From Norana najaformis (Eukaryota > Annelida > Clitellata > Crassiclitellata > Hormogastridae), in NCBI GenBank assembly GCA_964023275.1, contig OZ029922.1, positions 795,501 through 859,500 of the forward strand: a DNA stretch of 64,000 nucleotides, given 5' to 3'. The position numbers and the translations under genes are program-made. How positions within the stretch are numbered: the first letter of the stretch is position 1; the number at the start of each line of letters is the position of its first letter. Positions 1 to 64,000 of the stretch are shown one piece after another. The notes under the pieces are model-generated. The model did no database searches. It was not told the DNA's origin and was given only the letters and a program-made list of their open reading frames with translations.

Positions 1-716
1 CGAAATGGAGGAAAGGGAGGACGAGGGCGAAATGGAAGAAAGGGAGGGAGGGCGAAATGGAAGAAAGGGAGGACGAGGGCGAAATGGAGGAAAGGGAGGG
101 AGGGCGAAATGGAAGAAAGGGAGGACGAGGGCGAAATGGAGGAAAGGGAGGGAGGGCGAAATGGAAGAAAGGGAGGACGAGGGCGAAATGGAGGAAAGGG
201 AGGGAGGGCGAAATGGAGGAAAGGGAGGGAGGGCGAAATGGAGGAAAGGGAGGGAGGGCGAAATGAAGGAAAGGGAGGGAGGGCGAAATGGAAGAAAGGG
301 AGGAAGAGGGCGAAATGGAGGAAAGGGAGGGAGGGCGAAATGGAAGAAAGGGAGGGAGGGCGAAATGGAAGAAAGGGAGGGAGGGCGAAATGGAGGAAAG
401 GGAGGGAGGGCGAAATGGAGGAAAGAGAGGGAGGGCGAAATGGAAGAAAGGGAGGACGAGGGCGAAATGGAGGAAAGGGAGGGAGGGCGAAATGGAAGAA
501 AGGGAGGACGAGGGCGAAATGAAGGAAAGGGAGGGAAGGCGAAATGGAAGAAAGGGAGGACGAGGGCGAAATGGAGGAAAGGGAGGACGAGGGCGAAATG
601 GAGGAAAGGGAGGACGAGGGCGAAATGGAAGAAAGGGAGGACGAGGGCGAAATGGAGGAAAGGGAGGACGAGGGCAAAAATGGAGGAAAGGGAAGAAGAG
701 GGCGAAATGAAGACAG
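1..716. repeat. 26-bp purine-rich minisatellite
   Basis: About 27 head-to-tail copies of a 26-bp unit built on CGAAATGG, AGGAAAGGGA and GGGAGGG, with variants GGACGAGGG and AGGAAGAGGG. The array runs off the left edge of the window. The top strand is almost pure purine. Because 26 is not a multiple of 3 and no unit holds a stop, all three plus frames stay open and give repetitive Met-Glu-Glu-Arg and Arg-Asn-Gly-Gly type ORFs; these are by-products of the repeat, not a gene. The array ends directly at the start of a family D element. Confidence 0.95.
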
Positions 717-1480
717 GGCAACAAAACTATTTTAAATAGGTTATTTGCATAATGGTCGGTCAAGCCGGATTCGCGCCGAAATCTGAAAAGAGGTGCGCTG
801 TAGGATGGGCACCAAATGACAGACATTACATAAACTTATATGCAAATAAAGAAGCTAAGCTAAATTTAGAAAGAGGCCAATAAGCAAATTCGCACCTGCA
901 TGTTGTACACACCTAATCCGCCCCCAACACAGAGAGACAGACAGATAAACACAGATACAAACAGATACGCAGACATATAGAATTTAAAGGAGTGGTCAAC
1001 ACGTGTGTGGGATTCGGGTAACGAGGGCGCGATTTGATCTAACGGTCTCTTTCAAAACTATGCTGCCACCTAGCGTATGCAACTGACCAAAAACCTGTAC
1101 TGCCACCTGGCGAATGCAATTGAATCTTTACAGCAACATAATTATTTACCACAGCGATCCAAAAGAATTATTGTTCGCTTTTAAATTTTTAGAGATTTTT
1201 CTTTCTACTAAACACCAAGTTTATTAATAAAATATTCATTATGAAATTATTAATGGTAACTTTCGTAAGGAGGAAAAGCAAAAAGGGACAGAAATGTTAA
1301 TTCAATATCTGATGCTCCACACCTCTATTTATAGTTACAAGTGAATAAGTCTACCTCATGCAATACCATGTTGAACGCTAAAACAAATATGACTGCTAAA
1401 ATTGGTATGGCACCTCAATAGACCAATGAATATAAAACCCCTTGTAACAAAAATCAATCCATTTACACTCGCACTTTGGA
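716..1480 (+). mobile_element. Family D dispersed element, copy 1
   Basis: This stretch is closely similar to 2855-3525. Shared landmarks in order: ACAAAACTATTTTAA near the left end, GCGCCGAAATCTGAAA, a CACAGACAGACAG run, AAAGGAGTGGTCAACACGTG, then GCTGCCACCTAG blocks, and a 3' part with CTCCACACCTCTATTTATAG. No coding potential is visible. Similar sequence recurs on the minus strand at 20.9, 37.6, 49.8, 53.8 and 55.5 kb, so this is a mobile or amplified family. The class (LTR fragment, MITE or large SINE) is not clear. Confidence 0.75.
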
Positions 1481-2114
1481 ATTTTTCACTTCTGATCTTA
1501 CCCTTTTCCTGCCCCTGTGTTCCCATCTTATCCTTCATGGACGTCTGATAAATTTTACCTTACCCATTCAAACAATAAGACCATGATTTTAACAATTGCA
1601 ACAAGAAAAGGTAGCGCCTTTCTGAGTTACTCGATCAATAAATGTCGTGATGCACTGAATGAAATCCATCAAATTGTTAGTTTCTTAGCCTCAAGTTATT
1701 TACAAACTAATTTACTGACCGTCTAGAAACTTCGAGACAAGGTGTTTCTTTCAATTCATGCATGGCAGTTATAGTTACTGAATTACGCTAATGAGCGGCC
1801 TGTTAAAATTTAAATAGCGGTATTCAGAGTAAAAGGCGATTTCTTCCATGGAGCACATGGCCAAAATAATAAGCATAAATAAATGAGTAGTGGTCTTCCT
1901 ATTCCCCAGTCTTCCCATTTCTCTCAGCTTAAACACAACCCACCCTAGCCTCCTCTCCCCTTCTCTCTATGGTCTTCTGGAAACTGGACTTGGTTCTTGA
2001 CATGGCATCTTTGGACAACCCCACTGACTTGACGCAGCTCTCCTGAACAACCTGGTGCAATGCGCTTAGCTTTTAAGTAGCGCTTTAGAAATTTCAAGTT
2101 TACGATTACGATAA
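1481..2114. other. No gene seen
   Basis: A 634-base AT-rich stretch. The short open frames here (for example 1356-1538 minus and 1517-1726 plus) have no recognisable motif, composition or splice context. Nothing can be supported. Confidence 0.5.
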
Positions 2115-2320
2115 GTGATGGTAGTAGTAGTATTTTTATTTCTGCATTTATTAAACGCCACTATTTAATGACTAAATATCAATCGATGGCTCTGAGCATT
2201 TGTGAGTGAAGGACTTGCTCAAGATTCATACACAGTAATCGTCTTAAGCAGCGGAGACTCGAACCCTTACACTCCACGTTACAAGCCGAGCGCTTCATCC
2301 AATAGGCTGCCGTGCCGCGG
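2115..2320 (-). mobile_element. tRNA-headed SINE (family A), minus copy
   Basis: Read on the minus strand it has a tRNA-like head with a B-box-like GGTTCGAG-type block, a body with the shared phrase for 'GGACCTTGAGCAAGTCCTT' (here mutated), and a tail ending in GCGTTTAATAAATGCAGAAAT. The same order appears at 7.5, 9.9, 11.2, 16.7, 33.2 and 60.7 kb on the plus strand and at 5.8, 8.9 and 32.6 kb on the minus strand. The head end abuts the CAG array. Confidence 0.8.
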
Positions 2321-2321
2321 T

Positions 2322-2406
<85 letters not shown>
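2321..2406. repeat. CAG/CTG trinucleotide array
   Basis: About 28 uninterrupted AGC units directly beside the head of the minus-strand SINE. The polyglutamine frame is closed immediately upstream by TAG. The polyserine frame is open for a distance but reads through SINE sequence. It is followed by AACTATGTAAGTGAG, which matches a splice-donor consensus. No evidence shows that it is translated. Confidence 0.95.
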
Positions 2407-2408
<2 letters not shown>

Positions 2409-2854
2409 TATGTAAGTGAGCATTATAATATTTGCGGATGTCTTCATTCAAGGTCGTCTCTAAAGTGTTGTTCATCTAAAGCAACAAATCTAAACAGAGG
2501 CGAATTAATATGGTTTGCGAATGTGTTTCCTTTCCCGTTGATGCCTATTATCTCCCACTGAATCTGCATTTCCCAATATATTGCATTCCTGTCCAAAGGT
2601 CTTTCCCCTCGCTGGTTCAAACTATTTCCCACTGAAATTTCCCCATACATACAGCTACCCATTCTTGAGGCCACCTCCATTAAATATATATCTTCCCCAT
2701 ATATTTTCACTCTCACAAGTCAGCCTTTTAGCGCCATTGCATAAGTTGGTCTCCTTGAATCGGTTTTTATGTGGCGCTGAGATATTTTGGAGGTGTACAT
2801 TTACTTTTACATTTACATATCTTCCCCTGGTCCAGACCATCCCCCGAGCAGCAG
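2407..2854. other. No gene seen
   Basis: Unique-looking sequence between the CAG array and the second family D copy. Overlapping short ORFs on both strands show no family signature. Confidence 0.5.
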
Positions 2855-3525
2855 GGGCGACAAACTATTTTAAGTAGGCAGGTGCATAACACAGCTGGTT
2901 TAGCCGAACTGGCGCCGAAATCTGAAAGCAGGTGCGCAGTAGGATGGGCAGCAAATGATGACATTTCATGCATGAAAAACAGAGACATTGAGATAAATTT
3001 AGAAATAGGTCAAGAGGCGTATTCGCACCTGAATGCTTGCCACCTGCCTAATCCGCCCCAACACAGACAGACAGACAGATAAACACAGAGACAAACAGAT
3101 ACGCAGACATACAGAATTTAAAGGAGTGGTCAACACGTGTCTGGGATTCGTGTAACCAGCGCGCAATTCGATCTAACGGTCTCTTTCAAAACTCTGCTGC
3201 CACCTAGCGAATGCAGCTTACCAAAAACATGTGCTGCCACCTAGCGAATGCAATTGAATCTTTCAACCATGATTATTTAACACAGCGATCCAAAAGAATT
3301 ATTTTTCACTTTTACCATATTTTTAAAGATTTTCTTTATACTAAACACCATGTTTATTATTTAAAAATTGGTTGTAAAATTATTTATTGTAACTTTTGTA
3401 ATTATGAAAAGTAAAAAGTGAAAGATATGTAAATTCAATGTCAGATGCTCCACACCTCTATTTATAGTTCCAAGCGAATAACTCTGTCTCACGCAACACA
3501 TTTGTTAAACGCTGAGAAATTTCTC
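2855..3525 (+). mobile_element. Family D dispersed element, copy 2
   Basis: The best preserved copy. It begins GGGGCGACAAACTATTTTAA, carries GCGCCGAAATCTGAAA, the CAGACAGACAGACAG run, AAAGGAGTGGTCAACACGTG, then two tandem blocks of GCTGCCACCTAGCGAATGCA, an AT-rich stretch, and CACACCTCTATTTATAGTTC near the end. It aligns along its whole length with 716-1480. No ORF of interest. Confidence 0.8.
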
Positions 3526-3639
3526 AGACCTACATTACATTATAATCAATTTTATTACACTTATGGTCGACTTTGAGGTCCTTGGAAACGGCCATGGCAG
3601 CCACAAGATGTCGTTAAACTCTACTATTTCCTAGTTTTA

Positions 3640-4050
3640 TGAAATCTTATGCAAATTCAACAGTGAATGCGCCCATTCCTTATGCTTATGCGTAATTGTC
3701 TCGTTGGCTCTGCTCCATCATATCTTAGGGACTTCTGCATTTCGGTCTCCTTGGTTCCAGGCCGTAGCACTCTCCGGTCGGCCTCCATTGGACTTCTGAC
3801 TGTCCCTCGTATGCGCACTGCTACAGCGCAGTCTAGAAGCTTTGCCTATGTTGGACCCAATAGCTGGAATCGCCTTTCCCGAGAGCTCCGACTTGAATTC
3901 CTCCGTTTGTCCCTTCCGCAGTTTCGTAAGCGCCTGAAGTCTGTATTATTTGACAGTGGTCTCACTGGTTCGGGTCGGGAGCGCTTCTGATGACTCTATT
4001 CTTGAAGTGGCGCTTTATAAATGTCAGATTCAATTACAATTACAATTCCT
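3640..4050 (+). mobile_element. CR1-like LINE remnant, RT C-terminus and 3' tail
   Basis: An open frame at 3667-3990 encodes the C-terminal part of a non-LTR retrotransposon polymerase: ...RNCLVGSAPSYLRDF..., VPRMR.A.AQSRSFAYVGPNSWNRL, ending LKSVLF. It is the same family as the longer fragment at 45598-46472 (shared SRSFAYVGP, SAP.YL.DFC). After the stop comes GTGGCGCTTTATAAATGTCA then an AATTACAATTACAA tail, the typical 3' end of this family. It is truncated at its 5' end. Confidence 0.85.
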
Positions 4051-4379
4051 AAACCATGGGAATAGTAAGGCCAGTAAGACAAGGTTTGTTTAATAGTACA
4101 GTGTCGGTAAAAGTGATAACATCGCCACTTTCTTTCATTTCTGTTATTGTTATCGTCGCTGTTACAATATAGCTGTGTCTAATTAGGGATAAATCATTTC
4201 TCGAGACCGTTTTGCACCTAACGATCGCTGTCGTCTAAGCTTGTTTCGTAGGCAGACCTTGGAGACGTACTATGAACGCGCAATATAAACTATGAACGCG
4301 CAATATAAATATTGAATACATGAAATTACACAAACATACTGTTGTTGTTAACTACATTACTTACATACTACCCATCAGG

Positions 4380-4880
4380 AGACTCGCAACATAATTTTTA
4401 TAAAGAACCTGATCTAATGGACGGTTTAATACCGTGCTGCCACCTAGCGAATGCAAATGAAACATTTTTAATAACGCACGTGTCTGTGCTGCCAACTAGC
4501 GAATGCAAATGAAACAGTTTCACGCCTCTAAATACCACAATGATCGGAAAAGAATTTACTTGTACCTATATTCGAATAATTTTCTTCAGGTTAAACCACA
4601 TTTTTATTAATAAAAATTGGGGCATAAAATTAGCTAAAGAAATTTTATAAAAGAAAGTGAAAAGGGAAAATGTGTCCATTAAATCTGGGCTATGGATCGA
4701 CACCTCTATCTGGAAAATAAAGAAGTTTCTCTTCTTGACATATCCTACAGCGCCCAGCAAAAGCCAAGTCACCGGAACCAACTTGTTGACACAGATTATC
4801 GTGCGGCACTATTTCAGATTTACATGTACACTACGTTATGCTACACTATTCATTGGTTTTGGGAAATATGAGGCAAATGC
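4380..4880 (+). mobile_element. Family D element, diverged partial copy
   Basis: Contains GATCTAATGGACGG, two GCTGCCA.CTAGCGAATGCA blocks separated by about 60 bases, the AT-rich stretch and the CACCTCTATCTGG block in the same order as 2855-3525, but is more diverged. No coding capacity. Confidence 0.6.
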
Positions 4881-6160
4881 AGTGTGACCAATAATAATGT
4901 TATGCAATAGCATGTAAGCATTCGCTAGCCACGGGAAAAGGTATCGAGGATGATGCTTCTATGTCCCCGAGAGCAAAGCTGCTTCCAGAACTGCATCTAA
5001 AAAACAAAACTTCCTGCAAATGGGGGCCCAATAATCAATAATTAATAACTTCTATTACACCAATGTCTAATGCACAAAGCATCAACCGATGGTCCACCAA
5101 AATCAAGCCATAATCAGTCAATATCCAGAAGATGAAAGATTTCCTCTGTAGACTGATTTTGTATCTTCTGGAATTCCCTTCTTGACTTTTTGACTGTACT
5201 TTCTCTGGAATTTGGCTTGTACAGCGATTTTACCATCACAGACTGATGCCTTCAGCATTATCACAGAGGCGCTATAGAAGTTCTCAGATTATTATAAGAT
5301 CAGTCCACTAATAAGTCTCACAGTTTTACAGAGATATGGACATTTGATTTAATCATAATGGAAATACGTGAATTCTTTTATCTCTCTTTTCACAGTGAAC
5401 CAAGAAGTCAAAATTTTCATTCCATGACTTCTTAAAATAATCCAACAATATGAGTGGAAAAAACTGCACCTGACTGATGCACGGCTTTTCTTGTTTTTGC
5501 TCTAATATACTATTTAACGGTGATTGCAGCGCAAAGACACTTTGAAAAATCTTTCAAAGGAAACCATGATGCTTATTAGCCCAATAATTCATAATTCTCC
5601 ATTCATGTTAAACACAGAACTGAAATTGTAAATGGAAATTTCCATAGCGAATGCAATCAGAGGTGCTCTGTACGACATCCTAAAACAACGGTGCAAAAGT
5701 TTTCAAGCCGCGTTTTAACGATTTGAAGTGTTGGTACGTAATGTCTCCTTTACATTACAGATTTCAATTGATGTAGTTCTGCTTCAGAAGTCCAGCATTA
5801 GCAATAATTCACATAAGATTTTTGGGTACATTTGGGATATCATTATTTTTATTATTGTGCATTTATTAATTGCCACTACCTAACGACTAAGCATCAAACA
5901 GATGGTGCTGATCAATTGTGAGTGAAGGACTTGCTCAAGGTCCATACAAAGTAATCCCATCTGGAAAGGCTCAAACCTCCACTCTCCGTGTTAGAAGCTG
6001 AGCACTACAAAAAACGGGCTAACGTGCCACACAGAACTCAGGTTCTTATAAAAATTCGTCTATAACAGTAATTATGAAACATTGCCTCATTATTACACAA
6101 ATCTGCCAAGATTCGTAGCATGCCACACAGTAGCTTTATGACTACGTGCACTGCTACATG
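4881..6160. other. Intergenic; SINE pieces only
   Basis: No gene is supported. 5030-5110 is a minus-strand SINE tail fragment (AACTTCTATTACACCAATGTCTAATGCAC...). 5845-6035 is a minus-strand family A SINE with the GAAGGACTTGCTCAAGGTCC phrase. The remaining sequence is unique and featureless. Confidence 0.5.
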
Positions 6161-6164
6161 CAAC

Positions 6165-7112
6165 ATGAAGCAACATGAAGTCATCAAAAACGATCAACTG
6201 GCCCAACATACAAACACAAAGTCATCAAAACAATAATTTGGCCCAATTTACAACATGAAGTCGTCATCAAAAACTATAATTTGGCCCAATTTACAACATG
6301 AAGTCGTCATCAAAAACAATAATTTGGCCCAACTTACAACATGAAGTCGTCATCAAAAACAATAATTTGGCCCAATTTACAACATGAAGTAGTCATCAAA
6401 AACAATAATTTGGCCCAACTTACAACATGAAGTCGTCATCAAAAACTATAATTTGGCCCAATTTACAACATGAAGCAGTCATCAAAAACTATAATTTGGC
6501 CCAATTTACAACATGAAGTCATCAAAAACAATAATTTGGCCCAACGTACAACATGAAGTCATCAAAAACAATAATTTGGCCCAATTTACAACATGAAGTC
6601 ATCAAAAACAATAATTTGGCCCAATTTACAACATGAAGTCATCAAAAACAATAATTTGGCCCAATTTACAACATGAAGTCATCAAAAACAATAATTTGGC
6701 CCAATTTACAACATGAAGTAGTCATCAAAAACAGTAATTTGGCCCAATTTACAACATGAAGTCATCAAAAACAATAATTTGGCCCAATTTACAACATGAA
6801 GTCATCAAAAACAATAATTTGGCCCAATTTACAACATGAAGTCATCAAAAACAATAATTTGGCCCAATTTACAACATGAAGTAGTCATCAAAAACAGTAA
6901 TTTGGCCCAATTTACAACATGAAGTCATCAAAAACAATAATTTGGCCCAATTTACAACATGAAGTCATCAAAAACAATAATTTGGCCCAATTTACAACAT
7001 GAAGTAGTCATCAAAAACAGTAATTTGGCCCAATTTACAAGAAGATTTGGGTTAGGGTTAGAAACGACCATTAGGCCCAACGTACAACATGAAGTCATCA
7101 AAAACAATCAGC
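6165..7112. repeat. 40-bp minisatellite
   Basis: About 23 copies of a ~40-bp unit: AACATGAAGTCATCAAAAAC followed by AATAATTTGGCCCAATTTAC. Length variants carry GTCGTCATC or GTAGTCATC (43 bp). Copies are highly similar, so expansion looks recent. A GGGTTAGGGTTAG motif at about 7049 breaks the array near its right end. There are no unique spacers, so it is not a CRISPR array. Confidence 0.95.
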
Positions 7113-8226
7113 TTAGAGGAAACTTGAATTAAGGTTTATGCACTTGTAACATGAAGACGGCAAGACCTTGAGAAATTGTATCAAGGGGTCGTCCATGAAG
7201 GACATCCGCAAAAAATGGCCTACTCTGGACCCATCCTTCCTCCTCTGCAGACGATACCCATCAGAAATTGCTCAGTGCTCTCAAGTGGGTCATTCAACGG
7301 TGCTGCCATATAAACACAAAGAATTTGAAAGGAGTCAATGGGCCAAAATTTGTTTTCCCCTGTTTTTCAATGGTCTGTTCACAATAGACTTGTCCAACAG
7401 GTGCCTGCAGGTTCCGGCCATGTACCTGCAAAGACAAAAGCGCTGCTTCTGCTAACAGTTAACTTGTACTCTCTGGCCACTTGCTAAAGCACAGATTGCA
7501 ATGCTGCCACTTGTGGCAAGGTAGCTTATTGTGGAGCACAGTAGTCAACTGGTTAAAGCATGCACCTGGTAATGCAAAGAGAACAGGTTCGAGTCTTCCA
7601 TCAGACAAGAACTGCATAGGAACTGTCCTTTACTTATAAGTGCTTCACGCCTCAGATTTACCGACCTTGCACATGCAATAAACGAAACAGAACAATAGTA
7701 GTGCAAGTAAACAAACGTAACCTTGGCAGAAAAAAAGTAACTTTCACTTGTTGCTTACTAGATCGTCCAGAATTTTCAAAAATTCTCAAACAAATTTTCA
7801 CTAAGACCATAAATAATGACTTTGTGTCTAATTAATGCATCTGTTAATTAATGCATCTAATTAATGCATTTGAGCTCCAGCTAATTTTACTACTAACTGT
7901 TTTAAGCCGCACGCCATATTAAGGCCACATTCTGTTATCAACACATTGGGTAGACAAAGGTTGAATTTTTAAATGAAACATCCTGAAAATTAATCTTACA
8001 TATTTCAGAAAAGTGCCTAAGTTTTTGGATCAAAACCCACAAACATTTAGCCTGACTTCTTGAGGGTAAATGAAGGTACCCGTATGTGGTAAATGAAGGA
8101 ATCACCATAGGGTAAATGCTTAAAAATCAATTCGCAACACGTAGTTCATTTTCTCTGCCAAGGTCAAAAATATTTAGTTCTTCAAGAACTCAACACAAAC
8201 TGAAAGATGAAGGCAAATTTTCCTAA
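7113..8226. other. Intergenic, with a family A SINE
   Basis: 7530-7700 is a plus-strand family A SINE (tRNA-like head with GGTTCGAGTC, later AAACGAAACAG tail). A short plus-strand ORF at 7168-7455 has no recognisable domain. The region 7720-8226 shows nothing beyond AT-rich sequence with small local duplications (TTAATGCATCT). Confidence 0.5.
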
Positions 8227-8418
8227 TCACCCAAGGAGCAGCAGCCACGAAATGTCGTCTGACTTGAACCAGATGCTGGTTTTCAACTTTCTAACTGCAG
8301 CAGAAGATGTAAGATCTTGTTTTTCGAGCCGAGTCTTCTTTCTGTTCAGGTCAATCACTGAATAACGCTGTTTCACTTCACTGCGTAACCTTCCCAAGGC
8401 TTCTGCTGAGCTCTGAGA
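8227..8418 (-). pseudogene. Coiled-coil exon of kinesin-like remnant
   Basis: On the minus strand a strong acceptor (polypyrimidine tract then TTTAG at 8419-8420) opens a 63-codon frame starting SQSSAEALGRLRSEVKQ, rich in Arg/Lys/Glu with leucine spacing typical of a coiled coil, through LNRKKTRLEKQDL and KTSIWFKSDD, to a TGA at 8227-8229. A second, broken copy lies on the plus strand at 36374-37362 and ends at the matching TGA. It lies downstream, in transcription order, of the kinesin motor exons, so it may be the tail of the same gene. Whether it is expressed is unknown. Confidence 0.5.
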
Positions 8419-8505
8419 CTAAAAAAAATAAAAACGGTAATTCTTATTTTCATCTAAGCAGCACATGTCTTAATTGGCAACGTCTTCATCATTTACCTCA
8501 GCACC

Positions 8506-8720
8506 TAGGTATTACGAGGCACGTGATCTAGGTAATACGAGGCACGTGATCTAGGTATTACGAGGCACGTGATCTAGGTATTACGAGGCACGTGATCTAG
8601 GTATTACGAGGCACGTGATCTAGGTATTACGAGGCACGTGATCTAGGTATTACGAGGCACGTGATCTAGGTATTACGAGGCACGTGATCTAGGTATTACG
8701 AGGCACGTGATCTAGGTATT
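8506..8720. repeat. 23-bp minisatellite with CACGTG boxes, block 1
   Basis: About nine tandem copies of a 23-bp unit made of GATCTAGGTATTACGAGG plus CACGT; each junction forms CACGTGATC. CACGTG is a palindromic E-box, so the array presents one E-box every 23 bases. Copies are nearly identical. Confidence 0.95.
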
Positions 8721-8777
8721 GTATGTTCCATCTTCACATTCATGTATGAAATCCTGGTCAACGTCTTCATCATTTAC

Positions 8778-8912
8778 CTCAGCACCTAGGTATTACGAGG
8801 CACGTGATCTAGGTAATACGAGGCACGTGATCTAGGTATTACGAGGCACGTGATCTAGGTATTACGAGGCACGTGATCTAGGTATTACGAGGCACGTGAT
8901 CTAGGTATTACA
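8778..8912. repeat. 23-bp minisatellite with CACGTG boxes, block 2
   Basis: About five to six copies of the same 23-bp unit as block 1. The flank AACGTCTTCATCATTTACC is duplicated before both blocks (about 8479 and 8760), so block 2 arose by duplicating part of block 1 together with its left flank. Confidence 0.95.
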
Positions 8913-8934
8913 TTACAGAATGGAATGTAGTATT

Positions 8935-9110
8935 ATTTTTGCATTTATCAAGTGCCACTACATAATGACTAAGCATCAACCAAAGGCAATGAGCAACTGT
9001 GAAGGACTTGCTCAGGGTCCCTACACAATAACCATCTCAGGGCAGGCTTGAACCCGTACTCTATGTGTTACAAGCCAAGCGCTCTAACCAATCAGCTACC
9101 ATCTCTCATG
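8935..9110 (-). mobile_element. tRNA-headed SINE (family A), minus copy
   Basis: Minus-strand copy: tail (TTTGCATTTATCAAGTGCCACTAC on the plus strand), then GAAGGACTTGCTCAGGGTCC, then the tRNA-like head near AAGCGCTCTAACCAATCAGC. It lies directly beside the second CACGTG array. Confidence 0.8.
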
Positions 9111-9394
9111 GTAGAAGAGCAGACACTTGAGCCCACAGCAGTGGGTATGAAGACCTATCGGAATTCAACAAGGCTTCTTCAGCTGACTGCGATCATTGAT
9201 TTTGATTTCACTTGAAGCGACCATCGATCGATACTTTGAGCAGAATGACAACAGTGCCATAGAAGTCATTGGATCAAATTTGATTTAGAAGCATCAACAA
9301 CTTCATTTTTCTAAGCCCCAGCTGTTGAGGGCAGGTGGCCAGTTTTCTTCCTCACCAACTGATTTTCCCACAAATCTTGAAGCATCTTCTGCCG

Positions 9395-9470
9395 TGGTGG
9401 GGGATTTGAGCTTTGACCTCTGGGTTGACAGTTGTGAACTCCAACTTCTAGACCATCACACACCCAAATC
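9395..9470 (-). mobile_element. SINE family C head fragment
   Basis: Read on the minus strand: GATGGTCTAGAAGTTGGAG ... CAACCCAGAGGTCAAAGCTC, a tRNA-like A-box/B-box head of the same family as 14610-14830 and 61440-61640. It explains the C-terminal part of the long minus ORF ending at 9311, which is therefore not exon sequence. Confidence 0.6.
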
Positions 9471-9479
9471 CAATACAAT

Positions 9480-9753
9480 GCACAAAAGTGAATAAGGAAA
9501 ATGAAACGATTCTTCAACTCAGCAAATGCTGTTCTCGCCAAGTCAAAATTTTTTAAATCGCGCTCAATCTCCACAACACTTTTGTAGGGTACTTTAAAGG
9601 CATTATGTAAAATGTCTGGACAACTAGCAGTCAGGGAGTGTAAATACATAGTTTCAAACTCTTGATTGGTCTTGTATCTTTCCTCCAGGACCCTCCTTGG
9701 ATCTCCAGTTGTTACGTCCGAATCCAGGCAGGTGTTCTTCATCTTCCAGCAAT
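9480..9753 (-). pseudogene. Exon remnant of kinesin-like gene (LEDEE...RVLEERY)
   Basis: A minus-strand acceptor (TTTTGGTAG) at 9754-9755 is followed by sequence encoding LLEDEEH in one frame and, after a frame change, RVLEERYKTNQEF in another. The plus-strand paralogue at 34603-34739 has both pieces in one frame (LEDEERW ... RVLEERYEML), so this copy has an indel. The 3' part has SINE sequence (9395-9470). It is followed downstream by the 8227-8418 exon, in the same order as the plus-strand copy. Confidence 0.5.
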
Positions 9754-9934
9754 CTACCAAAAACAGTTGTCATCAGTTATCTCCATCAACATCACATTTA
9801 GTATTTTCATTCCACTTTTAAGAATTTATTCTTTTCTTACCCAAGGAAGTTCTGATACTCTGAATTAATTAATTAAGAGATTAAATGAATTACATCTGGA
9901 ACGGCTGATCTTCCTCACAATCCACCATTAGAGG

Positions 9935-10100
9935 GGCACGGCAGCCAATTGGATAGAACGCTTGGCTTGCAACGCAGAGAGTTCAAGCCTCCCTTTAGAT
10001 GGTTACTGTGTAGGGACCTTCAGCAAGTCCTTCACTCACGGTTGCTTCGTGCCTCAGATTCAGATTTACTAACCTTGCGTGGGTAATAAATGCTGATGAT
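9935..10100 (+). mobile_element. tRNA-headed SINE (family A)
   Basis: Head GCAGCCAATTGGATAGAACG, central GTTACTGTGTAGGGACCTTC, AGCAAGTCCTTCACTCACGG, and tail GGTAATAAATGCTGATGATG. Intact length for the family (about 160 bp). Confidence 0.8.
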
Positions 10101-10105
10101 GATGA

Positions 10106-10187
10106 ATGATTATTATTATTTTGCATTTATTACGCATGCAAGGTTAGTAAATCTGCGTAATAAATGCAAAATAATAATAATAATCAT
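10106..10187. repeat. Near-perfect hairpin from SINE tails
   Basis: The left arm 10106-10136 and right arm 10154-10187 are reverse complements apart from one extra ATT (core TTTGCATTTATTACGCA on the left, TGCGTAATAAATGCAAA on the right), with a 17-base loop (TGCAAGGTTAGTAAATC). It looks like two SINE tails joined head to head. Confidence 0.85.
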
Positions 10188-10840
10188 TACTAAAATAATT
10201 AGATTTCGATATTTATTGATCAATAAAAAATGCAAAAATACATTCCATGCAAATAGGAGTAATTTAGCAAACATCATCTTGGAGGGATTTTTTTAAAGGA
10301 AGGACAGACAGCTGTGGAGATTCACTCATACTGCAGATGTAATTTAGCTAAATTTTAAAAATTCATGTCATGTTCGCTTCTGCTCTTCTCTAATCTGACA
10401 CCAAAAACAAATTGGGCAACGATAAGAGTGATCTTCAAAAAGACGACAGACTAATCATCAACCAAATACAAAATCTTCAATCATCGATCTGCATCTTTTT
10501 GGTTTCAGTTTCTGAATTTATTGATCATGAATAAATGCACAGCACGTAACACGGAAGGAAGACTGATGGACAGAGGTCAAAGGGCGAATCCTAAAGGAAC
10601 CCTCGTTCCACTGGCAGATTAACCCGAATTCCATATTAAACTACAGTCAATAAACAATTCATTATATACCTCTTTCAAACAGTAACAACTACAAAATACA
10701 GAATAAAGTACTAAATCAGATGAGGCAAATCCACAAAGTCAATAAGAAATACTCCTTATTTTTTTACTTTTTAAATTAAAATCAATACCACTTCTTAAAA
10801 GGGACGGATATAAAATTACCAGAAAAAGCCTCGGCAACAC

Positions 10841-10955
10841 CTCTGCAGATGCACGTGAGATGATACATCTTTATCAACACCAGGTATTGAAAATTCCAGG
10901 CTTCATTGCAGTTAATTTCTGCAGCATCTTCCCTAGGCCAAACCTTGATGAGCAA
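10841..10955 (-). other. Candidate exon, unknown
   Basis: On the minus strand a good polypyrimidine acceptor (ACTTTTTTCAG) precedes an open frame LLIKVWPREDAAEINC...FQYLVLIKMYHLTCIC that ends at a GAG|GTGTTG donor-like site. It sits between the kinesin-like exons at 13.5 and 9.7 kb and could belong to that gene, but no family is recognised and no second copy was found in the window. Confidence 0.25.
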
Positions 10956-11214
10956 CTGAAAAAAGTAACAAATGGCCAACTCAATACGCAAAATATAAGC
11001 CAACAACTTGAGAAAGTCAGCACTTTGATAGGTACCAAAACAGCTCTGTATTAAGCATCTTGACACAGACATTCCAGTAATCTGAGCAGAATTTGCTTAC
11101 AGATGACCTTGGTCTTAATGAACTATGACCTCATTTAGGCTGGTGAGAAGAGAATGTACTAAAGAAGTTCTGTTACTCATTCATCTATTTAGAGCATTTA
11201 CATAGCACTCCTTT

Positions 11215-11365
11215 AGAAAGCCGATTCAATAAAGCGCTCGGATTCTAACGTAGAGAGTATGGGTTCGAGCTTCCTCTCCTGAGACAGTTACTGTATAGGG
11301 ACCTTGAGCAAGTCCTTCACTCACAATTGCTCAGTCATCAGATAGTGGCAACTAATAAATGCAGA
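11215..11365 (+). mobile_element. tRNA-headed SINE (family A)
   Basis: GGGTTCGAGC B-box-like block, AGTTACTGTATAGGGACCTTG, AGCAAGTCCTTCACTCACAA, then GTGGCAACTAATAAATGCAG. Standard family A order. Confidence 0.8.
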
Positions 11366-11369
11366 AATG

Positions 11370-13525
11370 ATACTAACACCACGCTGAAAATGAACGACAC
11401 TACGTCGTCGAAGTGCAAGCAACAGCAACAAATTCACCTCAAGTTACAGAGTGAAGAATTCAGCAGCCAGCCAATAAGAAACAGGGCAACAAAGTTACAT
11501 ATATACATTACATACATAAAGAAAAGATGCAAAATAAATGAAGTAAAGTTGTTGATGAGCTGCTGCCATTCCACTGTTCCATCTTTCTAGAAAAGTCTTC
11601 TGCTGGAATGGAAATCCAATCTGTTCCAGCTAATGCAGAAGAAAAGTTTTCAGCTGAGCTTAAGATGCACCTTTTCGGAACTGATAGATGGCCATGTTCC
11701 TGCACTTTTGAAAGGAGCCTACAAGGCGCTATTTAAACAATCAGATACATACAAAATAAGGTACAGCAGGGTAACTGGTTTCAGCAACCAAAACACAAAC
11801 ATAAGAAAACGTGCAGCAGTAAAATTGTCCAAAGTGATCTAACAGGACAAAACTGAAGGCACTTGTAAGGGTCACTCAAAGGAGTGGTGCCACAAGCCTC
11901 ATATCACACTGTTCTGATTGTTGAGGATGGATAAAGCATTTTTAAACTGCTTTGCTAGTATACTGCACTTTGTAAATTAAATTACAAACTAATTTACTTA
12001 TTTACATTACGTAACATTGCTTTACATTATGTGGCTTTACATTTTTACAGTTTTACATTGCTTTACCTCACTCCTTACAGTGCGCCATACAACAGATCAG
12101 ATACATACATACAATACACTGCCCACAGTACATTAGCATCAAATCTGAGCTGATATCGAACGAGACGCTATATAGATTCTCTTACCTCCTTTTAGGATGG
12201 GTTTCGCTTGTAGGCATCGCACCACCATACGTCACGGAGCTCTGTCTAACAGTTTGAAGTCAACCAGATCAGCAGTCGTTGTTCTCTGCTGTCCGTGGGG
12301 ATATGATGGTGCCGTGCTTCTGCACGTTATTAGAGCCCATCGTGCTTTCTCGTGTCTGGACATTCCTCTTGGAAGAGTTCCACTGGAAGCGCGTACTGTT
12401 GCATCCGACTCTGTTCAGCATAAATTTATAAACTGCCACAAATGCACTTTCCAACATCAGTCAGACAGCTGTGTGCAGTGCCTTCAGGTACTATAAGGTG
12501 CTATACCTATATATAAAAAAGTGCTATATTTAGTGTAATCATACACACATACATACATATATCACACAAGTGCCATATAAATTAAGTATTACAATGCATT
12601 TAGTAAAGACTTCTACTCACTTTTTAAACTCTGTTAGACATCATTGGGGGTTCTTAAAATGCACTATATGAAGGATCGGATACACATGCGCACGCGAACT
12701 CGGCCAGGAAAAAAGGGACAACTCGTCACAAGTTGCCTTATAAGCGCTTTCCATCTGGAGATAAATTCAGGAAGTCAGGCTGAATATTTAAGCACTTGGG
12801 TCAAAAATTTACGCACTCTGTGAAGATAATGAATATCTGATCGCCTGACTTCTAGAGCTCTGTCATCAAAATGCACAACGCATCATTCAATGGTCGCCTC
12901 AAGTGAAACTGTGGGAAAACATCTGAAGCCACTGGAGAAAAGTTGTTAAAATCCAACAGATAAATGCAAAATGTCAATTCTGGGAAATCACAGTCAAAAA
13001 TTTAAATCCATGTGCATAATAACAGAACCTGCTTGGTCTTTAAAAATACAGCATGCAGAAAAAGTCTGGAGTAAAACGATACAGAAACCAAAATTCAATA
13101 GTCATACTTTTAATGAAAATGGCATTTTCCTGCCTTTATTCCAAGCAGCATGTGGTCCATTTTTTCTCTCTCACGGACACATGTATACATACTGCACAAC
13201 CTGTAGCCAACTTTTCCCTCTCTGACCTTCTGGACTTCAACCAGACTGACCCCAACCTTTGAGGTACAAATACAGTATTGGATGGTTCAAAGGCGTCTTC
13301 TTGTTGAACTGTTTATGCTAGAGTCAAAGAATAAGTGCTTCGTGTACATGCCGGTGCCCAGCTCCTTGTTTTCAAGTGATACTTTAGAAATACTGAAGTT
13401 TATGATTACCACATACTTACTGCATACATATGTAAGCACTTTCTATGAACCTTACAAAGGCACTGAAAATAATCCTATCAACTGTTTCTTTACGATTCCA
13501 GTTGAAACTTGAAGGCAGCAGAAAC
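11370..13525. other. Intergenic or intronic; no gene supported
   Basis: About 2.1 kb. 11600-11760 has a weak LINE-like trace (LRCTFSELIDG...LKGAYKALF). 12000-12130 is low-complexity TTTACATT-type sequence. The 99-codon plus ORF at 12197 and its minus shadow show no domain. 12740-12960 has SINE-like fragments. If the kinesin remnant spans 18.7 to 8.2 kb, this is intron. Confidence 0.4.
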
Positions 13526-13638
13526 CAAGCAACTGCTTTGCTTTGCTTTCTTCCCTTTGCTTGTTTTGAGTAGTTTGAATCTGGTCTTCCGTTTCCTGCT
13601 GGTTTTTCGATTGTTTGATTTTCTTCTCCAGTTTTTGC
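13526..13638 (-). pseudogene. Coiled-coil exon, probable kinesin-like remnant
   Basis: On the minus strand an acceptor TTTTCTAG at 13639-13640 opens a frame QKLEKKIKQSKNQQETEDQ then IQTTQNKQREESKAKQLL, followed by a GTTTCT donor-like site. The Lys/Gln/Glu composition is typical of a coiled coil. It lies about 0.8 kb downstream of the last motor exon on the same strand, where a kinesin stalk would be expected. The frame is open, but the rest of the gene is disabled. Confidence 0.4.
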
Positions 13639-13899
13639 CTAGAAAAGAAAACTTTCCACTGAAATCAAATGTACTGAGAGTTTATAAAACACACCACATA
13701 AATCTCTAGAAACATTTTGCAATCGTAACGGTAATTGCACATCTGTGTAGTGCCTCTTCGAGTGAAAATCCCAACCTGACAACACAAACTCCTAATCGAA
13801 CTAAATGGTTTTAAAGCATTTACAAAAACGAGACAGAAAAAGAAACAATGGTCACGAACTTCTCCCAGAAAGGTGACCCTGCCACAGCGAAGAAGCTTC

Positions 13900-14110
13900 T
13901 ATAATGTGCCATGGACATTATCCTGCTTTGGTCCCTCGTTCTGGAACAGTCTCCCTTTAAACATTCGTACTTTCCCACTTAGTTTAACTCAACGTTCATT
14001 CTCTGTTAACTTGAAAACGCACTTGTTTAGATCGGTAGGATAGCCGTGTCATCAGCGCTTTTGAGAGGTACTTGAACAGTGCTATATAAGTGCTTGTTAC
14101 ATTACATTAC
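13900..14110 (+). mobile_element. CR1-like LINE 3' remnant
   Basis: A plus-strand frame reads GPSFWNSLPLNIR ... LKTHLFRSVG then stop, the usual C-terminal signature (GP..WN.LP...R, LK..LF) of CR1-type polymerases. It is followed by GTGCTATATAAGTGC and an ATTAC-repeat tail. Confidence 0.7.
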
Positions 14111-14609
14111 ATTACATGGAAGTTAGGGCCAGAGGGACAACACTGCCCAGCAGATTGAAAAAACAGCATCCAGGGACGGATGAGACCATGAAGCATGTCT
14201 ACATTAGCATAAATGATGCTAAAAGTTGATGAAGAACATTCTTACGTTCATCAGTACTAGAAAAGTCACCCATAACAGGTTTCTGCATACTAACTGCAAT
14301 TGTAATATGCCACTTCTATGGCGCCAGTGTCTAATGCACGAGGCATCAACCGATGGTGCACCAAAACTGCAGTCAGGTTCATTCATATCCAGAAAGTCAG
14401 TAGGCTGAAACAGAGATGCCCAGGGTAACCAGGGACTTGTTGATACTTCCTCGTTTCTTCAATCGCAGACCAGTATTAACCGTTGAATCGGCTTTTTCGC
14501 TGAATATACACAGACACGGCTCAACATCAAAACTCTTCCAGGCGTTCGCCGCATCCTTCACTGCACGAAAAGACACTTGCAGATCCTGCATTTAATCTCA
14601 TCCTACTGG

Positions 14610-14830
14610 AGAGTGCAGCAATCAAGTGGTTAGCATTCTGGGCTATCAACCCAAGGTCTGGGGTTCAAATCTGTGCAAGATACTTCATAGTTTCTGCTTC
14701 ACTAGTGCCCTGGTGTGAACTCAGCTATGTAATGAGTACATCAACCGTACACTGTTGGTGTACGGTTGATGGGGAGATTATATGGCGAGAAAGAAGGCTG
14801 GTCAGCTGCACTCGCATGCCAAGATAATAA
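14610..14830 (+). mobile_element. SINE family C
   Basis: tRNA-like head (AGTGGTTAGCATTCTGGGC, B-box GGGGTTCAAATC), body TGCCCTGGTGTGAACTCAG, AATGAGTACATCAACCGTAC, tail GCTGGTCAGCTGCACTCGCA. A full second copy lies at 61440-61640. Confidence 0.75.
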
Positions 14831-16669
14831 CTGCTGTTTCTCATGGTTAGTGTAAGTGAAACAGAAACGTCAGACGTAATCATAATCCTTTGTCTAATCT
14901 AATAACTTCTATAGTGCCACTGTGATAATGCACCACACTTAACTAAATGGAAGCTGCTACTTGAAACAGAAACATAATCTGTAGTTCCTGACAAATCTGT
15001 CAAAAATCTAAGATTTCTTAGATCAGGCAAGAGGGGACAAGCCGGCTCAAAAAGGCAAGTTGAAAATCTTGACATGTTTGTCTTGAACATGTAAGACCAG
15101 CATACAACAGGTCATCCAGTATTCACTAAAAAATCTGCTCAACACCACCAGATAAAACTGAGATGCAAAGCACTCGAGTGCTGCATCAAATGGCATCCAA
15201 AGCAGCATTATACAATACTTCTGCATAAGTGCAACTGCATTTGCTAAGCTGTAGGTCATGCACTTACCTGTCAGCAAGATCAACCAGAGGAATTTTACTG
15301 TAGGTTTCACTTGGAGATTTCTTGCTAAACTTGGCCTAGAAAACACCAAGACAAACGTGTGTATTTTAATCTTTGCATCAAAAATTGTACACAGATTTAT
15401 TATACGACTAAATTACTTTTTTCTAGCAGGCGCGAGTAATGCTAAACAATTCCACATGACTGAGACAATAACTAAGATTGGGCCTATCTGGTGGTTGACC
15501 CATAAGAACAAAACAGTCTTCTGGCATCTATTCAGGAGACCAAGAATTCGTGCTTTCGAAAAACAGTTGAAACTCTCCTCTGTTATCTAACGCTTAACAA
15601 CTGCAATAGTACAATTGTTATTCTAAAGCGCACTAGATGCAGCTCGCTACTTCTGATGTTACAAGAAATTGCTGCAATTACAATTACAAGACAATTACCT
15701 GAGTAAAATCAATAGCAAAATAATATCGCATGGGATCAACTGCCGATGTCGCTCGTGTTGGTGGCAAAACATTTACCATAATGTAGCCAAATGTAAAATC
15801 TGTCTAATACACACATGTAAGTGAAACTTCATTTGGGCAGAACAAGTCAACATCCGAATGCCTGACCTTATTTGTGTTTCCTTGTTCTATCAGTTTCTTA
15901 GTCATCGTAGCTGGTCACAAGATGATGGGACAAATCTGTGACAGAGGAACAAAGATTCAGAATTAAAAAGATTAAAAATTAAAGAAGACCAGACATAAAT
16001 ATGGTCCTACAGAAGAGCTTACGGAAAACAGGCAAAGAAAGACCATGCTGAAAGTAGCTATGCAACCTATTCCACGAAGATGGACTGAACATAGCTTAGC
16101 TTTTATGTGCCCCGTGGAATTTCAGACTGGAGGGACAACGAGGTCACCTTGTGCAGCAAAGCAAAGGGAACCATGATCAGATCGGGACAAGACTGAGGTG
16201 CATAACTCCTTGAGGCAAGATGAAACTCAGCCCACAAGATAATCATGCATAAGTGTTAAGATTTAAACCCAAAACATTTTTGAATCATTGCTAACATGAA
16301 AGTGGACAGTTGCATCAGTCTAGGTATTAACACGTCATCCTCATCAACATTACTAACAGCATCTTTTGCAACAGAGTTATCATTACCTTCAACGTAACGA
16401 CCGTTTTGGGGATGCTCTCTACTCTCAGGTTGCCCTTGTCAGCGTTGCTAGGTAACAGATCACGCACCGCTTCTTTATTGATCTCAAAGTAAAACTATCC
16501 CTCCTCTATTTCCAAATATGACTGATGATGACAACAGCAATAACACACCAGTTTAAGTTTCATTTTGGGGAGACACGTTAACACGTGTATTTATGTGTAT
16601 GTGTGAATGCACCAAGTATGTAAATATGCCTAAAGGTACGTATTTATGTATACATGTATGTACGAATGT

Positions 16670-16840
16670 GAACGGTAGCCTATTAGTTACAGCGCTTTGC
16701 TCGTAAGACAGACAGTATGGGTTCGAGCCTCCTTCTCTGAGACTGTTACTGTGTAGGGACCTTCACTCACAATTGCTCGGCATTGTCAACTGATGCTTAG
16801 TCAGTACACAGTGGTGCTTCATAAATGCAGAAATAAAAAT
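16670..16840 (+). mobile_element. tRNA-headed SINE (family A)
   Basis: Head GTAGCCTATTAGTTACAGCG, GGGTTCGAGCC, GTTACTGTGTAGGGACCTTC, tail GTGGTGCTTCATAAATGCAG. It sits in the intron between motor exons of the kinesin remnant and is followed by an AT microsatellite (16856-16880). Confidence 0.8.
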
Positions 16841-17164
16841 AATAATATGTATGCATATATATATATATATATAATATATATATGCACAAATGAATCAGCT
16901 AAGTGAATCAATGAATCTGCAAAGTGCAATGATGAAATGTGAAAGTGCATTAATGCTTCAGCAAATGTGTTACTGAGAAATTTAAGAGGTCGTAGCTCAT
17001 CGCTGTCTCAACTGACCTTACATGACTTGCGTTCTGTACGTCTTTGACTTGTCCGTCATTCTTTCAAAGAGACCCTGACAAAACATACATAATAATTTAA
17101 TTCATAAATCTTTCAGTCATAATTTAATTCATAAACCTTTCAATTATATCCTTCTGGATGTTGA

Positions 17165-17345
17165 CCTGATCGCGGTTTGGTTTCGGTGTGCTATTGGCAG
17201 ATGCCTAATGCATTAGACACCAGTGCTATAGAAGTTACTAATTAATTATAATAATAATAAATAATAGTTACTAATTATAATAACAGTAATAGTAGTAATA
17301 ATAATAATAATAAAAATAATAATAATTAACAATTAATAATTATAA
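17165..17345 (+). mobile_element. SINE tail fragment with TAA microsatellite
   Basis: GCCTAATGCATTAGACACC followed by AGTGCTATAGAAGTTACTAA and an AATAATAAT tail. The same tail is seen at 57300-57400 (plus) and, on the minus strand, at 5030, 14315, 20500 and 35515. Confidence 0.6.
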
Positions 17346-19183
17346 TACTTAATCTATTTTAAACATCTTTTCTTTCAACCACCCAATAAACTGTCGCCTG
17401 TACATACAAGCCATAAGTTCCAACTTTAGATTCATGATAACAAACGAATGAATGAATGGTTAGAGAGACCAATGTGACACATATAGCACACAGAGAAGCA
17501 AATTGCTATTTTAAAATCACAATAAAAAAATTATGTCACTGGAAACAGTACAGTCATGAATATAGCACACAGTACTTCAATGAATATTAAGCATCTTAAA
17601 TATTAATGCATATTCATGTTACTAATTTGTGGAATCAGTCCTACATCTCCCTGCAATTACTACAGTGCATTCAGAAATACTGGACAGGACTTTCATTGCG
17701 TTTATACTAAAAATTTGGAAGTTTTACAAGGAAATCTCAAAATGTCTGCATAAGCTACATCTACAGTGCTTTTTCAAACAAGCAAGAGCTAACTTACAAA
17801 TGCCTCATTTTATGTCCCAAGCTATCACACTATCCCTCCCCCTATTTCCAAGCATGACTGATGATGACGACGATGACGATATCACTAATGATGAAGATAA
17901 CAGTGATAAAGAGGAGGTGAATGATGTCACTGGAATCAGCTGAATGATGTTACTGCAGTCAGTTAGCACACTGAAATTCAACTCACAGGGTGTTACTGTC
18001 ATCATGTACATCTTGCCTGATCCTGCCTGACCATATGCAAAGACATGGGCACTGTAGCCACTGTAGGCACATTTGATTACGTCCAACCCCAGATCTTCAA
18101 ACATCTGAATGTAAAAAGGTAAATGGTAAACAGATAAGACACCAATTCTATTCCATTCGATCGTTGTTTGGTGTCGTCTTTCAAGAGTTTCTCTTGAAGT
18201 TGAAAAATAGAAATTGCAACTGCACCTTAGCTTTTGTGACGGTGATAGTCTTCCCAACAATTTTGTGAAATTACTGTTGCACTAGATTTCAAACCTCTAG
18301 AGTAACACGTTGGTCCCAAGGTTAAACATTAAATCTAATCTCACCCAAAGACTTCTGTAGGGACATTAACAAAATGCAGTATGCATCAATCAATGGTAGC
18401 TTTAAGTGAAACCATAGAAAGCAAAGCCAGACAAAGTGACAGAACTGGACAGTTGAGTTTTGTTCAAGTCAGCCAGATGAGTCAGTGCTGGCCAGCTTCT
18501 CCAAATCAGTGTCTAAATGCAAAGACCGAGCTCTGATTTCAAGTACTGAAGTCAATCCTAGACATACCTTTTCCTCTGAGACCTAGTGGGAATCCGATGT
18601 GTTGACTGGCCGATATGAATGATCAAATGTAAAGACTTTTGTCTTCTCTTGATTCTCGTCTCCAAGAGTTTGATCAGGAACCTAAACAAATTTAGCATTC
18701 AAAAATAAAATCACCAAAGAAATTTGAAAAACTTCTGCAGCCTCACTGTATTAACTCACTGGGCATCAATCATTTGTGGCAAATATTAGTACAATCATAC
18801 ATGAGTTTTACGATTACATTAACTACTTAAATGAACCAATGCTAGGTCACTTTAGCATTTCTGACAGCGGTGATAGTCTTCCTAACGATTTCAATTATCA
18901 TTTCTCTGTCAAGACTTCTCTCTCCAAGATAAACAAAAAGACTTTAAATAATTTAAGCCTTTAGCATTGGCACGGTTCCAAGTGGATTGTACGTGTGGAT
19001 CTGAATAGTTATATAGTGCCTTTTAATACATCTCAAGGGCGCTGGAACACAGTTACACAGCAGTTCTAAAACGTGTATCTCACGTTCGGCTGAAAGTGCT
19101 ACTTTTAGAGCATCAACCGTAACATGGCAGACTTATAGTATCGAGGACCGATATGGTAGACAGGGGTTCTCTCGCTCAATAAA

Positions 19184-19722
19184 AGGCGTGGCTTATCGTC
19201 GTTTTGGCATGTCATGATTGTGTCAATTCCTTTACTATAAGTATGTAAACATGTACCAGTGCGGCTTCTGATGTCAACAAGAAAAAGAATAAACTTAAAT
19301 GCTCAAAACTAGAAACTATAAATGAGCTAAGCAGCAAATGAAATGAGTCAGTGTTCATAAACTAAGTGGAAGCTAAACTAAACAGAAACTAAAATAACGA
19401 GCAAGGGTATCATTCAGAAACATGGTGTTCGGAAACATGGCGCAAAATATGTAGGTATGATAAACCAAACGTAGGTCCAAAGCATTACATTTGAGCCAGA
19501 AATCATACATACTTATAGAAAATAGTGTAATGAAGTTACAAAAGCAATCTCCGATAAGCCAGGCCGAAACCAATGTAAGATCAATTTCGCGTTATAGAAT
19601 CGTTACTTTTGAGCAGAAAATGATACATACTTATAGTAAGGAAATTCACACAACGGATGTCTATTTCATTATACACCTACAACAACCAATCACGACACAT
19701 CAAAACGATAAGCCACGCCTCT
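19184..19722. mobile_element. Inverted-repeat element, possible MITE
   Basis: The left arm from 19184 (GGCGTGGCTTATCGTCGTTT, later TCATGATTG and CTATAAGTATGTA) and the right arm ending near 19722 are imperfect reverse complements over roughly 80-110 bases (right arm read on the minus strand: GGCGTGGCTTATCG, TCGTGATTG, ACTATAAGTATGTA). The 350-base interior has no convincing ORF. Target duplications could not be defined. Confidence 0.55.
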
Positions 19723-20869
19723 CAAGGTACGGTCCGTTACATCCAACGAGGTAATAGAAGAATGGGTTACATCGGTCCCGATCCTGTATGTCCCGGAAAA
19801 GTTCGGATTCCCAGCGGAAGACTGTTCCAAATAGGAAGTGAAAGGGCTCCATGCTCGAGTGGAGGGGTTCTGTATATGTATATGCGAAGAATCTGTATGG
19901 CACTGAGGTCTCACTAGCCCTGGATGACATCTCACGAACACAGCTGCTGAGAATTTTTTCCATTAAGATCAAACTTGAAAAATTACCTCGTACTTAGAGG
20001 ACATACTCTGGCTGCCACGTTTACTAAGGCCATTGATATAAGCTATTAAAATTAATAAATAAGCCACAAATTATGGTATCATACTTTTTTCTTTGCGGCA
20101 AAACCTTGTTCAACAAATTGACTGACGCTGGTGCCCTGGCTGGCTGCCCCAACAACTGTCAGATAAGTATTTAAGTATAGTTTCATTACAGTATGCTTCT
20201 GGCTTTTTCTTTTTCGGTTTGTTTAAATTACAAGTTTTGGAAGAAAATTTATTTGACGTTCCTTCTTTTTGCTTCAAGTTGTAGTAAACGTCAAAAGACA
20301 CAGAGATCATAATTATTATTTTTATTTAGAATTTATAAATTTACAACAGAAAATTTATAATTTGTGTAGTTTAACCTCATTTCTAAGGATGATGACGCCA
20401 TATGAACCTCTGCATCTAATTAAATTTGGATTCAGTATGTTGTTTCGATTATATGTGCCAAGTTTCATGCTTTTGTTATTATTAATTAACTAACTAATTT
20501 CTATCGCCCAGACATCAAATGTAGGCCTACAAGATGCCAAACGATGGCTCACCAAAACCAAGCCGAAAACATGTCAGTATTCAGAAAATCAGTCGACTAA
20601 AGCCTTTATCCACATGTTGAACAATTATTCACCTTGTTACAAAGGCCTTTCTCTTGGATTGTACAAAGAACTTACGCTTGGAAGCATGCAGGAATGTGTA
20701 AAAGCTGTTCTACTTGGAACAAAGAAGCAGGCTTGTCCGTCCGTCCATCGATGAAGCTTAGGCAATGACTTTTGCAGAACCCCAGAAAGACGCCAAAATT
20801 GGTTGCATTTAGACAATAGCAGTGACGCAAACAATAATTAATTAAGGGAAAGAAGCCTTGTTACCACTT
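19723..20869. other. No gene supported
   Basis: 19730-19940 holds overlapping ORFs on both strands (GC-richer than the surroundings) without a family match. 20500-20600 is a minus-strand SINE tail (AATTTCTATCGCCCAGACAT, AACCAAGCCG). The rest is featureless. If the kinesin remnant had 5' exons they should lie here, but no V-R-V-R-P motif was found on the minus strand. Confidence 0.4.
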
Positions 20870-21480
20870 GACTTTTGCCCATACCTTACTTTACCTTGTT
20901 GTGCCCATTCTCGATGCTAGCACATGTGCGACTACTGTTCATCCTGCTGTTGCAATGGCATCAGATTTCCCAACACCAGAGGATAACGTAATGTAAATTT
21001 GTGAAGAATCTCAGTGCTACACAAAAGCTGCGTTATGGAAACCAGCTTAATCAGTGCATAAGGAGAAGTGTCAGTATGTACCAAACACTCTCTCCTCACA
21101 TTCCCAATTTACTTCAGCAGATTTTATGCCCAACTTTTACTATTAAAAACGAGGTTTGGCTCGAAGTCAAAAATCTTCCAACATATACGGCAAAGTGAAA
21201 CCGCAATCCTTCATACGCACTTTCGCTACTTGTCGCGTGCCATTGAAATGTTTTAATTGCAATCGCCAGGTGGTAGCACTTTTTAAAACCCATACCGTAT
21301 CTTATCATCGTTTACCTTACCTTAAACGTTCGTATAGTTTAGGCATGGTTACATTCCATTGTTGCATTTGTGCAACATTTTCGCCAACCAGTGGGAAGTA
21401 CTATTCTCCGGAGTTAAAGACGCTTGTGGCTGCCAATCCTTGCACAGGGATCTCGTTTACCACTATAAATGTAATGTAAA
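20870..21480 (-). mobile_element. Family D element, minus copy
   Basis: On the plus strand it carries TACCTTACTTTACCTTG, GGCATGGTTACATTCCATTG, TTGCATTTGTGCAACATTTT and AATTGCAATCGCCAGGTGG. The same landmarks appear at 37.6, 49.8, 53.8 and 55.5 kb. It may be two nested copies. No ORF. Confidence 0.55.
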
Positions 21481-21549
21481 TCTGCGACATGTTTCAGTTG
21501 CTGCTTATTGATCATAATAGTTTTCCATAAAATTGTTTAATAGGCAAAT

Positions 21550-21645
21550 AGCTCCCAGAAGGCAGCCCAGTCCTAGCGCCGCCGTAGCTAGTCTTCTAAA
21601 AAATAAAGTGGTGAGACGAAGGACTGGCCACCCGCCTTAAAGGTA
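21550..21645 (+). mobile_element. SINE family C tail fragment
   Basis: Contains GAGACGAAGGACTGGCCACC then CGCCTT, the same 3' phrase as the SINE at 61440-61640. It sits just upstream of the THAP gene. Confidence 0.5.
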
Positions 21646-21964
21646 TTTATTTCGGTATGTAAAAATTTAGGTATTTCGTTTTTTCGTGTTTTTACGATTT
21701 TATTTTTCTTTACTCCAGACGATGTTTGCATAACTACTCAACTCTTGAGTTTCAGAGTGCAGCAGGGAACATCGCTATCTCCATGATGGCAATTAATTAC
21801 AATTTGTTTCAACCAAAAATATACAAGTAACGATTTTCTTTTTTTACAGTAAAACCACATATTCTTATATGTAGACAGATCCGAAGCTCTGCCCTCTTGC
21901 CGTGCAAAATCATGTAATCAATGGGCACAGGCCCGCACCTAGCGGTGACGCGGTTAGAAAGACT

Positions 21965-23065
21965 ATGACAGCAATAGCGTCAAATCACAAGGGTTGCGCC
22001 GTTGTTTATTGTAATGATACGTACTATAACGTGAAAGGAAAGAAGTTGAGCTCTTTCGGATTTCCGAAGGATCCACAGAGGTATTTTCATTCAAAGTGAC
22101 AGAATCAGTGATCGAATGGCTTCATTTTACTTGCCACTGAGCGATAGGCGATTAGCGCAGCTACCCTGACACGTGAATAATGCCCAACATCTCATCACTC
22201 TGTCAGATTGGTTTTGATAGGCATCATCTATTGTGTAATGGGGCCCAAATATGACGAATGCTGTTTTCTCAGAGTATGACATATCTCATTTCAAGTAACC
22301 TAACCAATCTAAGCTTTTTTACAAGGATAGGAAGCATAAGATTTTGTGTAGGCATTGGAATAGCAAACCAACTTCATGGAAGTTCCATCATCTCCTTTTC
22401 CTAATTTAGCCTAATCTTGTCCCAATTTTTTAAATCACCAGTTTCCCCATGGTCATTACACAGGGTCAGCTCAGCTTTAGTAGACACAGTATGATGCTTT
22501 TCCCACATTTCTGTAAAGAGTAAAGTGTTCTTAGTTTGATGAAGCTTCATATGCTGCCTTCTGGGAGCTATGACTGAAGACGACTGCAACTAGTGTATCA
22601 TGCCTTGAAAGTTTTTTGGCTAAATAATAAATTATTAAATGTTTGTATTAATTTCCAAAACTCAGCAGTGAATGTTGATTGTTTTCCAGATGCAAACAGT
22701 GGGTTGTCAACTGTCACACAGCAAACCTTGACAAAAAGACAACTGCTGAGCTGAATGCCAACTACATGGTCTGTGGTGAACACTTTGAAGATCGCATGTT
22801 TATGAACGTCACAACCAGGAACTCACTGATCCATACTGCTCTGCCAACAGTATTCAACTTCCCACCATTGTCAGCAGCAGCAGCTCCAAAAAGAAGGAAA
22901 CCATCAACAGAAAGACACCGCAGTTCAAAAAAGGTCAGAGCAAATGATGACAGCGCAGGAGCTGGTGATTCATTAATTCTTGGTTCGCCATCCATGATTG
23001 CACAAGTGCTATTTGATGCTATTTTTTACCTGTATGAGCCTTTCCATGTCATATATAAAGTGCTG
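21965..23065 (+). CDS. THAP domain protein, exons 1-2
   Basis: Exon 1 21965-22080 and exon 2 22690-23065 join in phase (CAGAG|GTATTT ... TTTTCCAG|A). The product starts MTAIASNHKGCAVVYCN and holds a full THAP zinc finger: C11 and C16, FGFPKD at 31-36, W43, C67-x2-H70 (CGEHF), then ALPTVFNFP in place of the AVPTIF box. THAP domains bind specific DNA in transcription factors and in P-element-type transposases. A basic stretch (PKRRKPSTERHRSSKK) follows and may be a nuclear localisation signal. Start: the ATG at 21965 is the first in frame. Exon 2 ends at CTG|GTAAGC, and the 121-bp satellite begins within about 10 bases of that donor. Probable further exons are at 31483-32082. Nothing here says whether it is a host gene or TE-derived. 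Confidence 0.8.
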
Positions 23066-23069
23066 GTAA

Positions 23070-25195
23070 GCTGATTGTCATTTTTGAGGCAATATGGCAT
23101 TTCTGAGGTACAGTGTAGCATTTTTGATGTGAAAGTCGGTGTATTTGAATTAAAATATGGTATTTTTGAGGCAATATGGCATTTCTGAGGTCAAGTGTAG
23201 CATTTTTGATGTGAAAGTCGGTGTATTTGAATTAAAATATGGTATTTTGAGGCTATATGGCATTTCTGAGGTACAGTGTAGCATTATTGATGTGAAAGTT
23301 GGTGTATTTGAATTAAAATGGGGTATTTTTGAGGCAATATGGCATTTCTGAGGTACAGTGTAGCATTATTGATGTGAAAGTTGGTGTATTTGAATTAAAA
23401 TGGGGTATTTTTGAGGCAATATGGCATTTCTGAGGTACAGTGCAGCATTATTGATGTGAAAGTTTGTGTATTTCAATTAAAATATGGTATTTTTGAGGCA
23501 ATATGGCATTTCTGAGGTAACAACGGGCATTTTTGATGTCAAATGTTTGGCTTTTGAATGAAAATATGACATTTTTGAGGCAAAACAACTTTTCTGAGGT
23601 AAATATGGCATTTTTGAGGAAATGTGGTATTTGAGGTAACAACGGGCATTTTTGATGTCAAATATGGTGCTTTTGAATGAAAATATGACATTTTTGAGGC
23701 AATATGACTTTTCTGAAGTAATTATGGCATTTATGAGGCAATGTGGCATTTCTGAGGTAACAATGGGTATTTCTGAAGTCAAATATGGGGTTTTAAATGA
23801 AAATATGGCATTTTTGAGGTAATTTGACTTTTCTAAGGTAAATGTGGCATTTCTGAGGTAAAAACGGGTATTTCTGAAGTCAAATATGGTGCTTTTGAAT
23901 GAAAAAATGGCATTTTTGAGGTAATATGACTTTTCTAAGGTAAATGTGGCATTTCTGAGGTAAAAACGGGTATTTCTGAAGTCAAATATGGCACTTTTGA
24001 ATGAAAATATGGCATTTTTGAGGTAATATGACTTTTCTAAGGTAAATATGGCATTTTTGAGGCAATGCGACATTTCTGAGGTAAAAACGGGTATTTCTGA
24101 AGTCAAATATGGCACTTTTGAATGAAAATATGGCATTTTTGAGGTAATATGACTTTTCTAAGGTAAATATGACTTTTTGAGGCAATGTGGCATTTCTGAG
24201 GTAAAAATGGGTATTTCTGAAGTCAAATATGGCACTTTTGAATGAAAATTTGGCATTTTTGAGGTAATATGACTTTTCTAAGGTAAATGTGGCATTTTTG
24301 AGGCAATGTGGCATTTCTGAGGTAAAAACGGGTATTTTTGAAGTCAAATATGGCACTTTTGAATGAAAATATGGCAATTTTGAGGCAATATGACTTTTCT
24401 AAGGTAAATGTGGCATTTTTGAGGCAGTGTGGCATTTCTGAGGTAAAAACGGGTATTTTTGAAGTCAAATATGGCACTTTTGAATGAAAATATGGGATTT
24501 TTGAGGTAATATGACTTTTCTAGAGGTAAATGTGGCATTTTTGAGGCAATGTGGCATTTCTGAGGTAAAAACGGGTATTTCTGAAGTCAAATATGGCACT
24601 TTTGAATGAAAATATGGCATTTTTGAGGTAATATGACTTTTCTAAGGTAAATGTGGCATTTTTGAGGCAATGTGGCATTTCTGAGGTAAAAACGGGTATT
24701 TCTGAAGTCAAATATGGCACTTTTGAATGAAAATATGGGATTTTTGAGGTAATATGACTTTTCTAAGGTAAATGTGGCATTTTTGAGGCAATGTGGCATT
24801 TCTGAGGTAAAAACGGGTATTTTTGAAGTCAAATATGGCACTTTTGAATGAAAATATGGGACTTTTGAGGCAATATGACTTTTCTAAGGTAAATGTGGCA
24901 TTTTTGAGGCAATGTGGCATTTCTGAGGTAAAAACGGGTATTTCTGAAGTCAAATATGGCACTTTTGAATGAAAATATGGGACTTTTGAGGCAATATGAC
25001 TTTTCTAAGGTAAATGTGGCATTTTTGAGGCAATGTGGCATTTCTGAGGTAAAAACGGGTATTTTTGAAGTCAAATATGGCACTTTTGAATGAAAATATG
25101 GGACTTTTGAGGCAATATGACTTTTCTAAGGTAAATGTGGCATTTTTGAGGCAATGTGGCATTTCTGAGGTAAAAACGGGTATTTCTGAAGTCAA
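23070..25195. repeat. 121-bp satellite, left block
   Basis: Tandem copies with a 121-bp period in 23.9-25.2 kb, each built of about six related ~20-bp subunits of the form GGCATTTTTGAGGCAATAT or GGCATTTCTGAGGTAAAAA. The part 23.07-23.9 kb is older and less regular, with ~100-bp and 20-bp periods. Minus-strand ORFs such as MPYLTSKIPVFTSEMPHCL recur every 121 bases but shift frame at each unit; they are repeat artefacts. The array fills the start of THAP intron 2. Confidence 0.95.
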
Positions 25196-25199
25196 ATAT

Positions 25200-25223
25200 G
25201 TGACCCGCCATGACAAAATGAGT
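25200..25223 (+). repeat. Left terminal inverted repeat
   Basis: GTGACCCGCC then ATGACAAAATGAGT. It matches the right repeat at 28166-28189 with a single C/A difference at position 6. Beyond base 24 the two ends diverge. Confidence 0.9.
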
Positions 25224-25825
25224 TGGAAGTCGCACAAAGCAGAACGCTGCAAATCGCTTGTAAAGGTGTTTTGCCTTCAAATTATTGATTTTGTGAATTT
25301 TACATTTTTGGAATCTACATTATACAATACATCAATAAAATATTAAATTGTAATTTATTCTGTTGTTTTTAATGTGTTATTGATGCAAAATGAATGACCT
25401 ATAAGATATAAAACCTCTCTACGAAATCGTTTTTGTACGATTTTCAAGCGCGTTGACTGTGTCCATCTGGCGAAAGATATCAAGGTTGTAATACATTGTT
25501 GGAAAGCTAAATCATAGCTCTATGGCATGAATAAATTATTTATTCGACCTGACCTTACTAATTAACCAATAAAATGCTTTCTTTATGAGCCTTAAACTGG
25601 ATCAGGGTAAACAAATTTAAATACCCAGGCTAGCAACCGTGATCACATGATTGAATTGCGCAAGGCTATTGGACAGTTTATAGGTCGCGCGTGCACACAT
25701 AGCCTAGGACGGACATTTTTGTTTTCAAGTACGACGAGGCGTGGTTTGTAAAAAATAATGTCAGCAGGAAAAAAAAGAAATCTGGAGGAAGAAAGAACAA
25801 CACGCAGAGTTTAAGTTTCGAGGAC

Positions 25826-27491
25826 ATGAAGGCTGTTGTGTCATTCGTAACACACTTCGCCGAACAGCATGCTCTTCTTTTACCGGGACGAGACCCGGGA
25901 TTTAAACGTAGCGACATTCGTCTGTTGCCATTCAGTGAAACTAAAGCCTCGATTTGGAGAAAATATGAGACTGCAATGGCAACTCTAGGTAAAGCATCAA
26001 ATTTAATGTAATGGGAACACCTTTCTATTACTATACACTAAAGAAAGTGTTTCTAAATTTCCTTCAGTTACATTTATTCTATCTGTAATTCTGTATTCCT
26101 TTAAAATGATTTTTTTAAATAGTACTGATTTTAAAGGTTACCATTAAAATAAAGATGCATTAATAAAAATAATAATTATTACTATAATTTTGAAGATTTA
26201 AAATCTTTATTAACTTGAGTATACTTGGTTTTTTACTTAAGCATAATTTTATTTAAGCAATTACACACTGCTGAAGCTACAATGAACTTTTTATAATTGC
26301 ATCATCAAGCCCAAAATATTTTGAGATTTCATTTTTTCCTTAGATCTACGAGCTGTCAAATTATCGACATTCAAAGAATTGTGGAACCAACTGGTGCCCT
26401 ACATTGTCCGGACTAAACCTATGACGGATCTGTGCTGGGAATGCCAGAGAAACAACTTCGCTCTCTACCGCACTGCCAACATGCCAGACAGCCTGAAGTC
26501 TGAGAAGGTTAAAAAACAGGAACAACATTTGTATATTGTACATCAAGAAAGGAGCTTGTACAACAACTTGGTCCATGAATCTAAGTTGGTTGCAGCTGCA
26601 AAAAACATTTCCACTCTCGGAAAGAATGGTGCTTGTGGAAATAACATTACAATGCATTACAGCTTTGACTTTGCACAAGAGGTGCATTATCCTAGTGACC
26701 CATTACAGCCTGGTCCAATGTATTTTTTGGTTTCGAGGAAATGTGGCATTTTTGGAGTTTGCTGTGAAGCTATACCACAGCAAATAAATTATTTGACTGA
26801 CGAGGGGATGTGTGAAAGTAAAGGTTCAAATTCTGTGATCAGTTATTTGCACCATTTACATTTCATGATTTCAGGACACACCAAGTTTTCTCCGGATTGG
26901 TGTTTTGGTTTGCTAAAACAAAGATTCCGACGAACACCAGTTTCGACTCTAGCTGACATAGAGGAAGTTGTTAACCTAAGCACTGTAAAGGGAGTCAACA
27001 AACCTCAGCTGATCGGCTCTGAAGATGGTACTGTGTTTGTACCGACATATGATTGGCAATCATTTCTAGAGCCATTCTTCAAGCTGCTCACTGGGATCAA
27101 AGGCCTCCATCATTTTCGGTTTTCACAGGTAACTCCTGGTATTATCCACTATCGAGTGACACCATCCTGTCAAGAGCAGTCAGTGCAACTTCTGAAAAGT
27201 TTAGACCAGTTACCGAGCGGTGATGGCCCTCTACCACTGAAACCAACTGGATTGCCGTTAGCTCGACAATGGTATCTGTACCAGAAGATTCGTCAGTTTG
27301 TTCGAGATGATCCTCAAGATGTGACCTGTCCAAAACCAATGACAGCTGCAGAAGATAAAGCTGCTGAAGACCAAGAAGAAATGGATGAACCTTATCCTTC
27401 ACAGAAACCAATTGGGCGCAAGAGAGCCAATCAGGAAACAAGAAAGCAAACCAAAACACCAACTCAGAGCAAACGAGGGCATAATAAATAG
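25826..27491 (+). pseudogene. DUF7869-like putative transposase, disabled
   Basis: Exon 1 (open from 25826 to 25988) and exon 2 (26344-27491) join in phase (CTAG|GTAAAG ... CCTTAG|AT). The product includes LLLPGRDPGFKRSDIRLLP, KPMTDLCWECQRNNFALY, HYSFDFAQEVHYPSDPLQPG, YFLVSRKCGIFGVCCEAIP, GHTKFSPDWCFGLLKQ and EDGTVFVPTYDW, a conserved order I associate with DUF7869 proteins, which usually run 600 or more residues; this copy encodes about 436. Two defects: (1) the better start, ATG 25758 (MSAGKK), is in another frame; one extra A in the A8 run at about 25768-25775 would make it continuous with KSGGRKNNTQSLSFEDMKAV. (2) Between SVISYLHHL and HFMISGHTKF (about 26850-26862) the segment that in relatives carries a HADNC.GQNKN motif is missing. 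The basic C-terminus (GRKRANQETRKQTK) is intact. It is likely a non-autonomous derivative. Confidence 0.8.
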
Positions 27492-28165
27492 AATTTTTTC
27501 TTATCAGCTTATGTGATTGATTGTTGTTCTTTAGAGAATTTAAGATTTAGGTTTGCATTTTGGTAGAAAAACTAGAAAATCATAATCTTCGGCAATTTCA
27601 TAATTTTTCTCAAGAACGCTTGTGATTTGCAACTTGAATAATTTTTTTATTTTGCAGCTTTTTTATCTTATATTTGACAGGAATACCTGCCTAGCTTACT
27701 AGTTTATGTATGCCAGGTTTAATTAAACTGTGAAGAATGTAACCAACAATTTGACATTAGAAACTGATGTACTAGGATTTAACCTGAGAAATAAAGAATA
27801 TTCACCGCTGTCACATTCTTCACAGGAAATGTGTTCTTTGTATCTCAAATAACTTTTTTATCTTTTAGAATTTTGTACTCCTGTTTGGCAGGTCTATTTG
27901 TCAATGTTAGTGGTCCATGTGGGCCAATTTTCATGTAATTTGGTTGACTCAAACCTATGGTTGCTAAGGCCAACCTGATATGCATCAGATAAATTTAGAA
28001 AATCTTGTTTTCCCGAAAATAAATATTGCACAGGATGAAAGTTTAGAAAATTAATAACTCCTCAAGCACTCAGTCGATTTCGATAAGTGATAGCTCATTT
28101 TAAAGGTAATTGAACATTGAATAATGTGGAATATATAACTCAAAATGTTCAAAAATAGCTTAGAG

Positions 28166-28189
28166 ACTCATTTTGTCATGGCTGGTCAC
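28166..28189 (-). repeat. Right terminal inverted repeat
   Basis: Plus-strand ACTCATTTTGTCATGG then CTGGTCAC, the reverse complement of the left repeat with one mismatch, followed by the ATAT target duplicate. Confidence 0.9.
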
Positions 28190-28193
28190 ATAT

Positions 28194-30930
28194 GGTGCTT
28201 TTGAATGAAAATATGGGATTTTTGAGGTAATATGACTTTTCTAAGGTAAATATGACGTTTTTTAGGCAATGTGGCATTTCTGAGGTAAAAACGGGTATTT
28301 CTGAAGTCAAATATGGCACTTTTGAATGAAAATATGGGATTTTTGAGGCAATATGACTTTTCTAAGGTAAATGTGGCATTTTTGAGGCAATGTGGCATTT
28401 CTGAGGTAAAAACGGGTATTTTTGAAGTCAAATATGGCACTTTTGAATGAAAATATGGGATTTTTGAGGTAATATGACTTTTCTAAGGTAAATGTGGCAT
28501 TTTTGAGGCAATGTGACATTTCTGAGGTAAAAACGGGTATTTCTGAAGTCAAATATGGCACTTTTGAATGAAAATATGACATTTTTGAGGTAATATGACT
28601 TTTCTATGGTAAATGTGGCATTTTTGAGGCAGTGTGACATTTCTGAGGTAAAAACGGGTATTTCTGAAGTCAAATATGGCACTTTTGAATGAAAATATGG
28701 GATTTTTGAGGTAATATGACTTTTCTAAGGTAAATGTGGCATTTTTGAGGCAATGTGGCATTTCTGAGGTAAAAACGGGTATTTTTGAAGTCAAATATGG
28801 TGCTTTTGAATGAAAATATGGCAATTTTGAGGCAATATGACTTTTCTAAGGTAAATGTGGCATTTTTGAGGCAGTGTGACATTTCTGAGGTAAAAACGGG
28901 TATTTCTGAAGTCAAATATGGTGCTTTTGAATGAAAATATGGGATTTTTGAGGCAATATGACTTTTCTAAGGTAAATGTGGCATTTTTGAGGCAATGTGG
29001 CATTTCTGAGGTAAAAACGGGTATTTTTGAAGTCAAATATGGCACTTTTGAATGAAAATATGGGATTTTTGAGGTAATATGACTTTTCTAAGGTAAATGT
29101 GGCATTTTTGAGGCAATGTGACATTTCTGAGGTAAAAACGGGTATTTCTGAAGTCAAATATGGCACTTTTGAATGAAAATATGGCATTTTTTGAGGTAAT
29201 ATGACTTTTCTAAGGTAAATGTGGCATTTTNNNNNNNNNNTATGGCATTTCTGAGGTAAAATATGGTATTTTGAGGAAATATGACGTTTCTGAGTTAACA
29301 ATAGGCAATTTTTATGTAAAATTTGGTTCTTTTGAATTAAAGTATGGCATTTTTGAGGAAATATGACATTTCTGAGGTAAAATATGGTATTTTGGAGGCC
29401 ATATGGCATTTCTAAATTAATAGTGGGCATTTATGATGTAAAATTTGAATCTTTTGAATTAAAGTGTGGCATTTTTGAGCAAATATGACATTTCTGAGGT
29501 ACAATATGGTATTTTGGAGGCCATATGGCATTTCTAAATTAATAGTGGGCATTTCTGATGTAAAATTTGAATCTTTTGAATTAAAATGTGGCATTTTTGA
29601 GGTATTATGACATTTCTGAGGTTAAATATGGTATTTTTGAGGCAATATGGCATTTCTGAGTTAACGATAGGCAATTAACTATGGGCATTATATATGTAAA
29701 AATTGGTTTTTGAATAAAAATGTGGAATTGTTGAGGCAATATGATATTTCTGAGGTAAAATGTGGTATTTTGAGTCAATTTGGCATTTCTGAGTTAACAG
29801 TGTGCAATTTTTGTATGTAAAATTTGGTTCTTTCAAATTAAAATGTGGAATTTTTGAGGCAGTATGACATTTGTGAGTTAATGATGGACTGTTTTAATGT
29901 AAAATTTGGTGTTTTTGAATTAAAATGTAGAATTTTTCGGGCAATAAGACATTTTTGAGGTGAAATTTGCTTTTTTGGAGCAATATGACATTTCTGAATT
30001 AACAATGGGCATTTTTTGTGTAAAATTTGGTGCTTTTGAATTAAAATATGGCATTTTTCAGGCAATATGGCATTTCTAAGGTAAAATTTGGCACTTTTGA
30101 AGTAGAGTGTGGTGGTTTCAAATTAAAATATGGTATTTTTGAGGCAATATGGCATTTCTGAGGTAAAATTTGGCATTCTTGAAGTAGAGTTTTGTTGTTT
30201 CAAATTAAAATGTGGCATTTCTGAGGTACAGTGTATCATTTTTGATGTGAAAGTTGGTGTATTTGAATTAAAATATGGTATTTTTGAGGCAATATGGCGT
30301 TTCTGAGTTAACAATGGGCAATTTTTATGTAAAGTATGGTTCTTTTGAATTAAAGTGTGGCATTTTTGAGGAAATATGACATTTCTGAGGTAAAATATGG
30401 TATTTTGAGGCAATATGGCGTTTCTGAATTAACAATGGGCAATTTTTATGTAAAATATCGTTTTTTTGAATTAAATTGTGGCATTTTTGAGGAAATATGA
30501 CATTTCTGAGGTAAGTTTTGGTATTTTGAGGCCATATGCATTTCTGAGTTAACATTGTGCATTTTTTATGTAAAGTTTGGTTTTTTTAAATTAAAATGTG
30601 GCATTTTTGAGGCAATATGACATTTCTGAGTTAACAATGGACTTTTTAAATGTAAAATTTTGTGTTTTTGAATTAAAATGTGGCGCTTTTCAGGCAATAT
30701 GTCATTTCTGAGGTAAAAATGTAGTGTTTTTGAGGCAATATGGCATTTGTGAGTTAACAATGGACATGTATTATGTAAAATGTGGTTCTTTTAAATTAAA
30801 ATGTGGCATTTTTGAGGCAATATGACATTTCTGAGGTAAAATATGGTATTTTTTGGGGCAATATGACTTTTTGAGGTCAAATATGGCATTTTGTAAATAA
30901 AATTTGGCGCTTTCGAATTTAAATTTAATT
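28194..30930. repeat. 121-bp satellite, right block
   Basis: The regular 121-bp array resumes in the same phase after the transposon and continues to about 29230. After an assembly gap it degrades into diverged ~20-bp and ~100-bp repeats (GGCATTTTTGAGGAAATATG, TTCTGAGTTAACAATGGGC) to about 30930. Confidence 0.95.
29231..29240. other. Assembly gap (10 N)
   Basis: Ten N bases inside the satellite, so the true array length is unknown. Confidence 1.
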
Positions 30931-31482
30931 TTAAAATTTAATTTTTTGAAATGTTTTTCCTGCTGATTTTCGTGAGGATTCTGATAATTACTGTCGTCTT
31001 GTGCGTATTTTAAGTGTTTCAGTCTCTAATTGGTTTTGTTGTGAAATGGTTATGATGTCTGAATGCCAATCTCGATAGAATTCGACATGAAATTTCTCGC
31101 AAGAACAAAAAAGTATTTAATATTTTATAGAAAATTTGGCTGTGTGGCTGATTGAGGTTTTGATTTCGATTCGGGAAGATGCTGGCCAGGTGCTATCTCT
31201 TTCCGACTTTGTCTCTCTGCTGCATAACCAGTGTCAGGTAAAGTATTGTGTGAGTTGGATTATGTGGCACAGTGGTCGATGCAGTAGGTCTGTAATCCAA
31301 TGATTTTGGGTTTGAGCCTGCTGATTGATCTCCATGTATTAACCCTGGACAAGTTATTTGCACACAGATATCATACCTCATATTCAGATTTACTGAACGT
31401 ACATGTGTAAATAAAATGAAATAAATAATTAAATAAATTAAATGATTTAATTTGTTAATGAATTAAATAATATTTGTTACAG
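30931..31482. other. Intron end with SINE family B
   Basis: 31262-31415 is a plus-strand SINE (head GTGGTCGATGCAGTAGGTCT, B-box GGGTTTGAGCC, TTATTTGCACACAGATATCA, AAATAAA tail). The rest is featureless. A good acceptor TTTGTTACAG ends the stretch at 31482. Confidence 0.6.
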
Positions 31483-32082
31483 GATCATGCTTTCCTGGTG
31501 ACTAAAAACGTCTGTGATTCGTGTATTGTCCGCCGCTGTAACAACTGTCACATGACGACTCACGCCACTCACAAAAATGAGAAAGGGAACACGTTCTTGT
31601 CAGTCCTCACCTTTTCGTAAGTGGCACAATGACTGAGAAATGGAACACGTAAAAGATACAAATAATAAATTTTCTTTTCCAATGCCTTTCTATATGTGTC
31701 CGGTGCTATATTTCTTTAAAGGGACCTTACCGGACACTTGTGAAAACGAGGCCTGATTTTCCAGACATTTCCGTTTAGCTCTTAGTTTAATTTTGTTAGT
31801 TCCTGGAACATAATTATTATAATAATAATATCAGTACCACATTATTTCATGATAATAAAGCATGCTGCTAAGAAGTTATGTGGAAGTGTTTGACTAAAAC
31901 TCTTGGGAGTGTTTACTGACACTGTAGTTGATGAATGTTGATGTTGCAGTGATGAGCAAGTTCGGCTGACCATTCCTCCAGAGCATTTGCTGCTGTTCAA
32001 GGTGGTCATCAAAGAAGCTGCAAAAAATGTGCCAGTCGGTGTGTTGTTACACGATCTTTGTCCTAGCTACTTTTCTCGGTGA
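31483..32082 (+). CDS. Probable 3' exons of the THAP gene
   Basis: Exon 31483-31616 (TTACAG|GAT ... TTTTC|GTAAGT) encodes DHAFLVTKNVCDSCIVRRCN then NCHMTTHATHKNEKGN, a Cys/His-rich pattern (C-x2-C-x4-C-x2-C-x3-H-x2-H) that recalls a shortened C1-type or other zinc-binding module. Exon 31950-32082 (GTTGCAG|T) continues in phase as SDEQVRLTIPPEHLLLFKVV and could stop at TGA 32080-32082, or splice on at GTCG|GTGTGT (32038/32039). The phase of the first exon (0) fits the donor at 23065, and the splice between the two exons also keeps phase, giving a 252-residue product with the THAP exons. The link across an 8.4-kb repeat-filled intron is inferred, and no known family is recognised for this part. 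Confidence 0.45.
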
Positions 32083-34602
32083 AATTGAAGAATGAGGAAG
32101 GAAACTCTGTAGTTATAATTGTAATAACGACAATTTATATAGCATTGTAAGTAGCAAGCTACTTCTAGGGTGCTTAATTATGTCAGTTTTCAGATTTGTA
32201 GGATTTCAGTCATTTTTTGAAAGTATGAACATTTTCAGCCTCTTGAATGGGTACCAGAAGCCTTAAAGCCATGCACGAAGGTCTGCTGAAGTTGACCGTA
32301 TGTTAAATGATCCAGATGGTCCTGGGCAGAGGACCTTCATTAAGATGGTCCTCGGCTGCTTGTTGTCGTAACTGTTATCTAACAGGCCTTTACACGAGAC
32401 CTTAAATGGCATGGCATGCGTTCAGCGGACGGGGACCAGTGATGAAGGATCTCACCCAATCAGTTCTTTTTTCAAATGATTTTACAGTTGCATAGCAGTG
32501 ACTTGTAGGAGGCACTTAGAAGCAAAGTTAAGGTCCAGATTGCTTGGCAGCCAGTTCAATAGGGCAAGGGTCAAAGTTATTATTATTATTTCTTCATCTA
32601 TTAAGCACCACTAACTAATGATTAATCATCAATCAATGATGCTGAGCAATTGTGAGTGAAGGACTTGCTCCTGGTCCCTACAAAGTAGTTGTCTTAGGTT
32701 TGTCCCTACAAAGTAGCTGTCTTAGGGGAGGCTCAAACATATGCTGTCTGTGTTACAAGCTGAGCGCTCTAACTATCGGCCACCATTCTCGCCAGAGATC
32801 ACTAGGCAGTGTATTCTGGAGTTGAGCTAAGTTCCTGTCTTGTGTAGTGGAACCATAAAAAGATGGCGCAATGAGATATTTTCCAGCTTTAAATGATTTA
32901 TTACATAGCCACTGAGATGTTCCTAATTGGCTATACATTAATGTTTAGATCAGTATGACACTACATTTCTATCATGTCACTCATACCTGAGTGACTAGCA
33001 GCGCTTACCTTTGCCAGTCTGCAAAAGCTGATGTGTACAGGTGTGCTTTAAGCTGTGTTGGTCCTTGCCTGCAGGGCTGTTACTATGAGTCCATAGTATC
33101 TCTTACCACGACTAGGCCTATGACTGTTTGTTCGCTCTGCTGTGCCCTTGTTTTATCTTTGTGTTCTTGACTGAAGATGTGTTTGTTTCAACTTGGTTAT
33201 CCTTGTTAGCTGATTGGTTAGAGCCCTTGGCTTGTTACATGAAGAGTACGGGTTCGAACCTCATCCCATGAGACGATTACTATGTAGGAACCTTCACTCA
33301 CAGTTGCTTAGCATCATCTGTTCATGCTTAGTCATCAGACAGTGATGCTTAATAAACGCAGAAATAATAATAATAATATTAAATAATCCTCCATAGGCCG
33401 TCTTTCTATCTCATGCAACTGACCCTTGGAATTGACTGTATTGCGAGTAAGTTTTGGAGCCCCATCAGTTGATGCTTGGTGTATTGTCATAATGGCGCTG
33501 TAGAAGTTGTAAGATTAGATTTGTTTAGATTAGATCTCCTTGTGAGATCACTTATGTTAAGACAGCAGTGGACTTTTGACAGTTCGCTAAAAGATGACGT
33601 GCAGAAGTCCAGACACATCATGTTCAGACCAATAAACTACTGGGTAAAGAAAAAGCAAAACGCAGGCAGAACGATTGCAGGAGGAAGCTATGCAAAAGGA
33701 GAGGATAAAACAGTAAACTATTATCTTGCTTTCCTTCAAGTGACGTAGGCATGTATGTCTTTATACTCTGCTCAACCAGGACCAGTATTTGTTCTTGTTC
33801 AATTTGCTGCCAGAACCATATGAGATTTAGCCGGTCCAGATAATATTTTCATCTCCAGGTGTTTTTGCAAATCCTGAGGAATCATTTCTACCTCTGATAT
33901 TATTTTAAACAGATACTCGTTTCGTCTGCTCGGGCGCTGGTTTTAAACCCACCCTACGATCCTAAATATTAAGGCAAAATGTATAAATTAATTAATTAAT
34001 AAAGTAAGGAACTATAGTTAAGTATGCTTGTTATTATGATTAATTATTTAGATATTTTTTCAATTACTCTAAATTACTAAAGTTAGTAACTATACTTATT
34101 AATTAAGATTTATTATTTGGATAATTTTTAATTAATCAATTAGTGATGCTGATGGTGACCTCTATGATTGTCCCACGCTCTCCATTTGCTCCGATTATAA
34201 TTTTTGACTCGTGATGGATCGTTTTAATCTTGGATAAATGATGATGATGATCCTAATAATCATAATAATAATAATAACAATAATATCATAATAACAATAA
34301 AATAATAATGATTTGTGTCTTTCAGTTTGCACACAGCATTACAGTGGTGTTGTATTTAGAGTTATGTTTGCTGACCTAGACTAGGAAGAGGACATTTAGT
34401 TAGTTCCAGATACCTTTCTTTGCTCCTGCACTAACTTTTTCTTTCTGGGGGATCGTATGTACCTTGGGTACCAACAATAATAAAATTAATAAATATAATA
34501 AATATGATAATGATGTGTCTGAAGCAGAAACAACTAATATTATTTTTAAAAACAGTAAACAGATGTTGTTTGAGTTCAGTGATGGGAGTTATCTTTTGGC
34601 AG
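32083..34602. other. Intergenic with SINEs, no gene supported
   Basis: 32580-32790 is a minus-strand family A SINE with a locally duplicated block (TCCCTACAAAGTAG twice). 33210-33375 is a plus-strand family A SINE. 34240-34310 is TGA/TAA microsatellite sequence. The 90-codon plus ORF at 33476 begins inside SINE-tail-like sequence and has no family features. Confidence 0.5.
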
Positions 34603-34739
34603 AATTCTGGAAGATGAAGAACGATGGAAGCAGACACAGTGGCCTGATTTTGATTTTGTAACGGCTGCAAATTCAAGGGTCTTGGAGGAAAGATACGAGA
34701 TGCTTCAAGAGGTTTTGAACGATTTATTCACTTTTTATG
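34603..34739 (+). pseudogene. Paralogous kinesin-like exon remnant (LEDEE...RVLEERY)
   Basis: After an acceptor TTTTGGCAG the frame reads ILEDEERWKQTQWPDFDFV then TAANSRVLEERYEMLQEV and stops soon after at TAA (34741), or ends at a weak GTTAAC donor. It is clearly related to the minus-strand exon at 9480-9753 (shared ATTCTGGAAGATGAAGAAC and GTCTTGGAGGAAAGATAC-type blocks). It lies about 1.8 kb before the second paralogous exon at 36.4 kb, the same order as on the minus strand. Confidence 0.55.
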
Positions 34740-34799
34740 GTTAACTCTAAAGGAAAGATTGGACAAATAGCGAACAGCGTCAGGAAGTAAAAACTGATG

Positions 34800-35165
34800 T
34801 TCTCTCTAAGACAGAGAAAGGTTCAGTGCACAGATTTCTCTGCTTTGTGCACAGAAAGATTTCTTGGATGACTTTATATTGTTTGACCGTTTTTCTGGTG
34901 CATGGAGCCACCAAATCACTGCACGACCACACAGCTTAGTAGCAGCATTGGATGGGAAGCGTGGTTCGTGTGGACAGAGATGGAAGAGGCATCCATGTGA
35001 TGAATTGGATCCCTGAAGGGAGAAGAAGGAAAGAAAGACCAGGCTGGAACTGGCGAGAGACATCTGGAGATGTTGGGGGACGAGGTAGGAAGACTGGTGA
35101 TGGGCAGAGATGAATGGAGAAGCTGCACTGCCCAGTATGTAGAGCTGCAGAGGAAGGACTAAGTA
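34800..35165 (+). mobile_element. RTE-like LINE C-terminal remnant
   Basis: Broken frames encode pieces such as RWKRHPCDELDPEGRRRKER, then RETSGDVGGRGRKTGDG and MEKLHCPVCRAAEEG, resembling the basic C-terminus of RTE/LINE polymerases (a GHV.R-type start, GRP...W, WR.L... end). It contains several stops and frame shifts. Confidence 0.45.
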
Positions 35166-35339
35166 CTCAGTGAATACTAGGTATAGTAATGTGGAGGTTG
35201 AGCCCTTACATAATCCTGACTTGGCAAGAACAGGATTTACTGATGACCTTGCCCCTTGTGTTGTTTTTCTGAGTAGAAAAAACAGGTGGCTGTGAAGCAG
35301 ACGACCTTCCCTTGTTTAATTTACATTACATAACACATA

Positions 35340-35640
35340 GAGGTGCGTGACGGTCTAATGGTTGGGCGTGTTGTACTGTCAGCCTAAAGGACAAGGGTTT
35401 AAATCCTAGCCAGGGCTAAAAGATATTTCAAGATTTCTAATCTAATGATTTCCATAGGGCTGTTATCATAATGCGTGAAGCATCAGTTGATGGCCATCAT
35501 TATTATTATTAATTAATTACTTCTGTAGCACGGGTGTCTAATGCTCTAGGCATCAACTGATGGTGCACGAAATCCAAGCTGCAATCAGGTCGATCCTGAA
35601 TGTCAGTCCACTGAGACAGAGAGGCAGTCTGTGGTGAATA
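35340..35640. mobile_element. SINE fragments
   Basis: 35345-35420 is a plus-strand tRNA-like SINE head (GACGGTCTAATGGTTGGGCG, GGGTTTAAATCC). 35515-35640 is a minus-strand SINE (AATTACTTCTGTAGCACGGG, TCTAATGCTCTAGGCATCAA). A short GC-balanced stretch to 36370 follows with no gene. Confidence 0.55.
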
Positions 35641-36373
35641 AGCAATTTGAAAAGGTAAGTCTCAAGCTGAGAATGAAACGACACAAGCAACTGAGCAGAA
35701 TGAACAGATACAGGAAGAGGATTCCAAAAAATGACGGTTGATTGAAGCGACTCCTTATTTGCTGGAAAAAGCCATCTGACACATCATTTGAAATTGGTTC
35801 CAATTGCCAAGATTTCTGCTTCCTTTGCATGCACTTGTGAACTCGGCTATAATATGAGCAGACTGGCAGACCGTCATTGGTTGGAAGATGAGATGACGAG
35901 GGAGAGTACTTGCACCGACCCTCATAGGCTGCGGCTAAGAAAGTTGAATTTGCTAGCGCTTCATGCCCATGGCTGCCACTTTTTGGGGGTTAGCTCAAGG
36001 GACTGCTTTTCTTCTCTCTTACATTCTAACTAACTCTGACTTGTGAGTTTTATGCAAATCCATATACAACTATTAGATGCTGCCCTCCTTCATTAGTTCA
36101 AAAGTGCAAACATGACCATACAGCAGATGATGTACAAGGTGATCTTCCTAAAACTTCCAAAGTTCTGCATAGATGCTTGTATGATTCTGGTAATTATATA
36201 GCGCATTTAAAAACCTCACAATCGTGCTAAAACGTGGCTAATTCAGAAATGTCACTGTGGTTGGTCCATCATTTGAATTAGGTTGCCTAGCAACCTACGA
36301 CGTGAGCTCGTGGTCTTTCTTTGCCTCATTTCCACTTGAAAACCATATGGTTTTACTGAGATAAAATTTAGAT

Positions 36374-37362
36374 TTACTTTGTTGTATTTTAGTCTGGAAG
36401 CTGAGCAGGAGCCTGAGGAAGGTTACACGGTCAAATTAAAAGCAGGATTATTTGACGACAAACGCTTGTGCTGCTTGGATACAAATAAGAATTGTTTTTG
36501 TTTTTGTTTTTCAGTCTGAAAACCTGGGAACCTCGGAAAGGCACCCAGTCAACTGAAGCAGCATTGTTCAATGATTGGTCTTGATGTCCTCAATAAAAAA
36601 GTTTCGGCTCGAAAAACGAGATTATTTACCTTGATAAAAAGACTTGAAAACTAGATTAGTTACCTTGACACAAAGATTTGGCTTGAAAAACAAGATTACT
36701 TAATTTGACACAAAGATTTGGCTTGAAAAACAAGATTACTTAACTTGACACATAGATTTGGCTTGAAAAATGAGATTATTTACCTTGATAAAAAGACTTG
36801 AAAACAAGATTAGTTACCTTGACAAAAAGATTTGGCTTGAAAAACAAGATTATTTAACTTGACACAAAGATTTGGCTTGAAAAACAAGATTACTTAACTT
36901 GACACAAAGATTTGGCTTGAAAAACAAGATTGCTTAACTTGACACATAGATTTGGCTTGAAAAACAAGATTACTTAACTTGACACAGATCTGACTTGAAA
37001 AACGAGATTATTTACCTTGATAAAAAGACTTGAAAACAAGATTAGTTACCTTGACACAAAGATTTGGCTTGAAAAACAAGATTACTTAACTTGACACAAA
37101 AATTTGGCTTGAAAAACAAGATTACTTAACTTGACACATAGATTTGACTTGAAAAACGAGATTATTTACCTTGATAAAAAGACTTGAAAACAAGATTAGT
37201 TACCTTGACAAAAAGATTTGGCTTGAAAAACAAGATTATTTAACTTGACACAAAGATTTGGCTTGAAAAACAAGATCCTATTTCCTCCACATTTGAAAAC
37301 CAGCATCTAGTTTAAGTCAGACGATGTTTCTTGGCTGCTTCTTGGCTGATCAGGAAAAAAAT
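36374..37362 (+). pseudogene. Coiled-coil exon paralogue split by a minisatellite
   Basis: The left end (TTTTAG, then TCTGGAAGCTGAGCAGGAGC and CTGAGGAAGGTTACAC) and a second partial start at 36514 (TCAGTCTGAAAACCTGGG) match the 5' part of the minus-strand exon 8227-8418. The right end (about 37282-37362) reads LKTSI-stop-FKSDDVSWLLLG-stop, the equivalent of LKTSIWFKSDDISWLLLLG there, with TGG turned to TAG. Between them sits a ~0.65-kb minisatellite whose unit repeats the exon's own GGCTCGAAAAACAAGAT segment. The copy is dead. Confidence 0.7.
36600..37280. repeat. ~40-bp minisatellite seeded from exon sequence
   Basis: About 17 units of GATTTGGCTTGAAAAACAAG then ATTACTTAACTTGACACAAA, with a shorter variant (GATAAAAAGACTTGAAAACA). 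A higher-order pattern is visible: the short variant recurs at about 36635, 36790, 37020 and 37170. The GGCT(C/T)GAAAAACAAGAT part equals codons for the RLEKQD segment of the paralogous exon. Confidence 0.9.
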
Positions 37363-37634
37363 GGCCTTGAACTAATGTCTTATTTGTTATAGTTTGTGCT
37401 AATTTCTTGGTAAACTAAATGCATGTATTAGGGATGCCAATTTGCTGTGGCAAAAACTATTTTAGCCAGGTTGGTGAAAAACCCAGTAAATACTGGCAAA
37501 AACCCCGGCAAATTCTTAAAAATTATTACATTTAACTTTAGTCAGTATTAGAAAATATCAAAGCTCTAATTACTTTGAATCTTGAATTCTTTACCTGTTA
37601 AATTTAAATGTGGCAAAAAGTGCTTAGGCAGGAA

Positions 37635-38120
37635 GGATTGTACAGACCCGTACCTTACTTTACCTTACGTTATCCTTTCCCATGATACCTTTTCGCATGG
37701 TTTAGTATGGTTACATATTATTGTTGTATTTGCGTCACATTTCCCACAACCAGTGTAGTGAAATGTCCTGAAATGTAGTGTGAGGTAAATATGTTAAGTT
37801 ACAGTGCAGAAAATTTGCGTCAGTGACTGGCTTATGCACTTTCAAAATAGAGGTGTCGTTTTAGTGAACATGTTTTGTCTTCACCACTTTCTCTTCTTAT
37901 ATAATTTCCTTTAGCCAATTTTATGCCCAGGTCTTTTATTTTAAAAACACGTTTTGATCTTTCTTAAGAAAATGTTTCGAACAAAAGTACATGTAAAACC
38001 AGTATTGATTTGATATCGCTTTTGTAAATAACGCGGGCGTTTGAAAATGTTTCATTTGCATTCGCTAGACGGCAGCATGGGTTTAAACCGCCCATTAGAT
38101 CAAATTTTTTTGCATTAGTC
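37635..38120 (-). mobile_element. Family D element, minus copy
   Basis: Plus-strand landmarks: GTACCTTACTTTACCTTACG, CATGGTTTAGTATGGTTACA, CACATTTCCCACAACCAGTG, AATAGAGGTGTCG, and TTTGCATTCGCTAGACGGC near the end, the same order as at 53830-54525. Confidence 0.65.
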
Positions 38121-38159
38121 ACACGAGCCTTTGATACGTATGTAGGTACATACTTATGT

Positions 38160-38740
38160 TTGTATGTGTGTGTGTGTAGGTGTGTGTGTAGGTGTGTGTG
38201 TGGGTGTCTGTGTATGTATGTATCAAGGCACTTTTATGCATCACAAAAGCGCTAAATTCAGCAAGTCGTGTTTTCAGCTTCAGAGGATTCGCCTCTGACA
38301 CCTTGGGGCTTTGCCCCATGCCCCATAATAGATTCGCGCACCGCGTTCGCCATGTGACGGTCCCCAAATATTCACAAGGTTAATGAAATTTCAAGAACTG
38401 GAGATCTCAGATAACTTCCATTAGTGAAGTATGCATAACCCATGCATTGCTGATGCTACTATTTGCGCCTGACTTGCAATGTAACGGATGCAGCTTTGAG
38501 GCTGCTGAGAGGACTCCGTGTAAAGACCCGAGCGAATTATTCGCTGTGTCGTCAAGCAGTATTATTCCAGGACCTAGGTGTTCGTCCAATACCCGCTCAA
38601 ATAGTCTGTGAATAAGCTGGTCCCCGCGGCGCGTCTTTCTTTTGGGCGCTGTAGAAATCTCGGAATTACGATTAATATTCACTCGCTTACCCTTTTGTTG
38701 GGCGCAGTAGAAATCTAGAGATTACGATTACGATCCCTAA
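38160..38740. other. TG microsatellite and SINE/LINE tails
   Basis: 38160-38222 is a TGTG/GTAGG microsatellite. 38590-38740 contains GAATAAGCTGGTCCCCGCGG, then two copies of a GGGCGCTGTAGAAATCT-type tail ending in ATTACGATTA, also seen at 55170-55250. No gene. Confidence 0.5.
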
Positions 38741-39660
38741 GAGGCACAACTATGCATTAACCACATATTTGCCTCTATTTGCTGTTTTCGTTCTTCATAG
38801 TGTAACTGTCATGCAACCTTCAAAAATATATGTTTCGTGCTTGTATTTAGTATAATGTCAGAACTACTCATAACAAAGAAAACGCGCTATAAAGAAGACT
38901 AGAGCTGTAGAGATAATAAAGACGAGGCAAAGAACTAGCTTCTTCAACAACGGGAAGTTTTAACTTGGACTGCGTTGTGTAGTGCGTTCTTTGGATTGAC
39001 TCTTTAAAAGTGTTCTAGGGTTTTTATATTTTAAAAGTATTTGACGGTACTTATGCCTGTATGATAATTAGTTAGGCAAGTATTATAGTTTTTAAAGAGT
39101 ATAAGAGTTTGACGATTGTGTATGTTTCTTAATGAAAATTGTCTAGACACTCATTTTCCTTCCAAACCATGCAGCGTGCATCGCATTGTTTCTAAAGCCT
39201 TCACAAACTTGGCTGAACTTAATTTTTTACACAGCTGATGAATAAAAAAATAATTCGACTACAGAGAGGGATCCGATGATCAAGAAACAGGACATGACCA
39301 ATTGCTTTAAAGGGCTGGAAATAAAGGTTTGTCACAAGTTATTGTCCCAAGTTGCGTTTATAAGTTTAAGACCCACTAATGGGTTTTTCAGCATAAACAA
39401 TGTTTCTGCAAGCTAGCAGATCTAAATAGAATTATGAATATCGCTTTTTATACACAAAGGGGAAGTTTATTGCGTCATGCATTTCTTTAATTTGCTGTGA
39501 TAGAGTTAAGGAGTATTTTCATTTGTACGTTATAAACCAGATTTGCTTAGCACGTGCTTTGGCGAACTCATTACATATGATCGAAAGTTGGTTATTCTGT
39601 TTTAATATTATAAAAAGCAAAAAAATCACGGCAAGGATTTGAGTGTAAAATCTTTGACTG
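38741..39660. other. No gene seen
   Basis: Unique AT-rich sequence without convincing ORFs, splice-bounded exons or repeats. Confidence 0.5.
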
Positions 39661-39664
39661 TACT

Positions 39665-39860
39665 TGTACGGCGTTGGTCATCTGTTGGGTAGCATGCCTG
39701 GTCTGTAAGGTTGTGGGTTCAACCTTTTGTAACGAACCTGGCTAGGTTGACTTTATTTGCACACATTTGTCTTGTTCAGATTTGCTGACGTTTTGTGCAT
39801 AATAGATAAGGAAATGCAAAAATAATAATAATAATAGTAATAATAATAATAATAATAAGA
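39665..39860 (+). mobile_element. SINE family B with TAA tail
   Basis: tRNA-like head (GTTGGTCATCTGTTGGGTAG, GTGGGTTCAACC), TTTATTTGCACACATTTGTC, CAGATTTGCTGACG, then an AATAATAAT microsatellite tail. Confidence 0.7.
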
Positions 39861-39894
39861 CAATTTATATGTCGTCGTAGCACAGCCGAGGCCG

Positions 39895-40665
39895 AAGAAA
39901 AGGGCACTATACATGAGTTAAAAAATCAATTACAGTCATAAGATATCTTAAAAAGATATGTCTTGAGTCATGACTTGAATGTGTCCAGGAATGGGCATTC
40001 GTCACATAGTCAGGAAGACTGTTCCACGAATTGGGTCCAGCACACACAGTGAAAGAACGTTCGCCGAACTTCGTGGAAGACCGTGGGGCATGCAGTTGAT
40101 TCCTCGATGAGGACCGTAGCCGATGTATGTTCTGGTTATCGGCTGTTCGAATACAGAGGTCGGATATGTAGTCTGGTACAAGACCACTAAGAGCCTTGTA
40201 TGTGATTAGTTTGTAGGTGATCCGCTGAGGAATGCGCAACCAGTGCAGGTTGTCGTGCAGCAGATTGGTGACTTGATTGAATGGTGTTCGACAATAGATG
40301 AGGCGGGCAGCAGAGTTTAGCACTGACTGTATCCGCTCTATCTGACAAGTCGGCAGACCTTTCAGCAGGCTATTGCAGTAGTCAACTCAGGAGACTAGGA
40401 AGCTGTTGACCAAAGTGACAGCGGTTGAGGTGGGAATGAATCTGCGGATCGATTAATGCGATGCAGTTGGTAGAAGCAACCTCGTACAAGTTGATTCACA
40501 TGGGCCGACATGGTCATGCAGCTGTCAAAGTGGACCCCAATGTTGCGAATGGTGTCAGCTGGTTGAACTTGGGCATTGTTGAGGGCAAAGGTCGAGTAGA
40601 TGGCGATGTCGGAGAATGGTGCACCATAGGAAAAATCCCAAGGGTTAGGGTCCATCTGTGACCTT
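39895..40665 (-). mobile_element. CR1-like LINE remnant, RT C-terminal region
   Basis: Minus-strand frames at 40395-40655 (TIRNIGVHFDSCMTMSAHVN, GCFYQLHRI) and 39907-40323 (VLNSAARLIYCRTPF, LHWLRIPQRITYKL, KALSGLVPDYISDL, GPNSWNSLPD) are consecutive parts of a CR1/L2-type polymerase: the SAHVN block, the LNSAARLI block and the GP.SWNSLP C-terminus. They are separated by a frame change and stops. On the minus strand the element is preceded by no intact 5' part. Confidence 0.85.
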
Positions 40666-40919
40666 CTGATAGCTTATTCCATGGACACTTTTAAGGGTCT
40701 CGGAATTAAGTTACCTGGTTTCAGTCCTTTGTGATCTGTTGTTCATTTTCACTCTGATCATTTGCAGTTGATTAGAAAGCTTTGCTACAATTAAGTAAAT
40801 TGTCATAGCTTCCTCTCTGTTGTGCATATGCTGATCATTTTGCTACTTTATCAGTTGTTTATTTATGTACATGTGTATATATGTGATGGCATGTGTCTAT
40901 GTTTGTATGTTCAGGAAAA

Positions 40920-42878
40920 ATGGTAAACAGAGTTGCAGGAAAATTGGAAAGCATAAGAAAAAGACAAAAATTGGAAATAGCATCCAAAACCAGAGAGGAT
41001 AGAGGCACAGAACTCAATAGTCTTTCAAGAAAACAATGGAGCAGTGACGGCAAGTCAGGGCAAAGGAGTCCGGCAAGAAGAGACCGTGGGGAAGACTGCA
41101 GGACCTGCAAATGCAAGGTGAGTAAACTGAACTACTTAATTTTAAAGGTTAAAGGATCCTTTGAATGTAAAGTTGGTATAATGTTTACACGAAGACAGAA
41201 AAATCTCTTTTAGAATTAAAGGTTGTTTCAAAGTTTTAAACAGATTCAAAGTCTTTTATAATATGCTCTATTCCTAATACGTTGTAAAATTATTTGTTTT
41301 GGTATTATTAAATGGTAGAGCATACATTTTCGTTTTCCACCTATTCTTTGGCAAAATAAGAATTGTAAGAAAATAATTGAAACATGAAAATTATGTACGT
41401 GAATTAACCGTGTATTTAAGGTTTCAAGACACCGATATATTAAAAATTTATTCTCAGCTGAAAATGACAGCGACATAGGTTGCGTGTTTGCATCAATTGT
41501 GACTACTGGTGGTTACCTATTCCTGGCTGTTTCGTGTCAACTCCCTCTGCAGGTCCTGCTGCCACAAGCTATGTCAGAGTGGGCAGAGCTGTGTCTATGA
41601 TTTAGCGCTGCACTGACCCTCATTTAATCATTCTTCCTGACGTGCCTTGATTTTCCATCTTTACAGACATGTTTAAAATTCAGTTACACCATTTCCTGTC
41701 TAACCAAAACTAGTTTCCTGATTAGTATGTGTTTGTCTGGCTATTTCAAGTGAACTGAGTTTGCTATATCCAGAGAGAGTAAATGTGCAGATGCTGTGCT
41801 ATGATATTTCTGGTCAAGGTCACTATGTTGGACACATCTGTTGGAACTGTGTTCCATTGCATGGATGTATTGTTGCAGTTCTACTCTGCAAAATGAACAG
41901 TTTCTACCCGTGTGTAAAATGCACTTGTTTGGATCAGTTAGACATTTGTGCAGGGCTACTTGAGCTACGTAAATAAAGCTATATTACACAACTTTATACA
42001 TACATACATACAACCATGAACGCATGCAGACATACTTGTGAGTGGAACTGTGTATGAATTATTCTGAAGCCACAATGGGTTTTTATTTGGGCCTTTATGC
42101 TTCTGTGCATTTTCATAAATGTGTGTAAGAATGCGTGTATTTTAATTTGCCTACATATAACTTTATTTTTTGCGCTGCTAATATAAAATATTGTTACAAC
42201 ATTTTGTTAAAATTAGTGGATGTTTTTTGAATGTAGGACGTACTGGCCAGAGTTGAAGAACTGAACAGGAAAGTTAATAAACTAGAAAGGCAAAGTGAAG
42301 AACTAGAAAGGAAAACTGAAGAACTAGAAAGGAAAACTGAAGAACTAGAAAGGAAAACTGAAGAACTAGAAAGGAAAACTGAAGAACTAGAAAGGAAAAC
42401 TGAAGAACTAGAAAGGAAAAATGAAGAACTGAAAAGGAATATTAAGGACTTTGATGTTTGTCTTTGCATTTTGCAATCAAAAGTGAACATGTTGCAGAAG
42501 ACGAGAGACAGTGATAGACTGGATATCCTGTTAACTGACATGAACGTTTACATCAATATTGCGAAAAAAATCAGGTCTAAACGTATGTTTAATTTTACGG
42601 CGGATGAAAAGAAAACAGTTGCTAACCATGGCAGAAGATGCACGTTGAGACGAGGCATTCATGAGATTTTTGATCATCAGAATAGCAAAGGCCATACCAC
42701 AATCACAAACATCGAAATAGAGGAGGCTTTGAATCTGCTAAGTTCTTGTCCAAACTTCTTGAAAGGAACGAGGAACTTAAATAAGGAAACTGTGCGAGGC
42801 CACATCAGGAAAGCAAGAACGGCAGTTGGCATTGTGCAAGAATACTTCAGTCGGCAGAGTGGAAACCACAGGCATTAG
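40920..42878 (+). CDS. Two-exon basic protein with heptad coding repeat
   Basis: Exon 40920-41117 and exon 42237-42878 join at phase 0 (TGCAAG|GTGAGT ... TGTAG|GAC). An acceptor-like TTCAG lies 5 bases before the ATG, so the first exon may start upstream. The 279-residue product begins MVNRVAGKLESIRKRQK, passes a Cys-rich CRTCKCK at the junction, then DVLARVEELNRKVNKLERQ and six EELERKT-type heptads plus one variant (about residues 87-135), a long charged helix. The C-terminal ~130 residues (FNFTADEKKTVANHGRRCTL, NIEIEEALNLLSS, NKETVRGHIRKARTAVG) look like a folded basic domain; I do not recognise the family. AATAAA at 42958-42963, 80 bases after the stop, supports a real 3' end. Function is unknown; a DNA- or chromatin-associated role is only a guess from the charge. 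Confidence 0.7.
41640..41990 (+). mobile_element. LINE 3' remnant in intron
   Basis: The region ends TGTAAAATGCACTTGTTTGG ATCAGTTAG and then GTAAATAAAGCTATATTAC, resembling the LK.HLF...tail of the CR1-like remnant at 13900-14110. It lies in the single intron of the 40920-42878 gene and has no intact frame. Confidence 0.4.
42289..42435 (+). repeat. 21-bp in-frame coding minisatellite
   Basis: Six near-identical copies of GAAGAACTAGAAAGGAAAAC plus T, and a seventh diverged copy, inside exon 2 of the 40920-42878 gene. The 21-bp period keeps the frame and adds exactly one heptad (EELERKT) per copy. Confidence 0.95.
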
Positions 42879-42957
42879 TAACTGAAAGTTGCAACGTGAA
42901 CAATAAGTCCTATTTGGTTTTAAAAGACATTGAAATTCTGAGGAGCAGTCAAATCTC

Positions 42958-42963
42958 AATAAA
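42958..42963 (+). terminator. Polyadenylation signal AATAAA
   Basis: AATAAA 80 bases after the stop codon of the 40920-42878 gene, followed by a T-rich stretch (GTAATTTTTTGTC). Confidence 0.6.
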
Positions 42964-44949
42964 GTAATTTTTTGTCTTTCCATTTTGTTGTGCCAAATGT
43001 TTCTAAGTGATTCAGTTACCCTTTCTAATGTACACAATGCATTGTCTTGCATCTGAGCGTATCTTTTATCCATTTTGTCACAGGAAACAAGCTATTGTAT
43101 TATCTATCTATGCTTATCAGGAAACTTCTGTAGCTCTACTGTACTACTATAATGCAGAAGGCATCAGTGGATGGTTAATTCTAAGCAAAACTGCATTCAG
43201 GATCTCAGTTTTTTGAGCTGTTAGAGACACGAGGCCCCTCAGACCAGAAAGACAGGCTAGGGAGGATTGGCAATCTGATAAAGTTGAATTACCGTTTAAA
43301 CAAACAAAAACTTAAGTCAACAGTTAAGGAACATTTTAAAATCATTACCGTTCCCATTGTTTTGCTTGTCTGCCTGTGATTTAGCAGTTCCTGCTGGATT
43401 AGATTTTGATGGCTGACAAAACTTGCAGATTATAACTGGTCAACAAAGCCCTATTGGCCAAAATAATTTTTCCAAATCTTCACATTCAGAGTTTTGAGAA
43501 ATCTTGCTGTTATTTTTATTAACATCCAAACCATATCCATGGCAACAGTTGTCGTTCTGATGAAACTTGAAATATCCTGTAATTTAAATAAGAAAACTGT
43601 TTTTGATGCTTCTGGCATATGGGGCATTTGCACGAGATGTTGAAGCTATTTATGTTGTGAAGGATGTTGAGAAGGGTTAAAAATGACTGAGAATGAACTC
43701 AAGCTATCAGTGTTTAGAAGGTTTAAGAAGGTGATCTTATGAATTTGGTCATCTTTTTCATAAGGTATGTTTGTAACTGATCATTTATTCGGCACCTCAA
43801 ACAGGACGTCTCATAGATCCACTTTAAAACAATTTCTTTATGTAGAAGGATGTGGCATTGACGATCCCACCTAAAAATAAAATGCTCTTTGTCTTGAACT
43901 ATGTCTACCTGGAATGACCATAACGTTAATCTACATTAAGAATGTTCCAGCATCACATAGCAGCTTGAGTTTTTTCACATAAATCAGGATTTAGACTCAG
44001 ATTGGCTTTGATCTTGATTTCATGTATACATAACTCAAGACAAAGTGTATTCTGTTCGATCTAATTGCTGCATTGTGGTACACAGTTGTGTTTAGACTTG
44101 AACCTGGAAAATCTTCAACCCGAAGAGTGATTTTGATAGAGACAAAAATTATCAAATACCTTGTCTTTCAGTCTGTCGACTTATATTTTGCAAGCCCTTA
44201 ACAAGTTGCTTGAGAGGTTGTTAAAGTCTGCTATATAATGCACTGTTGTGCCCTTTCAGTGATGGGGCCAGTTACTGGAATTGCCTCCCTCTGGATTTGT
44301 ATTTTATTCTGGTCAAAGATACGGCATGCCTTTCATCTTTCACATGGACTTGGCTGATTCCATGTCTCCAACCTTGTTATGTAAGAATCTGTGTTATTAT
44401 GAAGCATGTTTTAAGGAGACTTATGACGTTATTACATTAATTGTAGGCATGGCAAAATATTCTTGAGCTATGCTTAAAGTGGATTGGCTTAGAATTTTGT
44501 ACATTGTGAATACTTTGTACCAGAATTGTTTAAAATTTGTGCTTAAAATATTTGTGCAGCTTAAAACAGTTATTGTTCTACATGATTCCTGTTTTGGGAT
44601 TACATAATTACCTGGTTATCTGACCTTTCTGTATTTAGTACTTGCATGTTGGGAAAACATGCTATCATCAGCCCTTTAAATCAACGTTAGATGCCAACAG
44701 ACATCTTTAGACACCTTTAAATGGTTTTCGCTTAAGCCAGACGTTGTGCTGTTCATTTGTTCGTGGAGTGCTTCATAGCTTCTTGTTTTCTGGCTGTTTA
44801 GTTTGTTACAGATATTTTGTGTGGAATTTCTGTCGTTTCTACAGCTGTATGACTCTGAGCCAAAGCATGGTCCTCCTCTTCAGCAGCTGACACTGTCTTC
44901 TACTGTTGGGCAACTCTCTTTGCATCGTCTGAATCTGCTGCCTTCACAG
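42964..44949. other. Intergenic with LINE trace
   Basis: 44246-44470 carries a CR1-type trace (GASYWNCLPLDLYF). 43210-43330 may be another weak remnant. No other gene is supported. Confidence 0.4.
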
Positions 44950-47607
44950 ATGCCATGTCAACAGAAGGTAGTCTCCACGTAAACGATGAGAGAGCCAAGG
45001 TCAAGGAGAAACACGAAGAAGAGTGAGTGATATTGATTTTCTCTGACCTATCAGAATTTGATCCGGCTTCTCCAACGGATTAGAATTTTGGATTGTGATT
45101 TTGGCTTGAAGTGAGCATCAACTAATGCCTTTGGCAGTGTGATAATGGTGCTATATAAGTCATTGGATTAGTTTCGATTTAGCTATATCACTTGTTGAAC
45201 ATTTTTGTTTCGAAAGTAGCGCTGTTGGTTTTGACTGCTTGAACTTGTTATATGATAGCTTTGCGATGTTCGTGTTAAGCTTGATTGTGGTGGTTCAGAT
45301 AAACATAGCAGTAGTGATGGTCATGATGATGACAAAGTTGGTGGTGGTGGTGGTGGGCATGTAGGTGATGGTGTTTGCTCTTTTGTCGATGTGCATTGAC
45401 TACTGCTGTTTGATTGGTGCAGATGCAGGAAATCCTCAACTGGCCAAGTAGTGGCAGCTGTTCACCCAGGTCATGATGACGATGATGTAATATTGTGAAT
45501 TTTAAAGACCAGATAATGTTGATGACACGAGAATGCATTGAATGCATTGAACTTGATTGATTGACTCTTTTATTGATCCGAAATTCAACATATCAGGATT
45601 CTCGATGCCACATCTGTTCTTGACCTATGGATGTCCTCCAATCGCCTCTGCTTGAACTGTAATAAGACCCAGTTCATCTGGCTTGGTGGCCGCTTACAGG
45701 TCGCCAAGATCGATGTCTCCTCCTTACGCCAAAGATTTCCAGATATCTCCTTCTCTACTACGGTCCGGGATCTCGGGGTTGTACTGGATCAGGAGCTTTC
45801 CCTGTCTGCTCATGTTAACAGCGTCTCTCGCTCTTGTTTTTACCATCTTCGTCAGCTCCATACCATTCGCCGTACTCTTTCCTTTCACGCTATCTCCACG
45901 CTGGTCCATGCCCTCATTTGCACCAGGGTTGACTTTGGGGACGCCATCTTTACCGGGCTATCGCTTGCCAACACTGCTAAGCTACAATCTGTGCTCAACT
46001 CTGCTGCTCGTCTCATAGGGGGCATTCCAAAGTATGGCCACATCTCGTCTTATATTCGTGACACTCTTCACCGGCTCCCCGTCCAGCAGCGTGTCCACTT
46101 TAAGATCCTCTCCCTCATGCGCAATTGTGTTCTTGGCTCTGCTCCCCTTTACCTCATGGACTTCTGCACTTTGGTCTCCTCATTGCCGGGCTGTAGCAAC
46201 CTTCGCTCGGCCACTCAAGATCTCCTGTTTGTCCCTCGCATGCATACCGCTGCAGCCCAGTCGAGAAGCTTTGCCTACGTTGGTCCCACTTGCTGGAATC
46301 GTCTCCCTCGAGAATTGCAACTTGAGCTCCTTTCTCTCCCCCTCTCAGTATTCTGCAGGAGCCTGAAGACTGTACTATTCAACAGTGATTTTACCTTTTC
46401 GGGTCAGAAGCACCTCTGTTGAGTTTATCCTCTAAGAGGCGCTTTATAAATCTCAAATTACAATTACAAAACAGTTTGCCAGGATACAAAAGGTGAACCC
46501 ACAAGGGACCAGGGTCCCGCTTAAATAGGGTTGCTTATTAACATTGATAATGAACAAGTAAATAGAATGCACATTATTCATTCGCACTCATCACTGCAAG
46601 GTGCTTCAACAGGTGGAGGAGAAAAGATCTCTGATGGCTACAGTAAGAACGAGACAGGGGAAATGGATTGGACGTGCACAGAGAGGTGATTCCCTCCCGA
46701 GAATAGAGGGAAGAATGGAAGGAAGGAAAGAAGAGGAAGACCTGGACAAATGCTACTGGACTGGATGATGGTGGACATATATGGTAAATGGAAGGAGGAG
46801 GCACCAGGAATGGCACATTGGACTTTAACCTGCCTGGGGCAGTGAACTTGAAGAAGACTCATCGTTGCCAAAGACCGGCATCAAGAACTGATGATGATGA
46901 TGGTGATGGTGATCGTGATGGTTGTGGTGGTTGTAATGATTGTAGTGATAGCGATGACTACGGCAGTGCCAATGTTAGTGACTGTGATCATGAAATTTCT
47001 GTTTTAGAATGTTTCTTTTTATAATGTTTTATAAGATGATCTGTTATCTTTGTAAGCAGCAGTTGAGTCTGCCGCCATGAACTCCTCCTCTGCTTCTGCA
47101 TCCCTTTACCAGCTCCAGTCAGTCAGTCAGTGAGCATCTTGTTGCACCTGCCACCATTAAGCAGACCGAACATGGTGTGTCTGCTCATCGATGCGTCCTT
47201 CCTTCAGACAGCAGTGGTAAATGAAGCAATTTACTTCCTGAAAATGGTGGAAATTTATTGTCTTTGTGATAGAAAAACCCTTATTTTTCAAAATAAAAAA
47301 GGACAAAAGGAAAGTGTCAACTTATGTATATGCATGAATTTGTTGACTGCAACTTTATCTGTGTGATTTGGTTGTTTCAGAGGACGATGAAAGTGTTGCG
47401 CCAATGGGTCAGGCTTGCCTTGTGATGATGCAGACCTTCATGCCTCAGCTGAAAAAGTCAACTCATAGAATCTGGCTTCATTTTGTTGATCCAAAAAGAC
47501 ACAGACATCAAAGACCATTGCCAGTAGACCTTGACCGAAACGATGACCTACTTCAGTCATCGGTTAGGTTAAAACAAGTCAAGGGAAAAGTGGTGCAGAG
47601 AGAATGA
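44950..47607 (+). CDS. Small three-exon gene, unknown function
   Basis: Three exons keep phase: 44950-45022 (after a long polypyrimidine tract and TTCACAG; ends GAAGA|GTGAGT), 47113-47216 (after CTGCATCCCTTTACCAG; ends AGTG|GTAAAT) and 47381-47607 (after GTTGTTTCAG; stop 47605-47607). From ATG 44955 the product is 132 residues: MSTEGSLHVNDERAKVKEKH, an acidic/serine middle (HRCVLPSDSSEDDESVAPMG), then QACLVMMQTFMPQLKKSTHR and a basic end with KRHRHQRPLPVDLDRNDD. The leading acceptor suggests coding sequence may continue upstream. No domain is recognised. The first intron contains a CR1-like LINE and an RTE-like remnant. Evidence is splice-site quality and phase only. Confidence 0.45.
45598..46472 (+). 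mobile_element. CR1-like LINE, 5'-truncated, open RT C-terminus
   Basis: A 263-codon open frame (45631-46422; sequence homology begins near 45598) encodes the RT C-terminal third: CNKTQFIWLGG, FSTTVRDLGVVLDQELSLSA, HVNSVSRSCFYHLRQL, LQSVLNSAARLIGG, HRLPVQQRVHFKILSLM, SRSFAYVGPTCWNRLPREL, LKTVLF. No palm motif (F.DD) is present, so the copy is 5'-truncated. The 3' end GAGGCGCTTTATAAATCTCA plus AATTACAATTACAA is the family tail. Its undamaged frame suggests recent insertion. It lies in intron 1 of the small gene at 44950-47607. Confidence 0.9.
46600..46890 (+). mobile_element. RTE-like LINE C-terminal remnant
   Basis: Frames read VRTRQGKWIGRAQRGDSL, GRPGQMLLDWMM and WKEEAPGMAHWTLTCLGQ-like pieces, typical of the last ~80 residues of RTE-type polymerases, followed by ATCAAGAACTGATGATGATG, a simple-repeat tail. 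Frame shifts are present. Confidence 0.6.
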
Positions 47608-49834
47608 GAGCAACGTCATTTTTCTGTGTGCTCTACAGTTTTGTTTAACTCAATTAGGCTGTGATTGTCTGGTCAAAGCTGTCTTTGTGAGAACACTGCC
47701 TAAATTTAACTGTTACACCTAGTCGACTCAGAAGCAGGTGTTTATGAATAATATGCCTTTGGATTCTGGGGGAGAAAGCAAGTCTGTAACTTGGGTCAAA
47801 GATCTCTCTAGTCAGAGTCCAACTGTGAAGAAATCGTGTTAGAATCTTTAAAGCAACACAAAATCAGAAAACACAAAAATGCGTAGCCTTCATGAATGAT
47901 TTCAACTGACTGACTTGGCATTCATGTTGAGTTGAACATTTAATTGTGATTGAATGTGGAGTGTGGGTCAATGGAGTGACTTTAGGTTTCTATTGTTGAG
48001 GGAGCTCTAATCTTGCAATACAACCATGGTTACTGGCAACTGCTTTTGTCTGATGCCTGGAGAAGATTTTTATCACTGGAGTGGACAGTTATATCTATAG
48101 CTGCTAGCAGATATAGAGAGTGAAACAAAGGAAGGCTGAGCAACTGTTTAGTGGTCTAGGAAATTCAGAGTGATGTGTGTATTTGCCTATATTGACATGA
48201 TTGCCAATCTCTGTGATATTGACAGTATTATCATAGTTTTTGTTGTTTGGTAGCACTTCTGAGGGAATTTTTTTAAAGAATTGCTGTACAAATTTTTAAT
48301 GGGTCATGCTTGATATACTTGTGGTGCTTTTGTCTTAAGTACTGAGGCTTTATTCTTGGAACTTATATGTCATGTACTGTAAAAAGTATTAAGGTATTGA
48401 GGCTTTATTCTTGAAACTCATATGTCATGTTCTATAAAAATTAATAATGAGAACCATGAGATATATGTTAATTCATGGATATCTTGACTGCCAATATCTT
48501 TTGTCCATTAAGTTGTTGAAAGCCATTCATTGGTACATGTTAGTCTGACTGAATGAAGGGACGAATGTTGATAATGATGATGGTCTGATCGGCCATTTAT
48601 GTGGTTCACTTTACTCTGTTCTGTTAAGATGATGGTGATGATAAGGAGGAGTGGGAGCCATGAGAGACTGCAAGTGACCTGGTTTTTTTGACATTTGCAC
48701 TGACCTAGTTTGTGAAGCAGTCTTGTCTTTGGGTTCCCTTGAACGTTGTTTGCTGTCATGTGATTGTCATTGAAGTTTATTTTTGGGATTATATGTCGTG
48801 ATGATTTTAATATGGCATATTTTAAGTACATTTATTTTAAGTAGGAAATTTTAGAGAAATACATGCAAAGCATTACCTCTGAAAAGAAAAAATAGCACAC
48901 AGTTTGAACTTCCACAACACTTTCTTTGAAGAAAAGTTACAAGATTTAAAAGGCATCAGAACTTCATGAAACCTGCTTTAGCTCTTAAATACAACATGAC
49001 CCGGCTGATGACTAGCCCCCCACCTCGGACTCTTATTTATGTTTGACTGTGCATTAAAAATTTTCATCATAACGATAAATGTTAATAATAAAATAATAGT
49101 ATTTTAGACTAACTTTTGCTTTAGCGTGCTGTAGTTTAGTTTTTTTTGTATAAATAAAGCTTTTATGATTTGGCTTAGTTTTATGATTTTTTGTTAAATG
49201 GGATTTTGGTTTTAAAAAATTTGAAGTTATTTCTGTGCAGCCTGAGACTTAAACACCAACTTCAGGCAGACGGCAGACCTTCTGTACAGCATTGGATCTA
49301 ATTAGAGTCCGTTTAGCGGACTGGACGGTAAAGTTACCCACCCAGTAGCACAGTTAACCGTGCAAATCCGCAGGGTAGCATTATCTAGGCTGTTGTACAG
49401 GTGTGAGGAAGGTATTGCACAAGGGGGACAAGGTGGTTGGTGGGATCCAAAGTAGGTAATTGTTATGAAAGACCCCTTGCAGAGTGGAAGCTAATGTAGG
49501 CCTGTAGATATTTTGACGGCTGATGTGTGAAGAAGCACAGGCCTAGTTTATGAGAGGGGGTAAGAGGCCAGACGCATGCGCAGATGACATGTATCAAGGG
49601 AATATCGGTGCATATATGTGTCAGCTGAACACAGCTGTTTGAATCCTAGAAGAAGCATTGCAAAAGGAGATGAAAAGGAGAAGAGGCCATAGAAGTCAGT
49701 CGTCCTGCGCCAATCAGAATGACATCTTTATTTTAACCTGCATGCTATCGACTGGAAAATTGACTCTACTTTCCCATAGACTCTTACAGGCCTAAGTGAC
49801 TAGCTGTCTTTGGGCAGAAGTCTCAACCTTACGA
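47608..49834. other. No gene seen
   Basis: About 2.2 kb of AT-rich sequence with a local duplication (TTGAGGCTTTATTCTTG at about 48340 and 48400). The 107-codon minus ORF at 48508 has no domain. An AATAAA at about 49153 could serve the upstream gene but is 1.5 kb away. Confidence 0.5.
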
Positions 49835-50035
49835 TTACCTCACGTTAACCTTTAGCATAATACTCTTTCCAGTGCATGGTTACTACTGTTGCATTTGCAT
49901 CACATTTCTCAAAACCAGAATAAAATATAGTCACCAACAGTGAGCGCGCTTTTGAATACTGAACTCTGGCCTCTATATAAAGGAAGCTTGAATGACACCT
50001 CCATCTACTCTAGGTGCAGCATTTTATTTAAAAGA
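49835..50035 (-). mobile_element. Family D fragment
   Basis: GATTACCTCACGTTAACCTT, CAGTGCATGGTTACTACTG, TTGCATTTGCATCACATTTC, TCAAAACCAGAATAAAATAT, matching the 37.6-kb copy; truncated. Confidence 0.55.
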
Positions 50036-50094
50036 CTCAGCTTAATGAACTAACAGTAACCTATGAAACGTAAGCGACCAGCATCGACACACAG

Positions 50095-52610
50095 ACTGTC
50101 GATGCTGGCCGGATGTCAGTGCTGACCGGCTGGGTGTCGATGCTGGCAGGCTGTGGGTCATGGCTGGCCGGCTGTCAGTGCCGACCGGCTGGGTATCGAT
50201 GCTGGCAGTCTAAGTGTCGATGCTGGCCGGCTGCGTGTCGATGCTGGCCGGCTGGGTGTCGATGCTGGCCGGCTGGGTGTCGATGCTGGCCGGCTGCGTG
50301 TCGATGCTGGCCGGCTGTGGGTCGATGCTGGCCGGCTGCATGTCGATGCTGGCCGGCTGCGTGTCGATGCTGGCAGGCTGGATGTCGATGCTGGCCGGCT
50401 GGGTGTCGATGCTGGCAGGCTGCTACGGGTCGATGCTGGCAGGCTGTGAGTCGATGCTGGCAGTCTAAGTGTCGATGCTGGCCGGCTGCGTGTCGATGCT
50501 GGCCGGCTGGGTGCCGATGCTGGCCGGCTGTGGGTCGATGCTGGCCGGCTGGGTGTCGATGCTGGCAGGCTGTGGGTCGATGCTGGCAGGCTGTGGGTCG
50601 ATGCTGGCCGGCTGCGTGTCGATGCTGGCAGGCTGCGTGTTGATGCTGGCCGGCTGTGGGTCGATGCTGGCCGGCTGTGGGTCGATGCTGGCCGGCTGCG
50701 TGTCGATGCTGGCCGGCTGGGTGTCGATGCTGGCAGGCTGGGTGCCGATGCTGGCAGGCTGTGGGTCGATGCTGGCCGGCTGTGGGTCGATGCTGGCCGG
50801 CTGGGTGTCGATGCTGGCCGGCTGGGTGTCGATGCTGGCCGGCTGGGTGCCGATGCTGGCCGGCTGGGTGTCGATGCTGGCAGGCTGTGGGTCGATGCTG
50901 GCCGGCTGTGGGTTGATGCTGGCCGGCTGCGTGTCGATGCTGGCCGGCTGGGTGCCGATGCTGGCAGGCTGGGTGCCGATGCTGGCAGGCTGGGTGTCGA
51001 TGCTGGCCGGCTGCTTGTCGATGCTGGCCGGCTGTGGGTCGATGCTGGCCGGCTGGGTGTCGATGCTGGCCGGCTGGGTGCCGATGCTGGCAGGCTGTGG
51101 GTCGATGCTGGCCGGCTGTGGGTCGATGCTGGCCGGCTGGGTGTCGATGCTGGCAGGCTGGGTGTCGATGCTGGCAGGCTGGGTGCCGATGCTGGCCGGC
51201 TGGGTGTCGATGCTGGCAGGCTGTGGGTCGATGCTGGCCGGCTGTGGGTCGATGCTGGCCGGCTGCGTGTCGATGCTGGCAGGCTGTGGGTCGATGCTGG
51301 CCGGCTGTGGGTTGATGCTGGCCGGCTGCGTGTCGATGCTGGCCGGCTGGGTGTCGATGCTGGCCGGCTGGGTGTCGATGCTGGCCGGCTGGGTGTCGAT
51401 GCTGGCCGGCTGCGTGTCGATGCTGGCCGGCTGTGGGTCGATGCTGGCCGGCTGCATGTCGATGCTGGCCGGCTGCGTGTCGATGCTGGCAGGCTGGATG
51501 TCGATGCTGGCCGGCTGGGTGTCGATGCTGGCAGGCTGCTACGGGTCGATGCTGGCAGGCTGTGAGTCGATGCTGGCAGTCTAAGTGTCGATGCTGGCCG
51601 GCTGCGTGTCGATGCTGGCCGGCTGGGTGCCGATGCTGGCCGGCTGTGGGTCGATGCTGGCCGGCTGGGTGTCGATGCTGGCAGGCTGTGGGTCGATGCT
51701 GGCCGGCTGTGGGTCGATGCTGGCCGGCTGCGTGTCGATGCTGGCCGGCTGCGTGTCGATGCTGGCTGGCTGTGGGTCGATGCTGGCCGGCTGTGGGTCG
51801 ATGCTGGCAGGCTGCGTGTCGATGCTGGCCGGCTGGGTGTCGATGCTGGCAGGCTGGGTGCCGATGCTGGCAGGCTGTGGGTCGATGCTGGCCGGCTGTG
51901 GGTCGATGCTGGCCGGCTGGGTGTCGATGCTGGCCGGCTGGGTGTCGATGCTGGCAGGCTGGGTGCCGATGCTGGCCGGCTGGGTGTCGATGCTGACAGG
52001 CTGTGGGTCGATGCTGGCCGGCTGCTTGTCGATGCTGGCCGGCTGCGTGTCGATGCTGGCAGGCTGGGTGCCGATGCTGGCAGGCTGGGTGCCGATGCTG
52101 GCAGGCTGTGGGTCGATGCTGGCCGGCTGGGTGTCGATGCTGGCAGGCTGCTTGTCGATGCTGGCAGGCTGTAAGTCGATGCTGGCAGGCTGTGGGTCGA
52201 TGCTGGCCGGCTGCGTGTCGATGCTGGCAGGCTGGATGTCGATGCTGGCCGGCTGCGTGTCGATGCTGGCCGTCTGCGTGTCGATGCTGGCAGGCTGGAT
52301 GTCGATGCTGGCCGGCTGCGTGTCGATGCTGGCCGGCTGTGTGTCGATGCTGGCCGGCTGGGTGTCGATGCTGGCAGGCTGTGGGTCGATGCTGGCCGGC
52401 TGCGTGTCGATGCTGGCAGGCTGTGGGTTGATGCTGGCTGGCCGGCTGCGTGTCGATGCTGGCAGGCTGTGGGTCGATGCTGGCAGTCTGCCTGTCGATG
52501 CTGGCAGGCTGTGGGTCGATGCTGGCCGGCTGGGTGTCGATGCTGGCAGGTGTCGATGCTGGCAGGCTGTGGGTCGATGCTGGCCGGCTGGGTGTCGATG
52601 CTGGCCGGCT
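50095..52610. repeat. 21-bp GC-rich minisatellite, 2.5 kb
   Basis: About 120 copies of a 21-bp unit (TCGATGCTGG, CCGGCTGGGTG; variants CAGGCTGTGGG, CCGGCTGCGTG). A block with the rare CTGCTACGGGTCGATG and GGCAGTCTAAGTG variants occurs at about 50420-50475 and again 1,116 bases later (51536-51591), so a large segment was duplicated inside the array. Because 21 is a multiple of 3 and no unit has a stop, long frames stay open on both strands (827 codons on the minus strand; SMLAGWV heptads on the plus). No start context, splice sites or polyadenylation signals accompany them. Confidence 0.97.
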
Positions 52611-53829
52611 ATGACAATTTAATTCATGAGGTCTAAACTTGAGACTCATATCTATCAACGTGCTTAGCCTCTGTGGCCTAACTTCTGATTTTTCTGACTT
52701 ATAGGAATTCGAGTTAGCTTCTCCAATGGATTATGATTTGGATTACGATTTCTCAATTGAAGCGACCATCGACCGATGCCTTGGGGATTGTGATAACGGC
52801 GTTATAGAAGTCATTACATTAGATTTTCAAGATGCTCCAGGAATTTGCCGTACATGTTTTTTAGCCTAATTGATGTGCATTAGAAGAAATCAACCTGGAT
52901 AATGTGTACGATCGTCGGCAATTGCACTAAGGGTCATACATTAAGGACGTTCGAAAAGGACGGAAGAAGGGGTCACCAAAATGCAGACAAGCGGGGGCTA
53001 AGCCCAAATGCGGTTGTCCAAATCTAAATTGTTATTTCTTACACTCTGTATCTTAAACACCAACTTCAGTCAGACAGCAGTCCGTACCACATTGGATCTA
53101 ATTGGATTAGATCAAATTGCTGGATGCAGCAGTATAAAAGTAATTCACTACATAGCTCAGTTAGCCCTGCAAGATCAACAGGGAAGCCCAATCTATATGC
53201 CTTAGTGCTCCGTTGGAGTGCGGACGTCGGCAAAGAGCATGGACGGTAATGCCAAATGCGGAGAAGAGTAGGGAGGGTCTAAAGTAAGTCTTAGCTTTAA
53301 TGTCTAAGTCTTAGCTTTAATGTCCTCTATGGACGATCGAAAATACACACTAGAGATAATCTTAATATAAGTTTGACTTGTTCTGATCGTCTTTTCTTTC
53401 TATACAATGCAAATTTATAGACTTTTAGTTTAGGCCCAAAAGATATGTATTCTTACACGGACCATAGCTCAGGTCTCAATTGTTACTGCTCACGCGGTAG
53501 GCCAGAGCGCGCACGACGACAAAAATTAGAGGGAACATAATTCAGAGGCGTCGATCCGTAGTAAACATTGGAGGGGCCCGGGCCTAAAGTGGAGGTCTGG
53601 GCGCAAAGCCCCTGTCGGGTTCCAGAGGCAAAGCCCTTAGTATGGGGGTCAAGAATAGGCCTAATACAGAAAGAATGAGAACTTTATCAGTCCATAGCTG
53701 CCTTTTACTGATTTTACAGGTAAAATATTGCTGGCCAACTAATGGCCGAGCTCTCATGCTCAAAATATTGCCTGAGCCCGGGTTCCGGGGGCACCCATAT
53801 GATTGACGCCTCTGGGAACATTGGTGTCA
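52611..53829. other. No gene; SINE-tail fragment
   Basis: 52690-52840 is a SINE/LINE-tail fragment (GTTAGCTTCTCCAATGGATT, GAAGCGACCATCGACCGATG, GGCGTTATAGAAGTCATTAC) also seen near 9200 and 45060. 53240-53340 has a small tandem duplication (AAGTCTTAGCTTTAATGTC). No gene. Confidence 0.5.
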
Positions 53830-54525
53830 ATGTAAATCTGTGAAGTAGCACCGCAAGAAACAAATTTGCATCAGAAAGACCAGCGTAACTGCTTCCCAAA
53901 TAGAGGTGTCGAACTATAGGCCACATTTAGTGAACACATTTTTCCTTTCTACTTACTTATTTAATTCTATATCCAAAATTTTTCGTTAATAAAGACTGGA
54001 TGGACCCATACAGATTCCTTGGATTGGACCTAAAGAAAATTCTTTGAGCATAGACAAAAGTAAAACCATAATTCTTTTCAAAAATGTTTTAATTGCATTA
54101 GCAAGATGGCAGCACAGGTTTATTAGTGTCAGTTATATTCGCTAGGTGACAGCACGGTTTTGAAAAAGACCATTAGATCAAATCGCGCGCTGGTTACACG
54201 GATCCTATGCACGTGTTGACCACTCCTTCACCTTCCTTCGGACTGCACGTTTGGCTGTCCCTGTGCTTGTCTGTCGGCCTGTCTGTGTTTATGGCGGATT
54301 AGGCAGCTGGAAAGTGTGCTGCCTGCAGATACGAGAAGGATTGTTGACGTTATTACTACATTTAGGACGCTTGATTTCTTTGTTTGCATATAATTAGTCA
54401 TGTATGTTATTTCCTGCCCATCCCGCTGAGCACCTGCTTTTAAAGGTTTCGCTGTGAGTGTGGCGTTGCCAGATCCATACGTAATACACCTGCCTACTTA
54501 AAATAGTTTTGCCGCCCTTTCTCGG
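53830..54525 (-). mobile_element. Family D element, minus copy, near full
   Basis: The reverse complement of the 2855-3525 copy over most of its length: CAAATAGAGGTGTCG, GCAAGATGGCAGCAC, CACGTGTTGACCACTCCTT, TGTCTGTGTTTATGGCGGAT then TAGGCAGCTGG, TGCCCATCCCGCTGAGCACC, and ACCTGCCTACTTAAAATAGT at the far end. Confidence 0.75.
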
Positions 54526-54609
54526 ATCTGGCTGGTCACCGATCCCTTATTAAATGGGAAAAGCCTGAACAGCGCCCTTTTCTTCGGCCTCGGCTGTGCT
54601 ACGGCGCTA

Positions 54610-54775
<166 letters not shown>

Positions 54776-54859
54776 GTGGGGAAGACTTAAGGGCAGGAAC
54801 CAAATGTTGGAGGAAATGAATCTTCGGTGAGAAATATAGAAAAAAACTGATGTGGAGGG

Positions 54860-55045
54860 AAGAATGTTTGTACACACGTGCCACACCACTCTGGAATAAA
54901 CTCCCCCCAGAATTGCCACAGTTTTCTGACCCATCATACAAACTCATCGATGCTCCACCGCTTGCAACTTCTGCTTCGGCCTTTCATTGAAAGCTAAAAA
55001 CATTCCTCTTTCACAGATTGTACCCTGACACCCGTTCTTTCTCAT
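54860..55045 (+). mobile_element. CR1-like LINE 3' remnant
   Basis: A frame reads RATPLWNKLPPELPQFSDPS ... then LKTFLF after a stop: the GP/TPLWN.LPPEL and LKTFLF signature of CR1-type C-termini, interrupted. Confidence 0.6.
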
Positions 55046-55169
55046 CTCTCTCTCCTCTTCAACCACAAACACTACCACCCGTAGCTGCCACCCTGTCTCT
55101 CCATCTGACTTTTGGATCTTGACTTGGAACTGAACCCTTTTGCCTATCGATTTTGTTTTGACTGAGCGC

Positions 55170-55400
55170 CTGTGAATAAGCTGGTACTCGCGGCGCGGCT
55201 TTCATTGGGCGCTGTAGAAATCTCAGAATTACGATTACGATTACAACTTTGTCACCAGGCAGTCAAATTTGGTAACGATTTATGCTGGAAAGTAAATGGG
55301 CCCGTGTCCAGGACCTTGGGATTCATCCATTTCCGGCTCAAGGATCAACGGAGCTGGAATGAACGTGTCCCCTACGTCCTAATGTTGGACATGGTAGCCT
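55170..55400 (+). mobile_element. SINE fragments
   Basis: 55170-55250: GAATAAGCTGGTACTCGCGG with a GGGCGCTGTAGAAATCTCAG tail. 55255-55400: GTGTCCAGGACCTTGGGATT, the 3' half of the SINE found at 58495-58720. Confidence 0.6.
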
Positions 55401-55469
55401 TATTGCAGTAGCTTCCAGTGTTTAACATCTTATGGCTGCCAGGGTCGTTGACGTCGATCTTTACCTTAC

Positions 55470-56095
55470 TTTACCATTAAAGTCATGCGTTTACACAAAA
55501 TATGCGTGGGGAGGTCAGCTAACTTACTGAAAAATAGAGGTGTCGGCGTGTATCCGACATGGAATGAACAAGTTTGTTCTTTACCACTTTCGCATCTTAT
55601 AAAATTACTTTAACTGATGTTATGCCCTAATTTTTTACTAATAAAAACATGGTTTAGCAAAAAGAAATATCTTCGAAAATAAGTAGAAATTAAACAGCGT
55701 GTTCTACATTAGTTGTGAAAAGACGCGTGCCTATTGAAAATGGTTCATTTGCATTCGCTAGGTGGGAGCACGGTTTCAAAAGCCCATTGAGCTGGCAGTT
55801 TCAACACGAATTCCAAACACGTAAGCTATTGACCACTCCTTTTCGTTGCTTCTCTGACTGGATGTCTGTCTGTCTCTGTGTTTGTCTGTCTGTTTATCTG
55901 TGTTTATGGCGGATTAGGCAGCTGGAACGTATGCCTTTATGCAAGTGTAAAAGCCTTGTTGGCTGTATTTCTAAATTTAGGCAGCATCCTTTGCATGTAC
56001 GTGTGTCTACTTCACTGACTGCCCATCCCACACAGTACTTTTTAAAGATATTGTTGCGGGTCTGGTGATGACAGCCGGCCTACTTAGACGAGCTT
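55470..56095 (-). mobile_element. Family D element, minus copy
   Basis: AAAATAGAGGTGTCGGCG, TTTGCATTCGCTAGGTGGG, TATTGACCACTCCTTTTCG, TGTTTATGGCGGATTAGGCA, TGCCCATCCCACACAG, CCGGCCTACTTAGAC. Same order as 53830-54525. Confidence 0.7.
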
Positions 56096-56896
56096 TGTTT
56101 CGGGTCTGGCCCGCCGCCCATGTCTTCGGGGTGGAATGATTGTTCCTATTATACACACTTCGACAATGCAGTCGTCATGCCTTCATTGTTATTTAAATGT
56201 AATCTCAGCGCCATACAAAAGGCGCGTCAGGGAGACCAGCTTACACCCCGGCGCTATATTAATTATCAAATTCACAAGAGCCCGGGTGATTGGCCAGTTT
56301 CAGTGCCAGGTCAGAGTGTACGGAGGGGGTCAAGCCGGGGAGACAAGGTCGTCTTCACTGGTCTGTTAGAAGGCTGTTATTTTACCGTGTGACTGTCTAA
56401 ATGAATTCCATAGTGGCGCTATAAAAATGTTGCATGCGTTTCAGCTGGGCGCGTGGGATAGAAGGCTAGGCTTACTCCGAACACAATACGAAGCTAAGTA
56501 GAGCATGTAAAGCATGACTAGACTGGCGACCGTACACCCCACAAAAAACTCCCACCGTCTGCTATTCTTCGCTGAAAAGGCGACATTTGCATTTGAATGT
56601 ACAGGCAAGGCAAAGTTGTGATCACAGCAGGCTGTGCATAGGTCTTTGTTAATTACATCCTTCATTATGCGTTAAGAAATTAATAACTTATGTGATTTAT
56701 TGTTACAGAGACTTAGATTTAAAGTTTGGTTTAGGTAAATACGAGGACAAGATTTACTAATCGGAGATTTCGTTACATTTTTAAACATGGCAAACAAATT
56801 GGAAGAGTACAAATATATCGAGTGCTTTTGGAGTGTTGTTGACAGCTGATGGCGGGTGATATCCGTTATAACTTTAGTGAATTGACATCTACTAGA

Positions 56897-57664
56897 ATGG
56901 TTTATCGATTTGGATGTTTGATATTAGGTGAGTTTATAGCATAATTAATATAACTCAGGACGGGATCCACACGAGCTTCCTGGTCTTTATCTGCATTTAT
57001 TTTGCCAGCGGTTGAAGACCATTCTGTTCGATTTTCTTTGCGAGGTCTGATGCTCCCAATTTGTCGATGTCCTTTTTCTTTCCCGCTTCTTTAATGAACT
57101 TTCTTCTCTTATTTTCCCGGTTTTATTCAGCTCAAAAGTTATAGATGATCTGTGCTCTGAACCCCAAATTCGATTATTATTTACTTACCATATCCAATGC
57201 TTATATAAATACATATATATGCATATATATAAAATATATATTGCTTATCCACCATAGGCTGCCTCTCTGTCTTAGTGGACTGATCTTTTGGATATTGACC
57301 TGTTTGTGGCGTGGCTTTGGTGCGCCATCGGTTGATGCCTTATGCATTAGACACCGGCGCGATAGAAGTTACTACAGTAATTACAGTTACAATTATATAT
57401 ATATAGGTTTCTGTTGCATATATAAAGCAGAGACCTGTAGTTGTTCCTTATTCTCTATGCGACTTGTTCCAGGAACTCTTAACATGGCTTCATCTGTAAT
57501 TTATTTTTTTGGAAATTCGTTGGTTAGGCTCTACGTGCATGCGGACGCCGATCACCTGTGACTTTTCTAGTTATTAATATATATATATATATAATATATG
57601 CGACTTGTTTTTTATATATATATATTATATATACGAAACAAGTCGAATATTATATATATATAAG

Positions 57665-57738
<74 letters not shown>

Positions 57739-60700
57739 CCAGTGGCCCGGGAAGTGTTTAAAAGTTGTGTGAGTCAACCTCAGCCAAGTACAGACCTAAC
57801 GTGGATATAATTAATTCGTGACGTAATATCAGAGTATATATCACTGTATTATTTTTATAGTATTAATATTTTGCTCAGTGGTTTAGGTAGGTTTTCCGTA
57901 GCCCAAAAAGTTGTGTGAGCATGCTCCAGCATCGGCGCCAGAGAGCCAAAACTTGTGTGAGCATCGGCGCCTTTGGCGCCATGGCTCCCGGGCCTCTGTA
58001 TGAAACCTATGTATAGACTGGTTGGTAATTGGTTATTTTCAAACAGAGTCTGTGATATTGGTTTCCCAAGTCTCAGCCTACATCAGCAACAGTTATAAAG
58101 GTTACCTTTTCACGACCCCGGACAATACAGAAGGAAACAGACGCACTCAGTTCGAAGCTGCCACCTGGTGCAAAAATAACGGCACTCGACTGCTGGAGAT
58201 ACCGAGCAACGAAGTTCAGACGATTGTCGTTGAATACATCCGGAGTATTTACGATAAGGGCCTGAATAGTTGGAATACTGTCCTTAACGCAAGAAAGTAT
58301 GGCCAGAGTTGGAATTGGGTGAACGGAGAAGGAATCAGTAAGACTGTCTTACTTACATTTCTCACCTTTCCACGGCGTGCTAAAATCCGAGATTAATTCT
58401 GCATGAAATCACAAATGCCATACAAATGAGCTTGATAAGTTTTTTTAGTTAGTTAGCAAGATGAATATTCATAACGAGCCATATAGAAATGCTTCTAGAA
58501 CGCGATCTAATCGATAGCGCACTTGGCTGTAATCCAAAGACTGGAAACTCGAGCCTGCTGAGCGGACTTCATGTAATGACCCTGGGTAAGTTGTATGCAC
58601 ACATTTGCCTCGGTCACCAAGTAGTATGCTCTGTAAAAAAAACGGCAAGTCCTGTGTCCAAGACATTGGGCTTCGTCCACTGCCGGCTCAAGGGCAGGAA
58701 CTGAGCGCCTACCTACTTTTCACATTGAACTCGGGGCCTTTAACTCCTTCAGTTCTGAGAACTTTCGCGCTAACGCAATTAATTTTTACTTAATCTGCTG
58801 GATAGCCAAGTTCTGTATGCGTATAGCATAGCAGACTGGTTCAAGATAGACTTTAACATTCTCCTTCAGATAACCTTGTAGTCGAGCAACAAGGACGAGA
58901 CCTAACCAAGAGCTTCGGATTTCTGCATTCAACTGGAACTCGGATTTCTGTAGCTGCGGCCTTAGCAACCGATAGAAAAGCTTTTATCTGCGAAGGTAGG
59001 TATAAGCAGAAAAACGCGTTGAGTTTCGTACTGTCTAACTCTAACTGCCATGAGCTTATTCATTCATTCATTCGTTCGTTCGCTTTCTCAATCGTTCATT
59101 TATTCATTTATATAGCGCCTTTTAAGGTGTCTAATCAAATACACACCCAACCCAGCCAGGTGAAAGAGAACAGTTTTTAAGCATTGATGAAAAGTACACG
59201 AAGCGTTCATGGCCAGAAGGACAGACACGCTGTTTTACTGCCATATCTTACAGATTATCTCACTGCCATGAACTCGCATTGTCTTCCTGCCATGATTCCA
59301 ACATATGTATGGTTCTGTGTAGGTATCTTATTCTGCCCACAGAGACGGACTGGGCTGTGGTATCAATAGCTGCCTGTTGATGTCCATGATTATAAAACCC
59401 AAAGGCAATTCAGAGAGACAAACTTGTTTTGCCTTCATAGTTTATGAGCTGACTTCAGTCGACTTCAACCCATCCCAGTCTATCTATTGATGGTCCTCAG
59501 TGCCTCTGAATAGACGTCTTGCTCTTGGCGATTTTGAATAAGCCTGATCAGATTTCAGCTGCATGCAGCCTACGCAGGCTATTAATATATATATATATAT
59601 ACAATGTTACATATATATATATATACATATATGCATATATATCAAGTACTTAATATAGCGCTTTACAAGGCGTTGCAATAATTGGCTTTATTGTAGTGTA
59701 TTGTACTAGCCTATAAGGGAACAGTGACGCTGTTTTATTCAGGTTCGTCGTATTGTACAGCTGGAGTAGTGTTTCATAATCGATGTTACAAAAGCCATTC
59801 GGAGACGTTGTCCTGGTTTGACGCCAGGAACAGGTGTTTGGATGGAGAAGGCGATTTGGCATCATTCGATTTTGTAAATGACAGCCTAGGGTTGTCAGTC
59901 TTGAATGGTACTTGGCTGAATCCAGCAAGTAGCCACTGGATTGGAATACGCAGAGCAGTCTGGAAATGGGAAGACTCAAGTAGGCCTGAATGTTCTTCAT
60001 TTAAATTTCGGCTTTGCAGCTATTATTTAAAAATAAGCGCCATTGTCTAATGCACAAACTATCAACGGATGACGCACCACATGCAATTCGTTAAATATAC
60101 AAGTATTCGTAAAAATTCTTTTATATTTCTCTTCTCAGTAGCTACTGATTGATACTAATTTTATGCATTTAACTTTAGTTGCAATACCGCAAATCATCTG
60201 GTCTCTGTAGAGTATCGATCATTGAGATATGCTGGCCTGCCTTCGGTTAACATGCCTCAAAGACTCAGATACTGGTTCTGTTCAGTGAACAGAACCAGTA
60301 TACAAAAAGCAGTTATTACGTAGAAGCGACAATCGACTGATGCCTTTTGCATCACAATAACGGCGCTATAGAAGTTTTCATATCACGCAGATTCATAATT
60401 ACATCCAAGAACAATAAAGAGATAAAACTAATGTTTTTCATACGCTGACATAACACAATTCCAATTCAATTTGATCTACTTTAATGTCTTGGCTTAATCT
60501 TAGGGATTAAGCCTAATCTGACAAATTAGGCCTAATAATATTGATTAGGACTAATCTGTTCCCGTTTCCGAAATCAAATGTATTCATGCAAATAACTTAA
60601 GAAGAAAAAGACATAAAGCATCAAGGAATTAAAATAGTGCTACTCATCTAAGACAGCGGATTAAGAAGCTATGAGGAACGGCAGCCGAGTGGTTGGAGGG

Positions 60701-63700
60701 CTCGGCCTTTAACGCGGATAGTACGGGTTAGATCCTTCTCCCCTGAGACGGTTACTGTGTAGGGACCTTGAGCAAGTCCTTCACTCACACAATTGCTTCG
60801 CGCCATCGATCGATGCTTAGCCATTAGATAGTGGCGCCTAATAAATGCAGATATAATAAATGATAAGAAGGTCTTGATCCGGACGACGTCCGAGTCAGTG
60901 TTCCGTTTGATGACTGTTTTTAACTACTACTAAGAAGAAATAAACCGTTTATAACTAGAGCTGAAGTTTGCAAGAAAAGCAGTGGCTGCATCTGATAATA
61001 ATGAATACTTAATGTATATATATATGTATATGTAACATGACACTTTATATAGCGCCTTTCTAGTAAACTCACACTAGTGCTACACGCATCGCTATCTAAC
61101 TGATCTAAACGAAGTGCTTTTAAAGACAGTTTGAAATGTTTGATGAAAAGGCAAATGCAACAGTAGGTATGTGAAGGATCGTTCCATGAGAAAATTCAAC
61201 CCTGATTTGTGTTTTGGGTATTTTTTCAACAGATTCTGAAGTGAGGTACACGCATTGGGTCGATGGTCATCCAGAATTGAACAAAAATTATGATTGCATC
61301 TGTCTTTATCACATCGATTGGAAATGGATGACGTGCGACTGTGGAACTGAATATCAGTTCATTTGTCTCACAGGTTTAACAATTCATTAATTTTATGCTC
61401 AAAAAGATTACAGAATAATCTAGAAAATCTTTAACTAAGTACACAATAGCTTAATGGTTAGCAAACTGGTCTGTCAACTCAGAGGTCGGAGGTTCAAATC
61501 CTCGCCATGACAGAAAGTTTCTGCCCCACTTGCACCCTGGAGCAAACTCAACCGTAAAATGAGTACAGCGACTGTACACTGCAGGTGGGAATATTAGGCG
61601 GGGAGGGAGAGGACTGGCCACCCGTCTCGTATGCCGAGACTAAGAGAAATGAAGTCGCTAACATTTCATACTTGTGACGGTTCCTCGGGATTAGCTTAAG
61701 AGACTGTTCTTATTCTATGGCTAGATTCTTTCCGGATATTTGCATTTACAGGCAAAGGAAGTATTAATATAGACTGTTTTATGTTTGCAACTGTGTATCG
61801 TAATATTTTTCCTAGACAAGTATTCAAGACCAAGACACACAACGTGAAGAGTCGTTGCAAAATATAACTAGATTATCTAGCATGCTTTTAGGCAAGTGTT
61901 GTTGAAGCGTATCAAGATCTCACCATGATAAGACGAGGTAAGTTAAGATAAGGCTAAATAAGGCGGCCTGAAGTAAGGTAATTGTAATCGCCACTGTATA
62001 GACGCCTATTCAAGAGAAACTTCTTACAGGTGCTTGTATGTAATCGTAAATGCAATGACAACATCGTAGATAGCAAACTACTTCTAGGGCCCTTTACAAT
62101 GAAGTCAGATAGGAAAAGGTAATGGTTCATCTATTATAGATCTCAGTTGTCGGTTAAACAACCTTTCGGCTCAAGCGCAAACATAACAGTAACAATCCAT
62201 CAACAGAACAACTAATGTAATGTGAAAATTTCTATACCACCGTTATAATGCAATAGTGTTTTGTAGCGAACTCGAGCATCAGCAGTTCAACTACAGCTTC
62301 AACTAAGACTACAGTAACAGCTACATCAATGAAGACTACTTCTCCAACTGCAACTAGAACTACAGTTGCGAATATATTGACCAGACCTACTTCAGCTGCA
62401 GCCAGAAGCACCGTAAACAATCTGACGTCAACTTCATTACCGTCTTCATCTTTACCTATAGATCCGAGGATAAGTTATATTGGGAGTGGCGAAAGCTTCG
62501 CCTTAACTTACAGTAAGTGCTATATAATAGACGTGCATAAAGAATCGATTACGATAAATGTTTTAGGCAGTAATGCGCAAAACATTCATACTGTTTTCAT
62601 TCTTCCAGATTTAATGTAACAGTTTTCTTGCATAGGCCGATCTTTGTTTCTGATTATCCTTCGTAGAATAGACTCTGGTCTCCTCGGTCTCATGGATTTT
62701 GACTGGTCCTATCCAGAGGATTGTGATTTTAGAATGGGGTTTTGTTTGGAAGACTATCGATTGATGCCCTGTCTATTAGTGCATATTAGTGGCGCTACAG
62801 AAATTTCCATCTTAGAGTAGAATTTTAAAGGAGGTCATACGGTTGTTATAGAAAAACGTGTACACATCTACAACGTTTGGACACATGGCAACTTGCTTGA
62901 ATTATCATGGTTTTTTATTTATGAAGGTTCGTACACTAAGAGGAAAAACTGAAAGAGCTGCCCTTACATCTCCGCGTGGCAGCCATGAAATATCAGATAT
63001 ATCTTCTGGAGTTTATTTATTCATCTGATTTAGAATTGTGATGGTTAATTTATTAAACGTTTTCTGGTGTTTTTCTTTCAACAGATGCGGCTCTTGGAAT
63101 TGGCTTAGGCGTTGGAATTGGAGGAGGATTAATCATCTCTGCCATTATTGTCGCAATCTACATATGGGCCAGAAAACGCGGATGGCCAGGGTGAGTGGAA
63201 AAAGATGAAGTTTCATATCTGTGCGACTTTCGTAAAGTAAAGTAATATGTAATATAATGTGTTTAAAAGTGACACATGCATATTTTGTCGGTTGTTACCA
63301 ATTAATATACCTATATTATTTGAATGCCTCAATAACTTTATCATAAGTTTTTATCATCTGATACAATCAAATGTAAGGAGTTCAATAGCACGGATATCAT
63401 AATGCGAGAGCCATCAATCAGGTGAAATCTTAGTCAGAATCTTAATCCGCGGGAGAAGTAAAGTTGAAATCCGATAGAAATAAACATATGGCATGTATGG
63501 GATACTCGAAAACTTGAAAAGAACAAAGATCAGGTGCATTTAGTTTATCAGTTTTTAATAAATTTTATGTTAACACTTTATTTAAGGACTTTTCCAGTTT
63601 TAAAGACATCGCAACCTTCAGACATCAGTCTCAAGCCAAGTGGATCCTCTTATACTCTCATATCACAGAAAAGGCAACATGAAGCTAATACAGTGGATAC

Positions 63701-63875
63701 CGGCATGCATGATGGTAGTTTCAATGTCATTTATAGCAACCTGGAATATATTTCCAGTTCCACCCAAGCGGAGACGTCTTCCATCGACAATTCCTACTCC
63801 AAGCCATCTATTATTCCATCCGGCGAATCGTCTAACATTGAAATCAAGAACGGCGATATCTCAACCGTTGCATAA
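56897..63875 (+). CDS. Type I receptor: two C-type lectin domains, ITIM-like tail
   Basis: Eight exons, every junction GT...AG and in phase: 56897-56927, 58047-58337, 58870-58995, 59743-59979, 61233-61373, 62267-62512, 63085-63190, 63587-63875; 488 residues. Residues 1-21 (MVYRFGCLILESVILVSQVS) form a plausible signal peptide; an in-frame ATG 48 bases upstream would only lengthen it. CTLD1 (about 27-149) has ATWCKNNGTRLLEIP, WNWVNGEGI and AFICE but only the outer cysteine pair (C52, C148). CTLD2 (about 154-274) is the long form with C154, C164, C181, C252, C263/C265 and C273, HWIGIRR, WKWEDS and HWVDGHPE; EPN/QPD and WND are absent, so classical calcium-dependent sugar binding is doubtful. 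276-357 is a Ser/Thr-rich stalk, likely O-glycosylated. The transmembrane helix is 361-385 (glycine-rich first half). The 103-residue tail has SSYTLI (Y415) and VIYSNL (Y442), both ITIM-like; YSN also fits a Grb2 SH2 site. A cell-surface recognition receptor is inferred. Confidence 0.85.
57558..57735. repeat. AT-rich palindromes and TA microsatellite
   Basis: Inside intron 1 of the lectin receptor. A hairpin has arms CGACTTGTTT (57601-57610) and AAACAAGTCG (57636-57645) around a TA loop, followed by a (TA)n run of about 65 bases at 57670-57734. Confidence 0.9.
58495..58720 (+). mobile_element. SINE family B in lectin intron 2
   Basis: tRNA-like head (ATCTAATCGATAGCGCACTT, ACTCGAGCC), GGTAAGTTGTATGCACACAT, then TGTGTCCAAGACATTGGGC and CTGCCGGCTCAAGGGCAGGA. 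It lies between exons 2 and 3 of the receptor. Confidence 0.65.
60675..60855 (+). mobile_element. tRNA-headed SINE (family A) in lectin intron 4
   Basis: Head GGCAGCCGAGTGGTTGGAGG, then GGTTACTGTGTAGGGACCTT, GAGCAAGTCCTTCACTCACA, tail GTGGCGCCTAATAAATGCAG. The best preserved head of the family. Confidence 0.85.
61440..61640 (+). mobile_element. SINE family C in lectin intron 5
   Basis: Head TAGCTTAATGGTTAGCAAAC, B-box GAGGTTCAAATCC, AATGAGTACAGCGACTGTAC, tail GAGGACTGGCCACCCGTCTC. The head folds like a tRNA but the unit continues well past it, so it is a SINE rather than a tRNA gene. Confidence 0.8.
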
Positions 63876-64000
63876 GCTTTAAGACTTAACTCAAGCTGAT
63901 TTACGTTTTACACTAACACTGTCACCAGATCAGAAAATAATTTAGGACTGATCACCTGCAGACAAAGAACAATATGCAATACTTCCTTCCCTTCTTAAGT

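Follow-up and report, generated by a model that had tools for sequence, protein, structure and literature searches.

A deleted, non-autonomous DUF7869 DNA transposon with AWWT target duplications in satellite DNA of Norana najaformis, probably of the Sola2 group

We analyzed a stretch of 64,000 nucleotides (hereafter the window) of the annelid Norana najaformis, in which a 121-bp satellite is interrupted by a transposable element containing the remnant of a gene for a protein with the Pfam domain DUF7869. The element is bounded by terminal inverted repeats (TIRs) and target-site duplications (TSDs). Its features are as follows, with L numbers denoting other places in the genome:

23943–25199, no strand: 121-bp satellite left of the insertion (repeat analysis)
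25196–25199, no strand: left TSD, ATAT (sequence; with one ATAT removed the satellite monomer results)
25200–28189, + strand: DUF7869 DNA transposon copy, non-autonomous, 2,990 bp (TIR pair, TSD, matches at 21 other genomic places, 20 of them read)
25200–25223, + strand: left TIR, 24 nt (inverted-arm and terminal-pattern searches; genome-wide termini)
25758–25988, + strand: fused remnant of 5' exons (L010 alignment, reading-frame check; L013 has this junction too)
25989–26343, + strand: GT-AG intron, third of the long gene (precisely absent from L010 and L011)
26344–27491, + strand: final exon with the DUF7869 coding sequence, 3' portion of the putative transposase (open frame 26325–27491; Pfam PF25273, E 7.6e-07)
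26852–26858, + strand: breakpoint of the in-frame 135-bp loss, 5 nt of microhomology (L010 alignment, reading-frame check)
28166–28189, − strand: right TIR, 24 nt, one mismatch to the left TIR (inverted-arm and terminal-pattern searches)
28190–28193, no strand: right TSD, ATAT (sequence; with one ATAT removed the satellite monomer results)
28190–30100, no strand: 121-bp satellite right of the insertion (repeat analysis)

The first-pass annotation of this DNA had described a 2,990-bp unit splitting the satellite, with 24-bp inverted ends that differ at one position and ATAT on both sides, and all of this was borne out to the base. With ATAT included, the inverted arms (25196–25223 and 28166–28193) measure 28 nt and are 96% complementary. 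At up to 3 mismatches the terminal pattern occurs at only two places in the window, which are the two ends of the element, and none of 100 shuffled controls reached two matches. Both edges adjoin the 121-bp satellite directly. Removal of the unit with one ATAT had been claimed to rebuild a monomer exactly, and the joint of the flanks is indeed identical to one other satellite monomer at 60 of 60 nt. Among the matches listed, the flanks joined over one ATAT aligned without gaps over 242 bp to nearby monomers, with identities of up to 96.3%, and of 74–88% for more diverged monomers. The description as a TIR- and TSD-bounded DNA transposon that contains a remnant of a DUF7869 gene and whose empty site is known is supported. 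The insertion is "dated" only in a relative sense, the window copy lying 1.6% from the majority of its family over 1,189 sites.

The two-exon gene that had been proposed inside the element is not intact; the DUF7869 domain was confirmed, but it belongs to a doubly deleted remnant with an early stop. The 3,881-bp copy L010 served as the reference for the deletion map of the family. Relative to it, a stretch of 1,087 bp in the 5' part of the gene is missing from the window copy (L010 about 596–601 to 1683–1688; junction near 25775–25785), which leaves the ATG at 25758, common to the window copy and longer copies, out of frame and followed by a stop after 18 codons. L013, on contig C16, has this junction too, so the deletion predates the insertion in the window. 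The other deletion, of 135 bp, removes 45 residues including HCDNCSGQNKN, a central acidic motif present in L010, L011, and L012. The last exon of the window copy matched PF25273 at 29.3 bits over profile positions 94–179 of 192 only, and both this score and that of L011 (69.7 bits) exceeded the gathering cut-off of 26 bits. The locus itself consequently gives the ends and the target length, as had been stated, but not the genetic unit, which the longer copies supply.

The first-pass annotation had suggested a genome search for further copies sharing these ends and duplications, and such copies were found. We searched the genome (608 Mb, 17 contigs) with the element, and at least 50 matching pieces were assigned to the window and at least 21 other places. 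The copies read comprised the window and 20 of these 21 places, all but one short piece on contig C5, and they constitute family 1, the family of the window element. With a complete end defined as a TIR at no more than 2 mismatches, 13 of the 21 copies had both TIRs (the window included), seven had one, and one (L028) had none; outside the window, both ends and a duplication were present in 12 of 20. All 13 two-ended copies showed a perfect 4-bp TSD, every one of the form AWWT (ATAT 8, AAAT 2, ATTT 2, AATT 1). When left and right flanks were paired at random, the mean was 5.59 TSD matches and 13 was reached in 1 of 20,000 shuffles. Flank matches at lengths 3, 5, 6, and 8 were seen in none of the 13 copies, and those at length 2 in eight, near the shuffled mean of 7.69. 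The seven one-ended copies all adjoin AWWT as well (ATAT four; AATT, AAAT, and ATTT one each). In one of them, L019, the second end was recognisable only at 6 mismatches; its initial ∼10 bases have been replaced, and the flanks show no duplication.

When up to 2 mismatches were allowed, the family-1 terminus occurred 46 times genome-wide, and 33 of these termini belong to family-1 copies; the reversed-pattern control gave 0. In two copies (L009 near 1081, L019 near 3295) one TIR lacks its first ∼10 bases and keeps the inner ATGACAAAATGAGT part; these truncated ends possibly reflect use of the inner TGAC, or chance. A sister terminus, GTGACC(A/C)GCTCTGACAAAATGAGT with CTCTGAC, marks a large set of elements (e.g., L060–L066), some of which apparently lie inside another repeat. 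With up to 3 mismatches allowed it was counted 245 times, a total that also covers the family-1 ends, against 0 for the reversed control.

The protein encoded by the longer family-1 copies contains DUF7869 and three conserved Asp residues. The long gene consists of a 5' exon (MSAGKEKE...), a 5' intron, and up to two more introns further on; in L010 the 5' intron is predicted from frames and GT-AG ends, and downstream of the first intron L011 has an uninterrupted frame of 583 aa. In each of the six longest copies examined (window, L009, L010, L011, L012, and L013) the gene is disrupted by a stop, a break in the frame or a deletion. Several deletion types recur, including 896/2232 at three places (L014–L016), 1097/1259 together with 1463/2875 at four (L017–L020), 996/3200 at three (L023–L025), and 1530/2944 at two (L021, L022), and some pairs of copies are only 0.1% apart in tree distance. 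Recurrent deletion types and close pairs are typical of non-autonomous copies mobilised in trans.

The copies also differ in their introns. Two introns of L009 (about 2681–3102 and 3380–3733) are missing to the base in L010 and L011, both of which retain the predicted 5' intron; the second of the two is also found in the window copy, L012, and L013. The sister position of L010 and L011 (tree support 0.91) suggests intron loss, perhaps through spliced RNA, but in the relatives L047, L035, and L049 an open frame continues across both intron positions, which suggests gain in the other copies. We also considered the intron of the window as a repeated, self-spreading intron, and this was unsupported: positions 25990–26341 were found only in four copies of the element.

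Searching the source genome with PF25273 returned 24 matches, and 0 of 14 control genomes matched. Ten of the 24 make up a second family, with 33% protein identity to family 1 over 525 aligned positions, and at six of these ten places an uninterrupted frame of 686–687 aa lies between stops. The element at L035 measures 3,628 bp and has perfect TIRs of 32 nt (GTGACGCCGGCC...); after the 686-aa frame its next longest frame is 97 aa. At the seven of ten places where the ends were examined, five copies had ATAT on both sides and two had no matching duplication, a result no better than shuffled pairing (5,750 of 20,000) because nearly all sites are ATAT. The two unmatched copies, L039 and L045, have 4-bp flanks of TTTA/AATT and CTAT/ATAT, which would be accounted for by mutation or by recombination between copies. 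Over seven copies the second-family frame had a pN/pS of 0.49, with replacement changes at 28 variable codons and silent changes at 16, and pN exceeded pS in some pairs; selection on the frame is weakly suggested.

A third family shares 53% protein identity with family 1 (161 aligned positions) and is represented by one 3,936-bp copy, which is flanked by AATT left and right and whose TIRs agree at 25 of 32 positions. None of 500 shuffles was as good as this candidate in a search that required GTGAC ends and AWWT flanks. All three DUF7869 families begin with GTGAC. Other relatives of the domain were observed in the genome as well. At L049:367–2421 (contig C7, about 2.392 Mb) there is an uninterrupted frame of 685 aa in which the second acidic motif has changed to HAGDCGGKSKS; one left-like end at 5 mismatches had no AWWT flank, and the best right end, at 9 mismatches, was no better than shuffles. 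The locus may be a decayed copy or a candidate host gene. A search for ends at L050 found none. The DUF7869 fragment at L048:1615–2262, in which the motifs read DACWSQNKN and PPDRVFG, has diverged very far and forms a second branch of the domain within the genome.

In the protein, three Asp residues align across L011, L035, and the very divergent L048. The motifs in these three are, in that order, SFDFAQ, GFDYAQ, and SFDMQQ around the first Asp, DNCSGQNKN, DNCIGQNKN, and DACWSQNKN around the second, and SPDWCFG, SPDWAFG, and PPDRVFG around the third. The third family has all three as well, and Glu replaces the first Asp in one of nine second-family copies examined (L040). From the alignment we infer that the Asp residues of SFDFAQ, HCDNCSGQNKN, and GHTKFSPDWCFG are a putative DDD catalytic triad on an RNase H-like fold. 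Upstream of these motifs there is a Cys-rich stretch and a CxxC. The L011 protein covers positions 28–179 of 192 of PF25273 (E 3.1e-19), DUF7869 is the only Pfam domain above cut-offs, and in Pfam, NCBIfam, and PHROGs no other profile matched at a curated cut-off or with a convincing E-value. The N-terminus of L035 resembles the ISNCY transposase model NF033594 weakly (E 0.0057; 15.9 bits against a cut-off of 250), a match that we read as a helix-turn-helix; L011 has no such match, and the likeness to bacterial transposases of the ISNCY type is taken as a lead only.

Searches for relatives outside the genome were negative within the collections covered. In IMG/VR, neither a single-protein nor an alignment query gave a confirmed relative (67 pattern matches with the alignment), and a DNA pattern of HxDNCxGQNKN had 0 matches there. 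GTDB genomes yielded 25 pattern matches and no confirmed relative, and no relative was found among phages queried with the window exon or plasmids queried with L011. With no confirmed relatives in these collections, a deep alignment for the fold could not be built. AlphaFold on the window exon alone returned a pLDDT of 33.9, which is unusable, and searches of solved structures gave no convincing match, one of them with two chance-level hits (E 0.61 and 0.92).

Two further families carry the domain between GTGAC ends with AWWT flanks, apart from the exceptions noted above, which makes DUF7869 very probably the transposase, a putative role that draws on the three families. As a whole, we hold it to be highly likely that the window element is an internally deleted, non-autonomous copy of a cut-and-paste transposon that duplicates AWWT, with DUF7869 as its putative transposase. 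The DUF7869 protein would bind the GTGAC... ends, excise the element, cut AWWT sites with a 4-bp stagger and join the element ends to them, and repair of the stagger would produce the target duplication. The window copy, part of its gene already missing, would have been moved in trans by a complete relative.

Another explanation is that the DUF7869 protein is a passenger and that a transposase encoded elsewhere moves the elements. The clean ends of an element with a broken gene fit such an arrangement, as does the spread of deletion derivatives without a whole gene over the genome; yet all three families, diverged as their proteins are, retain a DUF7869 gene flanked by GTGAC ends, the L035 element has no other long frame, and six of ten second-family places have kept an uninterrupted frame, which renders a passenger role highly improbable. 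It is almost inconceivable that the unit is a chance inverted repeat, an assembly artefact or a segmental duplication in the satellite. Satellites are prone to misassembly and the window contains 10 N, some of them in the right array, but pieces of the element lie at 21 other places, with both ends and the duplication in 12 of the 20 read, and the reversed control was empty. A non-transposon reading is refuted by these copies, their TSDs, and that control.

We turn now from the transposase itself to the superfamily in which the DUF7869 elements should be placed. piggyBac and Sola3 target TTAA; they also duplicate 4 bp, but TTAA was found in 0 of the 13 family-1 TSDs. The Sola superfamily and its Sola2 group were reportedly introduced by Bao et al. 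in 2009. According to one paper, Sola2 elements have 4-bp AT-rich AWWT TSDs, e.g., ATAT, AAAT, and ATTT (PMC3627910), and another gives Sola a DDD transposase, a 4-bp TSD, and sizes of mostly 2–9 kb (PMC10741241). Since the AWWT 4-bp TSDs and the Asp pattern fit these published features, the family probably belongs to the Sola2 group of the Sola superfamily, with Sola2 compared by published description only. The likeness to Sola2 comprises the 4-bp TSD of all two-ended family-1 copies, the AWWT sites that include the three printed examples, and the presence of TIRs (24 nt in family 1, 32 nt in the second, 25/32 nt in the third). The sizes of 3,628, 3,880, 3,881, and 3,936 bp, and of about 4.64 kb for the longest copy L009, lie within the range given for most Sola elements, and the three conserved Asp residues, by sequence alignment, would be consistent with a DDD transposase. 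In contrast, the amoebozoan Sola2 elements of PMC3627910 have TIRs of 12–21 nt against 24–32 nt here and carry Fanzor genes, for which the present elements were checked by Pfam scans only.

Alternatively, the DUF7869 transposons might form a separate, unnamed DDD superfamily that resembles Sola2 only in target length and A/T preference. Pfam labels the domain as unknown and gives it no function, the literature search (subscription journals, Repbase, and Dfam lying outside its scope) found no paper using the name DUF7869, and the lack of another profile match in Pfam, NCBIfam, and PHROGs points weakly the same way. Against this, the ATAT, AAAT, and ATTT duplications are those printed for Sola2 in PMC3627910, and the Asp pattern fits Sola as outlined in PMC10741241; we therefore think a separate superfamily rather unlikely, and the earlier statement that DUF7869 stands outside any named superfamily is probably wrong. 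A more elaborate version, decidedly unlikely in our view, would combine a DDD superfamily of its own (GTGAC ends, AWWT targets, not Sola2) with conversion of copies through spliced RNA, in keeping with two 3'-side introns that are precisely present or absent and a 5' intron that is kept.

Under the preferred Sola2 reading, these elements are probably a new transposon family of a known kind that links a domain of unknown function, found here in TIR- and TSD-bounded elements, to a transposase. A Pfam domain of unknown function thereby gains a testable transposase assignment, and three families in one genome supply the ends, the target rule, the gene, and the deletion derivatives. Should DUF7869 prove to be the transposase of Sola2, proteins annotated as uncharacterised become recognisable as transposon proteins; if it is not, there is one superfamily without a name. 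In either case, the long uninterrupted frame at 6 of 10 second-family places means that the assignment can be tested.

Elsewhere in the window, a frame with a THAP domain (22679–23074; Pfam E 2.5e-08) lies just upstream of the satellite, and two frames, 39907–40386 on the − strand and 45577–46422 on the + strand, resemble what we take to be the C-terminal part of LINE reverse transcriptases.
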